From NCBI RefSeq assembly GCF_029960785.1, contig NZ_JASBQE010000021.1, positions 1-64,000 of the forward strand: a DNA stretch of 64,000 nucleotides. Reading direction: 5' to 3'. The DNA comes from Polyangium sp. 15x6. Its GTDB lineage: Bacteria; Myxococcota_A; Polyangia; Polyangiales; Polyangiaceae. This document shows positions 1-64,000 of the stretch, piece by piece. Within the stretch, counting starts at the first letter, position 1; the number at the start of each line of letters is the position of its first letter. The notes under the pieces are model-generated. The model was not told the DNA's origin and made no database searches. It saw nothing but the letters and a program-made list of their open reading frames with translations. Made by a program: the position numbers and the translations under genes.

Positions 1-100
1 GAACTGCGCGAAGCGCAGTTCTTCCACAAAAGGTCCAGGGCTTGCCCTGGTCCGGGTCGAGGGGCGGATAGCCCCCGCGGGGCCCGGGGCAGCGCCCCGG
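1..100 (+). repeat. Four-hairpin 3' element, copy A (cut by window edge)
   Basis: First of seven copies of a ~103 bp element. Hairpin 1 is GAACTGCGC/GCGCAGTTC at 1-21 with loop GAA; the outer part of its stem lies left of the window. Hairpin 2 is CCAGGGC/GCCCTGG (35-50), hairpin 3 GGGGC/GCCCC around GGATA (61-75), hairpin 4 CCGGGGC/GCCCCGG around AGC (84-100). It lies 22 bp beyond the uvrA stop codon, and a uvrA transcript would read hairpin 4 first and hairpin 1 last. There is no T-tract, so it is not a canonical intrinsic terminator. The structure is seen; its function is unknown. Confidence 0.85.
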
Positions 101-122
101 CGCAACGCCGTGGAGCACCCAC

Positions 123-3038
123 TCAGGCGTGCGCCCGTACGGATTTCCCGTTTCTGGCCTTCGCTTTGACCTGCTCGCGCTCGAAGATCTCCGCCAAAAA
201 CCGCCCCGTATGGGACTCCGGCACGCGCGCCACCGCTTCCGGCGCGCCTTCCGCGATCACGCGCCCGCCGCGCGCGCCGCCTTCGGGGCCGAGATCGAGC
301 ACCCAATCGGCGAATTTGATCACGTCGAGGTTGTGCTCGATCACCACGACCGTGTTCCCCGCGTCGACGAGCCTCGACAGCACGATGAGCAGGCGCCGGA
401 TGTCCTCGAAATGCAGGCCCGTCGTGGGCTCGTCGAGCACGTAGAGCGTGCGGCCGGTCTGGGTCTTTCCGAGCTCGCGGCTCAGCTTCACGCGTTGCGC
501 TTCTCCGCCGGAGAGCGTCGTCGCGCGCTGACCGATCTTCATGTAACCGAGGCCCACGTCCACGAGCGTCGTCAGGATCCGCTTCAGCGCCACGTGGTGC
601 TCGAACATCCCGAGGCATTCCTCCACGCTCGACTCGAGCACGTCGGTGATGTTTTTCCCTTTGAAACGCACGGAGAGCGTTTGCGCATTGTAGCGTTTTC
701 CGCCGCAGACCTCGCAGGGCACGTACACGTCGGCGAGGAAATGCATCTCGACCTTCACGACGCCGTCGCCGTGGCAGCTCTCGCAGCGCCCGCCTTTCAC
801 GTTGAAGCTGAATCGCCCCGAATCCCAGCCGCGCGCCCGCGCCTCGGGCAAGAGCGCGAACACCTCGCGGATGTGGTCGAACGCTTTTGTATAGGTGCCC
901 GGGTTCGAGCGCGGCGTGCGGCCGATCGGCTGCTGATCGATCGCGATCACCTTGTCGAGCGCGTCGAGCCCTTCGATCGAATCGTGCGCGCCCACCGGGC
1001 CCGTCGCGTCGTGCAGCGCGCGGCTCAGCGCCGGGAGCAGGATGCCATTGACGAGCGAGCTCTTGCCCGCGCCGGACACGCCCGTCACGGCCGAGAGGAC
1101 GCCGAGCGGGAGGCGCGCGTCGACGTTCTTCAGGTTGTGCTCGCGTGCGCCCTTGATCTTGATCCAGCCATTCGGCTTCCGGCGCTCGCCGGGGATCTCG
1201 ATGCGACGGCGGCCGGAGAGGTAATCGCCGGTCACGTTGCCTTTCGCCTCGGAGAGCGCCTCGGGCGTGCCGGCGAAGAGTACGCGCCCGCCCTCGTGGC
1301 CGGCGCCGGGGCCGAAGTCCACGACGTGATCGGCCGCGCGGATCGTCTCCTCGTCGTGCTCGACCACGACCACCGTATTGCCGAGGTCGCGCAGGCGCCG
1401 CAGCGTAGCGATCAGCCTTTCGTTGTCGCGCTGATGCAGGCCGATGCTCGGCTCGTCGAGCACGTACATGACGCCCGAAAGCTCGCTGCCGAGCTGGCTC
1501 GCGAGCCTGATGCGTTGCGCTTCGCCGCCGGAGAGCGTGGTCGCCGAGCGATTGAGCGTCAGGTAATCGAGCCCCACGTTCATCAAGAAGCCGAGCCGCG
1601 CCTCGATCTCGCGCTTCACGCCCTCCGTGATCCGGGCCTTCCCGCCGGGCAGCGTGAGTTTTTCCACGAAATCGATCGCGCCGCCCACCGTCATCGACGT
1701 CACGTCGGCGATGTTCTTTTCGGTCACGAGGACGGCGAGCGTCTCCGGGCGGAGGCGTTTTCCTTCGCAGGCATCGCAGGGCATTTCCCGGAAAAACTTC
1801 CGGTAGAGATCCCGCGCCATGTCGCTCGCCGTGTCGCGGAAGCGCCGCTCCAGGTTCGGGATCACGCCCTCGAACTTCATGCCGAAGGTCCCGTGGCTCT
1901 CCGAGCCCTCCTTGCCCCATTGCACCGCGATCTTCTTGCCTTCGAGCCCGTACAGAATCAGCTCGCGTTTTTTCGCCGGGAGCTTTCCGAACGGCATGTC
2001 GAGATCCACGCCCGTCGCTTTGGCCACGGCGTCCGCGATGCGGAACGTCCAGCCTTCGCCGCGCGACATCGCCGAGGCCCACGGCGCGATCGCGCCTTCC
2101 CGGAGCGAGAGCGCCGGGTTTGGCACGATGAGGTCCGGATCCGCTTCGAGCCGCGTGCCGAGGCCGCTGCATTTCGGGCACATGCCGAGAGGGCTATTGA
2201 ACGAGAAGCTCTGCGGGCTGAGCTCGGGATAACTCTTGCCGCAGCACATGCGCGCCTGGCTGAAGGGTCGGGGTTTTTCGCCCTCGACGTCGACGATCAT
2301 CTCGCCTTTGCCCTCGCGCAGCGCGAGCTCGATGCTCTCGGCGATGCGCGGCCGATCCTCGGCGCGCACCGTGATGCGATCCGCGACGAGCGAGATGTCG
2401 TGCCAGAGCTTCTTGTCGAGCTTCGGCAGCGGATCGAGCTTCTCCATTTTGCCGTCGACGATCACGCGGGAAAAGCCGCGCGTCGCGAGGTCCTCGAAGA
2501 TCTCCTTGTGCTCGCCTTTCCTGTGCACGACGAGCGGCGCGAGCAGGGTGGCGCGGCTGCCCTCGGGCAGCTCGAGCAGCGTCTCGACGATCTCGTCGAC
2601 GCTTTGCGAGGCCACGGCCTTGCCGCACGTCGTGCAGCGCTGCTCGCCGGCGCGGGCGTAGAGCACGCGCAGGTAATCGTAAATCTCGGTGATCGTTCCG
2701 ACGGTGGAGCGCGGGTTCGAGGAGGCGCTCTTTTGCTCGATGGCGATCGTGGGCGAGAGGCCGGAGACGTGCTCGACCGACGGGCGATCGAGCTGGCCGA
2801 GGAATTGCCGGGCGTAGGCCGAGAGTGTCTCGACGTACCGGCGCTGGCCCTCGGCATACAGCGTATCGAACGCGAGGCTCGACTTGCCCGAGCCGCTCGG
2901 CCCGGTGAACACCACGAGCTTGCGTTTGGGGACCTCGAGCTGCTCGATACGGAGGTTGTGCTCGCGGGCGCCCTTCACGACGATGAAATCGGGTTCGCGG
3001 GCGGCGGGGATCTCGTTCTTCGTCCTGGTCTTGGGCAT
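123..3038 (-). CDS. uvrA: Excinuclease ABC subunit A (UvrA)
   Basis: DNA-damage recognition ATPase of nucleotide excision repair, acting with UvrB in the cytoplasm. The 971-residue product has the duplicated ABC architecture: Walker A GPSGSGKSS near residue 47 and GVSGAGKSS in the second half, each half followed by an LSGGEAQR signature and a DEP(S/T)xGLH Walker B. The C-terminal zinc module CESCxGDG...CEVCGGKRYN is intact. The upstream zinc module reads RMCCGKS...CPKC, so the usual CPxC is shortened to CC. I chose the ATG at 3038 because the open frame upstream has no UvrA character. A LexA-like box lies about 95-110 bp upstream, and repeat copy A follows the gene. Confidence 0.97.
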   Translation of the reverse strand: MPKTRTKNEIPAAREPDFIVVKGAREHNLRIEQLEVPKRKLVVFTGPSGSGKSSLAFDTLYAEGQRRYVETLSAYARQFLGQLDRPSVEHVSGLSPTIAIEQKSASSNPRSTVGTITEIYDYLRVLYARAGEQRCTTCGKAVASQSVDEIVETLLELPEGSRATLLAPLVVHRKGEHKEIFEDLATRGFSRVIVDGKMEKLDPLPKLDKKLWHDISLVADRITVRAEDRPRIAESIELALREGKGEMIVDVEGEKPRPFSQARMCCGKSYPELSPQSFSFNSPLGMCPKCSGLGTRLEADPDLIVPNPALSLREGAIAPWASAMSRGEGWTFRIADAVAKATGVDLDMPFGKLPAKKRELILYGLEGKKIAVQWGKEGSESHGTFGMKFEGVIPNLERRFRDTASDMARDLYRKFFREMPCDACEGKRLRPETLAVLVTEKNIADVTSMTVGGAIDFVEKLTLPGGKARITEGVKREIEARLGFLMNVGLDYLTLNRSATTLSGGEAQRIRLASQLGSELSGVMYVLDEPSIGLHQRDNERLIATLRRLRDLGNTVVVVEHDEETIRAADHVVDFGPGAGHEGGRVLFAGTPEALSEAKGNVTGDYLSGRRRIEIPGERRKPNGWIKIKGAREHNLKNVDARLPLGVLSAVTGVSGAGKSSLVNGILLPALSRALHDATGPVGAHDSIEGLDALDKVIAIDQQPIGRTPRSNPGTYTKAFDHIREVFALLPEARARGWDSGRFSFNVKGGRCESCHGDGVVKVEMHFLADVYVPCEVCGGKRYNAQTLSVRFKGKNITDVLESSVEECLGMFEHHVALKRILTTLVDVGLGYMKIGQRATTLSGGEAQRVKLSRELGKTQTGRTLYVLDEPTTGLHFEDIRRLLIVLSRLVDAGNTVVVIEHNLDVIKFADWVLDLGPEGGARGGRVIAEGAPEAVARVPESHTGRFLAEIFEREQVKAKARNGKSVRAHA

Positions 3039-3131
3039 GGGCGGTGGTTTGTCCTCGGTGGATCGCGCGCGCGTTGCCCATAGCACGTTCGTCCGTCCGT
3101 GTCTTCCCGAAACGCCATGTCCGTTCCCATT

Positions 3132-3145
3132 CGAATATACGTTCG
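3132..3145. promoter_or_regulatory. LexA/SOS-box-like palindrome upstream of uvrA
   Basis: CGAATATACGTTCG matches the Gram-positive-type LexA/DinR consensus CGAACRNRYGTTCG at 13 of 14 positions (T for C at position 5). It overlaps a second inverted repeat, TATAC-N6-GTATA (3136-3151), in an AT-rich patch. It sits about 95-110 bp upstream of the chosen uvrA start. uvrA is a classic SOS gene, so LexA control is plausible. The LexA target of this organism is not known from this window. Confidence 0.5.
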
Positions 3146-3264
3146 TGTATACCGCGTTACGAGAAACACGGTAGAATGGCACTTTCGTGACCACCCCGGA
3201 GACTTTGGGGACCAGGAAGCGCGGTGCGTCCTGACCCAGGGGGGGCTCTGAGGGACTTGGGGGT

Positions 3265-4800
3265 GTGGCATTGGGCGCGCTCGTTTGGCTCCTGCGTATC
3301 CTCGATCTGGTGATCGTCGGGTACGTAACCGTGTTTTTCCTGCTCAACCTTCGGTTTGTCTTGGTCAGTTATCGAAGGATACGACGCGAGCTCACGGCCG
3401 AGCTCGTCCGGCCCGCGGCGCTCTCCGAGCGCGACGCATTCTTGCCCGTCGTTTCCTTGCTCGTGCCCGCCTACAATGAGGAGGTCACGATCGTCGAGAG
3501 CCTCAAGTCGCAGCTCCGCCTGCGATATCCGGCCTACGAGATCGTGATCTGCAACGACGGATCGAAGGACCGGACGGTCGAGGTTCTGCTCGCGGCGTTC
3601 CCGTTCGTCCCGGCCGTGCTCGAGCGGGCGAGCGGGCTCGATACGGCCGAGGTGCGTGGAATGTGGGAGTGCCGGACGGGCCTGCCCGAGAACGTCAAGC
3701 GGATGGTCTTGATCGACAAGGAGAACGGCGGCAAGGCGGACGCCCTCAATGCGGCGACGAGCGTCGCCGCGGGCGAATTCGTGACCAGCATGGACGCCGA
3801 TAGCCTGCTCGTCCCGGACGCGCTCCTGCTCGCCGTGCGCAAGGTGATGGAGTCGCCCGACGATACCGTCGCCGTCGGCGTGCAGGTCGGGCTCTCGAAT
3901 GGATCGATCATCCGTGATGGCGAGGTGAAGGAGCTCGCGCTGCCCACGAACCTCATAGGAAAGCTGCAAATCGTGGAATACATGCGCTCCTTCGCGAAGG
4001 GGCGGACGGCCCTGTCCGAGGACAACGCGGTGCTCATCCTCTCCGGGGTTTTCGCGCTCATCCGGCGCGACGTGCTTTTCGAGGTCGGTGGCTTTCTCAC
4101 GCGCCACGTTCGCTCCAGGATCTGCATCGAATACTGCACGGAAGGGGCGCACACGGTCTGCGAGGACATGGAAATCGTGGTGCGGCTCCACCGGTATCTG
4201 CTCGACAAGGGCAGGCCGGGGAGAATCGTCTGTTTGCCCTTCGCGGTCACGTGGACGGAGGCGCCCGAGAATTATCGGGACCTCGGAAAGCAACGAGCAA
4301 GGTGGTACCGAGGGCTCTGGGAGGTCATGAGTTATCACCGGGCGATGCTGTTCCGCCCGCAGTTCCGGCAGATCGGCATGTTCGCGATGCCGTATCAGCT
4401 CGTGTTCGAGGCCCTCGCGCCGCCGATCGAGTGCGTGGGATATTTGCTGCTCGTCTTGACGACGATCTTCGGCGCGCTCTCCGGAAAGGCATTGCTCGCG
4501 TTCCTGGGGCTCGCGATGGCCATGAATTTCTGTCTGTCGACGCTGTCGGTCGTGCTGTGCACGTTCTCGGCGCGGCCCGGGCGGGGGCTTCACGGCGCGG
4601 CGTCGCTCGTTCCGTATCCACGGGCCTGGGACGCGGTGGTGCTGGTTTTCGTGGGGTTCTTGTCGAACCTCGGATATCGCCAGTACCTCGTGTTCTGGCA
4701 GCTCCGGGGGCTCTACGATTTCTTGAAGGGGAAGAAGGGCTGGGACAAGTTCGGGCGCAAAGGGTTTGCGCCCGCGGCCCCCGCCGCGCAGCGTGCCTGA
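3265..4800 (+). CDS. Processive family-2 glycosyltransferase, membrane bound
   Basis: A 511-residue inverting GT2 enzyme likely to polymerise a cell-surface polysaccharide from a UDP-sugar at the inner membrane. There is an N-terminal TM helix (about 5-30) and several C-terminal TM segments. Between them lie the PAYNEE and CNDGSKDRT nucleotide-binding motifs, the SMDADS (DxD) metal site, the CEDMEIVVRL acceptor motif (ED) and QRARWYRG (QxxRW), the hallmark of processive synthases of the BcsA/PgaC type. The start is a GTG with poor initiation context. The next gene, a HEAT protein, starts 31 bp downstream, so they are probably co-transcribed. The sugar cannot be told from the sequence. The YaiO-like gene at 10.6-11.9 kb may belong to the same pathway. 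Confidence 0.85.
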   Translation: MALGALVWLLRILDLVIVGYVTVFFLLNLRFVLVSYRRIRRELTAELVRPAALSERDAFLPVVSLLVPAYNEEVTIVESLKSQLRLRYPAYEIVICNDGSKDRTVEVLLAAFPFVPAVLERASGLDTAEVRGMWECRTGLPENVKRMVLIDKENGGKADALNAATSVAAGEFVTSMDADSLLVPDALLLAVRKVMESPDDTVAVGVQVGLSNGSIIRDGEVKELALPTNLIGKLQIVEYMRSFAKGRTALSEDNAVLILSGVFALIRRDVLFEVGGFLTRHVRSRICIEYCTEGAHTVCEDMEIVVRLHRYLLDKGRPGRIVCLPFAVTWTEAPENYRDLGKQRARWYRGLWEVMSYHRAMLFRPQFRQIGMFAMPYQLVFEALAPPIECVGYLLLVLTTIFGALSGKALLAFLGLAMAMNFCLSTLSVVLCTFSARPGRGLHGAASLVPYPRAWDAVVLVFVGFLSNLGYRQYLVFWQLRGLYDFLKGKKGWDKFGRKGFAPAAPAAQRA

Positions 4801-4831
4801 CGTCGGTAATCGAAAGGGATCGAGGGAGACG

Positions 4832-6775
4832 GTGAGTGTCCTTGTCTTGGTCCTGTACGTGGGGCTCGGGATCGCGGTCCTCGCGCTCGTGCCAGGGATC
4901 TCGGTGATCGGGCGCGAGGCGCTGCGGAGGCGGCGCGAGCGGCGCGCGGTCGAGCGGCTCGCGGCCGCGCGGAAGGTGCTCTCGAGGCTACGCGCGGAGC
5001 CGGCCGCGCGTGTGGCGAGATCCCTCGCGCAAGGCTTCGATCGGAGCACGATTCAGGCCGTCCTGGAGCAGGCGCTCGACGAAGAGGCGCGGTGCGCGCT
5101 GGTATGCGAGGAGCTCGGGCTGCGCGCGGCCTGGGAGCGCACGCTGCGCGCGTCGAAATCGTGGAACGAGCGGGCTCACGCGGCGCGAATGCTCGGCAAG
5201 CTCGGCGTCGCGTCGGCGAGCCCCGTGCTCGCGTCGGCGCTCGCGGACCCGCACGAGGATACGACGGTGCGGCTCGCGGCGGCCGAGGCCATTGGATCCA
5301 TCCCGGACATCGCGGTCCTGCCGCACCTCTGCGAGGCGCTCGCGTCGCAGGGCGAGGGGGGCGCGAAGGTCGTGGCCGAGGCGCTCATTTCGTTCGGATC
5401 GGACGCGGTGCGGCCGCTCGTGGGGATGCTCGACGACGAGCGCGCGCAGGCGCGGACCTGGGCCGCGCGGGTGCTCGGGAAAATCGGGGATCCAGGGGCG
5501 ACATTGCCGCTCGTGGCGCAGCTCGGCGACGGCAATGCGGCGGCGAGGACGGCCGCGGCGGAGGCGCTCGGCCATATCGGAGATCTGCGGGCGACGCGGC
5601 CGCTCGTGAGCGCGGTCCTCGGCGATCCGTCGAGCGCGGTGCGCGCGCGGGCCGCGGCGGCGCTCGCGCGTGTGGGCGACGAGGAGGTCGTCGGGACGCT
5701 CGTGGCCACGCTCGGCGATCCGGATCCGGAGGTGCGATCGCGGGCGGTCGACGCGCTCGCGGCATTGTCGCCGAAGGATCGGTCGGCCATCGAGCGGGCG
5801 CTCTTCGATCCGTGCGACGACGTGCGGCGGAGCGCGGCGCTCGCGATGGATCGGCTCGGCACGGTATCGGCCTGGGCCGCGGCGCTCGGCGAGGGGACGG
5901 CCGAGGGGCGCGCGGCGGCGCGCGCGGCGCTCGTGGCGGTGGGGCGCGCGGGTTTGTCGGAGGCGATCGTTGCGGCGGCGCGGCACGAGTCGGGGGCGGT
6001 GCGCGCGGGCGTGTTCCGGATCCTCGGGGAGATCGGCTCGGCGCGGCACGCGGCGTCGCTCGGGCGAGCGCTCGACGACGCGGCCGTGGAGGCGCGCGCG
6101 TGCGCGGCGCTCGCGCTCGGGCGGATCGGCGGCGAGCAGGCGATCACGATGCTCGGAAGGGAAAAACCCGAGGGCATCACGCCGGCGGCGTGGATCGTGG
6201 CGCGCGCGCTCGCCGGCGTGGAGACGTGGGTCGCCGAGGCGAGGGCATTCATGGCGGATTCGACCTCCGCGGCGGCGGCGCGGGCCGTCTGCGAGGCGGA
6301 GGGCGAGGCGATCGCGCGGGCGTTCGAGGCGAAGGTGGGCGCGGTGTGTCCGGCCGAGAGTGGCCCGAGGACGGTGACGCTGTCGCGCTTCGCCATTGCG
6401 GCGCGGCGCGCGGCGCGGCTCGAGGATCGGCTGCGGGCCATTCTGGAGCTCTCGGAGCGGCGAGGGCCCGAGGCGACGGCGGCGCTCGCGGAGGTCGTGG
6501 TGAGCGATCCATCCGCGGAAGCGCGTGGGCTCGCGGCGCGGAGCCTCGCGCAGGCGGAGGAGCGGTGGCTCGCGGTGCCGGCGCTCGTGCGGGCGCTGTC
6601 GGATCCGTCGCCGGAGGTGGTCTTCGAGGCGTCCCAGGCGCTCGGGCTCGGGGGCGCGAGCGAGGACAAGAAGGGGCGGCGATCCTCGGAGGCGGCGCCG
6701 TCCGAGCGGAATGGTGCGTCCCGACGAACAACCGGAAAGCTGTTCCTGGAAGAGGCCGGCGAGACCGCTGCTTGA
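4832..6775 (+). CDS. Membrane-anchored HEAT-repeat protein
   Basis: A 647-residue protein with one N-terminal TM helix (about 3-27), a basic stretch, then many tandem HEAT/PBS-lyase-like helical repeats of about 31 residues with the recurring pattern VR..AA.ALG.IGD..A...L. This fold is a protein-binding scaffold with no catalytic residues. I chose the GTG at 4832 (AGGGAG upstream) because the TM helix begins directly after it. Its tight spacing to the upstream glycosyltransferase suggests it organises or regulates the synthase. GT2, HEAT and YaiO-like genes do occur together in polysaccharide loci, but that role here is inference. Confidence 0.8.
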   Translation: MSVLVLVLYVGLGIAVLALVPGISVIGREALRRRRERRAVERLAAARKVLSRLRAEPAARVARSLAQGFDRSTIQAVLEQALDEEARCALVCEELGLRAAWERTLRASKSWNERAHAARMLGKLGVASASPVLASALADPHEDTTVRLAAAEAIGSIPDIAVLPHLCEALASQGEGGAKVVAEALISFGSDAVRPLVGMLDDERAQARTWAARVLGKIGDPGATLPLVAQLGDGNAAARTAAAEALGHIGDLRATRPLVSAVLGDPSSAVRARAAAALARVGDEEVVGTLVATLGDPDPEVRSRAVDALAALSPKDRSAIERALFDPCDDVRRSAALAMDRLGTVSAWAAALGEGTAEGRAAARAALVAVGRAGLSEAIVAAARHESGAVRAGVFRILGEIGSARHAASLGRALDDAAVEARACAALALGRIGGEQAITMLGREKPEGITPAAWIVARALAGVETWVAEARAFMADSTSAAAARAVCEAEGEAIARAFEAKVGAVCPAESGPRTVTLSRFAIAARRAARLEDRLRAILELSERRGPEATAALAEVVVSDPSAEARGLAARSLAQAEERWLAVPALVRALSDPSPEVVFEASQALGLGGASEDKKGRRSSEAAPSERNGASRRTTGKLFLEEAGETAA

Positions 6776-7094
6776 CGGCGCCGTCCCGGCGCCGTCGGGA
6801 CGTTCCTCCGCCGTTTTCCACCCGAGCTCCGGCGCGGCCGCTCTCGCGCGACGAAGAGCGTCCTTCCCATTCCGCGCATCGTCCGGCCGCGGCGGGCGCG
6901 CGCGAGCCGCGGACGAACCGTGATGGGGCCTCGTCCATGCCATCCGTGAGATCCTGGCTGAGGCAATTCCCGTCGTAATCGGGATCATCCTACCTTTACA
7001 GAACCCATTTTGCGGGCAATCCTCCCGCTGCGCTTTTTCTTCCTGTATCGATGGCGGCGTGTGCATGGCCGTCGCCACTGCCCTGGGAGGTCTC
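6776..7094. other. Intergenic region with terminator-like inverted repeat
   Basis: This stretch of about 320 bp separates the HEAT gene from the propeller/cytochrome gene. Just after the HEAT stop, GGCGCCGTC occurs twice and CGTCCC/GGGACG can pair, giving a compact GC-rich inverted repeat without a T-tract. The last 100 bp are more AT-rich and end in GGGAGG, the ribosome binding site for the next gene. No small ORF of convincing composition or RNA gene was seen. Confidence 0.4.
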
Positions 7095-9902
7095 ATGCGA
7101 TCCGTGCTCCGTGGATTGAAAGGCTTGGTTTTCTTGGGGACCGCGCTCGGCGCGACGTTCTCGCAGAACGCGGAGGCGGCCGTGGCGGCGCCTGCCGCGT
7201 CACCTTATACGTTGTTCGAAAGCGGCCAGGTCCGTCCGGTCGCGATGTCCCCGAGCGGGCACCTCTTGTTCGTGGTCAATACACCCGACAATCGCCTCGA
7301 GATCTTCCGGCTCACATATAGCGGCATCCTCGAGCATACCGGCTCCGTGCCCGTCGGACTCGAGCCCGTCGCGGTCGCGGCGCGCAGCAACAGCGAGGTC
7401 TGGGTGGTCAACCACCTGTCCGACAGCGTGAGCATCGTCAACGTACACGGCGCGGGCAGGGGCTCCGTGGTGCGCACGCTCCACGTCGGCGACGAGCCGC
7501 GCGACATCGTCTTCGCCGGGCCGAGCAAGAGCCGCGCGTTCATCACGACGGCCCACCGCGGCCAGAATGCGCCCTTCGACCCTCAACTCACGACGCCCGG
7601 CGTGGGCCGCGCGGACGTCTGGGTCTTCGACGCCTACAACCTCGGCACGACGATGGGCGGCACGCCGCTCAAGATCCTGAACCTCTTCGGCGACACGCCC
7701 CGCGCCCTCGCGGCCACGCCCGACGGCTCGCGCGTCTATGCGGCCGTCTTTCATTCGGGCAATCGCACGACCATCGTCGACGAATCCCTGGTGCCGAACG
7801 GCGGCGAGGACGCAGGCGGCGTGCCCGGGCCGAACACCAATTTCCAGGGGATCCCCGCGCCCGAGGTCGGCGTCCTCGTGAAGCACGACGGCACGTCCTG
7901 GCGGGACGTGCTCGGCCGCCCCTGGGACGACGCGGTGAATTTCTCGCTGCCCGACAAGGACGTCTTCGTCATCGACGCCAACGCGAACCCGCCCAAGCAG
8001 CTCGCGGGCGCCGCGGGATCCTTCGCGGGCGTGGGGACGATCCTCTTCAACATGGCCGTCAATCCCGTCAATGGGAGGGTGTACGTCAGCAATACCGAGG
8101 CCCGCAACGACCTGCGCTTCGAGGGGGATGGGCTCTTCGCCGGCGAGACGCTGCAAGGCCACCTTCACGAGAGCCGGATCACGGTGCTCGGCCCCGGGGG
8201 CGTCGCCCCGCGGCACCTCAACAAGCACATCGATTACGATGTCCGGCCGGCGCCCCTTTCCGTGAACCAGAAGAGCCTCGCCCAGCCGCTCGGTATGGCC
8301 GTGTCGAACTCCGGCACGACCCTGTACGTGGCCGCGTTCGGGTCCTCGAAGATCGGCGTGTTCAATACGGCCGCGCTGGAGAACAACAGCTTCGTTCCCA
8401 GCGCGGCGAGCCACATCACGCTGAGCGGCGGCGGACCGACGGGCATGGTCCTCGACGAGGGCCGGGGGCGCATGTACGTCCTCACGCGCTTCGACAATGG
8501 GCTCTCCGTCGTGAATCTGTCGACGCAAAAGGAAATCGCCCACATCGAGATGTACAGCCCCGAGCCGGAGAGCATCGTGGAGGGGCGGGCTCTCCTTTAC
8601 GACGCGCGGCTCTCCTCCAGCAATGGCGAGGCGGCCTGCGGGAGCTGCCACGTCTTCGGCGACATGGACGACCTCTCCTGGGATCTCGGCAATCCCGACG
8701 GAACGGTGCTGAACAACCCCGGCCCGTTCAAGGGGCCCTTGTTCGTCGATCCCGATTTCCATCCGATGAAGGGTCCGATGGCGACCCAGAGCCTGCGCGG
8801 AATGGCAAACCACGGCCCGATGCACTGGCGCGCCGACCGTACGGGCGGCAATGACGAGCCGAGCGCGCAGCCGGGCGAGGGAGCGTTCGACGAGGAGGCC
8901 GCCTTCAAGAACTTCAACCCCGCGTTCGTGGGTTTGCTCGGCCGGACGGCGCAGCTCAGCAACGAGGACATGCAGAAGTTCACGGACTTCATCCTCCAGG
9001 TCGCCTATCCGCCGAACCCGATCCGGAACCTCGACAATTCGCTGACGCCCGCGCAGCAGGCAGGTCGCGATTTCTTCTTCAACACGCCGGTCATCGGCCC
9101 GGCTGCCTGCGCGACGTGCCATCCGAGCAATCCCAATGCGAACCCGGATGATCGCTTCCCGGGGTTCTTCGGGGGCGATGGATTCTCGGGGTTCGGCGGC
9201 GCGACGCAGATCTTCAAGAACGTGCACCTGCGCAACGAGTACCAGAAGGTCGGCATGTTCGGCTCCGCCGTCGCTTTCGGCTCCGAGCAGCCCGATCCCT
9301 TCATGGGCGACCAGATCCGCGGCTTCGGCTTCACCCACGACGGGAGCACCCCGACGTTGTTCCACCGGAGCGGCGTCTTCGACGCGGGCACCCCCGTCCT
9401 CCCCGAGATCCTTCCCGACTTGATCACGGTCCAGCCTGGGATCCCCGTCGGCGCCGCGGGGGACCAGATCAAGCGCAACATGGAAGCGTATCAGCTCGCG
9501 TTCGACACGAACTTCGCGCCCATCGTCGGGCAACAGGTGACGCTCACCGTGGCGAACCAGGCGTCGGCCGCGGCGCGTATCGAGCTTCTGCTGCAGCGCG
9601 CGGACGCCCTCGAATGTGATCTCGTGGCGAAGGGGGCCTCGGGCGCCTATTCGGACGTGGAGGTCGGCTACCTCTACCTCCCGGAGATCCAGCGCTTCGC
9701 CGTCGATCGGCAGGCGATCGCGCCGGTCCCCGACGCGATCTTGCGTTCGGTCTACCTCGGGACCAACAAGTCGCTCACGTATACCTGCGTGCCGCCCGGC
9801 TCCGGCGTGCGCATCGGTATCGATCGGGATCTCGACGGATACCTCGACGGCGACGAGACAGCCGCGGGCAGCAATCCCGCCAATCCCCTGAGCACGCCCT
9901 GA
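7095..9902 (+). CDS. Secreted beta-propeller protein with two c-type heme sites
   Basis: A 935-residue exported protein. A signal peptide covers about residues 1-32 ([15 protein letters not shown]...). About 450 residues of YncE/surface-layer-like beta-propeller follow ([25 protein letters not shown] and similar blades). The C-terminal region carries two heme-binding CxxCH motifs, CGSCH near residue 515 and CATCH near 672. This resembles di-heme peroxidase or oxidase-type cytochromes fused to a propeller. The ATG at 7095 was chosen for its GGGAGG ribosome binding site five bases upstream. The acceptor and substrate are unknown; a periplasmic or surface redox role is inferred. A hairpin and repeat copy B follow. 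Confidence 0.8.
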
Positions 9903-9918
9903 AGCGCCGTTTTCGCCC

Positions 9919-9943
9919 GAGGGGGACGCCTCGCGTCCCCCTC
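9919..9943 (+). terminator. Hairpin after the propeller/cytochrome gene
   Basis: GAGGGGGACGC pairs perfectly with GCGTCCCCCTC over an 11-bp stem with loop CTC, 17 bp after the stop codon at 9902. No T-tract follows, so this is either a GC-type terminator or another 3'-end structure. It precedes repeat copy B and is not part of it. Confidence 0.5.
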
Positions 9944-9986
9944 TCGTCCGGGCACTGAGCATTGGTTTCATCTGGGGGCCGTTGCG

Positions 9987-10091
9987 CTGGGGCGTTGCCC
10001 CAGGCCCCAGCAGGGGCTGTCCGCCCCTGCACCCGGACCAGCGCAAGCGCTGGACTCGGGGTCGATGAACTGCGCGATGCGCAGTTCATCG
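9987..10091 (-). repeat. Four-hairpin 3' element, copy B
   Basis: Full 105-bp copy in reverse orientation, 84 bp after the stop of the plus-strand propeller gene. Read on the plus strand: hairpin 4 CTGGGGC/GCCCCAG (9987-10003), hairpin 3 GCAGGGGC/GCCCCTGC around TGTCC (10010-10030), hairpin 2 CCAGCGC/GCGCTGG (10038-10053), hairpin 1 CGATGAACTGCGC/GCGCAGTTCATCG around GAT (10063-10091). All stems are perfect. It shares its subtype with copy G. Confidence 0.9.
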
Positions 10092-10106
10092 AACGGGCCG
10101 GGTTGT

Positions 10107-10407
10107 ACACGTGTCAGGTGGTGGTGCTGTGCCGGCGAGGGGTCTGACACGTGTGTCGATCGCGAGAGCCGTTCGGGTCGGGCGGATGACACGTGTGGCA
10201 GCGAGCGGATCCGTGCTCGTCGCTGCATGGGCACACGTGGCAGGCCGTCCCGGCGCTCGGAAAGGGCGGGGGACACACGTGGAGAGGTCCCGCGCGGGTG
10301 TGGCTCGGCGAGGTGACACGTGTGGAACATGGCGATCCCGGTCCGCAAGAGCGGGTGACACGCAGGACAGGTGCGCGGGGAGGCCAGGGAGACCGAGTGA
10401 CCGGTCG
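10107..10407. repeat. Array of CACGTG-centred palindromes with ~42-bp period
   Basis: CACGTG cores begin at 10108, 10148, 10190, 10234, 10276 and 10317. A degenerate CACGCA at 10359 and a TGACCGGTC-like unit at 10398 continue the series. Steps are 40, 42, 44, 42, 41 and 42 bp, about four helical turns. The fullest sites read TGACACGTGTGG. The sequences between cores are largely unrelated, although some hold their own short palindromes such as CCCGCGCGGG. The array lies between the 3' ends of two convergent genes and between repeat copies B and C. The ~12-bp repeats are too short for a CRISPR array. Candidate binding-site array; function unknown. Confidence 0.7.
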
Positions 10408-10455
10408 GTCTCATGGCAAAGGCGCAGCGCTAGCCTTTCAACCGAGAAGTCCCGT

Positions 10456-10559
10456 TGGAAGAACTGCGCTCCGCGCAGTTCTTCCACCCTCGGTCCAGGC
10501 CGTGCCTGGTCCGGGTCGAGGGGCGGACAGCCCCCGCGGGGCCCGGGGCAGAGCCCCGG
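10456..10559 (+). repeat. Four-hairpin 3' element, copy C
   Basis: Hairpin 1 has a perfect 14-bp stem, TGGAAGAACTGCGC/GCGCAGTTCTTCCA, with loop TCC (10456-10486). Hairpin 2 is CCAGGC/GCCTGG (10495-10509), hairpin 3 GGGGC/GCCCC around GGACA (10520-10534), hairpin 4 CCGGGGC/GCCCCGG around AGA (10543-10559). It ends 29 bp from the stop of the minus-strand YaiO-like gene, which reads hairpin 4 first. Same subtype as copy A. Confidence 0.9.
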
Positions 10560-10588
10560 CGCGGCGGTCCGGCCCCCCGCGCCCGCAT

Positions 10589-11932
10589 TCACCAGCGCAC
10601 GAGCGCGCCGATCTCGAAGGTGTGCAGCGCGGCGCGCTCGGCGCCGGGAGGCCCACGGAACGTGAGGCTGTAGAGCGGCATCACGCGCAAAAAATCGTAC
10701 GGCCAGAGGTCCGCGCCGACGTGCACGGTATCCGTGACGAGGTCGAGGATCTGGAACGCAGCCGGGAATCGCTCGGCCTCGGCGCCATGCGCATATCCGG
10801 CCCGGAGCGCGAACCACGGCAGAAACGTGCGGCCCGCCGAGAACGAGAATGCATGCACGAGCCGGCTTTCGCTCGCGCCCTGCGGATCCTCGACGCGGAC
10901 GTGCGTGAGCCAGTACGTGGCGTCGAGCCGGAGTTGGTCGCCGATCGTGACGCCGAGCGTGGGGCTCGCCCCGTGCGTGGCGATGCCGCCCGTGTATCGA
11001 CGGTACGTGTACGAAAGACCGCTCGTGAGCCACGGGCGGATCGGCGCCGTGCCGTGCGCGCGGAGGCGGAGCATCGGGACACTCTCGGCCGGCGCGCCGA
11101 ACGCCGCTTCGCCGCCCAGGGAAAAACCATGCCCGAAGAGCCACGTGGCCCGGCCGCCCCAGGTCGCGCCGTAGGCCCAGCCGCCCGATGCGGTCGAGGG
11201 GCGGCCGCCATGCTCGGTCTCGACGCCGAGGATGAGCCTGCGCCACGCCTGCGAGACCTCGACCTCGACCTGCCCGAGCGTCGGCATGGGCGCGGGAAAA
11301 ACGAGGACCCGTGTGGTGACCCGCGCATACCCCGTGGACAGACGCCGCGCGAGCGCGCGGAGTTCGGTGTTCCCCCCGGACGCGGCATACGCTCGCTCCG
11401 CGAGCCCGTGCGCCGTCGTGAGGTCGCCCCGCGCGTATTCGAGCCGCGCTCGGCAAGCGAGCAGGGTAGGGGAGTCCTTGCGTTTCGCCGCGTCGAGGAC
11501 TGCCTCGGCCTCGTCCCAGAGGCCTTGCCAGGTGAGCACGTCGAAGAGGGCGGCGCGGACGTCGTCGTCGTCGGGGTGGCGCGAGAGGACGTCACGATAA
11601 GCGGCCGCCGCGCGCGCGTGATGCCCGTCCCACGCGTCGAGCCGCGCGAGCCCGGTTCGCGCCTCGTCGTCCTGCGGATCCCGCGCGAGGAGCACCTCGT
11701 AGCGTCGCCGCGCCGCGGGCCTATCCCCGCCCCACGCCGCGCGCCTTGCCTCGTCGAGCAGCGCGTCGCGATCGTCGCCGAACACCTCGCCGCCGTGGCG
11801 CGGAGGCGCTGCCGTGCAGGACGCAAGCACGAGCAGGAGGGTCGCCCAGAGAGGGCCCGCGAGCGCGCGGCGGCCCAGGCACAAAGCCCGTGCACGGTGG
11901 CTGCGCACGGACCGAGCCTCGCACATCCACAT
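10589..11932 (-). CDS. YaiO-like lipoprotein: TPR domain plus outer-membrane beta-barrel
   Basis: 447 residues. A long basic N-terminus leads to a hydrophobic segment ending in LASC, a lipobox with Cys near residue 39. Residues about 50-190 are TPR-like helical repeats (ARDPQDDEARTGLARLDAW, LSRHPDDDDVRAALFDVL). Residues about 205-447 are alternating beta-strands ending in an aromatic-rich LVRW, typical of an outer-membrane barrel. The TPR-plus-barrel order is that of the YaiO family, linked to export of polysaccharide made by GT2 synthases. The start is uncertain; an in-frame GTG eight codons in is possible. The family call is from pattern recognition. Confidence 0.65.
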   Translation of the reverse strand: MWMCEARSVRSHRARALCLGRRALAGPLWATLLLVLASCTAAPPRHGGEVFGDDRDALLDEARRAAWGGDRPAARRRYEVLLARDPQDDEARTGLARLDAWDGHHARAAAAYRDVLSRHPDDDDVRAALFDVLTWQGLWDEAEAVLDAAKRKDSPTLLACRARLEYARGDLTTAHGLAERAYAASGGNTELRALARRLSTGYARVTTRVLVFPAPMPTLGQVEVEVSQAWRRLILGVETEHGGRPSTASGGWAYGATWGGRATWLFGHGFSLGGEAAFGAPAESVPMLRLRAHGTAPIRPWLTSGLSYTYRRYTGGIATHGASPTLGVTIGDQLRLDATYWLTHVRVEDPQGASESRLVHAFSFSAGRTFLPWFALRAGYAHGAEAERFPAAFQILDLVTDTVHVGADLWPYDFLRVMPLYSLTFRGPPGAERAALHTFEIGALVRW

Positions 11933-11977
11933 GCGACGCGCACGCCGCGGTCGTGCGCCTGCCGCGCGGGATCACGC

Positions 11978-11989
11978 GCACACGTGTCC
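11978..11989. promoter_or_regulatory. Single ACACGTGTCC site upstream of the YaiO-like gene
   Basis: GCACACGTGTCC lies about 45 bp upstream of the assigned start of the minus-strand gene. Its core is the same palindrome as the array downstream of that gene (10107-10407). Placement suggests an operator bound by the same factor; this is inference from one site. Confidence 0.3.
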
Positions 11990-12030
11990 AGGACGCGAAC
12001 GACGCGCGAGACGGTATCACCCGCTCCCTT

Positions 12031-12133
12031 TGCATCGACCGCATCGCGGTCGATGCACCAAAGGTCCAGGGCTGCGCCCTGGTTCGGGTCCAGGGGCGAA
12101 GAGCCCCTGGTCGGGTCCGGGGTGAAACCCCGG
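12031..12133 (+). repeat. Four-hairpin 3' element, copy D
   Basis: Hairpin 1 is TGCATCGACCGC/GCGGTCGATGCA around ATC (12031-12057), unrelated in sequence to that of copies A-C yet perfectly paired. Hairpin 2 is CCAGGGC/GCCCTGG around TGC (12066-12082), hairpin 3 CCAGGGGC/GCCCCTGG around GAAGA (12090-12110), hairpin 4 CCGGGGT/ACCCCGG around GAA (12117-12133). It is 11 bp from the stop of the minus-strand TPR-PEGA gene. Confidence 0.9.
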
Positions 12134-12144
12134 CGAGACGCTGC

Positions 12145-13599
12145 TCAGTGGAAGCGATAACCCACGCCGATCGGCAGCGCGATGGCATACCCATCCCACG
12201 TCTTGAGGAACGTGGGCCACGCGCTCGCGACGAGCGATCCCGTGGTGATGCTCTTGCCCTTGCCGAACTCGGCGAGCGTGTACGAGACCTCGACCGCTGC
12301 GCCGAACGAGAAGCCGAAGCCGGTCTCGTTCTCCTCGGGGATCGTGCGGCTCAGCAGCAGCTCGACCTCGTCCCCTCCGTTGAGCTCGGCCCACTCGCTC
12401 GGCACCTCGCCGCGCGCTCCGTTGATGGTCGCGTTCTGCCCGCCGAACCCGACGGCGAGCGTGCCGCCGATCCAGAGCCGATCGTTCACGCGCACGGAGA
12501 GCGCTGGGCCGACGAGCAGCGAGTAGCCGCCCGTGACGAGGTAGCTGCCGAAGAAACGACCGCCGACGTGCAGCTTCTCGCTCAGCGCGTACCCGACGAA
12601 CACCTGGCCGCCGACGGGCACGCCGATGGCCGGATCGACCGTGGCGTAACAAGCGCTCGCGTCGCAGGCCTTGTACTCGGCCGCCTCGCCGCCGAGGGGG
12701 TAGGTGATGCGATACTCGTACGTCAGGGCCGAGAGCGCGTCCACGCTGCCGCCGCCGAGGAAGAGCTGACCGCCGCCGAACGCGCCCACGTCGACGACGA
12801 GGCGTTTGGCCCGGTGGATCGGCCCCTTGCCGTCGTCGGGCTCCTCGGGTTTGTCCTTCGGCTTCGTATCAACCGCGGCGCCGCCGCCCGTGGTCGTGTC
12901 TGTCTTGGTCGTCCCGCCCGCTTGCGCCGTCGCCCCGCTCTCCCCGCCGGCGGGTTTGTCCGAGCTGGACGCTGCGTTCGCGTCCTCGGCGAGGGCCGGC
13001 ACGACGACGGTCTTGCGCTCGGCCTGCTTGAGGCTGAGCGTGGTCTCCCAGGGTTTGCGGCCGGGCGCGGTGGCCACGATCTTGTGCTCGCCGGGATCCA
13101 CGGGACGACCCTTGCCGAGCGCGCCGAGATCGATCTTCTGCCCGTCGATCGCGATCTCGATGCCGGGCGTGTTCGCCGCGACGGTGACGGTCACGCGCGG
13201 CAGCTTCGGCTCGAGCGCCTTGCTGTTCGCCCGCGCGCGCGTCTCGATGTCGGCGCGCGCGGCCTTGCGGGCTTCCGCCTCGGCATCGAGCATCTCGCCC
13301 CACGCGGTCGCGAGCTTGCCTTGCTTCTCGTGGCAGAGCGCGAGCTCGAGCAGCGTCGCGGGGCTCGGGGAGAGCTTGTACGCCTCGGCGATCTTGGGGC
13401 ACGCCTCGTCGTACTTCTTGTCCGAGACGAGCTGTTTGCCCTCTTTGAGCAGCGCCTCGGCGTCGGCCGCGTGGGCGATCGCGAGGGGCGCGAGGCTCGC
13501 CGTGGCCAGGGCCGAAAGGAAGAGGCAGAGGCGCGCGCGCCGCGAAGCGCCGCGGCCGTCGTGGGGGGGCACGTGGTTCGGCTTGTCTGTCTGGGTCAT
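12145..13599 (-). CDS. TPR-PEGA outer-membrane protein
   Basis: 484 residues with an Ala-rich signal peptide (cleavage probably after AIAHA). TPR-like repeats at about 45-115 (LLKEGKQLVSDKKYDEACPKIAEAYKLSP) are followed by a PEGA-type surface domain (IAIDGQKIDLGALGKGRPVDPGEHKI...APG), a low-complexity Thr/Gly/Lys linker and a C-terminal half of beta-strands ending in VGYRFH, as in small outer-membrane barrels. This architecture is common in Polyangiales; no specific ligand is known. I preferred the ATG at 13599 over a TTG four codons upstream. It lies 161 bp beyond a Ser/Thr kinase gene on the same strand. Confidence 0.75.
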   Translation of the reverse strand: MTQTDKPNHVPPHDGRGASRRARLCLFLSALATASLAPLAIAHAADAEALLKEGKQLVSDKKYDEACPKIAEAYKLSPSPATLLELALCHEKQGKLATAWGEMLDAEAEARKAARADIETRARANSKALEPKLPRVTVTVAANTPGIEIAIDGQKIDLGALGKGRPVDPGEHKIVATAPGRKPWETTLSLKQAERKTVVVPALAEDANAASSSDKPAGGESGATAQAGGTTKTDTTTGGGAAVDTKPKDKPEEPDDGKGPIHRAKRLVVDVGAFGGGQLFLGGGSVDALSALTYEYRITYPLGGEAAEYKACDASACYATVDPAIGVPVGGQVFVGYALSEKLHVGGRFFGSYLVTGGYSLLVGPALSVRVNDRLWIGGTLAVGFGGQNATINGARGEVPSEWAELNGGDEVELLLSRTIPEENETGFGFSFGAAVEVSYTLAEFGKGKSITTGSLVASAWPTFLKTWDGYAIALPIGVGYRFH

Positions 13600-13772
13600 C
13601 GCGTGGTCCAAGGCGGGGGCCCGGAAAAGGAAAGCTACGAGTGTGGGAGGCTGGAAATCAATTTTTTCCTTCGTCCGTGACGCAGTCGCCGGGGCCCCGG
13701 ACGCGAACGTGCCGCCGGACGCCGGCCCCGGCGCCCGTCAGCTTCCTCATGTTCGCGGGAGATGGCCCCGTC

Positions 13773-14981
13773 TCAGCGGGAAATGAGGCCTCGCCACCAG
13801 GCGGTCGGCGCGCGGCCCTTGTCCTGCGTGCTGTTGTCCGGATCGGGACCCTCGAGCTCGTCGCTGAGGCCGGAGAATGTCTCGTCGAGATCCCCCGAAT
13901 CGAGGGAGGAGGGGGAGACGGAGGGGTTCGCGCCCGTGAGCTTGAAAAGATCGGGCTGCAGGCTATTCGGCGCGCCCGCGTTGTCCTGCTGCGTGAGCGA
14001 TTTGAACTCGAGCAGCATGAGGTCGAGCATTTCGCCGATCATCGCGAGCCCGTCCTTCCGGACAGCCGGCGCGCCCGCGGCGCCGAGGACGAGCTCGGCG
14101 ACCTCGTACTCGCTGACGGGCCGGCCGAAGCGATAGAGGAAACGCGTGAGATCGCGGCCGAAATCACGCGCCGTCTGGTAGCGGACGTCGCGATCGCGCG
14201 CGAGCGCGGTGCGGATGATCTCCTCGAGCTCCGGGGGGACGTCGGGGTTGATGGGCTTGAGCGACGGGATGTGCGAGTCGCGCACGAGCTTGACGGTGCC
14301 GAGGTCGGTCTCGCCGAGGAAGAGGCGGCGGCCGGCGAGCATCTCCCAGAGAATGATGCCGGCGGCGAAGACATCGACGCGTTTGTCCACGCCGAGCTCC
14401 ATGACCGTCTCGGGCGCGAGGTAGCCGAATTTGCCCTTGATCATGCCGGCGTCGCTGTTCGCGAGCTGGCTCGACGCCTTGGCGAGGCCGAAGTCCACGA
14501 TCTTGCACTCGCCGTGGCGCGTGATGAGCACGTTCGCCGGCGTGACGTCGCGGTGGACGATGTTGAGGTGCTCGCCCTCGGGCGTGTGGAGATCATGGGC
14601 GTAAGCGAGGCCCTGGCAGATCTTCGTGGCGATGAAGCACGCGCTCTCGACCGGCATCGGCCTGCCGACCTTCTTCTGGTGCTCGATGACCTGCTTCAAG
14701 TCGGCGCCGTCGACGTACTCCATGACGATGAAGTACGTGCTGTCACCGACGCCGATGTCGAAGACGCTCACGACGTTGGAATGCGCGAGGCGGCCGGAGA
14801 GGCGGGCCTCGTCGAGGAACATGTCGATGAACTGCTCGTTCTTGCTGAGGTGCGGGAGGACGCGCTTGATAGCGACCTGCTTGCGGAAGCCCTCGATTCC
14901 TGCGCTCTCCGCAACGAACACCTCGGCCATACCGCCCGAGGCGAGCCGCTTGATGACCCGGTAACGCTGGTTCTCCGACAT
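13773..14981 (-). CDS. Ser/Thr protein kinase (Hanks type), soluble
   Basis: A 402-residue kinase domain (about 8-275) with a low-complexity acidic C-terminus and no TM helix. Visible motifs are the glycine loop ASGGMAEVF, VAIK with the ATP-binding Lys, and HRDVTPANVL with the catalytic Asp. That loop has Thr where canonical kinases have Lys. KIVDFGLAK (DFG) and GYLAPE (the APE motif) follow. The Lys-to-Thr or Ser change in the catalytic loop recurs in myxobacterial kinases, so activity should not be excluded. The ATG is preceded by GAGGA. It is the last gene of a closely spaced run of SIR2, ATPase and two kinases. Confidence 0.9.
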   Translation of the reverse strand: MSENQRYRVIKRLASGGMAEVFVAESAGIEGFRKQVAIKRVLPHLSKNEQFIDMFLDEARLSGRLAHSNVVSVFDIGVGDSTYFIVMEYVDGADLKQVIEHQKKVGRPMPVESACFIATKICQGLAYAHDLHTPEGEHLNIVHRDVTPANVLITRHGECKIVDFGLAKASSQLANSDAGMIKGKFGYLAPETVMELGVDKRVDVFAAGIILWEMLAGRRLFLGETDLGTVKLVRDSHIPSLKPINPDVPPELEEIIRTALARDRDVRYQTARDFGRDLTRFLYRFGRPVSEYEVAELVLGAAGAPAVRKDGLAMIGEMLDLMLLEFKSLTQQDNAGAPNSLQPDLFKLTGANPSVSPSSLDSGDLDETFSGLSDELEGPDPDNSTQDKGRAPTAWWRGLISR

Positions 14982-15059
14982 CGATGGTTCCTCGTACCCC
15001 CGCGCCTCCCAGAGTGTACCCGCTCGTCACGAGGATGTGATGTTTTTGTCCCTCGAAGC

Positions 15060-17198
15060 TCAGGGCACGACGTCCACCGCGAGGACGTAGGCCTCGAGCC
15101 CACCAGGCTGCACCCGCGGCGCCTCGGTGATCCAAGGGTCTCGCACGAGCCTCAGGCGCACGCAGCGCAGCGTGCCCTCTTCGTACGCGATCGCGGGGCC
15201 CGTCCAGGGAGAGCGCGAATCTTCCTGCGAGAACGCACCGTCGCCCGCGGTGTGCACGCGGACCCTCGTCTCGAGCTCCCGGCCTCGCATCGTCGTGACC
15301 TCCAGCACCGACCCCGCGTCCCGCACGACGTCGCGCGCCGTCCAGCGGATCGCCTTGCCATTCGCGCCCGCGCCCACGCAGTACGTGTCCTGATCCTCGA
15401 TCCAACCGAGCGCGCCCGTCCGTGTCTCGCCGGGCTCGATCGGCGTGGCCGAGGGGAGCTCGTCGTTCGGCTCGATCTCGTGCGTGGAGCCCTCCTCGGC
15501 GAGCGCGACCGTGATGGCGTAGGTATCGGAGACGTTCTCGTGCACGAACGGGATCCTTCGATCGCCGCGCGGATCCAGGTCCTGCAGCACGGAGGCGTAG
15601 TACCGGCCGGGCTCGATGCTGAGCCGCGGGATCGAGAGATTCCGGCCGGATCGACCCACGCAATACTGCGCGATCGGCGCCTGGAACCCTTGCCGGTAGA
15701 GCAGCGTGCAGGTCTCCATGTTCGGGAGCGCCGTCACCACGAAGCGCGCGATCCGCGGCGCATCCGCCGCGCCCTTCGGGATCTCGAACGAATAGAAATC
15801 ACGATCGCTGTGCTGCGCGTCGATGCGCTTGCCGACGAGCCCCGACACCGACTCGCCGAGCGGCAATGGCGTCGCGTTCGCCGCGGTGTCGTTCGGCTCG
15901 ATCTCCGCGCCTGCGAAGCTCGGTGTCCAGCGTCGCCACATCACGAAGAGCCCCGCGCCCGCGCCGAGGACGAGCACGAGGATCGAGGCAAACCAGGCGA
16001 GGTGCCGGCGGCTGCGCAGCTTGCGCTCGTAGGCCTCGACCTCGTCGCGACTCGCGATCTCGCCGGGGCTCTGGGCCGTCCCCGCCAGCGCCGCGCGCGT
16101 GAGGTTTCGGAGGACGCTCGCGTCGAGCAGCGCCTCGACGTCCTCCGTCCCGAGCTTGCGTAGCTCCGCCGCGATCGCCGCCTGCAGCTCGCCCGCGCTT
16201 TGCCATCGCGCCGCCGGCTCCTTTTCGAGCGCGCGCAGCACGACGGCGTCGACCCCGGGCGGGATGCCGCGCGACGGCGCGCGGATCGACGGCGCGATCG
16301 CCTGCTCCGTGACGTGTTTGACCAGGATGCTCGCCGAGGTCTTCGCGTGGAACGGGTAATGGCCGGTGAGCGCGTGGTAGAGCAGCACGCCGACGGCGTA
16401 GAGATCGGCGCGGTGATCGACGGGATCGCCGCGGATGAGCTCGGGCGCGAGGAAGTACGGCGTGCCGATGAGCTGATCGCGGCGCGTCACCTCGCCGCCC
16501 GCGCTCGCGTCGGCCTCTTCACGCAGCTTCGCGATGCCGAAGTCGAGCACCTTGGCGATGTCGGTGCCGCTCTCCGTGGTCGTGATCATCACGTTCTGCG
16601 GCTTGACGTCGCGGTGCACGATGCCCTTGCCGTGCGCCTCGCCGAGCGAGCTCAGGATCTGGAGGACGATCTTGCCGAGCCGCGCGAACGGCATCGGGCC
16701 GGCGTCGGCGAGCATCGCGGCGAGATCGCGGCCCGTCACGAGCTCCATCACGATGTACGTGAGGCCCGCGTCCACGCCGTAATCGAAGACGTGCACGGTG
16801 CTCGGGCTCGACAGGCGCGAGACGGTGAGCGCCTCGCGCTTGAAGCGGCGCACGACCTCCGGGCTCATGCTGAGCTCGCCCGCGAGCAGCTTCATCGCGA
16901 GGAGTTTTCCCAGGTGGACGTGCTCGACCTTGTAGACGACGCCCATGCCGCCGCGGCCGATCGGCGTGAGGATGCGATAACGGCCCGCGACGACGAGGCC
17001 GATGAGCGGATCGGCGCGGTGCGTGATCGCCTCGTCGTCCAGGTCGAGTGAGAGCGCGAGGGCCGCGATGCGCGACGTCGGCTGCGGGGTCTCCGCGGAC
17101 GTGGACGTGTCGACCTCCGGGGCGGGCGCCATGACCAGCGCCGTCGTTTCGGCATCGCTCGGAGCCGTGTCGCCTGGAACGTCCTCGCCGATCGACAT
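15060..17198 (-). CDS. Transmembrane Ser/Thr protein kinase with extracytoplasmic EPND domains
   Basis: 712 residues: an acidic N-terminal tail (1-65), a full kinase domain (about 70-335) with GRGGMGVVYK, AMKLL, HRDVKPQNVM and DFGIAK, and one TM helix near 390-412 (HLAWFASILVLVLGAGAGLFVMW). An outer region holds two modules each starting EIEPND, like bacterial pre-peptidase C-type sensor or adhesive domains. All catalytic residues are present. It probably senses an envelope signal and phosphorylates cytoplasmic targets. It starts 51 bp after the upstream ATPase gene and 78 bp before the next kinase, implying co-transcription. Confidence 0.92.
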   Translation of the reverse strand: MSIGEDVPGDTAPSDAETTALVMAPAPEVDTSTSAETPQPTSRIAALALSLDLDDEAITHRADPLIGLVVAGRYRILTPIGRGGMGVVYKVEHVHLGKLLAMKLLAGELSMSPEVVRRFKREALTVSRLSSPSTVHVFDYGVDAGLTYIVMELVTGRDLAAMLADAGPMPFARLGKIVLQILSSLGEAHGKGIVHRDVKPQNVMITTTESGTDIAKVLDFGIAKLREEADASAGGEVTRRDQLIGTPYFLAPELIRGDPVDHRADLYAVGVLLYHALTGHYPFHAKTSASILVKHVTEQAIAPSIRAPSRGIPPGVDAVVLRALEKEPAARWQSAGELQAAIAAELRKLGTEDVEALLDASVLRNLTRAALAGTAQSPGEIASRDEVEAYERKLRSRRHLAWFASILVLVLGAGAGLFVMWRRWTPSFAGAEIEPNDTAANATPLPLGESVSGLVGKRIDAQHSDRDFYSFEIPKGAADAPRIARFVVTALPNMETCTLLYRQGFQAPIAQYCVGRSGRNLSIPRLSIEPGRYYASVLQDLDPRGDRRIPFVHENVSDTYAITVALAEEGSTHEIEPNDELPSATPIEPGETRTGALGWIEDQDTYCVGAGANGKAIRWTARDVVRDAGSVLEVTTMRGRELETRVRVHTAGDGAFSQEDSRSPWTGPAIAYEEGTLRCVRLRLVRDPWITEAPRVQPGGLEAYVLAVDVVP

Positions 17199-17249
17199 GG
17201 AATCGCGCCGATTGTGCCCGAGCTGAACTCCCGCGGGAAGCAGACACGC

Positions 17250-18194
17250 TCAGATCCACGCGCCTCGCAGCCGCTCGGCGGCGGCGATCACGTGCGCGGC
17301 GGTGATCGGCTGCCGGAGCGGAGGACGTAGCTTCTCCACGATCTCGCGCGCGAGGACGTTCACGACCCACGGGTGCCCGCCCGAGATCGCGGCGATCTGC
17401 GCCACGGCCTCGTCCCGGAACGGCTGCCCCGTCTCCTCGGTGTGCTCCGCGCAGAGCGCGGCCACCTGCGAGGCCGTGAAATCGGGCAGGCGGAGCGACG
17501 TCGCCGCGGGGCCGAGCAGCTCCACGGCCGAGGCCTGCACCTCGTCCGAGCCCGAGAGCACGACCGACCACGGCGCCGCGCGGGGCCGGGCGTCGTAGGT
17601 CGCCCGGAGCTGCGCGAGCAGGCTCGCTCGCATCTCGCGTGGCAGGAGCTCCACGTCGTCGAGCAAGAGCACGAGCGGCCGCGGGCACGCCCGCGCCCAC
17701 GCCGAGAGCACGACGCCCGCGAACCGCACGTCGTACGAAGGGGGCCAAGGCGGTGGCCGCAGCGGCGCCGGAAGCTGCTCCCCGGCCGCCTGCGCGATGG
17801 CTTCGAGCAGCGCACGCTCGCCCGACGCCTCCGCGCCGCGCCTCGGCCGGCACGACGCCCGCACCACGGCCCACGCGCCGCTCTCCGCGAGCCCCATCGA
17901 GAGCCCCCGCAGCCACGTCGTCCGCCCATGCATCCGCGGCGCGTGCACCACCACGTACGACCCGCGCGCCAGGAGGTCCGGCACCTCCGCGAGCCGCGTG
18001 CTCGCGGCCAGCATGTAATGCAGTTCGTCGTGGCAGGGCCCCACCACGTTGAACCGGCGGCGATGCCGGTGCGTGCCCAGGAACCATGCCCCGGAGGCCT
18101 TGTCGCGCCCCAGGCGCTCGCTGGAATCTCGGCCATGTTCGATGGCTGGCTCACCGAGCCAGCCTTGCCCATGTTGTTCCGTCGTCGTGCTCAC
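17250..18194 (-). CDS. AAA/STAND-like ATPase with degenerate Walker A
   Basis: 314 residues resembling AAA-like ATPases found in signalling and conflict systems. The Walker A region reads APRMHGRTT, so the family pattern PRQxGKTT has Arg in place of Lys. Walker B is intact (LVLLLDDVELL), and a sensor-like SVVLSGSDE and a C-terminal winged-helix-like segment (GHPWVVNVLAREIVEKL) follow. The start is a GTG. It lies 49 bp downstream of the SIR2-like gene and 51 bp upstream of a Ser/Thr kinase on the same strand. Nucleotide binding may be lost or altered. No effector domain is visible in this protein, so any output would come from a partner. Confidence 0.6.
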   Translation of the reverse strand: MSTTTEQHGQGWLGEPAIEHGRDSSERLGRDKASGAWFLGTHRHRRRFNVVGPCHDELHYMLAASTRLAEVPDLLARGSYVVVHAPRMHGRTTWLRGLSMGLAESGAWAVVRASCRPRRGAEASGERALLEAIAQAAGEQLPAPLRPPPWPPSYDVRFAGVVLSAWARACPRPLVLLLDDVELLPREMRASLLAQLRATYDARPRAAPWSVVLSGSDEVQASAVELLGPAATSLRLPDFTASQVAALCAEHTEETGQPFRDEAVAQIAAISGGHPWVVNVLAREIVEKLRPPLRQPITAAHVIAAAERLRGAWI

Positions 18195-18243
18195 GACGAG
18201 GAATGTCCGCAGGCCCCGCGGATTCGAAGTTTTTCTCGACCGG

Positions 18244-19080
18244 TCAGGCGACGCCGAGGGATCGGGCGATCGGCAGGAGCACCTCGTCGGTGAACTGCCG
18301 CGTCGAGCGCGGGACCCAGGCCACGCCGATGCGCTCGAGGAGACTTTTTCGCGCGCGCTCGATCTGCGGTGTGACCAGGAGGGAGCGCGGCCTTGGCCGC
18401 TGCGGCTCCTCGCCGCCCGTGCGCTCGACGCGCTCGAGCTCTTGCCAGAGGGGAGACTCGTCGAGCCGGGTCCCCACGAAGACGAACGGCAGGTCGCAGA
18501 AGTCGCGGACGAGCGCGGCGTAGTGGGGATCCTCGTCCGACGCGAGGCGCGCGCCGTACTGCGTCGTCGAGAACGTCACGCCGCGCGGGCCGTTCGTCAC
18601 GTGCCCGTTCAGGTGGACGACCTCGAGCCGCGAGCCGTCGGGGGTCTCGTCCGGCGGCGGATCGTCGGCGAGCGCCGCGCGGATCACGACGGGCCGGGGC
18701 AGGTCGAACCGGGCCTCGGCGGCCGTCGCGAGATCGTCCACGTTCAGCGTGTAGATGCGGCGCCAGGGGAGGGCGAACCAGACCCGGTAAAACGCCGGCA
18801 GCCGCGCCGCGTCGACCGTGAGCCGACGCCGGAGCAGAACGTCGAGTTTGTCCGGGGCCTCGGACAGGGCGTGCTGGAAGAGGTCCTGGAGCGCGCTCTC
18901 GTCCCGGGTTTCGCCGGGGAAGCAGAGGTCCCAGAGCTCCTCGGAAAGCTCGGGCCCGCTCGGGATCGGGCTCCCGTCCTTGGCGCGCGCGTCGACGGAG
19001 AACCCCGCGCCCGTGAACAAGACCGCCCGCCCTGCGGCGAGCTCGCGGCCGAGATCGCTCGCGATGTCCGCGTCTGCCAT
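18244..19080 (-). CDS. SIR2-like domain protein (candidate NADase)
   Basis: 278 residues built around one SIR2-like Rossmann domain: LFTGAGFS (NAD-binding GAGxS, about 20-27), IYTLNVDD (TxNxD, about 110) and VVHLNGHV, where classical SIR2 has an LHG catalytic His. FVFVGTRLDESPLWQ follows. SIR2_2-type proteins often act as NAD-depleting effectors in anti-phage systems. The ATG at 19080 was chosen because the GAGxS motif follows at normal distance; the longer upstream frame is junk and overlaps crcB. The next gene downstream is an ATPase (49 bp). A defence function is inference from family and context. Confidence 0.7.
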   Translation of the reverse strand: MADADIASDLGRELAAGRAVLFTGAGFSVDARAKDGSPIPSGPELSEELWDLCFPGETRDESALQDLFQHALSEAPDKLDVLLRRRLTVDAARLPAFYRVWFALPWRRIYTLNVDDLATAAEARFDLPRPVVIRAALADDPPPDETPDGSRLEVVHLNGHVTNGPRGVTFSTTQYGARLASDEDPHYAALVRDFCDLPFVFVGTRLDESPLWQELERVERTGGEEPQRPRPRSLLVTPQIERARKSLLERIGVAWVPRSTRQFTDEVLLPIARSLGVA

Positions 19081-19163
19081 GCGTCGATCCCTCGGGCCGC
19101 GCCGCGCGGCGTCGAGCCTGCCGCTCCTTCGCGTCCTGGCAGACGAGCTCGGCAGCGGGTTTG

Positions 19164-19550
19164 TCAGCGCGAACCTGGGAGCCGACCGAGGTGCATCCCG
19201 ACGAACCCGGCGCAGAGGCAACCGACGAGCGTCGCCGTGCCGTACAGCGCGGCGAGGCGGGGCTGTCCGTTCTGTACGTACTGGACGATCTCCAGGTTGA
19301 ACGTGGAGTACGTCGTGAAGCCGCCCAGAAAACCTGCGCCGAGCGCGACCTGGAGCGTCGGGCCGAGCCACGTGGCGTTCCGGGAGAGCTGGAAGAGGAG
19401 CGCGAGCAGGAAGGAGCCGACGACGTTGACGGCGAGGGTCCCGTAGGGAAACGCGGTGCCGTACCGCGAAAGGGACCAGGTCGTCACGAGAAACCGTGCT
19501 CCCGAGCCGATCGCCCCGCCGACGCAGACCCACAGGAGCTTCATCCCCAT
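19164..19550 (-). CDS. crcB: Fluoride channel CrcB/Fluc
   Basis: 128 residues with four hydrophobic helices. The family signatures are clear: GGAIGSGARF near the N-terminus, GTLAVNVVGSF, and GFLGGFTTYSTF near residue 80. CrcB works as an antiparallel dimer that expels fluoride across the inner membrane. It starts at ATG 19550, with a second in-frame ATG two codons in. It is divergent from kup, with about 120 bp between the starts. I looked for a fluoride riboswitch upstream and could not make one fit. Confidence 0.93.
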   Translation of the reverse strand: MGMKLLWVCVGGAIGSGARFLVTTWSLSRYGTAFPYGTLAVNVVGSFLLALLFQLSRNATWLGPTLQVALGAGFLGGFTTYSTFNLEIVQYVQNGQPRLAALYGTATLVGCLCAGFVGMHLGRLPGSR

Positions 19551-19670
19551 CCGCGCGTGCTCCGTGCCGGCATCCCTCTACACAAGTCCACACCGTCCTC
19601 GTGGTCAAGCCTCCCGGGGCGTCGGGCCTCGCCTCGCGTCTCTCTTCGGATGGGGTACCATCGGCGCTCC

Positions 19671-21674
19671 ATGACGGAAGACCAAGCGGGCACGCTCGCC
19701 TCCACCGACGCATCCGCGGCGGACGAAAGCAGCGTGGTCCCAGACCCAAGGGCGGCCGAAGAGGCGCCACGACCCATCGCGCCGCCGCATGCCGCCGCGC
19801 CGCACTGCGAGACGGCGCACGGCGCGCGCTGGGCCTTGCTCCTCGGCGCCCTCGGCGTCGTCTTCGGCGACATCGGCACGAGCCCGCTCTACGCGATCAA
19901 GGAGTGCTTCAGCCCGGAGAGCCCGCATCACGTCGCGCCCACGCCGGCGAACATCCTCGGCATCCTCTCGCTCGTCTTCTGGTCGCTCTTGATGGTCGTG
20001 ACGGTCAAGTACCTCACGTTCGTCCTCAAGGCCGACAACCAGGGCTCCGGCGGCATCATGGCCCTGCTCGCGCTCGTGCCCACACGCAAGGGCCCGGGCA
20101 CGGGTCCGCTCGTCTTGCTCGTGCTCCTCGGCGCGTCGCTCCTTTATGGCGAGGGCGTCATCACGCCCGCCATCTCGGTGCTCTCGGCCATGGAGGGCCT
20201 CGAAGTCGCGTACGAGCCGCTCAAGCACGTCGTCGTGCCGCTCACGGTGGCCATCCTGCTCGCGCTCTTCCTCGTGCAAAAGCGCGGCACCGGGGGCATT
20301 GGCAATGTCTTCGGGACCGTCACGCTCGTCTGGTTCGTCACGATCGCCATCCTCGGGGGCCGGTGGATCCTGGCCAATCCGAGCGTGCTCGCCGCCGTCG
20401 ATCCCCGGCACGGCGTGCGGTTTTTCCTCGCGCAGCGCGGCCACGGCTTTTTGCTCCTCGGCGCCGTGGTCCTCTGCATCACGGGTTGCGAGGCGCTTTA
20501 TGCGGACATGGGCCATTTCGGGCGCGGCCCGATCCGTCGGGTCTGGTTCGCCGTCGTCTGGCCCGCGCTCCTGCTCAATTACTTCGGCCAGGGCGCGTAT
20601 CTGCTCCAGAACCCCGGCGGCGCGACGAATCCATTTTATGGCCTCGTCCCCTCCTGGGCCCTCTACCCGACGGTCGCCATCGCCACGGGGGCCACGATCG
20701 TCGCCTCGCAGGCGCTCATCTCCGGGGCGTTCTCGCTGACGCAGCAGGCGGTGCAGCTCGGCTACTTCCCGCGCGTCACGATCGTCCACACCTCGAAGGA
20801 CACCGAGGGGCAGATCTACATCCCCGAGATCAACCGCGCGCTGCTCGTCGCCTGCATCCTGCTCGTCTTCACGTTCCGCACCTCGACCTCGCTCGCGGCG
20901 GCCTACGGCATCGCGGTCACGGCCACGATGACGATCACCACGACGGTGTATTTCGTGGTCGTCACGAAGCGCTGGGGCTGGCCGCTCTGGAAGGCGCTGC
21001 CGCCCGTCGCGATCTTCCTCGCCATCGACCTCTCGTTTCTTTCGGCGAACGCCGCCAAGTTCCTCCAGGGCGGCTGGTTCCCCGTGGCCATGGCGCTCGT
21101 GATCTTCACGGTCATGACGACCTGGAAATCGGGCCGCCGGATCCTCTCCGAGTCCTTCAAGGATGGCATCCTGCCGCTCGAGCTGTTCCTCGAGGACGTC
21201 GAGCGCACGAGGCCCCACCGCGTCCGCGGCACGGCCGTCTTCATGGCCTCGAACCCGAACGGCACGCCGCCCGTCCTGCTCCACCATTTCAAGCACAACC
21301 AGGTCCTGCACGAGCAGGTCGTCCTGCTCTCCATCTCGAACGAGCGCGTCCCCGAGATCCCGCCCGATCAGCGCTTGACCGTCGAGCACAAGGGCCACGG
21401 GTTTTTCCGGGTCAATGCCCGCTACGGCTTCATGCAGACCCCGCACGTGCCGAGCGCGCTCGCCGCCTGCAAGGAGTACGGCCTCTCGATCGAGCTCCAG
21501 CGCACGAGTTATTACCTCGGCCGCGAGACGCTCCTGCCGACCGGCCGCTCGAAGATGTGGAAATGGCGCAAGGACCTCTTCGCCTTCATTTCCCGCAACG
21601 CGCGTCCCGCCACGGCGTATTTCGGCCTGCCTCCGGGTCGCGTCGTGGAGCTCGGCATGCAGATCGACCTCTGA
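19671..21674 (+). CDS. kup: Low-affinity potassium uptake protein Kup
   Basis: 667 residues. An N-terminal cytoplasmic tail of about 45 residues leads into about 12 TM helices and a C-terminal cytoplasmic domain. Signature sequences are ALGVVFGDIGTSPLYA, NQGSGGIMALLAL, SLLYGEGVITPAISVLSA, QKRGTGGIGNVFG and GTAVFMASNPNGTP. Kup imports potassium with protons. The ATG at 19671 was preferred, but an in-frame ATG at 19650 is possible. It stands divergent from crcB and 72 bp upstream of the dienelactone hydrolase-like gene. Confidence 0.95.
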   Translation: MTEDQAGTLASTDASAADESSVVPDPRAAEEAPRPIAPPHAAAPHCETAHGARWALLLGALGVVFGDIGTSPLYAIKECFSPESPHHVAPTPANILGILSLVFWSLLMVVTVKYLTFVLKADNQGSGGIMALLALVPTRKGPGTGPLVLLVLLGASLLYGEGVITPAISVLSAMEGLEVAYEPLKHVVVPLTVAILLALFLVQKRGTGGIGNVFGTVTLVWFVTIAILGGRWILANPSVLAAVDPRHGVRFFLAQRGHGFLLLGAVVLCITGCEALYADMGHFGRGPIRRVWFAVVWPALLLNYFGQGAYLLQNPGGATNPFYGLVPSWALYPTVAIATGATIVASQALISGAFSLTQQAVQLGYFPRVTIVHTSKDTEGQIYIPEINRALLVACILLVFTFRTSTSLAAAYGIAVTATMTITTTVYFVVVTKRWGWPLWKALPPVAIFLAIDLSFLSANAAKFLQGGWFPVAMALVIFTVMTTWKSGRRILSESFKDGILPLELFLEDVERTRPHRVRGTAVFMASNPNGTPPVLLHHFKHNQVLHEQVVLLSISNERVPEIPPDQRLTVEHKGHGFFRVNARYGFMQTPHVPSALAACKEYGLSIELQRTSYYLGRETLLPTGRSKMWKWRKDLFAFISRNARPATAYFGLPPGRVVELGMQIDL

Positions 21675-21746
21675 CGAGCCTGCGAACCGCTACCGCCTTT
21701 GGCCTCTCTGCCCGATGCCCGAGGGAGCACGGGGAGGGCGCAGATC

Positions 21747-22436
21747 ATGGTGAACGAGCGAGCGGAGACCTCGCCGGTCTGCATGCCGGCGGACGGCGTG
21801 ATGCTGAACGGCGATCTCGGGATGCCGGCAGGAGCGCGGGGCGTCGTGCTGTTCGCCCACGGCAGCGGTTCGAGCCGGTTCAGCCAGCGCAATCGTCACG
21901 TCGCGGCGAGCTTGCGGGCGCGCGGGTTCGCGACGTTGCTCGTGGATCTCTTGACGGCCGAGGAAGAGGCCGTGGACCTCAGGACGGCCGAGATCCGGTT
22001 CGACATCGACCTGCTCGCGCGGCGGGTCACGGGCGTCGTCGATTGGCTCGGCCGGGCGTCGTCGACGGCGGGCCTCGGGATCGGGCTCTTCGGAGCGAGC
22101 ACGGGGGCCGCGGCGGCGCTCGTGGCCGCGGCGGAGCGGCCCGACACGGTGCTGGCGGTCGTCTCGCGCGGCGGGCGGCCCGATCTCGCGGGCCCAGCGC
22201 TGCCGCGGGTCCAGGCGCCGACGCTGCTCATCGTGGGCGGGGCGGATACGCTGGTGATCGATCTGAACCAGCAGGCGTTCGAGGATCTCCGGTGCGAGCG
22301 GGAGATCGTCATCGTCCCGCGGGCGACACACCTCTTCGAAGAGCCGGGGGCGCTCGATCAGGTCGCGGATCTCGCGGGGCACTGGTTCGAGGCGCACATC
22401 TCGCCGCAGGGGAGGCGGATGGCCCGCGCCTCATGA
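21747..22436 (+). CDS. Dienelactone hydrolase-like alpha/beta hydrolase
   Basis: 229 residues of the small alpha/beta hydrolase fold. LFAHGSGSSRFSQRN forms the oxyanion region, GLFGASTGAAAAL carries the nucleophile Ser (GxSxG), GGADTLVID an acidic residue and ATHLFEEPG the catalytic His. This subgroup often sits next to phosphoribosyltransferase genes; none is here. The start at 21747 is preceded by GGAGGG. Its stop codon abuts that of the convergent HTH-citrate synthase gene (TCATGA at 22431-22436). Substrate unknown. Confidence 0.8.
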   Translation: MVNERAETSPVCMPADGVMLNGDLGMPAGARGVVLFAHGSGSSRFSQRNRHVAASLRARGFATLLVDLLTAEEEAVDLRTAEIRFDIDLLARRVTGVVDWLGRASSTAGLGIGLFGASTGAAAALVAAAERPDTVLAVVSRGGRPDLAGPALPRVQAPTLLIVGGADTLVIDLNQQAFEDLRCEREIVIVPRATHLFEEPGALDQVADLAGHWFEAHISPQGRRMARAS

Positions 22437-23648
22437 CGCGATCGAGCGCGGGCGCAGGAGCGCGGGATCTTTGCGCTGTTCGAGGGCGTGGGCGATCCAG
22501 CCGGCGAGGCGGCCGATCGCGAAGAGGGTCGTCGCCGCGCCCGGCGGCAGGCCGAGCGCGAGGCAAAGGGCGACGAGGCCGACGTCCACGGACGGGGGCG
22601 GATGGCCGGCCTCTTTCGTCGCGTCGAGCAGCGCGAAGAGGGCGGCGACGCTGGTTTTTCGAGGCGCCTCCGCGCGCGCGGCCGCGAGCAGGGGCGGGGT
22701 GCGCGGATCTCCGTCGGGGTAGAACGGGTGCCCGAGCTCGAGGACCATGTCGCCGCGGCGGGCGCGGGCGGCGACCACGGCGCGGGCTTTTTCGGGGCGG
22801 CCGACCTCGGCGACCACGGCCTCGATGCGGTCGCAGGCGCCGCCGTGCTTCGGGCCGGAGACCGCGGCGAGCCCGGCGCTCACGCAGGCGTAGAGATCGG
22901 CCCCGGTCGAGGCGGTGACGCGGACGGCGAACGTCGAGGTGGCGAGCTCGTGATCCGCGAGCAGCACGAGCGCCTGTTCGAGGGCGGCCTCGGCGCGCTC
23001 GGACCTGCGGCCGCCGAGGGCGACGAGCAGCGCGCCGGTGATCGTGGGCTCGGCGAGCGCGGCCTTGGCGCGGCGTGCGCCCGAAGGCAGGGCCGAGAGC
23101 GCGGCGAGGCGATGGATCAAGGCGCGGGCGCGGGGCAGCTCGGCCTCCTCGGTGGCGGCGAAGCGCAGGGGATCGCGCGCGGCCAGGGCCGGGACGGCGA
23201 GGGCGAGCGTGGCGAGGGGCGGGGCGCCTTCGGGGACGAGGTCGGCGAGGCGGACGGCGGGGAGGGCGGGTTCCTGGGGCAAGGTCCAGGTGGGGCGCTC
23301 TTCGGGGAGCGTGCCGGTCCAGAGCAGCTCGGCGACGGATTCGAAGGGCACGCCGGCTTTGGCGAGGGCTGTCGCGGCCTGACCGCGGTAGCGCGGGCCT
23401 TCTTCGGCGCTGATCGTGGTGATCGTCGAGGTGAGGACGGGCTCGCCCCAGCGCAAGGCGGAAGCGGCGACCGGGCCGTGCCCGCGGCGCGCGTCGCTCC
23501 GGGCCTTCAGCCGTTCGAGGTCGTCGCGCATGTAGAGGCGGCTCCGTCCGCCCTCGCTGGGCACGCTGCGGACGAGGCCGCGGCTCGCGTACGCGTAGAG
23601 CGTCTCGCGCTTCACCCCGAGCAGCGCGGCGGCTTCGGCGCCGGACAC
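22431..23648 (-). CDS. Citrate synthase-like protein with N-terminal HTH domain
   Basis: 405 residues. The first ~50 form a MerR/excisionase-like helix-turn-helix (AEAAALLGVKRETLYAYASRGL, then SRLYMRDDLERL). The rest is a citrate synthase fold with GPKHGGACDRIEAV around an active-site His, ELGHPFYPDGDPR where enzymes have MGFGHRVYxxxDPR, and a C-terminal GRLAGWIAHALEQRKDPALLRP. The GTG at 23648 begins directly before the HTH; starts further upstream would place operators inside the gene. It is divergent from a citrate synthase gene, with three palindromes between. It may sense oxaloacetate, acyl-CoA or citrate and regulate its neighbour; this is inference. Confidence 0.8.
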   Translation of the reverse strand: MSGAEAAALLGVKRETLYAYASRGLVRSVPSEGGRSRLYMRDDLERLKARSDARRGHGPVAASALRWGEPVLTSTITTISAEEGPRYRGQAATALAKAGVPFESVAELLWTGTLPEERPTWTLPQEPALPAVRLADLVPEGAPPLATLALAVPALAARDPLRFAATEEAELPRARALIHRLAALSALPSGARRAKAALAEPTITGALLVALGGRRSERAEAALEQALVLLADHELATSTFAVRVTASTGADLYACVSAGLAAVSGPKHGGACDRIEAVVAEVGRPEKARAVVAARARRGDMVLELGHPFYPDGDPRTPPLLAAARAEAPRKTSVAALFALLDATKEAGHPPPSVDVGLVALCLALGLPPGAATTLFAIGRLAGWIAHALEQRKDPALLRPRSIAS

Positions 23649-23662
23649 GAGGTTCGAGGGTT

Positions 23663-23710
23663 GATTGTCGAATCCAGTAGATTGATTGATCAATCCACGT
23701 TGATCAACGT
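23663..23710. promoter_or_regulatory. Palindromic operators between the divergent citrate synthase genes
   Basis: Two perfect palindromes share the core TTGATCAA: GATTGATCAATC (23684-23695) and ACGTTGATCAACGT (23697-23710). A weaker GATT-N4-AATC lies at 23663-23674. Centres are spaced 21 and 14 bp apart. The region is strikingly AT-rich for this genome and lies between the starts at 23648 (minus) and 23752 (plus). The likely binder is the adjacent HTH-citrate synthase protein. Confidence 0.65.
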
Positions 23711-23751
23711 TGCTCACGACATCAAGGATACCATCAACGAAGGAGGAAACG

Positions 23752-24903
23752 ATGGACCTTGCAAAGCAGAATGGGGCAAAGCACGCGGCGACGAAGGCGA
23801 GCGGGCTCGATGGCGTCGTCGTGGCGGATACGGCATTGAGCGAGGTCGACGGCGAGCGGGGGCGGCTCGTCGTGGGCGGGTACGACATCGAGGCGCTCGC
23901 GGGCCGGGTCGGCTTCGAGGAGCTCTGCGCGCTGCTCTGGACGGGCGCGCTGCCGGACGCGGCGACCCGCGGCGCGATCGCGGAGGCGCTCGCCGAGGGG
24001 CGGACGCTGGCCTTCGAGCAGATTCCGTCGCTCGGGGAGGCGCTCGTCGCGGAGGACGGAAGCGCGGGGCTCATGGCGTGCGTGGCGCACTTCGGCGCGC
24101 GCGCGGGGTGGCGGTCCGAGGGGCGGCCTGCGTGGGTCGAGCTCGCGCGGGTCACGGGCGCGGTCGCGACGTTCGCGGCGGCCTGGGCGCGACGTCGCGC
24201 GGGAGGCGCGCCGATCGCCCCGGACGCGAAGCTCGGTCACGCGGCGGATTTCCTGCGGATGGTGCGCGGCGCGGCCGCGCCCGAGGCGGCCGCGCGCGCG
24301 CTCGACGCCTACCTGGTGACGGTGGCCGATCACGGCATGAACGCGTCGACGTTCACCGCGCGGGTCGTGGCCTCGACGGGCTCGGATCTGGTGTCGGCGA
24401 TCGTGGCGGCGATCGGCGCGCTCAAGGGCCCGCTGCACGGCGGCGCGCCGGGGCCCGTGCTCGACATGCTCGACGCGATCGGCGAGCCGTCGCAGGCCGC
24501 GGCGTGGATCGCGGCCGAACTCGCGGCGGGGAGGCGGATCATGGGCATGGGGCACCGGATCTACCGGGTGCGGGATCCGCGGGCGGCGGTGCTCGAGCGG
24601 GCCATCGGCGAGCTCGAGCGCGACGGGACCGCGGGGGCAGGGGCGCGCCTCGCGCTCGCGCGGGCAACCGAGCGCGCAGCCGAGACCCGGCTCGCCGAGC
24701 GCCACCCGGATCGGCCGCTCAAGGCCAACGTCGAGTTCTACACGGCCGTCCTGCTCGACGCCGTGGGCCTGCCGCGCGAGCTGTTCACGCCGACCTTCGC
24801 GGTGGGGCGGGCGGCCGGCTGGTGCGCGCACGTCGAGGAGCAGCGGCGAGCGGGGCGGCTCATCCGGCCGGCTTCGCGGTACGTCGGGGCCGTCCCGGCT
24901 TGA
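23752..24903 (+). CDS. Citrate synthase (citrate/2-methylcitrate synthase family)
   Basis: 383 residues of the short, Gram-positive-type citrate synthase. Motifs are VVVADTALSEVDGERGRLVVGGYDI at the N-terminus, LVTVADHGMNASTFTARVVASTGSD, LKGPLHGGAPGPVLDML with an active-site His, MGMGHRIYRVRDPRA with the second His and Arg, and a C-terminal RPASRYVG. It condenses oxaloacetate with acetyl-CoA or propionyl-CoA; the family does not fix which. The ATG has a strong AAGGAGGA site. The promoter region holds the palindromes shared with the divergent HTH-citrate synthase gene. Confidence 0.9.
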   Translation: MDLAKQNGAKHAATKASGLDGVVVADTALSEVDGERGRLVVGGYDIEALAGRVGFEELCALLWTGALPDAATRGAIAEALAEGRTLAFEQIPSLGEALVAEDGSAGLMACVAHFGARAGWRSEGRPAWVELARVTGAVATFAAAWARRRAGGAPIAPDAKLGHAADFLRMVRGAAAPEAAARALDAYLVTVADHGMNASTFTARVVASTGSDLVSAIVAAIGALKGPLHGGAPGPVLDMLDAIGEPSQAAAWIAAELAAGRRIMGMGHRIYRVRDPRAAVLERAIGELERDGTAGAGARLALARATERAAETRLAERHPDRPLKANVEFYTAVLLDAVGLPRELFTPTFAVGRAAGWCAHVEEQRRAGRLIRPASRYVGAVPA

Positions 24904-25036
24904 ATGACCCGGCTCGCCATCGATCTGCCACTGTACATCTAGACAGCGGCCACGACCTGGGGTAGCGACCCGCCCGAGCGGATCGCGCAGGGTCCGGGCG
25001 CGCGCCCCGGCCCCGCAACGGCAAACGGAGACGACG

Positions 25037-25579
25037 ATGGACGTGGCAGACCCCATTCCTCCCTCGGTCCAGGCCCTGATGGACCTGTTCGCGAACGAGC
25101 TCTCGCATGTGAGCTTTCCCGGCGTCGATCGGGCGACCCTCGAGCAGGTGGTGACGGAGGTCCGGACCCACACCGAGGCCGTCGCCAAGGCGGAGGCGGC
25201 CCTCGAAGCCGCGCGCGCGTCGCTACGGGACAGCGAGGAGACGCTGTCGAGCAAGACCACGAAGGCGCTCGCCTACGCGCGCGTCTACGCCGAGGATCAC
25301 CCCGACATCCGGTCGAAGGTCGAGTCGGTCGCGCGGATCGCGGGCACGACGTCCTCGCCGCCCGCGCCCTCCCGGGAGGCGAACGGCGACTCGCCGAAGC
25401 GCCGCGGCCGCCCACCGAAGGCAAAGGCAGCGAGCGCCGAGCCGGCCGCCGAGCCGGCCGCCGAGCCGATGGACGCAACGCCGGCCGCGCCGCCGGTGAT
25501 GGAGCTCGGGCCCTCGACGATGAGCACCGACGAGACCTCCGAGCCGTCCGAGCTCAACGGCGCCGCGCACCCGGCCTGA
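25037..25579 (+). CDS. Coiled-coil protein with AT-hook
   Basis: 180 residues, not matched to a named family. The N-terminal half is helical with a likely coiled coil at about 40-75 (VAKAEAALEAARASLRDSEETL). The C-terminal half is disordered and Ala/Pro/Glu rich, with an AT-hook KRRGRPPKAK near residues 120-130 and a doubled AEPAAEPAAEP. The AT-hook suggests minor-groove DNA binding, so it may be a small nucleoid or regulatory protein. It starts 133 bp after the citrate synthase gene and is followed by repeat copy E 25 bp downstream. Confidence 0.7.
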   Translation: MDVADPIPPSVQALMDLFANELSHVSFPGVDRATLEQVVTEVRTHTEAVAKAEAALEAARASLRDSEETLSSKTTKALAYARVYAEDHPDIRSKVESVARIAGTTSSPPAPSREANGDSPKRRGRPPKAKAASAEPAAEPAAEPMDATPAAPPVMELGPSTMSTDETSEPSELNGAAHPA

Positions 25580-25604
25580 GCCGCGGGCGATTCACAGCGT
25601 AGCG

Positions 25605-25705
25605 CCGGGGTTTCACCCCGGACCCCGACCAGGGGTTGTCCACCCCTGGACCCGGACCAGCGCAAGCGCTGGACCCGGGGCGACAGCGCGCGATGCGCGC
25701 TGTCG
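25605..25705 (-). repeat. Four-hairpin 3' element, copy E
   Basis: Read on the plus strand: hairpin 4 CCGGGGT/ACCCCGG around TTC (25605-25621), hairpin 3 CCAGGGGT/ACCCCTGG around TGTCC (25629-25649), hairpin 2 CCAGCGC/GCGCTGG (25657-25672), hairpin 1 CGACAGCGCGC/GCGCGCTGTCG around GAT (25681-25705). In hairpin 3 the innermost pair is T:A, where the other copies have C:G. It lies 25 bp after the AT-hook gene. Confidence 0.9.
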
Positions 25706-25786
25706 ACAGGGAAGACATTTCCAGCATGTAGGGCAGCGCTGCTGACTTGGTTGGCAACGCCGCTCGTGGTCTTGCCACGGGCCCGT

Positions 25787-25891
25787 CCGAGAAACCGCGC
25801 ATCGCGCGGTTTCTCGGCCCTCGGTCCAGGCCGTGCCTGGTCCGGGTCGAGGGGCGGACAGCCCCTCGTCGGGTCCGGGGTGAAACCCCGG
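25787..25891 (+). repeat. Four-hairpin 3' element, copy F
   Basis: Hairpin 1 is a 14-bp stem CCGAGAAACCGCGC/GCGCGGTTTCTCGG around ATC (25787-25817). Hairpin 2 is CCAGGC/GCCTGG (25826-25840), hairpin 3 CGAGGGGC/GCCCCTCG around GGACA (25848-25868), hairpin 4 CCGGGGT/ACCCCGG around GAA (25875-25891). It lies 22 bp from the stop of the minus-strand ogt gene and faces copy E across 81 bp. Confidence 0.9.
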
Positions 25892-25913
25892 CGCCACGCT
25901 GCAGAACACCTTC

Positions 25914-26447
25914 TCAGCGAACGCGCGGGATGCGCGCTCCTTCGAGCGCCAGCAACCGTGCCTTGGTCTGCACGCCACCTGGCGCGGAAAAGCCCACGGC
26001 GGCACCGGCTGCGCCCAGGATCCGGTGGCAGGGCACCACGATCGGGATCGGGTTCTTCGCGAGCGCTTGCCCCACGGCGCGGGCGGCTGCCCGGGACTTG
26101 CCGAGGCGCGCGGCGAGCTCGCCGTACGTCACGGTTTGGCCGGGCGGAATGTCCTGCGCGGCCTCGTAGACGGCCCGGTAAAACGGCGATATCCGTTCGA
26201 GGTCGAGCGGCACCTGCGAAAAATCTTGCGGCGCGCCGCCGAGGTGCGCTGCGACGAGGCGCATCACGTCCTTGACCCAGCCTGGCGGATCTCCGCGCAC
26301 GGCGCCGGGCGCGCTCGCTGCGATCCATGCGAGCGTCTCTTCCTCTCGTTCGCTTGGCAGCGCCAGCGCGAAGATGCCTCTCGGACTCCAGGCCACGACC
26401 ACGCGACCGAGCGGCGTGTCGAAGGGCTCGAACCCCAATCCGTCCAT
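25914..26447 (-). CDS. ogt: Methylated-DNA-protein cysteine methyltransferase
   Basis: 177 residues. It removes alkyl groups from O6-alkylguanine by irreversible transfer to its active-site Cys. The C-terminal domain is complete: GQTVTYGELAARLGKSRAARAVG (helix-turn-helix with the Arg finger) and NPIPIVVPCHRILG with the acceptor Cys in PCHR. The N-terminal domain is short but present. The ATG at 26447 has AGGAAG about eight bases upstream and was preferred over an upstream frame start. Repeat copy F lies just past its stop codon. Confidence 0.95.
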   Translation of the reverse strand: MDGLGFEPFDTPLGRVVVAWSPRGIFALALPSEREEETLAWIAASAPGAVRGDPPGWVKDVMRLVAAHLGGAPQDFSQVPLDLERISPFYRAVYEAAQDIPPGQTVTYGELAARLGKSRAAARAVGQALAKNPIPIVVPCHRILGAAGAAVGFSAPGGVQTKARLLALEGARIPRVR

Positions 26448-26899
26448 AATGGTGCTTCCTACCAAACCCTGACCGGCTCGTCCACGACGGTTTTACGCTG
26501 GCGCCTGGTCACTGGCGAATGCAAGGCGTCGCCCCACCGGCTCGCTGGTTCGTCCCGGTCATGGCCGTGCGTGTGCGTACGGGAGCCGCGCGGCGACCCT
26601 CTCGACGACGGCTCGTCTCTGCGCGTCCGTCGCCGCCACATTCCTCGGCGGGGATCTTTTTCTGCCCGGGCTTTTTCGGTGCTCCGTCCTGGATCCACCG
26701 GTTCGTCGGTATGGAACGTGCTTATGCATTCCCGTGATGTGGGGTATACCATCGGGCGTAGAGACGTCGGGTATTCCCGGAATTCCCTGATGGCGGGTAG
26801 CCACCGAATTCGTCAGCATTCGTGGTCCATGTCGGACTCATTTCGAGAGTCTCACGACGGCGCACGGGGCGCCGATCGAGCTTCCAAAGGAGGGCGCAG
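26448..26899. other. Intergenic region upstream of the secreted propeller gene
   Basis: About 450 bp between two divergent genes. Composition is somewhat more AT-rich near 26710-26830, where GGGTATACC and GGGTATTCCCGGAATTCCC stand out as short inverted motifs, likely promoter or operator DNA. AAAGGAGG at 26887-26894 is the ribosome binding site of the next gene. No convincing ORF, RNA gene or repeat copy was seen. Confidence 0.4.
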
Positions 26900-28009
26900 A
26901 TGACGCGAGCCAGGGTTCGACTGGGTGCGAATCGTTTCGGGTCTGCAATCGGCGCGGCTGTGGCGGTCGCCCTGGTCCTCCAGACGCAGGCGCCCTCGGC
27001 CGCGCCCTCCCATTGTGATTTCCTCGCGCGTGTCGCGGAGACGCCCGGGTATCCGGACGGTATCACGTTCCGCAAGAGCCGCGTGTACGTCGCCGGTCCG
27101 GCGCTGGGCGTCGACGCGGGCGGTGCCCCCTCCGAGATCGCGGTGTTCCACGCGAAGAGCGGGGCGCAGCTCGACACGATCCTCATCCAGGGGGAGGACC
27201 TCGCCGCGCCCCACGCGCTGACGGGCCTCACCATCGACTTCCATGGGCGCCTTTATGCCGTGAGCTCGCAGCTCGGCGTCCTCCGGTTCTCGGAGAAGAA
27301 GCACGGGACGTGGCATCAATCGGTGTATGCCGGGCCTTTCCCCGACGTACCTCTCTGCGATCCGGTGAATCCCGCGGAGCTCTGCTCGTCCACCACCCTC
27401 GAATTGCCGCCGATGCCGAGCGACATCGCGCTCGCCAAGGACGGCTCCGCTTACGTGACCGACGCCGCGCAGGCCACGATTTATCGAATCCCGCCGGGCG
27501 GCGGCGCGCCCAAGATCTGGCTTCAGAGCGCGAAGCTCGCCGGGTTTTACGACCTCCAGGGCGCGCGGGGGATCCTCGTCAGCGCCGACGGCAAGAGCGT
27601 CTACGTGACCGTCGCATTCTCCGCCGACGCGCCGTGGGAGGGCCGTATTTACAGGATTCCGCGTGTCCCTGCCCCGAGCGAAAACGACATCACGCTCGTG
27701 CACGTCTTTCCGAATTTCGAGGCGCCTTGGGGCATGGGCCTCGGCGAGGACGGGGCGCTCTTCGTGGCGCTCTCCATCACGAACGAAATCGCGATCGTGA
27801 AGCCCACGGGCGGTGAGCTCGGTCGATTTTCCGCGGCCACGAACGACGAGATTCCCCTCGATGGGCCGGCGCACATGGCATTCGACGGCAGGGGAGGGCT
27901 TTACGTGACGAACCAGGCGGTCGCCAGCGGGGTGCTCGAGCATTTCGCGGTGGTCGAGGTCGACGTGAAGGATCGGGGCTCCAAGATCCCCCCGCCGATG
28001 CTCCCCTGA
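26900..28009 (+). CDS. Secreted SMP-30/NHL-like beta-propeller protein
   Basis: 369 residues. An N-terminal signal peptide (about 1-35, ending APSAAPS) is followed by a six-blade-like propeller with blades such as GYPDGITFRKSRVYVAG, LTGLTIDFHGRLYAVSS, PSDIALAKDGSAYVTD, APWGMGLGEDGALFVAL and GPAHMAFDGRGGLYVTN. This pattern is seen in gluconolactonase/SMP-30 and NHL propellers, which may be lactonases or binding scaffolds. The metal ligands were not identified with certainty. The start is supported by AAAGGAGG. Confidence 0.7.
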   Translation: MTRARVRLGANRFGSAIGAAVAVALVLQTQAPSAAPSHCDFLARVAETPGYPDGITFRKSRVYVAGPALGVDAGGAPSEIAVFHAKSGAQLDTILIQGEDLAAPHALTGLTIDFHGRLYAVSSQLGVLRFSEKKHGTWHQSVYAGPFPDVPLCDPVNPAELCSSTTLELPPMPSDIALAKDGSAYVTDAAQATIYRIPPGGGAPKIWLQSAKLAGFYDLQGARGILVSADGKSVYVTVAFSADAPWEGRIYRIPRVPAPSENDITLVHVFPNFEAPWGMGLGEDGALFVALSITNEIAIVKPTGGELGRFSAATNDEIPLDGPAHMAFDGRGGLYVTNQAVASGVLEHFAVVEVDVKDRGSKIPPPMLP

Positions 28010-28030
28010 AGGCAGGACAAACCTTCCGCG

Positions 28031-28044
28031 GAAAAACGTTTTTC
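28031..28044. other. Perfect AT-rich palindrome after the propeller gene
   Basis: GAAAAACGTTTTTC is a perfect 14-bp palindrome starting 22 bp after the stop codon at 28009 and about 80 bp before the Uma2 gene. A-tract/T-tract symmetry suits either a weak terminator or an operator for the downstream gene. Confidence 0.3.
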
Positions 28045-28124
28045 TTGGTCCGTCGGCGCACGCGTGGTAGGGGCATCGTGTGCCCCTTCCCCTGGGTCTG
28101 CGACCGTGCTAACCTCTCTCCATC

Positions 28125-28904
28125 ATGGGCAGCGCGGCGTGGCGGCTCGGGGCGGAGGATCCGGACGATCCGACGTTTTATCCCGCATTCGACGACATGG
28201 GTGAAAGCGCTCTCCAGCGCCTCATGACCGAGCTGCTTCGCCCCTTGATCGCGCGGTTCCTCGCCGAACGAGGCATCCAGGCCTTCGTGGGCGCCGACCA
28301 GTTCATCTACTGGATCAAGGGCAATCCGAAGGCCGTGGTGGCGCCCGACGTGTACGTGATGTCGGGTCTCCCGCACGACGTGGCCCCCCGGTGCTGGAAG
28401 GTCTGGCAGACGGGCGTCGCGCCGAGCTTCGCGCTCGAGATCATGGCCGAGGAAGACGAGAGCAAGGACGCCTCCGAGTCCCCGCAGCGGCACGACGCGC
28501 TCGGCACGCGGGAGCTCGTCGTCTTCGACCCCTACGTCGACGTCCGCTCGGGTCGCACGCGTTTCCGCATCCATCGGCGCGACGAGCGCGGCAAACTCGT
28601 GATGGTCGAGGCGACGAACGCGGATCGGGTCCGGAGTGAAGTGCTCGACTGCGTGCTGCGCGCGGTCGGCGGCGGTGATGCCATGCGGCTTCGCCTGGCC
28701 GTGGACGCCGAGGGCGAGGTGCTGTTCCCGACGGAGGCGGAGGCGGCCGCACGGAAGGCGCAGGAAGCAGAGCGCAAGGCGCAGGAGGCGCGCGAGGCGG
28801 AGAGCGCGGCACGGGAGACGCTCGAGGCGGAGCGCGTGGCGCGGCGAAACCTGGAGCTCGAGCTCGCCCGGATGCGCGCAGAACTCGAGCGGCTGCGGCG
28901 CTGA
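28125..28904 (+). CDS. Uma2-family (DUF820) PD-(D/E)XK nuclease-like protein
   Basis: 259 residues. The N-terminal 190 match the Uma2 pattern, a restriction-endonuclease-like fold: VAPDVYVMSG (catalytic Asp), PSFALEIMAEEDESKD (the E-x-K-like position), HDALGTRELVVFDPY. A C-terminal helical coiled coil of about 50 residues is built from near-repeats of AQEAERKAQEAREAE. Uma2 genes are numerous in cyanobacteria and myxobacteria and their role is unknown. No transposon flanks it. Confidence 0.85.
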   Translation: MGSAAWRLGAEDPDDPTFYPAFDDMGESALQRLMTELLRPLIARFLAERGIQAFVGADQFIYWIKGNPKAVVAPDVYVMSGLPHDVAPRCWKVWQTGVAPSFALEIMAEEDESKDASESPQRHDALGTRELVVFDPYVDVRSGRTRFRIHRRDERGKLVMVEATNADRVRSEVLDCVLRAVGGGDAMRLRLAVDAEGEVLFPTEAEAAARKAQEAERKAQEAREAESAARETLEAERVARRNLELELARMRAELERLRR

Positions 28905-28957
28905 CGCCCGCGGATCGCTCGACCCAGGCCGCGACCTTTTGGTACCCTCGGCGCGTG

Positions 28958-29491
28958 ATGCGCGCGCCGTTTTCCCCCACGACCCCGAGCGTCCTGCTCG
29001 TCGCGACGTCCCTGTTCGTCCTGTCCGCCTGCGCTCCCACGCAGGAGCGTTGCGCGGACGCGGCCACCGCTGCGCCCGCGGAAACGGCCGCCGCCGCGCC
29101 CGCGCTCCCGCATGCAGGCAAAGGGGAGTTTTTCCTGGGCAACGCCCGCGAGCTCGTCGAGAAAAACCCGATCGGGCCGGACGAGAAGACGAAGCTCGTC
29201 CCACTCTTCGAGAATGCCGATCACACGATCAACGTGATCCAGACCCGTGGAACCGTGCCACTGCATTACCATGCCGAGCACGACGAGTTCGTCGTGATTC
29301 TCGAGGGTAGCGGGACGTTCACCGTCGAGGGGCAGACGCGCATGGTGAAGGCGGGCGACGTGCAGGTCATTCCCCGCGGCGCCGTGCATTCTTACGTGCA
29401 TGAAGGACCAGGCGTGACCGTGGTCGTTTCCACGTTCTCGCCGAAGTTCGATCCGAAGGATCGAATCATGGTCGACGCCAAGAAACCGTGA
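28958..29491 (+). CDS. Cupin-domain lipoprotein
   Basis: 177 residues with a lipoprotein signal (FVLSAC, lipobox Cys near residue 25). A single conserved cupin barrel follows: PLHYHAEHDEFVVILEGSGTFTVEG (motif 1, metal-binding His and Glu) and GDVQVIPRGAVHSYVHEG (motif 2 with His). It probably sits in a membrane on the periplasmic side. The ligand is unknown. A GTG lies directly before the ATG at 28958. It converges on the alpha/beta hydrolase gene and repeat copy G. Confidence 0.85.
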   Translation: MRAPFSPTTPSVLLVATSLFVLSACAPTQERCADAATAAPAETAAAAPALPHAGKGEFFLGNARELVEKNPIGPDEKTKLVPLFENADHTINVIQTRGTVPLHYHAEHDEFVVILEGSGTFTVEGQTRMVKAGDVQVIPRGAVHSYVHEGPGVTVVVSTFSPKFDPKDRIMVDAKKP

Positions 29492-29572
29492 CGAGCGCCG
29501 CAATCGGTTCGGCGTGAGTCAGCGCGGCTGTCTTGATTGGCGGGATCGTAGCTGGTCTTGACTCGGCCTGTT

Positions 29573-29677
29573 CGATGAACTGCGCATCGCGCAGTTCATC
29601 GACCCCGAGTCCAGCGCTTGCGCTGGTCCGGGTCCAGGGGCGGATAGCCCCTGGTGGGGCCTGGGGCAACGCCCCAG
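29573..29677 (+). repeat. Four-hairpin 3' element, copy G
   Basis: Hairpin 1 is CGATGAACTGCGC/GCGCAGTTCATCG around ATC (29573-29601). Hairpin 2 is CCAGCGC/GCGCTGG (29611-29626), hairpin 3 CCAGGGGC/GCCCCTGG around GGATA (29634-29654), hairpin 4 CTGGGGC/GCCCCAG around AAC (29661-29677). It lies 26 bp beyond the stop of the minus-strand hydrolase gene. Same subtype as copy B, about 19.5 kb away. Confidence 0.9.
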
Positions 29678-29703
29678 CGAAGCGCCCCCGAGGAGACCAA
29701 TGC

Positions 29704-30471
29704 TCAGGCGCTCGGCGGGGGCATGGTTTCCTGCTGGCCCGAGAGCTCGGCGCGCGCCATGCGGTCGAGTGAGAGCGCGACTGCGGCCTGCGCCATCGCG
29801 CGCTCCTCGGGACGCAGCGTCGCTGCGCGTGCGGCGAGCCACGGCTTCACGTGGCGGCGCAGCACGTCTGGCAGGACCACCCGTTGCTGCCGGATGTGCG
29901 CCTCGGCGTCCGTGCTCGCGCTCGCGTAGCTGTAGCCGTGGAGCTCGCCGTCGTGCTCGCCCTCCGGTGCTGGCGAGGGCGTGAGGGCGAAGCTCGTCGC
30001 GAGCCGCAGCACGGTGACGGTCGCGCTGTAACGCTTCGGCTTCGGAAGGTCTGTCTCGACGTACGTGTTTTGCGTGCACGTCGCCACGAAGAGACGCTCG
30101 CCGCGCCGCGCCTGCTCGGCGAGCGCGCGCCATGGCGCGAGTTGCCAGTCGGCTGGCGGCAAATCTCCGTGCGTGCCGTCGATCGCGAGCACGCCCGAGG
30201 GATCACGGCCTGCGATGAGCTCGCGGCGCACGGCCTGGCAGCCCGCGGAAAAACCCGCGAGGATGACGTCCCCGACGGGAACGCCCGTCGTGGCTGCGAC
30301 CCGCGCCACCGTCTGCGGCAATGGCTCGCCCGTGGCCTCGTCGTAGGCCACGATGCTCGGCTCGGGCCCGAGCGCGGCGCGCAGATCGGCGTCGACGTGC
30401 GCGCCCACCAGATAAAGAACGACGAGCGGCCGCTGTTCTCCCTCTCCACGCTGCACGAGGCGATAAGCCAT
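29704..30471 (-). CDS. Alpha/beta hydrolase-like protein
   Basis: 255 residues with no signal peptide. The nucleophile elbow is DVILAGFSAGCQAVRREL (GxSxG). VLAIDGTHGDLPP follows the next strand, and HGYSYASASTDAEAH may supply the His. A helical C-terminal extension of about 50 residues is unusual for the fold. The ATG at 30471 has a good GGAGGAATCGGA site. It is divergent from mtfA and followed by repeat copy G. Substrate unknown; a hydrolase role is inferred from the elbow alone. Confidence 0.6.
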   Translation of the reverse strand: MAYRLVQRGEGEQRPLVVLYLVGAHVDADLRAALGPEPSIVAYDEATGEPLPQTVARVAATTGVPVGDVILAGFSAGCQAVRRELIAGRDPSGVLAIDGTHGDLPPADWQLAPWRALAEQARRGERLFVATCTQNTYVETDLPKPKRYSATVTVLRLATSFALTPSPAPEGEHDGELHGYSYASASTDAEAHIRQQRVVLPDVLRRHVKPWLAARAATLRPEERAMAQAAVALSLDRMARAELSGQQETMPPPSA

Positions 30472-30594
30472 TCCGATTCCTCCGCGCTGACCGGCGAGCG
30501 CCGGGCGTCCAGATCCTCCAGCATAGCATCGATATCGCCGGATGTGCCATTTCAGGTTCTTCCCGATCCTGGAATCATGGCATGCTCCTCCTCG

Positions 30595-31374
30595 ATGTTC
30601 GGCTTCTTCAAGGAACGAAGGCGAAGCGCCGTCCGGGGCCGCCCCTTTCCGCCCGCGTGGGAGGCCATCCTCGCGGAGAATGTGCCTTACTTCTGTAGGC
30701 TCTCGTCCGAGGATCAGGACGAGCTCCGCGGCCTCGTGCAGATTTTCCTCGACGAGAAGCGCTTCGAAGGCTGCGGCGGGATCGACGTCGACGACGAGAT
30801 CCGCGTCACGATCGCGGCCCAGGCCTGCGTCCTCCTCCTCAACCGCGAGAACGACGTTTACCCGGATCTCGAGGTTGTCCTCGTTTATCCGAGCACGTAT
30901 GTCGACAAGCGCCCGCGCACCGTCGACGGCGGCATCGTCGTCGAGGACGGAGAGACGAGGCTCGGCGAGTCGTGGGGGAGGGGCATGGTCGTGCTGGCCT
31001 GGGACGCGGTCTTGCACGGCGCGGCCGACGTCCGCGACGGTCACAACGTGGTCCTGCACGAGTTCGCGCATCAGCTCGACACCGAGGACGGCGCGGCCGA
31101 CGGCGCGCCCGTGCTCGAGCGACGCGCGGCGTACGGACCGTGGGCGCGGGTGCTCGGCGCGGCCTACGAGGGTCTCTTGCGGGACGTCGCGTCGGGGGAC
31201 CGCACGCTCATCGATACGTACGGCGCGAAGAACCCGGCCGAGTTCTTCGCCGTCGTGACGGAGGTTTTTTTCGAGCGACCGCGCGCCCTCCGCGCCAAAC
31301 ATCCCGCGCTCTACGAGCAGATGCGCGCCTTCTACCAGCAGGATCCCGCCGAGCTCGGCCATCCTTCGCGCTGA
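30595..31374 (+). CDS. mtfA: Zinc-dependent peptidase of the MtfA family
   Basis: 259 residues beginning MFGFFKERRR, a typical family start; an ATG six codons upstream is possible. VLHEFAHQLDTEDG contains the HExxH zinc motif and PAEFFAVVTEVFFERP supplies the downstream Glu region. In E. coli MtfA is an aminopeptidase that titrates the glucose repressor Mlc; whether this applies in myxobacteria is unknown. It lies upstream of hflX by 87 bp, and could be co-transcribed with it. Confidence 0.9.
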   Translation: MFGFFKERRRSAVRGRPFPPAWEAILAENVPYFCRLSSEDQDELRGLVQIFLDEKRFEGCGGIDVDDEIRVTIAAQACVLLLNRENDVYPDLEVVLVYPSTYVDKRPRTVDGGIVVEDGETRLGESWGRGMVVLAWDAVLHGAADVRDGHNVVLHEFAHQLDTEDGAADGAPVLERRAAYGPWARVLGAAYEGLLRDVASGDRTLIDTYGAKNPAEFFAVVTEVFFERPRALRAKHPALYEQMRAFYQQDPAELGHPSR

Positions 31375-31461
31375 ATCGTCCCCGGCAAAGCTACGCGCGC
31401 CTGCCCTCGCCGTGCTAGGACGGCGCGAAAGCTCGCTCCTTCGATCGAAATCGTACCCTCT

Positions 31462-32844
31462 ATGTCCAAGAACGGAACCGATCGCCCCGCCGCCGTCCTC
31501 GTCGCGGTCCAGCTCGCCACCGTCGCCGACGTCGACCACGCGGCCGACATGGCCGAGCTCGGGCGGCTCGTGAACACGCTCGGCTACGACGTCGTGGCGA
31601 CGGTGTCGCAGCGACGCTCGCACGTCTCGAAGGGCGCCGTGCTCGGGGAAGGGAAGCTCCGCGTGCTCGCCGAGATCACGGGCGGGCCGGGCCCCGCCGG
31701 CATGCGCTTCAAGAAGCCCGGGCAAAAGCGCGACGACGACGACGAGGAGTACGAGGAGGCGCCGGAGAGCGCCCCGGGCGACGACGACGCAGACGACGCG
31801 GACGCGGGCGTCGTGCACGCGGCGAAGACGCCGACGCTCGTCGTCGTCGATCACGACCTCTCGCCGAGCCAGCTCCGCAACCTGGAGAAGTGCACGGGCG
31901 CCGAGGTGCTCGATCGGAGCGGCGTGATCATCGAGATCTTCCACCGCCACGCGCGGAGCCGCGAGGCGCGGCTCGAAGTGGAGATCGCGCGGCTCAACTA
32001 CGTGGCGCCGCGGCTGCGCGAGTCGAGCGGCGGCGGCGATCGGCAACGCGGCCGCGGCGCGGGCGAGAGCCAGCTCGAGCTCGATCGGCGCAAGATCCGC
32101 GATCGCATCGCCGAGCTGCGCAGGGAGATCGATGGCATCCAGCGCGAGCAGGCCACGCGCCGCGCGCTGCGCCAGAACGCCCGCCGCGTCGCGCTCGTGG
32201 GCTACACGAACGCGGGCAAGTCGTCGCTCATGCGCGCGCTCACGGGCAGCGACGTGTACGTGATGGACAAGCTCTTCGCGACGCTCGACACCACGGTGCG
32301 CGCGTTGCATCCCGAGGTCAAACCGCGCGTCCTCGTCTCGGACACGGTCGGCTTCATCAAGAAGCTGCCGCACGACCTCGTGGCCTCGTTCCGATCGACG
32401 CTCGACGAGGCGCTCGAAGCCTCGCTCCTGCTCTACGTGGCCGACGCCTCGGACCCCACGTTCCGCAGCCAGCTCGAGGTGACGCGCTCGACGCTCGCGG
32501 AGATCGGCGCGGAAGGCGTGCCCTACAAGCTCGTGCTGAACAAGGTCGATCGGGTCGCCGAGGAGGATCGGACGATCCTCCTCGGCGAGTTCCCCGAGGC
32601 GATCCTGATGTCGGCCAAGGACCCGGCGGACATCACGCGCCTGCGGCAGATCCTCATCGATTTCTTCGACGCGCTCATGGTACCCGGCGAGCTCGTCGTG
32701 CCGTACACGAAGCAGGCCCTCGTGAGCGAGGTCTACGAGCACGCGAAGGTCCTGTCCGAGACGTACGACGAAGCCGGCGCGCACCTCGTGCTCCGCGCCG
32801 AGCCCGCGGCGCTCGCGCGGCTCCAGAGCCTCGTCCAGAAGTAG
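31462..32844 (+). CDS. hflX: GTPase HflX
   Basis: 460 residues. A ribosome-associated GTPase that splits stalled 70S or 100S ribosomes. The N-terminal domain has the family GKGAVLGEGKL-type motif and RSGVIIEIFHRHARSREARLEVE. The G domain carries GYTNAGKSSL (G1), DTVGFI (G3), NKVD (G4) and SAK (G5). An acidic insert at about 92-120 (KRDDDDEEYEEAPES...DDDADDADAG) interrupts the N-terminal domain and is not usual. Its stop is 6 bp from that of the convergent hybrid kinase gene. Confidence 0.96.
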   Translation: MSKNGTDRPAAVLVAVQLATVADVDHAADMAELGRLVNTLGYDVVATVSQRRSHVSKGAVLGEGKLRVLAEITGGPGPAGMRFKKPGQKRDDDDEEYEEAPESAPGDDDADDADAGVVHAAKTPTLVVVDHDLSPSQLRNLEKCTGAEVLDRSGVIIEIFHRHARSREARLEVEIARLNYVAPRLRESSGGGDRQRGRGAGESQLELDRRKIRDRIAELRREIDGIQREQATRRALRQNARRVALVGYTNAGKSSLMRALTGSDVYVMDKLFATLDTTVRALHPEVKPRVLVSDTVGFIKKLPHDLVASFRSTLDEALEASLLLYVADASDPTFRSQLEVTRSTLAEIGAEGVPYKLVLNKVDRVAEEDRTILLGEFPEAILMSAKDPADITRLRQILIDFFDALMVPGELVVPYTKQALVSEVYEHAKVLSETYDEAGAHLVLRAEPAALARLQSLVQK

Positions 32845-32850
32845 GCCTCG

Positions 32851-35199
32851 TCAGGCGCCGCTCGAATCGCGGGCGACGCCTCTCTGGCGGAGCGCGAGGG
32901 CTCCCACGGCGGCGACGAGCTCCATCGGCTCGATCGGCTTTTCGATGTGCGCCTGGTAGCCCGAGGCGAGCGCGCGGCGCCGATCCTCGGGGCGCACGAA
33001 CGCGGTGAGCGCGACCGCGGGCAAGCGCGAAGGATCGAGCCTGCGGGCGCTCCGGAGCTCGCGGATCAACGCGAATCCATCCATCCCCGGCATGCCGAGG
33101 TCGCTCACGAGCACGTCGATGGATCGCGCCTCGACGAGCCCGAGCGCTTCCTCCGCGCTCGCCGCGGCGACGACCTCGGCGCCGTGCTCCTCGAGCAGGC
33201 GTTGCACGACGTCGCGCGTGTCCGGCTCGTCGTCGACCACGAGCACACGCGCGCCCGAGAGATCATGCCCGTTCGCGAGAGAGGGCCGCGTGCTCTCGCG
33301 GCTCCTCTGCTGCGTGGACGGCGCGTTCGTGAGGCTCTCGTCCGGGATGGGCGCGACGGGCAGCTCCACCACGAAGCGCGCCCCTTTGCCTGACCCTTCG
33401 CTCTCGGCGCGTACGCGCCCGCCGTGCAGCTCCGCGAGGTGCCGGACGATGGCGAGCCCGAGGCCGAGGCCCCCGTGCTGGCGCGCTGCCGAGGCGTCGG
33501 CCTGGCGGAAGCGCTCGAAGACGTGCGGCAAGAACTCCGGGGTGATCCCTTGCCCCGTGTCCTTCACCGCGATCTCCACGCGCGTGTCGTCGCTCGTGCA
33601 CGAGACCTCGACGACCCCGCCGCGCGAGGTGAACTTGATCGCGTTCGACAGCAGGTTCCACGCGATCTGCTGGATGCGCCCCGGATCGCCGAGGATCGTC
33701 CGTCCGCGCGCGCTTTCGCATCGCGACAGCTCGATGCTCTTCGCGTCCGCCGCGTGGCGCACCGATTCGAGCGCGGCGTCGATCACGGCCTCGACGTCCA
33801 CGGACGACACGTCGAGCTTGAGCTTGCCGCTCACGATGCGGCCGACGTCGAGCAGATCCGAGATGAGCTGCGTCAGCAGGCGCGCGTTGCGGTCGATCAC
33901 CCCGAGGCCCCGCGCGATCGTCGCGGGCGCGAGGTCGGGCTTCTGCAGGATCTGGGACCAGCCCGCGATGGCCGTGAGCGGCGTGCGGAGCTCGTGCGAA
34001 ACCGTGGCCAGGAACTCGTCCTTGAGCCGGCTCGCGCGCTGGGCCTCTTCGCGGGCGGCGCGCTCGCTCGCGAGCAGCGCCTCGCGCTCCTCCGCGGCGC
34101 AGAGCTCGCGGGTCACGTCGCGCATCGTCACGACGCCGAACTCCACCTTGCCTTCCGCGTCGCGCACGGCCCGGCCTGCGTAGCGGATGACGACCGCATC
34201 GCCTGTCGGGCGACGCATGCGCAGGTCGAGATCGCTGAACACCTCGCCTCGGATCGCCCTGGAGATGGGCCACTCTTCGAGGCGCAGCTCGCGCCCGTCG
34301 AGCGTCGACAGGACGAGGTTGCCCGCGAAGTCGCGCAGGTGCATGCCGACGATCGTGGACACGGGTTGGTCATGCTCGCGGATCCCGCCGTCGGAGGCGT
34401 CTCGCGCGGACGGGTTGAGCGAGACGAAGTTGCCCTCCGCGTCGCTCACGAGGACCGCCTCGGCCATGCTCCCGAGGATCGCCTCGAGCTTCGACAGGCT
34501 CTGCTCGGCGCGCGCGCGGGCGTCGCGGACCGCGAGCTCCATCCGATCGGCGCGCTTGCGCTCGGTGATGTCCACGATGAGGACGCCGACCGAGGCGACG
34601 GCACCGTCCGGCGCGAGCACGGGGAACAGGTGGAGACGCCAATCACGCAGCTCCTCGGAGCGATCCTTGCCCCCGGCCGTGATCTCGATGCCTTCCACGG
34701 CCTCGCCCGTCTCGAAGACCTTGCGCAGCAGCGGCTCCACGAGGGGGACGAACTCCGGGACGACCTCGTGGATCGTGCGGCCGTGATGATCGTTCGTGGA
34801 CAAACCATTCATCCGCGCGAGCGCCGCGTTGACGAGGAGGTAACGGCATGCGCGGTCGAAGAAAGCGAAAGCGAACGGCACGTGGGCGAGGAGCGACTCG
34901 ATCTCGGCCGTGCGCGCGCAGGCGATCCGTTCGAGCTCGCGTGTCCGCTCCGCGACGCGGCGCTCGAGCTCGGCGTTCTGGCTCTCCGCGCGGGCGAGGG
35001 CGCGCCGGAATGCCTCGTGGATCGCGACGACGAACGCGAAGGCCACGACGAGCTCGACGAGCCGCGCGCGAGCTCCGAGGCGCTCTTCGAAACCGAGCCG
35101 GATGCAAAGGAGGAGGGCCACGCCAACGAGGCCCACGCCGAGCCCGGCGAGCCATCGTCCGTGGCTCCGGACCGGCTGCCGTGCCTCGATCGAACCCAT
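32851..35199 (-). CDS. Hybrid sensor histidine kinase (2TM-PAS-PAS-HisKA-HATPase-REC)
   Basis: 782 residues. Two TM helices (about 17-35 and 45-63) and a coiled coil lead to PAS 1 (about 95-210), PAS 2 (about 240-360), HisKA with ATVSHELRTPL, and HATPase with NLLSNAIKF (N box), DTGQGI and GLGLGLAIV. A C-terminal receiver domain has LVVDDEPDTRD and VSDLGMPGMDG with the phospho-Asp. There is almost no periplasmic loop, so sensing is through PAS or the membrane. An alternative GTG start lies at 35262. No response regulator gene is adjacent. Confidence 0.93.
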   Translation of the reverse strand: MGSIEARQPVRSHGRWLAGLGVGLVGVALLLCIRLGFEERLGARARLVELVVAFAFVVAIHEAFRRALARAESQNAELERRVAERTRELERIACARTAEIESLLAHVPFAFAFFDRACRYLLVNAALARMNGLSTNDHHGRTIHEVVPEFVPLVEPLLRKVFETGEAVEGIEITAGGKDRSEELRDWRLHLFPVLAPDGAVASVGVLIVDITERKRADRMELAVRDARARAEQSLSKLEAILGSMAEAVLVSDAEGNFVSLNPSARDASDGGIREHDQPVSTIVGMHLRDFAGNLVLSTLDGRELRLEEWPISRAIRGEVFSDLDLRMRRPTGDAVVIRYAGRAVRDAEGKVEFGVVTMRDVTRELCAAEEREALLASERAAREEAQRASRLKDEFLATVSHELRTPLTAIAGWSQILQKPDLAPATIARGLGVIDRNARLLTQLISDLLDVGRIVSGKLKLDVSSVDVEAVIDAALESVRHAADAKSIELSRCESARGRTILGDPGRIQQIAWNLLSNAIKFTSRGGVVEVSCTSDDTRVEIAVKDTGQGITPEFLPHVFERFRQADASAARQHGGLGLGLAIVRHLAELHGGRVRAESEGSGKGARFVVELPVAPIPDESLTNAPSTQQRSRESTRPSLANGHDLSGARVLVVDDEPDTRDVVQRLLEEHGAEVVAAASAEEALGLVEARSIDVLVSDLGMPGMDGFALIRELRSARRLDPSRLPAVALTAFVRPEDRRRALASGYQAHIEKPIEPMELVAAVGALALRQRGVARDSSGA

Positions 35200-35418
35200 T
35201 CGTCCACGCCCCCACTGCGATCTACGCACGAGCCCGAGGGCCAAGGAAAGGCCGATGCGCACGCAAGAGGGATCAAAACGGCGCTACGGAAATGTACGTA
35301 TCCAGGATTCAGGGCGCGCCCGACGGACCCAACGCGCCCGACCTTCCCAGGCCACGTTCGGCGCCGTAGGATACGCGCCCTTTCGGCCTCCACCTCACCC
35401 GCATTCCCGGTCTCCGAC

Positions 35419-36306
35419 ATGCGAAACGCCGATCCTGCCCGCCCGCGCCTCCACCTCGTGGACGCGACCTACGAGCTCTTCCGCGCTCACTTCGCGCAGC
35501 CGCCCCGCAAAGCGCCCGACGGCCGCGAGGTCGGCGCTGTCCGCGGGCTGCTCTCGACGCTCATGGTCCTCACGCGCGACGCCACGCATATCGCCTGCGC
35601 CACGGATCACGTCGTCCGTTCGTTCCGGAACGACCTTTACGCCGGATACAAGACCGGCGACGGCCTGCCCGAGGAGCTCACCTCGCAGTTCTTCCTGGCC
35701 GAGGACGCCATGCGCGCGCTCGGGCTCGTCGTCTGGCCCATGGTCGAATTCGAGGCCGACGACGCGATCGCCGCGGGCGCGGCCCGGTTTTCGGAGGACG
35801 CGGGGCAGGTCCTGATTGCCTCGGTCGACAAGGACCTCGCGCAGTGCGTCGACGGCACCCGCGTCGTCATGCTCGACCGGAAAAACGACAACGCCGTCCT
35901 CGACGCGGACGGGGTCACCCGGAAATTCGGCGTCAAACCCGCCTCCATCCCGGATTTCCTCGCCCTCGTGGGGGATTCGGCGGATGGATATCCCGGACTC
36001 CCGGGGTGGGGAGAGAAGTCGGCCGCCGCGGTGCTTTCCGTTTTCGGCACGATCGAGCGCATCCCGCGCGAGGCCTCGGCGTGGGGCATCAAGGTGCGGG
36101 GCGCCGAGAAGCTCGCCGCGACCCTCGCCGCGCGGAGCGACGAGGCCCGCCTCTTCAAGCAGCTCGCCACGCTCCGGACCGACGTCCCTCTGACCGAGGG
36201 GTTCGAGGACCTCGCGTACCGGGGGGCGAGGCCGGAGCTCCGGGCCCTCTGCGAGGAGCTCGGGATGCCCGATCTCGTCAAGCGCGTGACGCGCTGGCGC
36301 TCCTGA
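35419..36306 (+). CDS. 5'-3' exonuclease / flap endonuclease (Pol I N-domain family)
   Basis: 295 residues covering only the 5' nuclease domain found at the N-terminus of DNA polymerase I and in ExoIX. Metal-binding and helical-arch residues are visible: HLVDATYELFRA, FRNDLYAGYK, EFEADDAIAAGA, IASVDKDLAQCV and the H3TH region LVGDSADGYPGLPGWGEKSAAAVL. The polymerase domain is absent. It probably trims RNA primers or flaps as a stand-alone enzyme. Confidence 0.9.
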   Translation: MRNADPARPRLHLVDATYELFRAHFAQPPRKAPDGREVGAVRGLLSTLMVLTRDATHIACATDHVVRSFRNDLYAGYKTGDGLPEELTSQFFLAEDAMRALGLVVWPMVEFEADDAIAAGAARFSEDAGQVLIASVDKDLAQCVDGTRVVMLDRKNDNAVLDADGVTRKFGVKPASIPDFLALVGDSADGYPGLPGWGEKSAAAVLSVFGTIERIPREASAWGIKVRGAEKLAATLAARSDEARLFKQLATLRTDVPLTEGFEDLAYRGARPELRALCEELGMPDLVKRVTRWRS

Positions 36307-36451
36307 GCGCGCGGGGCGGGCGCGAAGCGGCGGTGGCAGTTCGTCGGACACGTGGGGTGCGTGACGCAGGCCGCTCGAATTTTGCGGGCCGTCCCGGCCG
36401 AGCCGTCGAGAAGGTGCCCGTCGCCCCGCTGCTGGTGTAGAAACGAGGCCG

Positions 36452-39400
36452 GTGACGTCCGGACTGGGGGGCACATACGACGGAAAGGCAGGGGGATTCC
36501 CCGATGCTGACGAGCCTCTTGCGGACGACGACCGGCAAACGCTGGTCATCGTCGGCAACGGGATGGTGAGCTACCGGCTCTGCCAGAAGCTCGTCGAGAA
36601 CGGGGTCAACCAGTCGATTCGCATCGTGGTCTTCGGCGAGGAGCGCTTCCCCGCCTACGACCGCGTGCACCTCACGGACATCTTCGGTGGCCGTGACGGC
36701 GAGAGCCTGATCCTCGCGGAAGAGGACTGGTACGAGTCGCACGGCATCGACCTCTACCTCGACGATCCGATCATCCGCGTCGATCGCGACCACAGCTTCG
36801 TCGAGGCCTACTCGGGCCGCCGCGTCCCGTACAACCGCCTCGTCTTCGCCACGGGCTCCGAGCCGTTCGTGCCGCCCATCGAGGGCGTGCACGTCAAGGC
36901 CGAGGACGGCTCGAAGCGGCTGCGCAGGGGCATCTTCGTCTACCGGACCTTCGACGACGTCTACAGCATCGAGGCGCACATCGAGGGCTCGCTCCGCGTC
37001 GCCGTGATCGGCGGCGGCTTGCTCGGCCTCGAGGCGGCGAAGGCGATCTACGACCTCGGCCGGAGGCTGCATCCGATCGAGGTCCAGGTCATCGAGGTCG
37101 CGCAGGGCCTCATGCCGCGGCAGCTCGACGCGCAGGGCGCCGTGGTGCTCAAGGAGAAGATCGAGGAGCTCGGCGTCAAGGTCCAGGTCGGCAAGAAGAT
37201 CAAGAGCGTGGTCTCCACGAAGGAGCACCTCGCCGCGAAGAAGAAGGCCGAGAGAGAAGCCGAGCGGCTCGCGAAGGAAGCGGAGAAGCAGGCGAAGAGG
37301 CAGGCGCGGCAGACCCTCATGTCGCTCACGCCCGGCGAGCTCGCTCCCGGCAGCGCTGGCCCGTACCGCTTCGCTCCGCCGCGTAGCGACGTCGTCGAAG
37401 ACGATCCGCTGGAGGACGAGGAGCCGAAGGAAGCGGTCGTCGAGGACGAGGAGCCCGAGGAGACGCTCGAGGACGAGACCGAGCGCCTCGTGATGGAGTT
37501 CGACGACGGGAAGATCCTCGCCGTCGACATGATCATCGTCTCCACGGGCATCCGCCCGCGCGGCGAGCTCGCGAAGGCCGCGGGCATCACGTGCGCGCCG
37601 AACGGCGGGATCCTCGTCGACGATCGACTGCAGACCTCGGACGAGCAGATCTTCGCGATCGGCGAGTGCGCGAGCCACAGCGGCATCACGTACGGCCTCG
37701 TCGCGCCCGGCTACCAGATGGTCGACGTGCTGGTGGCGAACCTGCTCGGCGAGAACGCGGAGTTCAAGGGCGCCGATCAGTCCGCGAAGTTGAAGCTCCT
37801 CGGCGTCACCGTCGCCGCGCTCGGCGAGTACGACGGCGACACGAAGCCGCTCTCGTCGGCGCTGCGCTACACGACCGGCGGCGTCTACCGCAAGCTCGTG
37901 ACGCGCCAGGGCAAGCTCATCGGGGCGGTCACCGTGGGCGACTGGGAGAACCTCGATCGCATCCGCGACGCGCTCACCTCGCCCGTGCCGATGTCGTTCT
38001 TCGACATGCGGCGCTTCCGCTCGACGGGCAACCTCTTCGCGAAGGAGGAGTCGAAGAAGGTCACCGAGTGGGCCGACGAGGCCGTCGTCTGCGGCTGCAT
38101 GCGCGTCACGCGCGGCACGCTCAGCCTGGCGATCGTCGAGGGCTGCGGGAACGTCGAGGCGCTCTGCAGCAAGACGGGCGCGGGCACGGTCTGCGGCTCG
38201 TGCAAGCCGCTCATCGCGGAGCTGCTCGGCGTGGACGAGAGCGGCGCGGTCCCCGTCGCCGTGCCCCCGCCTTCCGTGCGGATGGGCGAGCGGCCCGCGC
38301 TGCGCAAGGATCGTCCGCCCACGTCGCGCCGCACGATGACGCCCGCGCCGGTCTCGCAGCGCAGGCCGACGTACCCGGGCGCGATGCCGCGCTCGTCGGC
38401 CGTCATGAACATCGTCATGCCGGGCAGCCCGCCGCCTTCGAGCAGCGGACGCGCGCGCCGGAAGACCTTGTCGCTCATGGATGTCCCGCCCGGGCTCTCC
38501 GACTTCGGCGCCGAGGCGGCGGCCGCGTTCGCGCCCGAGCCCGTGCTGCGCGAGACCTACGACAGCGGCGTGCCGAGCAGCCGGCGCATGCCGTCCTCGC
38601 GCCCGCCGAGCCTCAAGCCGCGGGTGTCGTCGCGTCCGCCCACGCCCTCGTACACCGAGGGCCTCGAAGCGGCGATCCGCGCGCTCGCGCCGCCTGCGTT
38701 GCCCGAGGACGAGGCCGAGGTCGGCCTCTCATCCGATCGAGCGCCTGCGCTGCTCGAAGAGCCCGCGCGCGCGGTCGAGGACCTGCAGATCACGCCGCTG
38801 CCGCCCTTGCCGTCGTTCTTCGAGGATCCCGCGATCAACGACGAGGTCGAGGACGAGGCGGAGGACGAGTACGCCGAGGAGGCGGAGGCCGCGTTCAAGG
38901 CGCTCGACGAGGGCGTCTACGACTACGGCTACGTGCAGGCGCGGCGGAGCTGGGTGCCGCCGAAGCGCGTCGGCATGCTCCCGCCCGACCATCCGCAGAA
39001 GGGTGCGGCCAGCAAGTCGGTCGCGCCGCGCAAGGAAGCGGTGCCGCCCGAGTCGGGGCTCAGGCCGCTGTTCGTGGCGTCGATCGGCGCGTTCCTCCTG
39101 TCGGCCGTGGCGGTCGCGTCGCGACCGATGCCGGTGCCGACGACGATCGCGGGCCGGCTCGGCCCTGCGCGCCTCTTCACGGACGACACGCTGAAGCAGA
39201 TCTCCGGCTACGTGCTGCTCGGCCTCTGCGTGGTGAGCCTCGTGCTCTCGCTGCGCAAGCGCTGGAAGCGATTCACGTGGCTCGACGTGCCCATGTTCCG
39301 GGCGATCCACGGCATCATCGGCGCCTCGACGATCTTCGCGCTCGTGGTGCACACGGGCCTCAGGCTCGGCCACCACCTGAATTTCTGGCTATCGATCGAT

Positions 39401-39577
39401 TTCCTCGCCGTGTGCGTGCTCGGCGCGATCGCGGGCGTCGTGACGGCGATCTCGAATCGATGGGGCGCGATGAAGGCGCGTGATCGGCGGCTCTTCACGT
39501 CGCGCGCGCACCTCGTGGTGTTCTGGCCGCTGCCCGTGCTCGTCGCGCTGCACGTGGTGCAGGTCTACTACTACTGA
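36452..39577 (+). CDS. FAD-dependent oxidoreductase-BFD-membrane heme fusion protein
   Basis: 1041 residues, far longer than NirB-type or ferredoxin reductases. About 30-560 is an FAD/NAD(P)H oxidoreductase (LVIVGNGMVSYRLC, VAVIGGGLLGLEAAKAI, IFAIGECASH) interrupted by a highly charged insert (about 265-345). About 545-595 is a BFD-like [2Fe-2S] domain with VCGCMRVTRG...GTVCGSC. About 600-865 is a Pro/Ser/Glu-rich linker. The C-terminal 170 residues contain about four TM helices with several intramembrane His (IHGIIG, VVHTGL, HLVVFW, ALHVVQ), consistent with a b-heme membrane module. It could pass electrons from NAD(P)H through FAD and Fe-S to or from the membrane. The start is GTG. Confidence 0.8.
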   Translation: MTSGLGGTYDGKAGGFPDADEPLADDDRQTLVIVGNGMVSYRLCQKLVENGVNQSIRIVVFGEERFPAYDRVHLTDIFGGRDGESLILAEEDWYESHGIDLYLDDPIIRVDRDHSFVEAYSGRRVPYNRLVFATGSEPFVPPIEGVHVKAEDGSKRLRRGIFVYRTFDDVYSIEAHIEGSLRVAVIGGGLLGLEAAKAIYDLGRRLHPIEVQVIEVAQGLMPRQLDAQGAVVLKEKIEELGVKVQVGKKIKSVVSTKEHLAAKKKAEREAERLAKEAEKQAKRQARQTLMSLTPGELAPGSAGPYRFAPPRSDVVEDDPLEDEEPKEAVVEDEEPEETLEDETERLVMEFDDGKILAVDMIIVSTGIRPRGELAKAAGITCAPNGGILVDDRLQTSDEQIFAIGECASHSGITYGLVAPGYQMVDVLVANLLGENAEFKGADQSAKLKLLGVTVAALGEYDGDTKPLSSALRYTTGGVYRKLVTRQGKLIGAVTVGDWENLDRIRDALTSPVPMSFFDMRRFRSTGNLFAKEESKKVTEWADEAVVCGCMRVTRGTLSLAIVEGCGNVEALCSKTGAGTVCGSCKPLIAELLGVDESGAVPVAVPPPSVRMGERPALRKDRPPTSRRTMTPAPVSQRRPTYPGAMPRSSAVMNIVMPGSPPPSSSGRARRKTLSLMDVPPGLSDFGAEAAAAFAPEPVLRETYDSGVPSSRRMPSSRPPSLKPRVSSRPPTPSYTEGLEAAIRALAPPALPEDEAEVGLSSDRAPALLEEPARAVEDLQITPLPPLPSFFEDPAINDEVEDEAEDEYAEEAEAAFKALDEGVYDYGYVQARRSWVPPKRVGMLPPDHPQKGAASKSVAPRKEAVPPESGLRPLFVASIGAFLLSAVAVASRPMPVPTTIAGRLGPARLFTDDTLKQISGYVLLGLCVVSLVLSLRKRWKRFTWLDVPMFRAIHGIIGASTIFALVVHTGLRLGHHLNFWLSIDFLAVCVLGAIAGVVTAISNRWGAMKARDRRLFTSRAHLVVFWPLPVLVALHVVQVYYY

Positions 39578-39679
39578 CCGAGCGAGCACGAATCGCACGT
39601 AGGGACGCGCTGTTCGTGTCCCAACTGGTTTTCCGTTCGTGCGAGGCTCACGAATCCTTACGCAACCCGAGGAGATCGC

Positions 39680-41248
39680 ATGCGTATCTGGTTTCGTGCT
39701 TCGCTCTTGCTTCTGCTCCTGGCCCCCGCCTGCTCGCCCGCGGCGCGCGACGAGGGCCCGACCCTGGCCACGCGTTCCGCGCTGACCGTCACCGAGACCC
39801 AGAAGCTCACGGAGGTGACGCCCGCGCAGGGGGGCCGCTTCGGGCACTTCGTGGCCGTGAGCGGCAACACGGCGCTCATCACCGCGCCTCATGACGGCGG
39901 CATGGGCGCCGCCCACGTCTTCACGGTTGCTGGCGGGGTGGCCACGCTCGAGGCCACGCTCACGCCGAGTGACGGCTGGGTGGGGGACGCGTTTGGTGAG
40001 GCCGCGGCGCTCGACGGCGACACGGCGGCGGTGATGGCCCGCGCCGACAACCTCCCGGGCCAGAACGGGGCGGTCTACGTATTCGTTCGGAGCGGCGGCG
40101 CCTGGACGCAGCAGGCCAAGCTCCTCGTCCCGAGGGTCTCTGCGGGAGACATCGCGCAGCTCGCCGTGGCGCTCGACGGCGACACGATCCTCGCCTCGAG
40201 CGTGAACGAGGCCGGCGGGGTGCTCTCCGGGGAGGCGCAGGTCTTCACGCGTTCGGGCGGGACGTGGTCGTCGCCCGTGAAGCTCTTGCCGGTCACGGCC
40301 ACCCCTGGATTTGCGCGGTCCGTCACGGTCTCGGGGAACACCGCGCTCCTCGGCTCGCCGGACGCTTCGCTCCTAGCACCGGGCGACGGGGTGGTTCACA
40401 GGTTCCTTCGAGGCGAAGGCGGGAACTGGACCGAGGACGTCCATTTCGGCTTTTTCGGGGCGAACGCCCATATGGGCCGCACCGTGGCGCTCGACGGCGA
40501 CATCATGGCATTCGGGGGCGATGGCGTGTGGAGGCTCTACAACCCCAAGGGCGATGACGCGACGCTCAAAGTGTTCGAGGGGGATAGTTGGCCGGCGCTC
40601 CGGGGCAACGTGGTGCTGGCCGGGACGGCCGCGGGCGAGAGTGGACACGCTCGGCTGTACCACGGCGTGGTCGACGTTTCCTGGTCGGCGGTGCGAACGT
40701 ACCTGCCCTCCGATCCGCAGAGCTACGATCAATTCGGCAGGCGACTCGCGCTCGGGGATGGATTCGCGCTCGTCGGCGCGGAGGAGCACACCGAGGGGAT
40801 GATGACGAGGGCCGGCGCCGCGTACCTGTACGTCGTGCCCAAGCAAGAGGGCGAGGCCTGCGCCGTGGACGCGGATTGCCTGAGCACCACTTGCATGTCG
40901 GGCACGTGCGGGTTGTTCGTCTACAACAGCGGCGAAGGCGGCGGCGGAGGCGCAGGCGCAGGCCCCAACACGGGCGGCTTCGGAGGCGTAGGCAGCGGCG
41001 AAGGCGGCTTCGGAGGCGTAGGCGCAGGCCCCAACACGGGCGGTTTCGGAGGGCTAGGCGCGGGCGGCGGCGGCGTTGCCGGCGACGGCGCTGCCGGCGG
41101 CGGCGTGGCCGGCGGCGGCGGCGGCGCGGGCGCGAGGAGGGCATGCACGCCCCAGGCGACGAGCGCGGTCCCGGCGCCGAGGCCGGCGCAGAGCGCGGCG
41201 GCCGGCAGCCACGAGATCCCTCCCGCCACGGCGGCGGCGGCGGCGTAA
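39680..41248 (+). CDS. FG-GAP-like lipoprotein with glycine-rich tail overlapping an antisense gene
   Basis: 522 residues. A lipoprotein signal (LLLLLAPACS) is followed by about seven FG-GAP-like propeller blades (GRFGHFVAVSGNTALITAP, DAFGEAAALDGDTAAVMA and similar) and a short Cys motif (CAVDADCLSTTCMSGTCG). The Gly-rich tail from about residue 417 carries a 66-bp repeat. The last ~110 codons run antisense to the proline-rich end of the gene at 40921-41373. The final segment (ARRACTPQAT...) lacks the composition of a natural C-terminus, so the true end may be a recombination product. The start has AGGAG. Confidence 0.65.
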   Translation: MRIWFRASLLLLLLAPACSPAARDEGPTLATRSALTVTETQKLTEVTPAQGGRFGHFVAVSGNTALITAPHDGGMGAAHVFTVAGGVATLEATLTPSDGWVGDAFGEAAALDGDTAAVMARADNLPGQNGAVYVFVRSGGAWTQQAKLLVPRVSAGDIAQLAVALDGDTILASSVNEAGGVLSGEAQVFTRSGGTWSSPVKLLPVTATPGFARSVTVSGNTALLGSPDASLLAPGDGVVHRFLRGEGGNWTEDVHFGFFGANAHMGRTVALDGDIMAFGGDGVWRLYNPKGDDATLKVFEGDSWPALRGNVVLAGTAAGESGHARLYHGVVDVSWSAVRTYLPSDPQSYDQFGRRLALGDGFALVGAEEHTEGMMTRAGAAYLYVVPKQEGEACAVDADCLSTTCMSGTCGLFVYNSGEGGGGGAGAGPNTGGFGGVGSGEGGFGGVGAGPNTGGFGGLGAGGGGVAGDGAAGGGVAGGGGGAGARRACTPQATSAVPAPRPAQSAAAGSHEIPPATAAAAA

Positions 41249-41373
41249 CGCCCGAGGCGCGCGGTGGTGCGGGCGCGTTCGGCCTTCGTCATCGGGCGTG
41301 TCTTCGATCCGGCGCGGAGCAGCGCGCGCACGTCGTCGGGACCGTCGTCGCGAAGGCGGGTCGGCTCGCTCAT
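40921..41373 (-). CDS. Small membrane protein coupled to the ECF sigma factor (possible anti-sigma)
   Basis: 150 residues. A charged N-terminus (MSEPTRLRDDGPDDVRALLRAG) and a TM region at about 42-80 (YAAAAAVAGGISWLPAAALCAGLGAGTALVAWGVHALL) are followed by a tail of almost pure Pro/Ala/Lys repeats. Its ATG overlaps the sigma factor stop codon (ATGA), so translation is coupled. Position and topology suggest an anti-sigma or partner, though no zinc-binding anti-sigma motif is seen. The proline-rich tail lies wholly opposite the Gly-rich tail of the convergent lipoprotein gene, and may be truncated. Confidence 0.55.
   Translation of the reverse strand: MSEPTRLRDDGPDDVRALLRAGSKTRPMTKAERARTTARLGRYAAAAAVAGGISWLPAAALCAGLGAGTALVAWGVHALLAPAPPPPPATPPPAAPSPATPPPPAPSPPKPPVLGPAPTPPKPPSPLPTPPKPPVLGPAPAPPPPPSPLL
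40955..41060 (+). repeat. 66-bp direct repeat in the overlapping gene tails
   Basis: The sequence starting GGCGCAGGCCCC at 40955 recurs at 41021, with GGCGGCTTCGGAGGCGTAGGC also repeated at 40974 and 41004. The unit is 22 codons and stays in frame on both strands, encoding GAGPNTGGFGG-type repeats on plus and PPKPPVLGPAP-type repeats on minus. Such GC-rich repeats are prone to slippage or recombination. Confidence 0.8.
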
Positions 41374-41981
41374 TCGAGGCTCCCTCCGCGCGCCTTGTGG
41401 CGCGCCACGATCTTCTGGAACTGCTTGCGCGCGGCGCTGAGCCGCGACCACACCGTGCCAACGGGGACGCCGAGGATCGCCGCGATCTCCTCCGAAGGCA
41501 GCTCGTCCAGCTCGAACATCACGAAGACCGCGCGCTTGTCGAGGTCCATCTCGTCGAGCACGCGGTCGAGCGTCGCCCGCGCGCGGCGCGCCTCCAGCGC
41601 GACGTCGGGGGACTCGCCGGTAGGCGCCTCGAACGTCGCCGCGACGTCGTCGGTCGGCACCTCGCGGCGGAACCACGCGCGCCGCCGGTGCGCCGCCGCG
41701 ACCCGGAGGCACACGCCGAAGAGCCATGTCGTCAGGGCCGAGCTCCCGTCGAAGGTGTGCAGGCGTTTGTGCACGACGACGAACACCTCCTGGAAGACGT
41801 CCTCCAGATCGGCCGGCCGGATGCCGAGCCGCTGGAGCGATCGCCACACGAAGTCGGCCTGCGCCTCGTGCACCGCGAGCACGTCGAGCTCGTTCGTGGT
41901 GGAGGAGGGCGCGGTGGCGGTGCGGGGGGCGAGGGCGGCGAAGATCACGCGGCTGGCCGTGAATGCGCGGAGGTGCGCCAA
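41370..41981 (-). CDS. ECF-type RNA polymerase sigma factor
   Basis: 203 residues with region 2 (DFVWRSLQRLGIRPADLEDVFQEVFVVVHKRL...LTTWLFGVCLRVAAAHRRR) and region 4 (LDRVLDEMDLDKRAVFVMFELDELPSEEIAAILGVPVGTVWSRLSAARKQF), the standard two-domain ECF layout. The assigned start leaves a long N-terminus and the true one may be a few codons inside. It begins 4 bp after the upstream outer-membrane gene and overlaps the downstream small membrane gene, so all three form an operon. Confidence 0.93.
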   Translation of the reverse strand: MAHLRAFTASRVIFAALAPRTATAPSSTTNELDVLAVHEAQADFVWRSLQRLGIRPADLEDVFQEVFVVVHKRLHTFDGSSALTTWLFGVCLRVAAAHRRRAWFRREVPTDDVAATFEAPTGESPDVALEARRARATLDRVLDEMDLDKRAVFVMFELDELPSEEIAAILGVPVGTVWSRLSAARKQFQKIVARHKARGGSLE

Positions 41982-41985
41982 ACCT

Positions 41986-43074
41986 TCACGGAAAATTCGC
42001 CCCCAACCCCACGAACGGCAGCCCGGTCACCGGGGCTTGCTCGAAGATGGGCGTTGTCCACCCCTTCACCTCGAACGGGCGCCGTGTGATCGGCACGAGC
42101 ACGTGCACGCCCATCTCGGCGTGCAGGCGCGGCGCGAGACGCACGCGAAGCCGCGGCGTGATCGCCGCAGCCGCCCAGAACCAGTCCCCGGGCTCCGCCG
42201 GCTCCAGATCGTAGACGACGGCGTGGAGCGCCCCCGCCCAGAGCGACCCACAAGCGGCCAGATCCGCCGCGCCGGTCCGCGCCACGTCGACGCACGCCCC
42301 GAGCGCGAGCGTCGACAGTCCGAAGCCAAACTGCCCGCCTTCCGTCCGCGCCTCCGGCAGCCACAGCGCCTCGCCGGTGATCTGCACCCGCGGCGCGACC
42401 GCCACGTGCCCCGAAAGCCCGACGCCCGGCGCCGCCTTCGGCAAGAGCCCGAGGCCGAGCCCGCCCCGCAGCGCGATCCCCGAGGCTCCGAGCACCTCCG
42501 GCGGCGTGGGCGCGGCGGCGGGTACGGTCGGCGCGGTGGCGGGCACAGTCGGCGCGGCGGCGGCGGGCACGGCGGGTGTGACAGAGGGCAGCGGCTGCGG
42601 AGGCGCCGGTGGCGGTGGCGTGGCTGCGGGCGGCGGAGGAGGGGGCGGAGGAGGCGGGGACATGCCAGCCTCGGGATCGATGGCGAGAGCGACGGCGAGC
42701 ACGCTCGCGGCCTCGATCGGGCCGCAGTCCGTCGCCTCGCTCGTCAGCTCGCGCACGCCGGCGAGCGCCCCGTCGCGGCCCCGCACGTAGATCTCGGCGC
42801 GGAAACCGCGCTCCGGGCGCGAGATGATGGCCTCGATCGAGCGTTCCGCGTCGGCTGCAAACGGGCTCCTCCCGAGCCGCGCCGTCACCAGGTCGGCGAT
42901 CTGCTGCTGGCTCGAGCATGCGTCCGCGCCCTGCGCCCGCACCCAAGCGAAGCGCACCAGCTCGGGCTCCGCCCCCGCGCGCGGCGCGACGAGCGCGAGG
43001 GCAAGGGCGGTCGCGCCCGCGCAGAGGGAAAGGGAGGCGATGGGTCGGGGAGGGGAGCGCACGGCGGGGAGCAT
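41986..43074 (-). CDS. Exported protein with proline-rich linker and C-terminal beta-rich domain
   Basis: 362 residues. A signal peptide (about 1-35, ending APRAGA) is followed by a small domain with conserved Cys (GADACSSQQQIADLV and ATDCGPIEAASVLAVALAIDP), a Pro/Ala/Val-rich linker (about 140-195) and a beta-strand-rich C-terminal half (ALRGGLGLGLLPKAAPGVGLSGHVAVAPRVQI). The last part resembles outer-membrane barrels found beside ECF sigma genes in Polyangiales. It is the first gene of the sigma operon. Function unknown. Confidence 0.7.
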   Translation of the reverse strand: MLPAVRSPPRPIASLSLCAGATALALALVAPRAGAEPELVRFAWVRAQGADACSSQQQIADLVTARLGRSPFAADAERSIEAIISRPERGFRAEIYVRGRDGALAGVRELTSEATDCGPIEAASVLAVALAIDPEAGMSPPPPPPPPPPAATPPPPAPPQPLPSVTPAVPAAAAPTVPATAPTVPAAAPTPPEVLGASGIALRGGLGLGLLPKAAPGVGLSGHVAVAPRVQITGEALWLPEARTEGGQFGFGLSTLALGACVDVARTGAADLAACGSLWAGALHAVVYDLEPAEPGDWFWAAAAITPRLRVRLAPRLHAEMGVHVLVPITRRPFEVKGWTTPIFEQAPVTGLPFVGLGANFP

Positions 43075-43171
43075 CGCTCAGCGCAGGCCGATCGACCAGG
43101 TGCCTAGCAGGCTGTTGATAAGCTTGCTGCGCGCCAAACCGGTGTTCCGTGCGTGGGACGGGCGGCCTGGG

Positions 43172-43408
43172 TCATGGCTCGCCGTCGGCGTCGCCGCAGT
43201 GAAGAATCACGCATTGATTGCGTTCGGACTCTCTCATCCGGCTGCACAGCTGGCCGATATCCGAATCCCTGTCGACCACGTCGCCTTCGTGCGGCTCGCT
43301 CCTGCCGGGCTTGTACTCGACATTTTCGAGCGCCACCCATCGCCCGCTGAACTCATTCGAGCGGCACAGCTCTGCCCACTTCGTGCGCGTACTGTGTTTG
43401 TCTCGCAT
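43172..43408 (-). CDS. Small hypothetical protein
   Basis: 78 residues from the ATG at 43408; an in-frame GTG at 43492 would give 106. The core GRWVALENVEYKPG, then HEGDVVDRDSDIGQLCSRMRESERNQCVILHC, has the balanced composition of a real soluble protein, and similar short proteins seem to recur in Polyangiales (recalled pattern, unverified). No ribosome binding site is obvious for either start. The surrounding DNA is less GC-rich than the flanks. Confidence 0.5.
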   Translation of the reverse strand: MRDKHSTRTKWAELCRSNEFSGRWVALENVEYKPGRSEPHEGDVVDRDSDIGQLCSRMRESERNQCVILHCGDADGEP

Positions 43409-44000
43409 GGCAAGGACACGGTACCGTCCTTTGCATCCCGAGGTCAATCTCGCTCGCAGTCGAGATAGTGCTGCTCCCAGCAGGATTGTCACGGCCGCAT
43501 TGTACGGTGCTTCGCGTTCCCGAGGTGGTCAGGGCTCGAAGGCATCGCGAGGAATGGGTGGCGCTCGCGGCATTCAGCTCGGGCAACAACCACATTCCGA
43601 CGTTCTCGAATCGGTACCGCAATGTCTCCCACAGATTCTGTTGCGCTCCATGGTCACGTGCTATGCCGAGAATCGGTTGTCCGCTGCGGGAGTGCCGTAC
43701 CGCATACGCGCCCATCGCCGTCCCCGAGCGGGATCCCTGAATGCCGTCCCCCTCCGCTCGCGCTTGCGCTTCCGTTCCCGCCTCCACCCTGCCGAGCGCG
43801 CAGGGCGCGTGATGGCAGTTTGAATGTCGTCAAATATACGCACCCTCGTCGGAATCGTTGGTAGGCACGATTCCGGCTCGCGTATCGGGCGCCCATCCTT
43901 TACCTTCGGGGCCGAAACGGAGACGCGCGACGGCGGGCGCTTCCGCGCCATCGAGCCAGCCGCGGCTCCACGAATCTCCGCCCAACGAGAGGACGAAGCC
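43409..44000. other. Lower-GC intergenic or degraded region
   Basis: About 590 bp with no confident gene. A minus-strand frame (to 43787) includes a stretch with normal protein composition (NLWETLRYRFENVGMWLLPEL), but it ends in implausible sequence overlapping the small gene at 43172-43408. It may be a decayed gene. The last 150 bp serve as leader for the lipoprotein gene at 44001. Confidence 0.35.
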
Positions 44001-45275
44001 ATGAGCCGCACGAAACCCCGATACGCATTCGCCAACCGCCTCGCGCTCTCGCTATCCCTTTTGCTCGTCGCGCCCGCGCTCGCCATACCCGCGTGCGGCG
44101 GCGAAGGTGGCAACGCCGGCTCGGGCAACCAAGGAGGCAGCGGCAATGGTGGATCCGGCGGGACCGGCGGGACCGGCGGCATCGGCTTCCCTGGCGTCGG
44201 CGGGAGCGGGAACGGCGGCAGCTCGAGCTCCGGGATTGATGCGTGCGTCTCCACGAACAAGACCGCCGAACTGCGCCCGCTCGACATGTACGTGATGCTC
44301 GATCAGTCGGGATCCATGGTCGGCTACCACGACACGTCCAAGTACGACGATTGCACCTCCGCGGTGGAGGACGGCGGGCTCGTCTCCATCCCGCGGTGGA
44401 AGGACGTCACCACGGCGCTGAACGGGTTCATGAAGGACCCGAACTCCACCGGGATCAACGTCGGCCTCGGGTTCTTCCCGCCGTATCAGGCGCCCACGCC
44501 TGGCCAGACGAAATGCCAGGACAACATGTGCGACATCAACGAATACGCGACGCCCGAGGTGCCCATCGCCGCGCTGCCAGCCAACGCGACGCCGATTGCC
44601 GAAGCGCTCGATTTCACGCCGTGCCCGTGCAACGGCACGCCCATGTCGGCGGGGCTCCAGGGCGCCGTCGAGTACGCGAAGCAGCGGGCGGCGGAGAACC
44701 CGGATCACGTGGTCGTCGTCGTGCTCGCGACGGACGGCGAGCCGAAGGGCGATTGCTCGGGCGGGACCGACGACGACGAGGATTACACCCCGCCCACGCA
44801 GGTCGCAGAGGACGCGTTCACGGGCTCGCCGAGCATCCCCGTCTACGTCATCGGCGTGGGGGACCTGCTCTCGTCGCTCAACGCCATCGCAGCGGCGGGC
44901 GGGACGAATCAGGCGTTCCTGGTGGACGGCAATCAAGGGACGACGGACGCCTTCATCCAGGCCCTCAACGAGATCCGCGGCAAGGCGCTGTCCTGCGAAA
45001 TCGCGATCCCGGCGCCGCCCCCGGGAGAGACGCTCGACCCGAACCTGGTCAACGTCGTGTACAAGCCGAGCGACGGCTCGCCGGAGGTCACCTTCACGAA
45101 GGCGGCCGATGCCGCGGTCTGCGCCGACGTCCCCGGGAGCTGGTATTACGACGACCCGGCCAAACCGACCCAGATCATCCTGTGCCCCGAGGCATGCTCG
45201 AAGATCAAGGGGGACAACAGCGCGCAGCTCAACGTGGCCTTCGGCTGCGAGTCGGTGATCGCGATCCCGAAGTGA
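44001..45275 (+). CDS. von Willebrand factor A domain lipoprotein
   Basis: 424 residues. The lipoprotein signal ends at AIPAC (Cys about 32), followed by a Gly/Ser/Asn-rich spacer (about 33-77). A vWA domain starts at LDMYVMLDQSGSM, a DxSxS metal-ion-dependent adhesion motif, with TPMSAGLQGAVEYA and VVVVLATDGEPKGDC completing it. Four or more Cys pairs suggest extracytoplasmic disulfides. Probably a surface adhesin or assembly protein. Confidence 0.85.
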   Translation: MSRTKPRYAFANRLALSLSLLLVAPALAIPACGGEGGNAGSGNQGGSGNGGSGGTGGTGGIGFPGVGGSGNGGSSSSGIDACVSTNKTAELRPLDMYVMLDQSGSMVGYHDTSKYDDCTSAVEDGGLVSIPRWKDVTTALNGFMKDPNSTGINVGLGFFPPYQAPTPGQTKCQDNMCDINEYATPEVPIAALPANATPIAEALDFTPCPCNGTPMSAGLQGAVEYAKQRAAENPDHVVVVVLATDGEPKGDCSGGTDDDEDYTPPTQVAEDAFTGSPSIPVYVIGVGDLLSSLNAIAAAGGTNQAFLVDGNQGTTDAFIQALNEIRGKALSCEIAIPAPPPGETLDPNLVNVVYKPSDGSPEVTFTKAADAAVCADVPGSWYYDDPAKPTQIILCPEACSKIKGDNSAQLNVAFGCESVIAIPK

Positions 45276-45279
45276 GGCG

Positions 45280-46191
45280 TCACCTCGCCGCGATCCGATC
45301 CGCCACGCGCGCCGCCGCATACCGCGCGAGCCCTCGCGCCCATGCGCCGAGATCATCCCGCAGCGGCGTTTGTCCCACGACCCACCGCACGCCGAGCGCG
45401 GCCTTCGTGCGCGGCACCGGAAACCCACCGACGTCGTAAAACGGCACGAGCGCCGCGCGGCGGAGAAGTCCGGGATCGAAGGCCTGGACGAGCGCGGGAT
45501 CGACGCTCGCAGCGCCGAGCGCTCGCAGCGTCGAGAGCACCACGAACATCACCGTCCCGAGTCGGAAGTCGCGCGCTCTCTCCACGAGGATCCCCGTGTC
45601 GAGCCCGGCTCGCAGCAAAAAAGAAAGGTCGAGCCACGCCATGTCGTGCCGGAACTCGTGCCCCGCCGCGTGCAGCGCCACGAGGAGCGCATGATCTTCC
45701 GCCGACGGCACGAAGAGCCCCGGCAGCGCCGGCGCGGGCTTCGCGCGTTCTTCCACCGCCGCGAGGTCGATCGGCCGCGGCACGATCTTGTCGAGTGTCC
45801 CGTGCACCTCCACGAGCAGGCGCATCTCCCCGGCGCGCGCGACGAGCTGCGTCTCGCCGAGCATCTCGCGACTCTTCGGGCGAAAGCGATTCTCGTGCAG
45901 CTCGAGCCCCGCGGCCGCGAGCGCTTCGATCACCGCGCGCTCGCGCCGCGGCGGCACGAGCAGATCCACGTCGCACATCGGTCGCGCGGCAGGCGAGGGG
46001 TACACCGTGAGCGCGAGCGCCGCGCCTTTCACGAGCATCGCGCGCTCCCCTCGCGCCACGAGCGCGCGCGAGATTTGCTCGAGCACGTGCGCCCGCAGCA
46101 TCGCCTCGGCGTGCGCCTGCGGCGCGGGCGCGGGCATCACGGCGCGCGGATCACGCAAGAGGTCGAGGATGGGCGTCGGGAGCGGCGTCAT
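45280..46191 (-). CDS. Nucleotidyltransferase-fold protein (NTP_transf_5-like)
   Basis: 303 residues. VLEQISRALVARGERAMLVKGAALALTVYPSPAARPMCDVDLLVPP gives the polymerase-beta-type pattern with the KG motif and the metal-binding DxDLL. FVPSAEDHALLVALHAAGHEF and a helical C-terminal half are typical of the uncharacterised PF14907-like family, often found in natural-product or surface-polymer loci. Its ATG overlaps the stop of the ABC exporter gene by 4 bp (ATGA), so they are translated together. The transferred group and target are unknown. Confidence 0.75.
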   Translation of the reverse strand: MTPLPTPILDLLRDPRAVMPAPAPQAHAEAMLRAHVLEQISRALVARGERAMLVKGAALALTVYPSPAARPMCDVDLLVPPRRERAVIEALAAAGLELHENRFRPKSREMLGETQLVARAGEMRLLVEVHGTLDKIVPRPIDLAAVEERAKPAPALPGLFVPSAEDHALLVALHAAGHEFRHDMAWLDLSFLLRAGLDTGILVERARDFRLGTVMFVVLSTLRALGAASVDPALVQAFDPGLLRRAALVPFYDVGGFPVPRTKAALGVRWVVGQTPLRDDLGAWARGLARYAAARVADRIAAR

Positions 46192-47831
46192 GCGGAGAGC
46201 CGGAGCACGTGGTTTGCGAAGCCGAGCACGGCGGGATCGTGGATCGCGGCGATGACGCGGCGGCGCGCGGCGAGGCGTCGTAGCAGGCCGGCGAGCTCGG
46301 TGACGCTCGCCGCATCGAGGTGAGCCTCGGGTTCGTCGAGCACCACGAGATCGGCCTCCCGCACGAGCGCCCGCGCGAGCATCACGCGCCGCGCTTGCCC
46401 GCGCGAGAGCGAGCCGAGGCGAAGCGCGAGCGCCGCTGCATCCGAGCCGGCGCGGGCCCGGAGCGTGTCCCAGAGCCCCACCTCGTCGAGCGCGGCGGCG
46501 AGGCGAGCGTCGGGCGCGTCCGCGTCGAAGGCGCGCAGCGACGCGGCGATCGTCGCGTCCGGCGGCTCGAACGGCGCTTGCGAGACGAAGGCCACCCGAT
46601 CCCCGAAGCGCGCATGTCCCGGCCCCGGCGGCTCCTTGCCGTCCACGAGGACACGCCCTTCGTCCGGACGAACCAGCCCGAGCAGGAGATAGAGCAGCGT
46701 CGTTTTCCCCGCGCCGTTCGGCCCGAGCACGGCGAGGCTTTCGCCGGCCGGGAGCACGAGCGAGACGTCCCGCAGCGCGGGCGTGTTCGACGCGGAGGCG
46801 CCTTGCCGCGGTGGATACGCGTATCCCACGCCGTCGAGCCGGATCTCCGCGCGAGGATCGAGCGCGCGAGCAGGCGCGTCCACGTTCCTCGGACGAACCT
46901 CCGCCTCGCCCTTCGCGAGCATGTCCCCGAGCGACGCGAGCTCGCCCCGCGCGTGGACGAAGTTCCCGAGCCCCGCGATCGTCATCTGCAACGTGGGGAT
47001 CGCGGCGAGCACGAGGAGCAGCGACCGATGCACGTCGCGCCCAACGCCCGCCTCGAACGCCTTCACGCCGAAGAGCTCCGCCGCGCCGAGCGCCGCGGCG
47101 ATCGTCGCGAGCAGCGCGCCCCAGCCCGCGATCGCGCTCGTGGCGCGGGCGCGTAGCTCCGCAGAGGACCACGCCGACACCTCCGCCCGGAGCTCGTCGG
47201 CGAAGGCCCGCGCGCGCCCATGGGCCACGAGTTCCGCCGCGCCGGCAAACCCCGCCGATGCCCGCGCGAAGAGCACGCGTGATCGCTCGAACACCACGTC
47301 CCACGCCGCCTCCACGCGCGACGCGCCGAGCATCGTGACGAGCCCGCCCGTCACGCCCGCTGCGAGGAGCGGCGCGAGCGCGGACGCGCCGAGCGCCGAG
47401 ACGAGCAGCGCGGTCACCGCGGGCACGGCGATCGCGCCGGCGACCAGGATGGCCACGCCCTCCACGGCCCAGCTCACGAGCACGGGCAGCGCCGTCGAGA
47501 GCCGCGCGGACGTGACCTCCGGAGGCGGCATCGCCACGACCGCGCCACGTTCGAGCGGCGCAACGAACAAATCGACGAGGCGGAGGCGCACCTCACGCGC
47601 GAGGGCATCCGCGGCCCGCGCGCGAACGAAGCTCAGGGCGGCCGCGACCGCGAGCAGGACGAGCGCGTCGCGGGGCCCGCGGTCGCCGAGCCAGAGGGCC
47701 GCGAGGGGCAGGGCGACACGCTGCGCGCACGCCGCGGCCGCGACGACCCCGAGGCTCGGCCCGGCCCCGCGGAGCAGCATGCGCGCGGGGGCGAGGGAGG
47801 TTCGCGGGGAGGTCGGGGCCAGCTCGGGCAC
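46188..47831 (-). CDS. ABC exporter, permease fused to ATPase
   Basis: 547 residues. About 1-320 form a membrane domain with several TM segments, more Ala-rich and less regular than in classical exporters. About 345-545 are the ATPase: VLGPNGAGKTTLLYLLLG (Walker A), FVSQAPF (Q-loop), LSRGQARRVMLARAL (signature, with Arg for the second Gly of LSGGQ), LVVLDEPEAHLD (Walker B) and IAAIHDP (H-loop). It resembles CydD/CydC or lasso-peptide exporters. The start is a GTG; MLLRG at codon 18 is an alternative. The partner nucleotidyltransferase follows. No precursor peptide gene is seen nearby. Confidence 0.85.
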   Translation of the reverse strand: MPELAPTSPRTSLAPARMLLRGAGPSLGVVAAAACAQRVALPLAALWLGDRGPRDALVLLAVAAALSFVRARAADALAREVRLRLVDLFVAPLERGAVVAMPPPEVTSARLSTALPVLVSWAVEGVAILVAGAIAVPAVTALLVSALGASALAPLLAAGVTGGLVTMLGASRVEAAWDVVFERSRVLFARASAGFAGAAELVAHGRARAFADELRAEVSAWSSAELRARATSAIAGWGALLATIAAALGAAELFGVKAFEAGVGRDVHRSLLLVLAAIPTLQMTIAGLGNFVHARGELASLGDMLAKGEAEVRPRNVDAPARALDPRAEIRLDGVGYAYPPRQGASASNTPALRDVSLVLPAGESLAVLGPNGAGKTTLLYLLLGLVRPDEGRVLVDGKEPPGPGHARFGDRVAFVSQAPFEPPDATIAASLRAFDADAPDARLAAALDEVGLWDTLRARAGSDAAALALRLGSLSRGQARRVMLARALVREADLVVLDEPEAHLDAASVTELAGLLRRLAARRRVIAAIHDPAVLGFANHVLRLSA

Positions 47832-47952
47832 TTGGGTGGGGACGTTTGCGGGCGAGCTCGGCCATGAACTTCACCCGGGGGCGTCACGGCTTGATAGCAT
47901 CGGCGCGGCCGCCGCGGGGATCCCGCGGGCGAGCCTTCACGCGAGCACCCCG

Positions 47953-49905
47953 ATGTCGACCTTCCACTCCGCTCCCCGCTCGTCTCGGCTCCGCGGCCAC
48001 GCGCGGGCGCTGTCGTTCTTCTCGGCGCTCGCGTTCGCGGGCCTCTCCTTCGCGGCGTGCAGCCGCACCGGTATCGGCACACCTCCGGAGGAGACCGGCC
48101 CGGGCGGCGCGGGCGGGCAAGGCGGCGTGGGAGGCGCGACCTCCACGAGCACGGGCGGCGGCGGGCAAGGCGGCGTGGGCGGCGCGCCTTCGTGCGTCGT
48201 GCCCCAGGATTGCGTCGACGCGGACCCTTGCACGACCGACACGTGCATCGACGGCGTCTGTCAGAACGGCCCGCGCGACGACGACGCGGATGGTTTTCCC
48301 CCGCTCGCGTGCGGCGGCACGGACTGCAATGATTTGAACCCCAAGGTCTTCCCGGGCAGCCCCGAGATCTGCACCGACGCGGCGGACAACGACTGCAACG
48401 GCGTCGCCGACTGCGCGGATCCCGCCTGCCTGCTCGCGCCGACCTGCGGTTGCGTGCCAAAGCCGGGCGGCGAGACGTGCGCGAACGGCGAGGACGACGA
48501 CTGCGACACCATCGTCGACTGCTTCGACAGCGACTGCGTGGGCACGCCGGCCTGCGGCTGCAAGCCGAGCGAGGCGCTCGATTGCGACAACGGGTTCGAC
48601 GACGATTGCGACGGCAGCATCGACTGCGACGATCCGGACTGCTTCGGCTCGACCGCGTGCTCCTGCCAGGCGCAGACCGAGTTTTGCAGCTCCGGGGCCG
48701 ACGAGGATTGCGATCTCCTCGTCGACTGCGCCGATCCCGATTGCTTCGGCATCTTCCCGTGCGCCTGCCAGCCGCCGGGCACGCCCGAGGTGTGCACGGG
48801 CGGGGTCGACGAGGATTGCGACAAGCTCGTCGATTGCGCCGATCCGAGCTGCATCGTCTCGCCGGCCTGCCAGAACTGCACGGCCGAGATCTGCGACGAC
48901 GGCAAGGACAACAACTGCGACAACAAGATCGACTGCGCCGACCCGGCGTGCTTCTTCTCGCCGAACTGCTCGCCCAAGCCCGAGGTCTGCAACAACGGGC
49001 TCGACGACGACAACGACACGCTCGTCGACTGCCAGGATCCCGACTGCGCGAACAACCCGATCTGCATCCTCCAGCAGGCGAACTGCCTCTCGCCGAAGCT
49101 CATCCCCGGCACGGGCCAGTACACGGGCGACACCACGGGCAACGTGAGCGAGACGAAGGGCGTCTGCGGCGGCGACGCCGGCGAAGCGGTCTTCTATTTC
49201 GTGCTGAATCAGCCCTCGCGCGTCCACCTCGACTCCATCGGGACGAGCTTCGACTCCACGCTCTACGTCCGCACCGGCAAATGCAACTCCGGCAAGGAGA
49301 TCGGCTGCGACGACGACAGCGCGGGCGTCACCTGGTCGGCGAAGCTCGACTTCACGCTGCTCTATCCGGGCACGTATTACGTGTTCCTCGACGGGTACAC
49401 CGTCGATCCGGAGCTCGGCGCGAACGAGGGGCCCTTCGTGCTCAACGTGGAGATCGAGCCGAACCCGAAGGAGAAGTGCGACGACGGCCTCGACAACGAC
49501 GGCGACGTCTACGTCGACTGCGCCGATCCCGATTGCGCGAGCGTCGGCATCTGCGCGATCTGTCTCAATGGCGGCCCCGGCAAGCCCGAGTTCGGCGTCG
49601 CGGCTTGCAAGAACGGCGTCGACGACGACTGCGACGGCGCCACCGACTGCGCGGACGAGGACTGCAGCGCGAGCGATTATTACGTCACCGAGTGTTGCGA
49701 CGGCCAGGACGAGAACGGGAACATGATCCCCGACGACTTCAACTGCCGCTGCGCCTCGGACGCCGACTGCTCGGGCGGGCAGATCTGCTACACGCACACC
49801 GCCTACGCCTGCGGCATTCCCTGCACGCAATACTTCGGCGACGTCTGCCCGTTCGTCGCCGCAGGATCGTATTGTAATCCTGCGACGAACCAATGCGAGT
49901 TCTGA
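47953..49905 (+). CDS. MopE-like Cys/Asp-rich repeat lipoprotein
   Basis: 650 residues. The lipoprotein signal ends SFAAC, followed by a Gly-rich spacer. At least eight copies of a putative metal-binding motif of the MopE type follow, with pattern CxDGxDDDCDxxxDCADPDC (for example CDNGFDDDCDGSIDC and CDDGKDNNCDNKIDC). A pre-peptidase C-like beta domain (AVFYFVLNQPSRVHLDSIGTSFDSTLYVRTG) interrupts them before further motifs and a Cys-rich end. The Asp-rich loops probably bind calcium. Likely exposed on the cell surface. It is divergent from the ABC exporter gene. Confidence 0.9.
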   Translation: MSTFHSAPRSSRLRGHARALSFFSALAFAGLSFAACSRTGIGTPPEETGPGGAGGQGGVGGATSTSTGGGGQGGVGGAPSCVVPQDCVDADPCTTDTCIDGVCQNGPRDDDADGFPPLACGGTDCNDLNPKVFPGSPEICTDAADNDCNGVADCADPACLLAPTCGCVPKPGGETCANGEDDDCDTIVDCFDSDCVGTPACGCKPSEALDCDNGFDDDCDGSIDCDDPDCFGSTACSCQAQTEFCSSGADEDCDLLVDCADPDCFGIFPCACQPPGTPEVCTGGVDEDCDKLVDCADPSCIVSPACQNCTAEICDDGKDNNCDNKIDCADPACFFSPNCSPKPEVCNNGLDDDNDTLVDCQDPDCANNPICILQQANCLSPKLIPGTGQYTGDTTGNVSETKGVCGGDAGEAVFYFVLNQPSRVHLDSIGTSFDSTLYVRTGKCNSGKEIGCDDDSAGVTWSAKLDFTLLYPGTYYVFLDGYTVDPELGANEGPFVLNVEIEPNPKEKCDDGLDNDGDVYVDCADPDCASVGICAICLNGGPGKPEFGVAACKNGVDDDCDGATDCADEDCSASDYYVTECCDGQDENGNMIPDDFNCRCASDADCSGGQICYTHTAYACGIPCTQYFGDVCPFVAAGSYCNPATNQCEF

Positions 49906-50056
49906 GCCGGCCCGCCCGGGCGTAGGCGCGGCTCGTCTCGTGCCCGCGTGATCCCGAACACCTGCGTTTTCCGTGCCCGCCGCTGCCCGGCGGCGGGGCG
50001 CGCGTGATACCTTCACACGCGTAGCTTCAGGGAGGGGACGAGGAGCCCGGGGGCGG

Positions 50057-51754
50057 ATGACCCTTCGTATCGTCTACGTGCCGATCGCTTGCAGCATGCC
50101 GCTCCTGTATGCGGCGTCGCGGGGGTTTTTCGAACAGAAGGGGCTCTCCGTCGAGCTCCGCAGGGCCCCGAGCTGGGACGCCGTGCGGCGGTTGCTCACC
50201 CACGACAAGGTCGACGCCGCGCACGTCCTCGCGCCCCTCGCCCTCGCCACGGGCCTCGGGATCGACGGCCGCGCCGCCCCCATCCGCGTCCGCGCCCTCC
50301 AGAACCAGAACGGCAGCACGCTCGTCATGAGCAAGAACCACGGCCGGATCACCGCGCCATACGAGCTCGTGGGCAAGGTCCTCGGCGTGCCGCACCGCTT
50401 CTCGATGCAGTATTACCTGCTCTGCGACTGGCTCGCGCGTGGAGGCGTCAATCCCTTGATCGACCTCACGATCCGCGAGGTCCCGCCGCCGCGCATGCCG
50501 CGCTGGCTCGCGCTCGGGCGCATCGACGGCGCGATGTTCCCCGAGCCGTTCGCGCAGCTCGTCGTGGATCGCGGGGGCGGCGTGGCCTGCATGCAGAGCC
50601 GCGAGGTTTGGCGCGGCCATCCCTGCTGCTCGCTCTCGTTCGGGGCGAGGTTCTGGCGAGAGACGCCCGAGCGCGCCGCCATGCTCCTCGAAGCCGTCGT
50701 CGAGGCCCAGGCCGAGCTCGATCACATGGATCCCGAAGGTCGCCGCGCCGCCGCCGGCCTCGTCGTCGCCCGCGGCTACCTGCCCGTGGAGGCGCGCTCC
50801 GCCCTCGAAAAAGCCCTCGCCGGCGAGCCCATGAGCCCGAGCGACGACCTCGGCCCCGATCGCCTCGGCTTCGCCCCCACGCCGTTCGTGGAGTACGGCG
50901 TGTGGATCCTCGCGCAGATGCAGCGCTGGGGGCAGCTCGCGGGCGACGTCGAGCACCTCGCCGCCGCGCGCGCGATCTTCGAGGCCGAACCGGTGCGCGG
51001 GATCGCAGCGCGCCTCGGCATGGCCGACACGGCCCCGCATCTCGACGGCGTGCGCGAGTTCTCCTTCGACGATCCGCTCGGCGCCGTGCGAGCGGCGCCC
51101 TTCTGCGCCCATCGCTCCGAGCGCCCGCCGGCGCCGCCGTACACCCTCTCCGAGCCCGCCCGCGAGCGCATCCACCGCATCCTCGACAGGCTCGCCGACA
51201 TGGCGTGGGGCGCGCCCGATCTCGGGCTCTCGACCTTCGAGGACGACGAGCTCGGCGAGCTCGAACGCGCGCTCGACGAGTCGATCCGGGCCCGCGCGTT
51301 CGCCGAGGAGGCGCTCGTCGAGCACATGGAGCTCGAAGAGGCGCACGCGCGGCAGGACGCGCGGATCGAGGCACAACGCGCGCTCATCCGCGAGCTCGCC
51401 GCGCCCCTCGCGCCCGTGCTCCCGGGCGTCTTGCTCCTGCCGCTCGTGGGCCGCATCGATCGGGAGCGCGCGGCCGACATCGAGGAGCGCGCGCTGCGCG
51501 CGGCCTGGGAACGCTCGGCGCGCCGCGTGATCGTCGACGTGACCGGCGCGCGCCTGATCGACGAGGAGGCGCTCTCGCTCGTCCTGCGCCTCTCGCGCGC
51601 GCTCCGCCTGATCGGCGCCGAGTGCCTGCTCGTCGGGGTTTCCCCGGAGGCCGCGCGGATCCTCGCCGCGAGCCCGGATCCGGCCGGATTGCCGCGCTGC
51701 GTGCGGGATCTCTCGGCGGCCATCGGAGCGCCCGAGGCCGCATTTCCCCGGTGA
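50057..51754 (+). CDS. Periplasmic-binding-protein-like/STAS fusion regulator
   Basis: 565 residues with no signal peptide. About 1-330 resemble the substrate-binding proteins of nitrate/sulfonate ABC transporters (NrtA/CmpA-like): MTLRIVYVPIACSMPLLYAASRGFFEQKGLSVEL, then GKVLGVPHRFSMQYYLLCDWL. A helical coiled-coil linker (about 395-455) leads to a C-terminal STAS domain (PGVLLLPLVGRIDRERA...RRVIVDVTGARLIDEEALSLVLRLSRALRLIGAECLLVG). Cytoplasmic location and the RsbR-type C-terminus suggest ligand-controlled partner switching instead of transport. The next gene, a hybrid kinase, starts 106 bp later. Confidence 0.8.
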   Translation: MTLRIVYVPIACSMPLLYAASRGFFEQKGLSVELRRAPSWDAVRRLLTHDKVDAAHVLAPLALATGLGIDGRAAPIRVRALQNQNGSTLVMSKNHGRITAPYELVGKVLGVPHRFSMQYYLLCDWLARGGVNPLIDLTIREVPPPRMPRWLALGRIDGAMFPEPFAQLVVDRGGGVACMQSREVWRGHPCCSLSFGARFWRETPERAAMLLEAVVEAQAELDHMDPEGRRAAAGLVVARGYLPVEARSALEKALAGEPMSPSDDLGPDRLGFAPTPFVEYGVWILAQMQRWGQLAGDVEHLAAARAIFEAEPVRGIAARLGMADTAPHLDGVREFSFDDPLGAVRAAPFCAHRSERPPAPPYTLSEPARERIHRILDRLADMAWGAPDLGLSTFEDDELGELERALDESIRARAFAEEALVEHMELEEAHARQDARIEAQRALIRELAAPLAPVLPGVLLLPLVGRIDRERAADIEERALRAAWERSARRVIVDVTGARLIDEEALSLVLRLSRALRLIGAECLLVGVSPEAARILAASPDPAGLPRCVRDLSAAIGAPEAAFPR

Positions 51755-51860
51755 TTTCGCGCAGGAACGAGCCCATCCCGCTCCGGAATTCCCCGACGGA
51801 GTATCAGGATCTTCACGGGTTTCGCGGCTGGGCCAAGGCGGGGAAGATTTTCGACAAATC

Positions 51861-54512
51861 ATGGATCGTGCTGGACATTGGGAGGGGGATTCTGGGAGCG
51901 ATCTCTTCTTCACTTCGGACGCTCGATCCTCGGTTCTCCGCGAGGAGAGCAGAGCTCCCGCGCGATCCGACGAAACGCACGCGTGCGGCGCTCGCCGGCG
52001 CCTCGCTTGCCTCGAGGAGATCACGATCGCGCTCCTCACCGCGACGAGCGAAGAGGCCGTCGCGAAGGTGATCCTCGAGCTCGGCGCGGCAGCGCTCGGG
52101 GCGAGCGCGGCGCTCCTCGCGAGGGTCGAGGGCGATGCGCTCGTGATCCTCGACGGGAGAGGGATGCCCGAGGACACGCTCGCGCAGTGGCGAAGGCATT
52201 CACTCGACGTCTCGACCCCGCTCGCGATGGCCGTGCGAACGCGCGCGCCCGTGTTCATCGAGACCGAAGCGGAGTGGGCAGCCGCGCTTCCGGACGCCGT
52301 GCGGGCCATGATCGGTCCGCGCGGGCCACGCATCGCGCTTCCGCTCCTCGTGGGGGATCGGGTCCTCGGCGGGCTCGGCTTCATCTTCCCGGCGAGCGTG
52401 CGGTTCACCGAGGACGACCGGGCGCTCGCGGTGACGCTCGGTCGCCAGTGCGCGCTCGCCCTCGATCGGGCGCGCCTCGAAGACGCCGAGCGGAAGGCGC
52501 GCGCCGAGCTCTCGCTCCTCGCGCGGCGGCACGATCGCCTCCAGCACACGACGGCTGCGCTCGCCGCGGCCACGACGCCGCTCGAGGTCGCGCGCGCCGT
52601 GGTGGGGGACGCGCGCGCGGCCCTCGCGGCCGATCGCGCCGTCCTCGCGATCCCCACGCCGGACGGGCAGGGGCTCGTGGTGCTGGAGCACGAGGGCCTG
52701 GCGCCGTGGGCGAGCCGGACGCCGCACCCGTCGTTCCCGCTCGACGCGGACATCCCCCTCACGGTCACCTTCCGCACGGGCGAACGCCTGTGTCTCTCGT
52801 CGAAGGCCGCGATCGAGGCTCGCTTCGCGCCTGCGAGCTGGGGCGGCGCGGCCACGCCGGGCTCGCTTTTGTGTCATCCGCTCGTGGCGCGGGGCCGCAC
52901 GATCGGCGTGCTCCTCTTCGGCTGGGGCGCCGAGGGCGCGCCGGACGCGGACGGCGCTGCGATCGCCGAGGAGCTCGTGCACCGGAGCGCGGTCGCGCTC
53001 GACCGGGCCATGCTCCACGCCGCCTTCGAGCACGAGAACCGCACGCTCACCGCGTTCATCGCGGCTTGCCCCGTGGCGGCCATGATCCTCGATCGCGACG
53101 GCACCGTGCGCGTCTGGAACCCCGCGGCCGAGCGCATGTTCGGCTGGTCCGCGGCCGAGGCCGTCGGGCACTTCTTGCCCATCACGGACAAACCTCACGA
53201 GACCGAGGCGTTCATCGCGCGGGTCGCGGGGGGCGAGATCCTCTCGGGCATCGAGGTCGAGCGCCGGCACAAGCTCGGCCACACCATCGACATGTCCCTC
53301 TACTCGGCGCCCATCGTGCACGGCGACGGCACGGTCCAGTGCCTGTCGATCTGCATGGACATCCGGGAGCGCAAGCAGGCCGAGGCCGAGCTGCGCCACG
53401 CCTACGAGATCGCCCGCGACGCCGATCGGCGCAAGGACGAGTTCCTCGCGCTGCTCGGGCACGAGCTCCGCAACCCGCTCTCCCCGATCCTCACGGCGCT
53501 CTACTTGATGCGCCTCAAGGGGCGCACCGCGGGCATCGAGCGCGAGCGCGATGTCATCGAACGCCAGGTCCAGCACCTCGTCTCGCTCGTCGACGACCTG
53601 CTCGACGTCTCGCGCATCATGCGCGGCAAGATCCAGCTCAGCACGCGCCCCATGGAGATCGCCCGCGTCTTCTCGCAGGCCATCGAGCTCGCGAGCCCCC
53701 TCTTCGAGCAGAAGCGGCACGAACTCCGCGTGGACGTGCCGGCCGAGGGGCTCCTCGTGGACGTGGACGAGACCCGCATGGCGCAGGTCCTCGCGAACCT
53801 GCTCACGAACGCGGCCCGGTACACGGACGCGGGCGGGCACATCGCGGTCGCGGCGCGGCGCGAGGGGGGCGAGGTCATCCTCTCGGTGCGGGACGACGGC
53901 AGCGGCATCCCCTCCGAGATGCTGTCCGTGATCTTCGACCTCTTCGTGCAGGGCGCGCGGGGCGCCGATCGCGCGGGGGGCGGGCTCGGGCTCGGGCTCG
54001 GGCTCGTGCGCAGCCTGGTCAAGCTGCACGGGGGCACGGTGAGCGCGCGCAGCGACGGCCCGGGCAGGGGCAGCGAGTTCGAGGTGCGCCTGCCTGCGCT
54101 TTCGCCGAGCCGCGCCTCCTCGCCGGACCTCCGTGAGCCTGTCTCGCCGCGGCTCAGCAAGGTGCGGCGGGTCCTCGTCGTCGACGACAACCGGGACGCG
54201 GCGCAGATGCTCGCCGAGGTCCTCGCGAGCTACGGCCACGAGGTCGAGATCGCGCACGACGGCCCGCAGGCGCTCTCCGTCGCCGCGTCGTTCCGGCCCG
54301 AGGTCGGCATCCTCGACATCGGCTTGCCGGTCATGGATGGCTACGAGCTCGCGCTCGAGCTACGCGCGGCCTACGGCGATCGCATCATGCTCGTCGCGGT
54401 GACCGGCTACGGCCAGGAGCACGACAAACGCCGCGCCTTCGAGGCGGGTTTTGCCCGGCATTACGTGAAGCCCGTCGCGGCCGACGCGCTCCTCCGTGAA
54501 GTGTTCCCTTGA
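51861..54512 (+). CDS. Hybrid histidine kinase (GAF-GAF-PAS-HisKA-HATPase-REC)
   Basis: 883 residues, soluble. GAF 1 covers about 50-205, GAF 2 about 225-385 and PAS about 390-505 (AACPVAAMILDRDGTVRVWNPAAERMFGWS). HisKA has ALLGHELRNPLSPI with the phospho-His. HATPase has NLLTNAARY and DDGSGIP, with GGLGLGLGLV. The receiver domain (about 765-880) has VLVVDDNRDAAQ, GILDIGLPVMDG and the KPV lysine. It follows the binding-protein-STAS gene closely and may act with it. Confidence 0.93.
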   Translation: MDRAGHWEGDSGSDLFFTSDARSSVLREESRAPARSDETHACGARRRLACLEEITIALLTATSEEAVAKVILELGAAALGASAALLARVEGDALVILDGRGMPEDTLAQWRRHSLDVSTPLAMAVRTRAPVFIETEAEWAAALPDAVRAMIGPRGPRIALPLLVGDRVLGGLGFIFPASVRFTEDDRALAVTLGRQCALALDRARLEDAERKARAELSLLARRHDRLQHTTAALAAATTPLEVARAVVGDARAALAADRAVLAIPTPDGQGLVVLEHEGLAPWASRTPHPSFPLDADIPLTVTFRTGERLCLSSKAAIEARFAPASWGGAATPGSLLCHPLVARGRTIGVLLFGWGAEGAPDADGAAIAEELVHRSAVALDRAMLHAAFEHENRTLTAFIAACPVAAMILDRDGTVRVWNPAAERMFGWSAAEAVGHFLPITDKPHETEAFIARVAGGEILSGIEVERRHKLGHTIDMSLYSAPIVHGDGTVQCLSICMDIRERKQAEAELRHAYEIARDADRRKDEFLALLGHELRNPLSPILTALYLMRLKGRTAGIERERDVIERQVQHLVSLVDDLLDVSRIMRGKIQLSTRPMEIARVFSQAIELASPLFEQKRHELRVDVPAEGLLVDVDETRMAQVLANLLTNAARYTDAGGHIAVAARREGGEVILSVRDDGSGIPSEMLSVIFDLFVQGARGADRAGGGLGLGLGLVRSLVKLHGGTVSARSDGPGRGSEFEVRLPALSPSRASSPDLREPVSPRLSKVRRVLVVDDNRDAAQMLAEVLASYGHEVEIAHDGPQALSVAASFRPEVGILDIGLPVMDGYELALELRAAYGDRIMLVAVTGYGQEHDKRRAFEAGFARHYVKPVAADALLREVFP

Positions 54513-54550
54513 TGGCTCGTTGAACTGCGCTCGGGGTCGAGCGCGAAGGC

Positions 54551-54579
54551 GCGGGCGGGGGAGGGGTTTTCCCGCCCGC
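54551..54579. terminator. Probable bidirectional terminator between convergent genes
   Basis: GCGGGCGGG pairs with CCCGCCCGC across an 11-base loop that ends in TTTT. It lies 38 bp after the hybrid kinase stop and 11 bp from the stop of the minus-strand lipoprotein gene. A short GAACTGCGC upstream (54520-54528) looks like a remnant of hairpin 1 of the four-hairpin element, but the rest is absent. Confidence 0.5.
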
Positions 54580-54590
54580 GCGGGCGATCC

Positions 54591-55577
54591 TCAGTGGATC
54601 TTGATGTGGACCTTCGGGCCGCGGCCCTTCCAGCCCCACTTGCCTTTGCCCTTGCCCTTGCCGTGGACGACGACGACGGGCGGGGTCGGGACGACGACGA
54701 CCGGGGCCCAGTTCGCCACGACGAACAGACCCACCACGGGCGCGCTCGGGCCCACGATGACCACGGCGCCGGGGTGCCAGCCGCAGAGCACGACGACCGG
54801 CGTCGGCACGTCCTCCGGGTAGAGCACGACCGTCAGCTTGTGCGGGTTCGTCTTCACCACGACCTTGCCGGTGAAGAAGAGGCCCTTCGGCTCCGGTTCG
54901 AGCTCGACGAACTCGGGCCCGCTCGCCACCACGCCGAGCTTCACCTTCCGCTTGCCGACGGGGATCGGCTTGAGATCGTCGTCGAGCACGTAGACGCGCG
55001 ACTCGCCCGTCTTCACGTCGGCGACGACCTCGATGAGATCGTCGCCGGCGACCTGCAGAACGCCGCCGTTCGGGCCCTTCTTGCCCTCGGGGATCTTCGC
55101 TTCGGCGCTCACCTTCGCGGTCGCGACGAGCTCGTGCGTGCCGCCCTTGGGCACGTACAGCGTGCTCTTCACGGGCTTGCCCTTCACCTGGACGTCGTAC
55201 GTCACCTCGGTGAGGTCGTCTTCGAGCTTGGGGATGTCGGCCGTGTGGACGCCGGCCTTCGCGTCGAAGACGAGCTTCGCGGTCACGGGCTCGGCGCCCT
55301 TGCGCGCGGGCTTCACGATGACATTGCCCGTCACGCCGTCGTCGAGCGGCGCCCCGTCGGGCGACTTGAAGCGGGCCTTCACCTTGCCTTCCGGCGCGAC
55401 GGCCCACGTCACGGTCGCAGCTTCGTGCTGCTCCGTGATCGCGTCTTCTGCCGCGATGTTCTCGGCCGTCACCTCGGCCTCGGCTTTGTCTTCCGTCTTC
55501 GAGCACGCGGGCAGCGCCGCGACCGCGGCGAGCGACAGCGCGACGAGCGTGGAGTGCAGGAGCTTTTCGAGTCGCAT
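54591..55577 (-). CDS. Hypothetical lipoprotein with Lys/Gly/Trp-rich C-terminus
   Basis: 328 residues from the ATG at 55577; an ATG three codons upstream (55586) is equally possible. The lipobox is AALPAC near residue 25. The body is a repeated beta-strand pattern without a known family (VTWAVAPEGKVKARFKSPDG, VTYDVQVKGKPVKSTLYVPKGGTHEL). A hydrophobic stretch (PVVVLCGWHPGAVVIVGPSAPVVGLFVVANWAP) precedes a basic tail rich in GKGKGK and ending HIKIH. Perhaps envelope located. Function unknown. Confidence 0.7.
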   Translation of the reverse strand: MRLEKLLHSTLVALSLAAVAALPACSKTEDKAEAEVTAENIAAEDAITEQHEAATVTWAVAPEGKVKARFKSPDGAPLDDGVTGNVIVKPARKGAEPVTAKLVFDAKAGVHTADIPKLEDDLTEVTYDVQVKGKPVKSTLYVPKGGTHELVATAKVSAEAKIPEGKKGPNGGVLQVAGDDLIEVVADVKTGESRVYVLDDDLKPIPVGKRKVKLGVVASGPEFVELEPEPKGLFFTGKVVVKTNPHKLTVVLYPEDVPTPVVVLCGWHPGAVVIVGPSAPVVGLFVVANWAPVVVVPTPPVVVVHGKGKGKGKWGWKGRGPKVHIKIH

Positions 55578-55720
55578 CCCGAACATCCTACCCAGAATCG
55601 CACCGCTCCGCGATATCCATCTCGCCGAAACCTTGCCTTTTCAGGCCTCCGGAGCGCGCGTGGGGTGGAAATGCCGCCTGGTAACTGGGATTGGCAGCGG
55701 CCCTTCGACGTGCGGGCGCG

Positions 55721-56785
55721 TCATATTTGTCGTTTGCGGACGGACCAAACGAAGCCGTCGTAGAAGAAATGCATCAGGGCCACGGTCTGGACGAGGCTCC
55801 AGAGCGCGCGGCTCCCGTCGGAGGTGATTTCAGCGAGGGCGCCGTAGCCGAGGGTCACGCAGGCGAACACGGCGGCGGCGATGGGCGCGCCGAGCCGAAA
55901 TTGTTGGAGCCGCAACCTTTGGAGCAGCACGCGTCGCTCCGACCACCAGACGAGGCCGAAATATTGCACCGCGTGAAAGAGGTTCATGATGAGAAAGGCT
56001 TGCCCGAAGGGGTTCCAGCCCCACGCCCAGATCGAGCAGAGGCCCGTCGTGGCGAGCAGAAACACCTTGGGGAAGCTCACCGCGTGGCCGCGCCGCGCGA
56101 GGCGGACGTAGCTCCGCACGTAATACGCGAGGAAGAGGCCACCAAAGGCGATCACGGCCCAGGCGATGTGACGCTGGTGGGACAACATCGCGGTCGGGAT
56201 CTCCGTGAGGAAGAGGACGTCGACGTCCTCGAAGAGCTCGAACTTCTGGAAATGCGCCAGCATCGTGGCGCCCGAGACGATGGGGCCGGCGTAAAGCAAG
56301 AGGTTCAGGCCGAGATCGAGCCGGCGGAGCGCGGTGGGATCGTTGCCCTGGTTTCGCTCGTAAATGCGCCCGAGGCCGAAGGTCTGGAGCGACGAATGGT
56401 AGACGTCCCAGAACGTGACGAGCACCGTGGCGATCACCACGGCCCACATCGAGGTCATCATCGCGGCGAACGCGGCGATCGGGACGACGAGGAAGCGGAA
56501 CTTGTGGCGCGGGAACACGTCCGGGTTGAGGTGGCTGCGGACGAACACCGCGACGAGGTGGGCGTTCACCACGATCCCGAGCAGCAGCGTGCTCCAGGTG
56601 ACGCGCTTGCCGGCGAGCCAGAATCGGTCCGTCGCGAGCCACGTGCCCGAGACGAGCGCGCCGACGATCACCGAGGCGATCGGCGGCAGCAGGAAAAACA
56701 CCCAATCGTAGACGGGGCCTGCGATGTAGGCGGACCGGGCCTTCGTGGCGCGCTCGGCGGGCCTCGTCGCATCAAGCGTCGTCAT
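55721..56785 (-). CDS. Multi-pass integral membrane protein
   Basis: 354 residues, about 8-9 TM helices, no recognised family. Charged and aromatic sites recur inside or near helices: WDVYHSSLQTFGLGRIYERNQGN, MLSHQRHIAW, LFHAVQYFGLVWWSERR and LMHFFYDGFVWSVRKRQI, where His residues might bind heme or metal or form an active site. Its ATG overlaps the upstream membrane gene by 4 bp (56782-56785), so the two are translationally coupled and may form a complex. Confidence 0.75.
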   Translation of the reverse strand: MTTLDATRPAERATKARSAYIAGPVYDWVFFLLPPIASVIVGALVSGTWLATDRFWLAGKRVTWSTLLLGIVVNAHLVAVFVRSHLNPDVFPRHKFRFLVVPIAAFAAMMTSMWAVVIATVLVTFWDVYHSSLQTFGLGRIYERNQGNDPTALRRLDLGLNLLLYAGPIVSGATMLAHFQKFELFEDVDVLFLTEIPTAMLSHQRHIAWAVIAFGGLFLAYYVRSYVRLARRGHAVSFPKVFLLATTGLCSIWAWGWNPFGQAFLIMNLFHAVQYFGLVWWSERRVLLQRLRLQQFRLGAPIAAAVFACVTLGYGALAEITSDGSRALWSLVQTVALMHFFYDGFVWSVRKRQI

Positions 56786-57507
56786 GGCGCGTCCGCGGGC
56801 TCGGCTTCGGGCGCGGGCGTGGGCTCGGGCGCGGGGTTCGTGAAGCGCAGGGTGACGCCTTTCTCCGCGAGGTGATCGACGAGCCAGAGCACGAACAGGT
56901 TGAGCCCGAGCATTTCGAGCGACTCTTCCACCGCGTCGATGAGCCCGTATCCGAGGTTGTGCGTGCCATTCTGCTCGGTCCAGTACCCGAGCGGCAGCTC
57001 CATCCCCACCGCGCCGCCGACGTAAATGGCGCCCGCGACCAGGAATCGGATCCGCGTCTTCCGCGGGAGATGCCGCAGGAACGGGATGTACGCGAGGCCC
57101 ACGAGCAGCACCACGACCGCGGCCGGAAGGACCCAGCTGAAGTAGAGGACGCCCGAGAGCTCCACGAACGTACCGGCCATTTCGTGGAACTCGAAGAGCT
57201 CGTCCACGGCGATGTACGCGAAGCCCGCGGAGAGCCCCCACCAGTGCGCGACGAACCGCTCGCCCGGTCGTTTCGTGGCCGCGGCGGCGAGCGCGAGCAG
57301 GAGCGACGTGAACCCGAGCAGCGCCGCCGTGTAGAACGTCGGCACGTTGCCCTCGTAACTCATCGAGAGGAAAGGCACGATCCCGGTGCGGCTCGGCAGC
57401 TTGTAGAGGGGCTTCAGCACCTCCACGAGCACGCCGCCGAGGACGACCAGGCCCATGGGCACGAAAAGCAGCGGCCGGAGCCTCGATTTCGACAGGACGA
57501 CGTCCAT
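56782..57507 (-). CDS. Multi-pass integral membrane protein, coupled partner
   Basis: 241 residues with about six TM helices and a Pro/Glu/Ala-rich C-terminal tail. A conserved-looking stretch, IAVDELFEFHEMAGTFVELSGVLYFSW, places acidic residues and a His at a membrane edge, a pattern seen in small diiron or ion-binding membrane proteins, but no family is recognised. It is the first gene of a two-gene operon overlapping the next by 4 bp. Divergent from the methyltransferase gene by 92 bp. Confidence 0.7.
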   Translation of the reverse strand: MDVVLSKSRLRPLLFVPMGLVVLGGVLVEVLKPLYKLPSRTGIVPFLSMSYEGNVPTFYTAALLGFTSLLLALAAAATKRPGERFVAHWWGLSAGFAYIAVDELFEFHEMAGTFVELSGVLYFSWVLPAAVVVLLVGLAYIPFLRHLPRKTRIRFLVAGAIYVGGAVGMELPLGYWTEQNGTHNLGYGLIDAVEESLEMLGLNLFVLWLVDHLAEKGVTLRFTNPAPEPTPAPEAEPADAP

Positions 57508-57599
57508 CCCAGTGCCTCTACGCTCGCCCTTCGATCGGGCTCATCATGCACCCGCGCGGAGGCCACGCGCAAGCCTAACGTTCGTGGTATCAAGGGTCC

Positions 57600-58490
57600 G
57601 TGCACGACGGTCGTCCGAGCTTCACATCCATGGCCGTGGCCACGATCCGGGCGCTTTACACCGATCTTCCGGCGCCCTTCGCCGGCGCGCGTGATCCCAT
57701 CGCGGCCGCGCTCGTCCCGCGGCCCCTCTCGCTCGCGGCGCGCCTCGCCTCGCGCGCGGCGGTCTCGGAGCGCGCGACGGAGCTCGTTCATCGCGGGCTC
57801 GGGCTCGCCTCGCTCGGCATGACGTACCACGTCGCGCTGCGCACACAGGCGATCGACGACGCGGTCCGCGAGAGCCTCGCGCGAGGCGTGCGGCAGATCG
57901 TCGTGCTCGGCGCCGGGCTCGACGGGCGGGCGTATCGCATGGACGAGCTCGCGGACGCGGCCGTCTTCGAGGTGGATCACCCGAGCACGCAGCGCGACAA
58001 ACGGGAGCGCCTGCGGGCGGCGCGGATCGAGCCGAGGGCGCGCGAGGTGCGGCTCGTGCCCGTCGATTTCGAGCGTGACGACCTCGGCGCCTCGCTCGCG
58101 CGGGAGGGTTTTTCCGCGGACGATCCCTCGTTCTGGATATGGGAGGGCGTCACCATCTATCTGACGCGCGCGGCCATTGCGGGCACGCTCGGCTCCATCG
58201 GCGCGGCGAGCGCGCCGGGCAGCCGGGTCGCGCTCACGTACGTGCCTCCGCGCAAGCCCCGGATCGAGCGGGTGCTGCTCGCCGGCGGGCACGTGATCGC
58301 GCGCGCGCTCGGCGAGCCCATTCGTGGGTTCGTCGAGCCCGAGGATCTCGCGGCGCTCGGCCGGGATGCGGGGCTCGACGTGGTCCGCGACGAGGGCGCG
58401 GACGCGTGGGCGGAGCGGTACTGGTCGACCGATTACGAAGGCATTTTCGAGTGGGAGCGGCTCGCGATCCTGGAGCGACGCGCGGCGTAA
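57600..58490 (+). CDS. SAM-dependent methyltransferase, LCM/TIGR00027 type
   Basis: 296 residues of the leucine carboxyl methyltransferase-like class common in actinobacteria and myxobacteria. Markers are RTQAIDDAVRESLARGVRQIVVLGAGLDGRAYRM (SAM-binding, GAGLDxRxxR), VFEVDHPSTQRDKRERL, and FWIWEGVTIYLTRAAI (the WEGVxxYL motif). The start used is GTG with AAGGG upstream; an ATG at 57630 would also work. Probably modifies a small molecule. No biosynthetic genes adjoin it. Confidence 0.88.
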   Translation: MHDGRPSFTSMAVATIRALYTDLPAPFAGARDPIAAALVPRPLSLAARLASRAAVSERATELVHRGLGLASLGMTYHVALRTQAIDDAVRESLARGVRQIVVLGAGLDGRAYRMDELADAAVFEVDHPSTQRDKRERLRAARIEPRAREVRLVPVDFERDDLGASLAREGFSADDPSFWIWEGVTIYLTRAAIAGTLGSIGAASAPGSRVALTYVPPRKPRIERVLLAGGHVIARALGEPIRGFVEPEDLAALGRDAGLDVVRDEGADAWAERYWSTDYEGIFEWERLAILERRAA

Positions 58491-58630
58491 ACGAACGGTC
58501 CCGAGGCGGACGAGGGGCGCTTCGAATCGGCGCACGATTCGTGCTCGGCGCGGGAGGGGCGTGACGGCGCGCAGCGGTCATGGAATCGTGCCTGCGCTGA
58601 CTTTCTTTTCGACCCTTCCAGGAGGCCTCG

Positions 58631-61576
58631 ATGCGAAGGACGTTGTTCATCACGCCGCTTTTCCTGCTCGCGATCGCCTGTGGAGACGACGTCTCCCCGA
58701 AGCCCCCCGGCTGCGGCGACGGCGAGGTGAGCGAGGACGAGATCTGCGACGACGGGAACACCGAGGACGGCGACGGATGCAGCGCCGACTGCGTACCCGA
58801 GCAGGTGTCCGAAACATGCGGCAACGGCGTCGTGGATCCGCTCGAAAATTGCGATGACGGCAATACGACGAACGGCGACGGGTGCAGCGCGACCTGCGAC
58901 CTGGAGAGCTGTGGCAATGGCGTGGTCGATCCGGGGGAGGATTGCGACGACGGGAACGACATCAACCTCGACGGGTGTCCGAACGACTGCAAGAAGGCGA
59001 AATGCGGCAACGGCGTGATCGAAGCGCCGTACGAGACCTGCGATCCGCCGAACACGGCCGTCTGCGACAGCCAGTGCCAGGGGCTCCCGTTCTGCGGCGA
59101 CGGCGAGGTCGAAGGCGACGAGCAGTGCGACGACGGCAATTTCTTCGGCGGCGACGGCTGCATGGGCTGCCAGCTCGAGTTCTGCGGGGACGGCTTCAAC
59201 AACAACAACAACCAGGAGCAGTGCGACGACGGCAACCAGACCAACGGTGACGGCTGCAGCGCCCTCTGCGTGTACGAAGGGTGCGGCGACGGGACCTTGC
59301 AAGCCGGGCTCGGCGAGGCCTGCGACGACGGCAATACTCTCGGCGGGGACGGATGCCGGTCGAATTGCACCCTGGAGGTCTGCGGCGACGGCATCCTGGA
59401 TCCGGACGAGGCGTGCGACGACGGCAATGCGGTCGACGACGACGGCTGCGGGAGCGATTGCAAGACGGATGGCTGCCACGACGGCATGACGACCCCCGAG
59501 GAGCGCTGCTACACGGGTTTTGCCGCATTCACGGGGTCGGACGGCATGACGATCGTGGGCAAGGGGGATCTCGACGGCGATGGGCGGGTCGACGTCGTCG
59601 TGGACAACAGCGAGAAACTCGTGTGGATGCGGAACCGCGGCGACGGGAGCCTCACGCCGACGACGCTCTTCACGGGAGCCCCGCTCCGCGCGACGGCGCT
59701 CGGGGACGTGGACGCTGACGGAGACACGGACGTCGTGATGGCGTACGGTCAGGACCTCGGGCGTGAGCTGATCGTCCTGACGAACGACGGCGCCGGCACG
59801 TTCACCAAGAACTCGACACCCGACCAGCCGATCGGGGGCCTCACGCTTGCCGATTTCGACGGCGATGGGGACGCGGATCTCGCCGTCGTGCTCGACAGCC
59901 TCGACGGCCTCGCGGTGCGCGAGAACATGGGAGGCGGCGCGTTCGGCCCGCCGAAGACGCTCTCCATGGACCCGGAGGGGTATGGCATCGTGGCCGGCGA
60001 TCTCGACGGGGATCTCGACCTCGACCTCGCCTCGTTTTCCCCGGCGACGAATTCGCTGCGATTCTACCCGAACCAGGGCAATTTCACGTTCGGCGCGCTC
60101 GTCGACGTCCCGATTCCGACGGGGAATGGCTCGTTCACCGCGAGCGTGCTTCTCGACGACGTCGACGGCGATGGCCTGCTCGACGCCATCACGAGGGATG
60201 GACTGCAGAAGGAGATCGTGATCGCGCGGAACCAGGGCGGGTTTTCATTTGCACTGCAACAAGTGCCGATCGGCGATAGTGCCTCCCCGGCTCTCGTCTT
60301 CGACGCCGATGGTGACGGTGACAAGGACATTTTCCTTTCGGCGGACGTCCAGGCAGCAGATCCGAAGGGGCTCAGCGTGCTCACGAACGATGGCACGGGC
60401 ACGTTCTCGGTCGGCTTGGATCTCTGGGTCCCCGAGGGCGTATGGAGCGGGCCCATGGTCGCGCTCGATCTGGAGCAGGATGGCGACGAGGACATCGTCA
60501 TCAACACGTCGTACGGCCTGAATGCGCTCGTGTACGACGCGTCGCAAGGGTTCTTCCCGCGCCAGGTCTTGCTGGCGAAGGGTACGTCGAGCTCGATTCT
60601 GATGGGGGACGTGGACGGAGACGGCGACAGCGACGCCGTGCTCCATTCAGGGGGCATCTTCGTCGCGCGGAACGATGGAACGGGGCATCTCCTTCCGCCC
60701 GTGCAGGTGCCGAATACCCAGTCGGCTTCGCGGTTCGCGCTCGGGGACATCAACGGCGACGGCGCGCCCGACCTCGTCTTCTGGTCCTCGGTCGGCACGC
60801 AGGCGGTGCACGTTCTTTCCAATGACGGCGCAGGCAACTTCGGCGCGCCCGTGCCCGTATCGAACGTCCTCGACGCGACGGTCGAGCTTTTCGTCGCGGA
60901 TCTCGACGTCGACGGCGACGAGGACGTCCTCAGCGTCAGTTCTTACGGCGCCCAGGCAATCCTCAATGACGGAATGGGGGGCTTGTCGCCGAAGACCGCG
61001 TTCACGACCGCCGTCGGGTTCGCCGTCGATTCCGCCGCGCTCGCCGATTGCACGGGGGATGGTTTGCCCGAGCTCGTCCTCGGGATCAACTCGCGGATCG
61101 ATACGTTCGAGAACAAGGGCAACGGAGCCTTCACGCAGCTCGCCACGACGCAGATCGATTTCAAGCTGGGCGCGCTCGCGGCCGGCGACGTGGATATGGA
61201 TGGGCAGCCCGATGTCGTGGTCGCGCCGAATATCTCCGGGCAGCTGGTGAACGACCTCCGCCTCTACAAGGGAATGCCCGGCGGCGCGTTCTCCGGGCCC
61301 ACGATCGTGCCTGCGGGCCCGCAGATCCGCGAGGTGTTCCTCGTCGACCTGAACCTCGACGGCAAGCTCGACATCGCCAGCCTGGATTCGTACGACGGGA
61401 AGATTCTGCTGCACTTCCAGAATGCGGCCGGGCAATTCGTCGCGGACGTCGAGTTCCCGGCCATCTACTCGGGGTATTCCCTCGCCGTCGGGCCGCTGAA
61501 CGGCGACACGCTGCCGGATCTCCTGGTGTCGAGCTTCACGACCAAGTTCGTGAGCGCCATCCTGTCGAGTCCTTGA
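58631..61576 (+). CDS. DUF4215 Cys-rich repeat plus FG-GAP/VCBS propeller lipoprotein
   Basis: 981 residues. A lipoprotein signal (FLLAIAC, Cys about 17) is followed by about eight DUF4215 repeats with pattern CGNGVVDPxExCDDGNxxxGDGCSxxC (about 30-285). The C-terminal 650 residues contain about a dozen VCBS/FG-GAP calcium-binding motifs of the form DLDGDGRVDVVV, DVDADGDTDVVM and DFDGDGDADLAVV. Such proteins are exported surface or adhesion proteins of myxobacteria. The start has a clear AGGAGG site. No protease cleavage or toxin domain was noticed. Confidence 0.9.
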   Translation: MRRTLFITPLFLLAIACGDDVSPKPPGCGDGEVSEDEICDDGNTEDGDGCSADCVPEQVSETCGNGVVDPLENCDDGNTTNGDGCSATCDLESCGNGVVDPGEDCDDGNDINLDGCPNDCKKAKCGNGVIEAPYETCDPPNTAVCDSQCQGLPFCGDGEVEGDEQCDDGNFFGGDGCMGCQLEFCGDGFNNNNNQEQCDDGNQTNGDGCSALCVYEGCGDGTLQAGLGEACDDGNTLGGDGCRSNCTLEVCGDGILDPDEACDDGNAVDDDGCGSDCKTDGCHDGMTTPEERCYTGFAAFTGSDGMTIVGKGDLDGDGRVDVVVDNSEKLVWMRNRGDGSLTPTTLFTGAPLRATALGDVDADGDTDVVMAYGQDLGRELIVLTNDGAGTFTKNSTPDQPIGGLTLADFDGDGDADLAVVLDSLDGLAVRENMGGGAFGPPKTLSMDPEGYGIVAGDLDGDLDLDLASFSPATNSLRFYPNQGNFTFGALVDVPIPTGNGSFTASVLLDDVDGDGLLDAITRDGLQKEIVIARNQGGFSFALQQVPIGDSASPALVFDADGDGDKDIFLSADVQAADPKGLSVLTNDGTGTFSVGLDLWVPEGVWSGPMVALDLEQDGDEDIVINTSYGLNALVYDASQGFFPRQVLLAKGTSSSILMGDVDGDGDSDAVLHSGGIFVARNDGTGHLLPPVQVPNTQSASRFALGDINGDGAPDLVFWSSVGTQAVHVLSNDGAGNFGAPVPVSNVLDATVELFVADLDVDGDEDVLSVSSYGAQAILNDGMGGLSPKTAFTTAVGFAVDSAALADCTGDGLPELVLGINSRIDTFENKGNGAFTQLATTQIDFKLGALAAGDVDMDGQPDVVVAPNISGQLVNDLRLYKGMPGGAFSGPTIVPAGPQIREVFLVDLNLDGKLDIASLDSYDGKILLHFQNAAGQFVADVEFPAIYSGYSLAVGPLNGDTLPDLLVSSFTTKFVSAILSSP

Positions 61577-61627
61577 CGGGTACGTCCGCGCCTCGCGGAT
61601 CGGCTGGGCTCCTGGTACCATGAGCCC

Positions 61628-62884
61628 ATGAGGTACCCTCTTTCCTTTCTTGTATTCTCGGCGTGGCTCGCGGGTTGTGGGCCCGTGGTGGATACGAATG
61701 ACACCTCCACGTCCGGGAGCGGCGGCGCCGGCGGCTCGTCCGGCGTGGGCGGTTTCGGCCCGGGTCCGTCCGCGCGGTGCGTGCCGCTCACGAAGCCTTC
61801 GGTCGACATGCTGCCGCTTTGTGGCTCGGGAGACGCGCCTTGCCAGATCCTCGAAGAGGAGCTGCTCATGGTCCCGCCCGCATACCGGAACGACGCCCCG
61901 GCGCTCTCGCTCGACGCGTCTTGCCGGCCCCGGATGCTCTTTTCGTCGGCCGTCGGCGAATACAAAGGGTTTTACGCCGTGCGCAAGGCAGCGGGCGACT
62001 GGGAGGTGAATCCGACGCCGTTCGATTCGGCCACGGCGGGGCTCGTGTCGATCGCGCCCGATGTGCCGGTCGCGCTCGTGAACGACGGGGCCTTCGGGGC
62101 TTCGTTGTGGTCGTTCACCGCGGCGGGGTGGAGCCTCGTCGACGATGTCCCGGCGGAGGGCACGAACCTGGCCCGGGGATTCGCGATCGGACAAACCGGT
62201 GAGCTCTTCGCTGGATTTCGTGGTCCCGGGGACGAGCTGCTTTTCGGGAGGTATGGTTCGTCCTGGTCCGTCGAAAAGCTCGGCGGGACCCCCTTTCCGT
62301 TCCCGGTCGCGGTCTCGCCCGAGGGCGTGCCGCACCTGATCGCGTGGGAAGCCGTGAATGGCGCGTGGGAGCTCCACTGGCATGCGCCGCCGTTCGCGCA
62401 CGAGGTCGTCATGCCGCTCGGCTCGGGGACGCTGCAAGCGGATTCGTATCGCCTCGTGCTGGCCGCCACCGCGGCGGACGCGGCGAACACCCAGGGCAAA
62501 CCTCACGTCCTCGCGTTACGCCAGCTCTCGGATTTCACGTTCGAGCTCGTGTACGCGACGCGCGAGGGGGCGAATGCGTGGACCGTCACGCCCATCGAAC
62601 AAGTGCCGCAAGGGGTCACGGTGTATCCGCTGGGAATCGTGACGGACGAGGCGGGCTCCGTGCGACTCTTTTATTCGCGGCTCGAGATCGGCTCGCCGAC
62701 GGCGGGGCAGCTCGTCGTGGCCTCGCCGCATCCCGGCGGTATCGCTCAGGCCGTCGTGACAGAGGGTTTTTCCCCGTTCGGCGCCACGTTCGACCGCGAC
62801 GGGGCCGGCCGGCTCCACGTCGCGCTCTACGAGCTCGGAATCACGAGTGACGTCGGGATCCGATATCTCCTGCTGAGCCCGTGA
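61628..62884 (+). CDS. Hypothetical lipoprotein with beta-propeller-like body
   Basis: 418 residues. Signal peptide with lipobox WLAGC (Cys about 17), a short Gly/Ser spacer, a Cys-containing region (RCVPLTKPS, PLCGSGDAPCQIL) and then repeating strand pairs (ALSLDASCRPRMLFSSAVGEYKGFYAVRKAAGDWEVN, FPFPVAVSPEGVPHLIAWEA) that suggest a propeller. It starts 51 bp after the DUF4215 gene and is probably co-transcribed with it. It converges on the TonB receptor gene with 3 bp between stop codons. Confidence 0.75.
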   Translation: MRYPLSFLVFSAWLAGCGPVVDTNDTSTSGSGGAGGSSGVGGFGPGPSARCVPLTKPSVDMLPLCGSGDAPCQILEEELLMVPPAYRNDAPALSLDASCRPRMLFSSAVGEYKGFYAVRKAAGDWEVNPTPFDSATAGLVSIAPDVPVALVNDGAFGASLWSFTAAGWSLVDDVPAEGTNLARGFAIGQTGELFAGFRGPGDELLFGRYGSSWSVEKLGGTPFPFPVAVSPEGVPHLIAWEAVNGAWELHWHAPPFAHEVVMPLGSGTLQADSYRLVLAATAADAANTQGKPHVLALRQLSDFTFELVYATREGANAWTVTPIEQVPQGVTVYPLGIVTDEAGSVRLFYSRLEIGSPTAGQLVVASPHPGGIAQAVVTEGFSPFGATFDRDGAGRLHVALYELGITSDVGIRYLLLSP

Positions 62885-62887
62885 TGG

Positions 62888-64000
62888 CTAGAATCCCCCC
62901 TCGACTCCGATGCTCGGGATCACGAGGGGTCCGATCTCCTCGGGCGCGCATCCGTCCTGGAACGAGCATTCGTATTGCGTCACCTCCTTGCCGGCGGTCG
63001 CGTTCAGCACCTCCACGGTGAACGAGAGCCATTTGCCATTCGGGAACGTCCACCGTTTTTCCAGACGCACGTCGAGCCGGAAGAACGCGGGCAGGCGGTC
63101 GGGCAAATTCAGGCTCGCCACGTAGTTCGCGAGCAGCTTCTGCAGCTCCTCGCGCTGCGCGTGTTCTTCGGGAGTGTCCGGGAGATCCGGGCCATCGTCG
63201 GGGTCGTCCGGCAGGCCGAGATCGCGGCGGCGGACCCGGTAATCGAGGATCATCGGGGAGCCCGTATAAAAGACGATGCGGCCGCCGATCTTCCAGTTCC
63301 TTCCGAGGTCGTAGGAGGCCGCGAGGTTCACGACGTGCCTCCGATCGTAGGCCGATTCGAACGTCGAGTTGCCGATGTGGCGGAGCGAGCGCGAGAGCGT
63401 ATACGACAGAAACCCCCCGAGGCGCTTCGAAAGGCTGCGGCGCAGATGAAGCTCCATGCCGTACGTGCTGCCGATCCCCCGGAGCTCCGCTTGCCGAGCA
63501 TACCCGAGCTCGGTCCCGGGCGGGCGATTGCCGATCGGATCACTCAGGTTGAAGAACGCGCCACGAAAGCCCGTCACGGTCGCGCTGATGTCGAAGGGCA
63601 GGCTCATCTCGACGCCCGCGCTCGACAGGAGCCCCGTCTGCACGCCGCCCTGCAATCCGCCGATCTGGAGGCCCGGGGCCGCGCCGAGGAAGCTCGGGGG
63701 CTGGTGCGTCACGCCAAACGCGCTGACGACCGTGAAGCGTTTTCCAAGCTCGAGGCGGCTCGAGAGCCTCGGATCGAAGGTCGCCTTGGCGACGCCGTCG
63801 GACGTGAAGATGTCGGAGCGCACGCCGGGGATGAGCTCGAGCGCGGGGTGGGGGCGGATCACGGCGTCGGCCCAGACGGCCGCGGTGAAATCGTCGCGGC
63901 TCGTGAGCTGGCGCATGAGCGCGAGGTCGTTCGGGCTCGGCGCGTCGTCGTCGTTTTCCTCGATGTCGATCTCGAAGCGCTCGACGTACGCGTCGGCGCC
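62888..64000 (-). CDS. TonB-dependent receptor-like outer-membrane protein (3' part)
   Basis: The gene enters from the right edge; 370 C-terminal residues are visible and the 5' end is outside the window. Beta-barrel strands typical of TonB-dependent receptors are clear: VVSAFGVTHQPPSFLG, YGMELHLRRSLSKRLGGFLSYTLSRSLRHIGN, RRHVVNLAASYDLGRNWKIGGRIVFYTGSP and PAFFRLDVRLEKRWTF. The C-terminus ends in Phe as expected for barrel insertion. The ligand is unknown and the plug domain is not visible. Confidence 0.85.
   Translation of the reverse strand, partial: GADAYVERFEIDIEENDDDAPSPNDLALMRQLTSRDDFTAAVWADAVIRPHPALELIPGVRSDIFTSDGVAKATFDPRLSSRLELGKRFTVVSAFGVTHQPPSFLGAAPGLQIGGLQGGVQTGLLSSAGVEMSLPFDISATVTGFRGAFFNLSDPIGNRPPGTELGYARQAELRGIGSTYGMELHLRRSLSKRLGGFLSYTLSRSLRHIGNSTFESAYDRRHVVNLAASYDLGRNWKIGGRIVFYTGSPMILDYRVRRRDLGLPDDPDDGPDLPDTPEEHAQREELQKLLANYVASLNLPDRLPAFFRLDVRLEKRWTFPNGKWLSFTVEVLNATAGKEVTQYECSFQDGCAPEEIGPLVIPSIGVEGGF

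Follow-up and report, generated by a model that had tools for sequence, protein, structure and literature searches.

The intergenic region between two convergent genes of Polyangium sp. 15x6 harbours a short palindrome repeated at almost constant steps. The question it raises is what exactly is repeated there, and whether the repetition provides sites for a protein or is a tandem repeat in decay. The window considered here is the whole stretch of 64,000 nucleotides from contig NZ_JASBQE010000021.1. The array lies between a lactonase-type beta-propeller gene on the forward strand (7095..9902), which also has a di-haem peroxidase match below cut-off and ends 201 bp before the array, and a convergent TPR-domain gene on the reverse strand (10589..11932), which ends 178 bp after it. 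The initial annotation had placed the array between these gene ends and between two flanking repeat copies, B and C, and both placements are right. The six CACGTG cores that it reported at 40-44 bp steps are found exactly at 10108, 10148, 10190, 10234, 10276 and 10317, with steps of 40, 42, 44, 42 and 41 bp. In the window as a whole CACGTG occurs 31 times against 16.7 expected, a count reached in 0 of 100 shuffles. CACGTG is nevertheless a by-product, and the true repeated site is a 14-bp dyad, TGMCACRYGTGKCA, of which positions 10103-10369 hold seven copies. Their starts (10103, 10145, 10187, 10229, 10271, 10314 and 10356) are separated by 42, 42, 42, 42, 43 and 42 bp, a better regularity than first stated; the CACGTG steps of 40 and 44 bp arise because a dyad centre of AC or GT moves CACGTG by 2 bp. 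The units, assigned to no strand, are TTGTACACGTGTCA (10103..10116), TGACACGTGTGTCG (10145..10158), TGACACGTGTGGCA (10187..10200), GGGCACACGTGGCA (10229..10242), GGACACACGTGGAG (10271..10284), TGACACGTGTGGAA (10314..10327, after the sole 43-bp step) and TGACACGCAGGACA (10356..10369); the third is the sole exact consensus site of the window array. All seven score above 99% of background with held-out matrices. Of the two degenerate units that had been added to the six cores, the one at 10356 is thus a good site, whereas the other, a possible eighth unit without strand at 10398..10411, does not score above background.

The consensus site, TGMCAC-RY-GTGKCA, is a 14-bp dyad recurring at a step of 42 bp, i.e. 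four helical turns. Among 56 units from seven arrays, the centre is RY in 54 (AC 20, GT 19, GC 10, AT 5) and CT in 2, and the M/K preferences are symmetric across the dyad. A second, weaker dyad, GR|YC, lies 21 bp (two turns) from the core and is framed by C (93%) and G (84%). Most steps in the arrays are 42 bp (106 of 126), 19 being 43 bp and one 41 bp, in scans that admitted only 41-43 bp. Copy number is seven to nine units, mostly eight, in the 18 scored arrays, a set that omits L078 (three units), L226 (two to three units) and L092 (the same place as L224); the weak L232 and L233 are excluded from the array count. The strongest autocorrelation falls at 42 or 43 rather than 21 in 15 of 17 regions, the 21-bp substructure being seen in the profile. 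With held-out matrices, 139 of 141 unit positions in the 18 arrays score above 99% of background, as do 7 of the 8 window unit positions with a matrix trained without the window's locus group, compared with 8 of 108 flanking control positions, each the best of three offsets. The unit positions were preset by an earlier scan, and the held-out scoring therefore tests the motif and not the position. Non-coding placement, a constant step and at least four units hold for the arrays, with gene calls from a crude caller.

Six genomes of the genus (G000-G005, G000 being the own genome) were compared, and related arrays are present in five of them. In G005 no profile match falls below E 0.026, and the array is absent at the two loci examined. 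The dyad TGMCACRYGTGKCA is common to loci in G000 and G003, and a shifted form occurs in G001 and G004. At locus I, G000, G001, G002, G003 and G004 have the array in the gap that separates a gene of 541 residues, whose TonB_C match is weak and below cut-off, from one of about 400. Locus II has its array between a 4-alpha-glucanotransferase gene and a Ser/Thr kinase gene in G000, G003 and G004; in G001 the array stands behind the same 4-alpha-glucanotransferase, and in G002 about one unit is left. The locus III array precedes a PAS/STAS gene in G000, G001, G002, G003 and G004, and is reduced to three units in G004 and two to three in G001. The locus IV array, present in G000 and G003, adjoins a LysR gene. 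The Pfam assignments of these locus-flanking genes come from the G000 proteins alone. The genes around the array are convergent at locus IV in G003 and at the window copy; at loci I-III the array sits between tandem genes, so that the convergent setting first described is no general feature. Within G000, near-complete copies lie on contigs C173, C225 and C239, and divergent arrays on C22, C260, C266 and C275. The near-complete copies and the window array (L069, L070, L071 and the window) are 86-91% alike, and among these four an ortholog in G003 was found only for L071 on C239. For this reason the window, C173 and C225 arrays are taken as extra copies, probably of the locus IV array, which makes the window array probably a G000-specific extra copy of an array conserved in a sister species. 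The window and C173 copies share 582 bp, flanking hairpin repeats included, in the manner of a cassette. A comparison of window positions 9990-10560 with phages and plasmids gave no match.

The reading that we favour, and to which we give about an even chance, is that of a helically phased array of about eight sites, at which a putative dimeric DNA-binding protein would play an architectural or insulating part. Pairing across the dyad bears on it directly. In 64 units, pairing at positions ±4.5 is 0.31 against 0.37 under independence and at the centre 0.30 against 0.49 expected, i.e. worse, with a slight excess at certain positions farther out (0.47 against 0.35 at ±11.5 and ±16.5). As pairing is not above independence, the core is read as two independently recognised half-sites and not as a stem; halves that vary independently, without a base-pairing signature, agree with a site contacted by a protein along one DNA face. 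The initial proposal of protein sites on one DNA face is strengthened to this extent, and protein binding, cooperative binding and the function of the array are what we infer beyond it. Putative dimers would be seated on one face, one per 14-bp dyad, and would contact their neighbours four turns away, so that about 340 bp could be stiffened or wrapped into a nucleoprotein. Such an assembly might separate neighbouring transcription units or anchor nucleoid structure. An architectural or insulating effect is considered most likely because at conserved loci the array fills the gap behind a stop codon. Additionally, C occupies the fourth half-site position in 92 of 96 halves in G000 and G003, 26 of 30 in G002 and 54 of 72 in G001 and G004 (loci I-III), a drift of the kind that a trans-acting partner might cause and that shared descent could also explain. 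Counting against the binding-site reading, arrays have been lost or shortened at some loci (locus II in G002, locus III in G001 and G004, and G005).

The main rival is a selfish or neutral 42-bp satellite, which would have arisen by slippage, been copied between loci and decayed, the core reflecting common ancestry; we regard it as possible, if somewhat unlikely. L229 (C275 of G000) is a near-perfect 42-bp tandem with an autocorrelation of 0.89, and L224 is a partly homogenised one (0.66). On this ground the arrays are tandem repeats at various stages of decay, in which the spacing and the symmetric core persist through turnover, and the initial opposition between such an array and a decayed tandem repeat falls away. 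Differences also affect 1367 of 5355 aligned positions within the arrays and 286 of 1757 in the remainder of the intergenic regions that hold them (16 overlapping pairs, noisy). The arrays therefore evolve faster than the adjacent intergenic DNA, as a satellite would. There is no sign of indel avoidance within them in these 16 overlapping pairs, gap rates being 12.3 against 15.0 per 100 substitutions. Both comparisons omit locus II of G001 as well as locus III of G001 and G004. The finding of a G003 ortholog for just one of the four closely similar copies favours the satellite too, as does locus I of G005, where a different 43-bp repeat occupies the place of the 42-bp array of the other species. 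Against the satellite stand the dyad-symmetric degenerate preferences (M/K, RY) and the identities within arrays: these reach 0.60-0.85 for cores, while spacers, at 0.33-0.46, lie slightly higher than the 0.31-0.36 that composition alone would give. The narrow copy number in the 18 scored arrays is likewise unlike free slippage, yet three other loci are reduced. Between species the core excess is modest: matching units are 0.57-0.98 identical in spacers and 0.69-0.93 in cores, and 13 overlapping comparisons sum to 775 of 990 core and 1629 of 2376 spacer positions, with spacers more conserved than cores in 2 of the 13. In these comparisons the unit register was picked by best spacer identity, and the sums omit one alternative orientation and one paralog row. 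The initial annotation had held the spacers to be unconserved, which does not stand: they share the mid-spacer dyad and are preserved between species almost as well as the cores. Sister genomes do carry such arrays, alike in step and core. As separate observations, the L229 array (5780-6045) has the core CTCCACGTGTGGAG and is possibly a young member of the family, and the G005 repeat (L253, just past 3117) is unrelated, with about two and a half units and an internal palindrome.

A multi-site operator of the downstream gene is improbable. It would agree with loci I-III, where the arrays lie upstream of a gene start with gaps of 40-178 bp and a Ser/Thr kinase and a PAS/STAS protein are among the genes. 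Opposed to it are the convergent placement of locus IV in G003 and of the window copy, the unrelated nature of the downstream genes, and the position of the arrays, 14 of 20 beginning 8-48 bp from a stop codon and farther from a start (crude gene calls). Moreover, exact consensus sites number 9, 1, 0, 3, 0 and 0 in G000 to G005, and all 13 lie inside arrays, so that no solitary site outside arrays was found in the six genomes; the reversed-consensus control has 2 matches there.

About as improbable is the reading of the arrays as repeated hairpins in transcribed RNA, forming either a 3' UTR element or an extended terminator. By eye, unit 1 at locus I coincides with a terminator-like hairpin, and of 22 strand tests of RNA folding 21 have a negative z-score; the values are, however, uneven (0.45 to -4.9), palindromes alone reduce folding energy, and pairing in the core is not kept. 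A search of Rfam with window positions 9850-10650 returned two matches, both below the gathering score and nothing above it.

Very improbable, finally, is the idea that the arrays trace a protein of 14-residue repeats with CxxCH motifs, perhaps encoded by a cytochrome gene in decay. In its favour, 42 bp equal 14 codons, an open frame in L010 reads CPACH...CHTCH..., CxxCH motifs at 14-codon spacing can be read in some matches from other genera, and L231 lacks an in-phase stop on either strand. Against it, both strands carry stops in that phase in 11 of 18 arrays, the 43-bp steps break the reading frame, differences between the orthologs L071 and L074 by codon position are 25, 19 and 14 of 112 with the third lowest (three other pairs being similar), and the L010 frame has no Pfam match. 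Protein coding was rejected on the in-phase stops, the 43-bp steps and the absent third-position bias; likewise, no conserved CxxCH reading frame of the kind that marks a multihaem cytochrome repeat gene was found. The 97-codon open frame with CxxCH that runs through the C173 array copy (L010, 844-1134) looks accidental.

At E <= 1e-5 a two-unit profile matches 5 of 108 family genomes, all Polyangium, and no array member was detected in other genera of the family, with 42 candidates per genome scored under strict filters. A looser two-site pattern (up to 2 mismatches) matches 21 of the 108 genomes, 17 of them outside the genus, and its control 12; from the printed matches, those outside the genus were judged to be GTGGCA-type repeats or CxxCH genes. 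Four of them in other genera of the family (L047, L050, L055 and L060) have CxxCH motifs 14 codons apart and are perhaps real cytochrome-type genes. A phylum scan with the triple pattern matches 3 of 377 genomes and 2 with the control, the single match outside Polyangium resembling a plain tandem repeat. In genome_contigs, the exact triple CACRYGTG at 42 bp occurs in at least 113 stretches; the main period of 113 of these is 42 in 68, 21 in 44 and 14 in one. Fifteen of the stretches, one viral and one from Polyangium, have mostly the look of plain tandem repeats. No relatedness is claimed for them because the pattern itself selects such periods. Among the matches listed, L079-L191 include 21- and 42-bp tandem repeats with CACRYGTG cores in Amycolatopsis, Bacteroidota, Planctomycetes and others. 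In G002, the reversed control (three GTGYRCAC sites 42 bp apart) has four matches on each strand, which hints at another 42-bp repeat.

Several known systems invite comparison with the arrays. Subirana and Messeguer, who reportedly treated such repeats in a further paper (J Bacteriol 2020), are the authors of the nearest class. In the excerpts consulted, they describe constant-size non-coding bacterial tandem repeats of 20-23 or 52 nt (PMC8161180; PMC6749651), constant in size and variable in sequence, published as enigmatic; there they point to the two helical turns and suggest a protein that would polymerise along DNA and depend on a constant repeat size (PMC8161180). Like those repeats, as far as the excerpts describe them, the Polyangium arrays are non-coding, several per genome and fixed in unit (42 being twice 21), with a short sequence common to most repeats of a species and differing between species. 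Unlike them, the Polyangium arrays have a step of 42 bp with strongly diverged spacers, a 14-bp dyad plus a mid-spacer dyad, about eight copies and orthologous positions. The excerpts of these accounts (PMC8161180, PMC6749651) do not mention Polyangium, and the parts of the literature searched held no description of arrays in this genus. The arrays are thus closest to the published constant-size repeats and differ as a new variant of them. The nearest functional analogue is the F plasmid centromere sopC (parS-F), which, according to the portion of its description consulted, comprises twelve repeats of 43 bp; these contain ten inverted repeats of 16 bp to which ParB binds (PMC6238139). The Polyangium arrays likewise carry inverted repeats in tandem units close to 43 bp long; by contrast with the sopC described there, they are chromosomal, several, dispersed and of about eight units, with diverged spacers and another site sequence, and membership in F-type centromeres is not claimed. 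A Pfam scan of eight proteins from the nearest flanking genes found no ParA or ParB. Chromosomal parS is a single 16-bp ParB palindrome that contains CACGTG and is centred on C|G. Array palindromes can also contain CACGTG, but are centred on R|Y and repeated; with one mismatch allowed, the parS pattern has a single occurrence each in G000 and G003, both outside arrays, and none in G002. CRISPR arrays combine repeats of about 23-50 bp, near-identical to one another, with spacers that are each unique, and this candidate was rejected, the conserved element here being a degenerate 14-bp dyad and the spacers being common to several species.

The value of the Polyangium arrays lies in their diverged spacers, which reveal the conserved parts: a 14-bp dyad per four turns, a smaller dyad at two, and about eight units. 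With them a vague class of repeats gains a concrete bait sequence and a locus that can be deleted. Read as protein sites, they suggest a landing strip for a putative DNA-binding protein and offer a testable case of puzzling bacterial repeats. A wider and rather doubtful proposal is that Polyangium chromosomes carry a few dedicated insulators, each of about eight dyads at exactly four turns holding one protein assembly behind stop codons, that the site would drift with its binder, and that the 21-, 42- and 43-bp satellites of bacteria would be of the same kind with other binders.

The window array is itself enclosed by other repeats in inverted orientation. Copy B (10043..10097, forward strand) carries the hairpin GAACTGCGCGATGCGCAGTTC and the inverted arm, copy C (10451..10505, reverse strand), the hairpin GAACTGCGCTCCGCGCAGTTC. 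Outside them lie the arms of an outer inverted repeat, at 9999..10041 on the forward strand (with GGGGCGGACAGCCCC on the reverse strand) and at 10506..10548 on the reverse strand (GGGGCGGACAGCCCC). The hairpin repeat GAACTGCGC-N3-GCGCAGTTC recurs in the window at 1-21, 10067-10087, 10461-10481 and 29577-29597, four matches against 0.15 expected. Its companion motif GGGGCGGACAGCCCC has eight matches (up to 2 mismatches) against 0.75 expected, at 61, 3999, 10013, 10520, 12093, 25632, 25851 and 29637.
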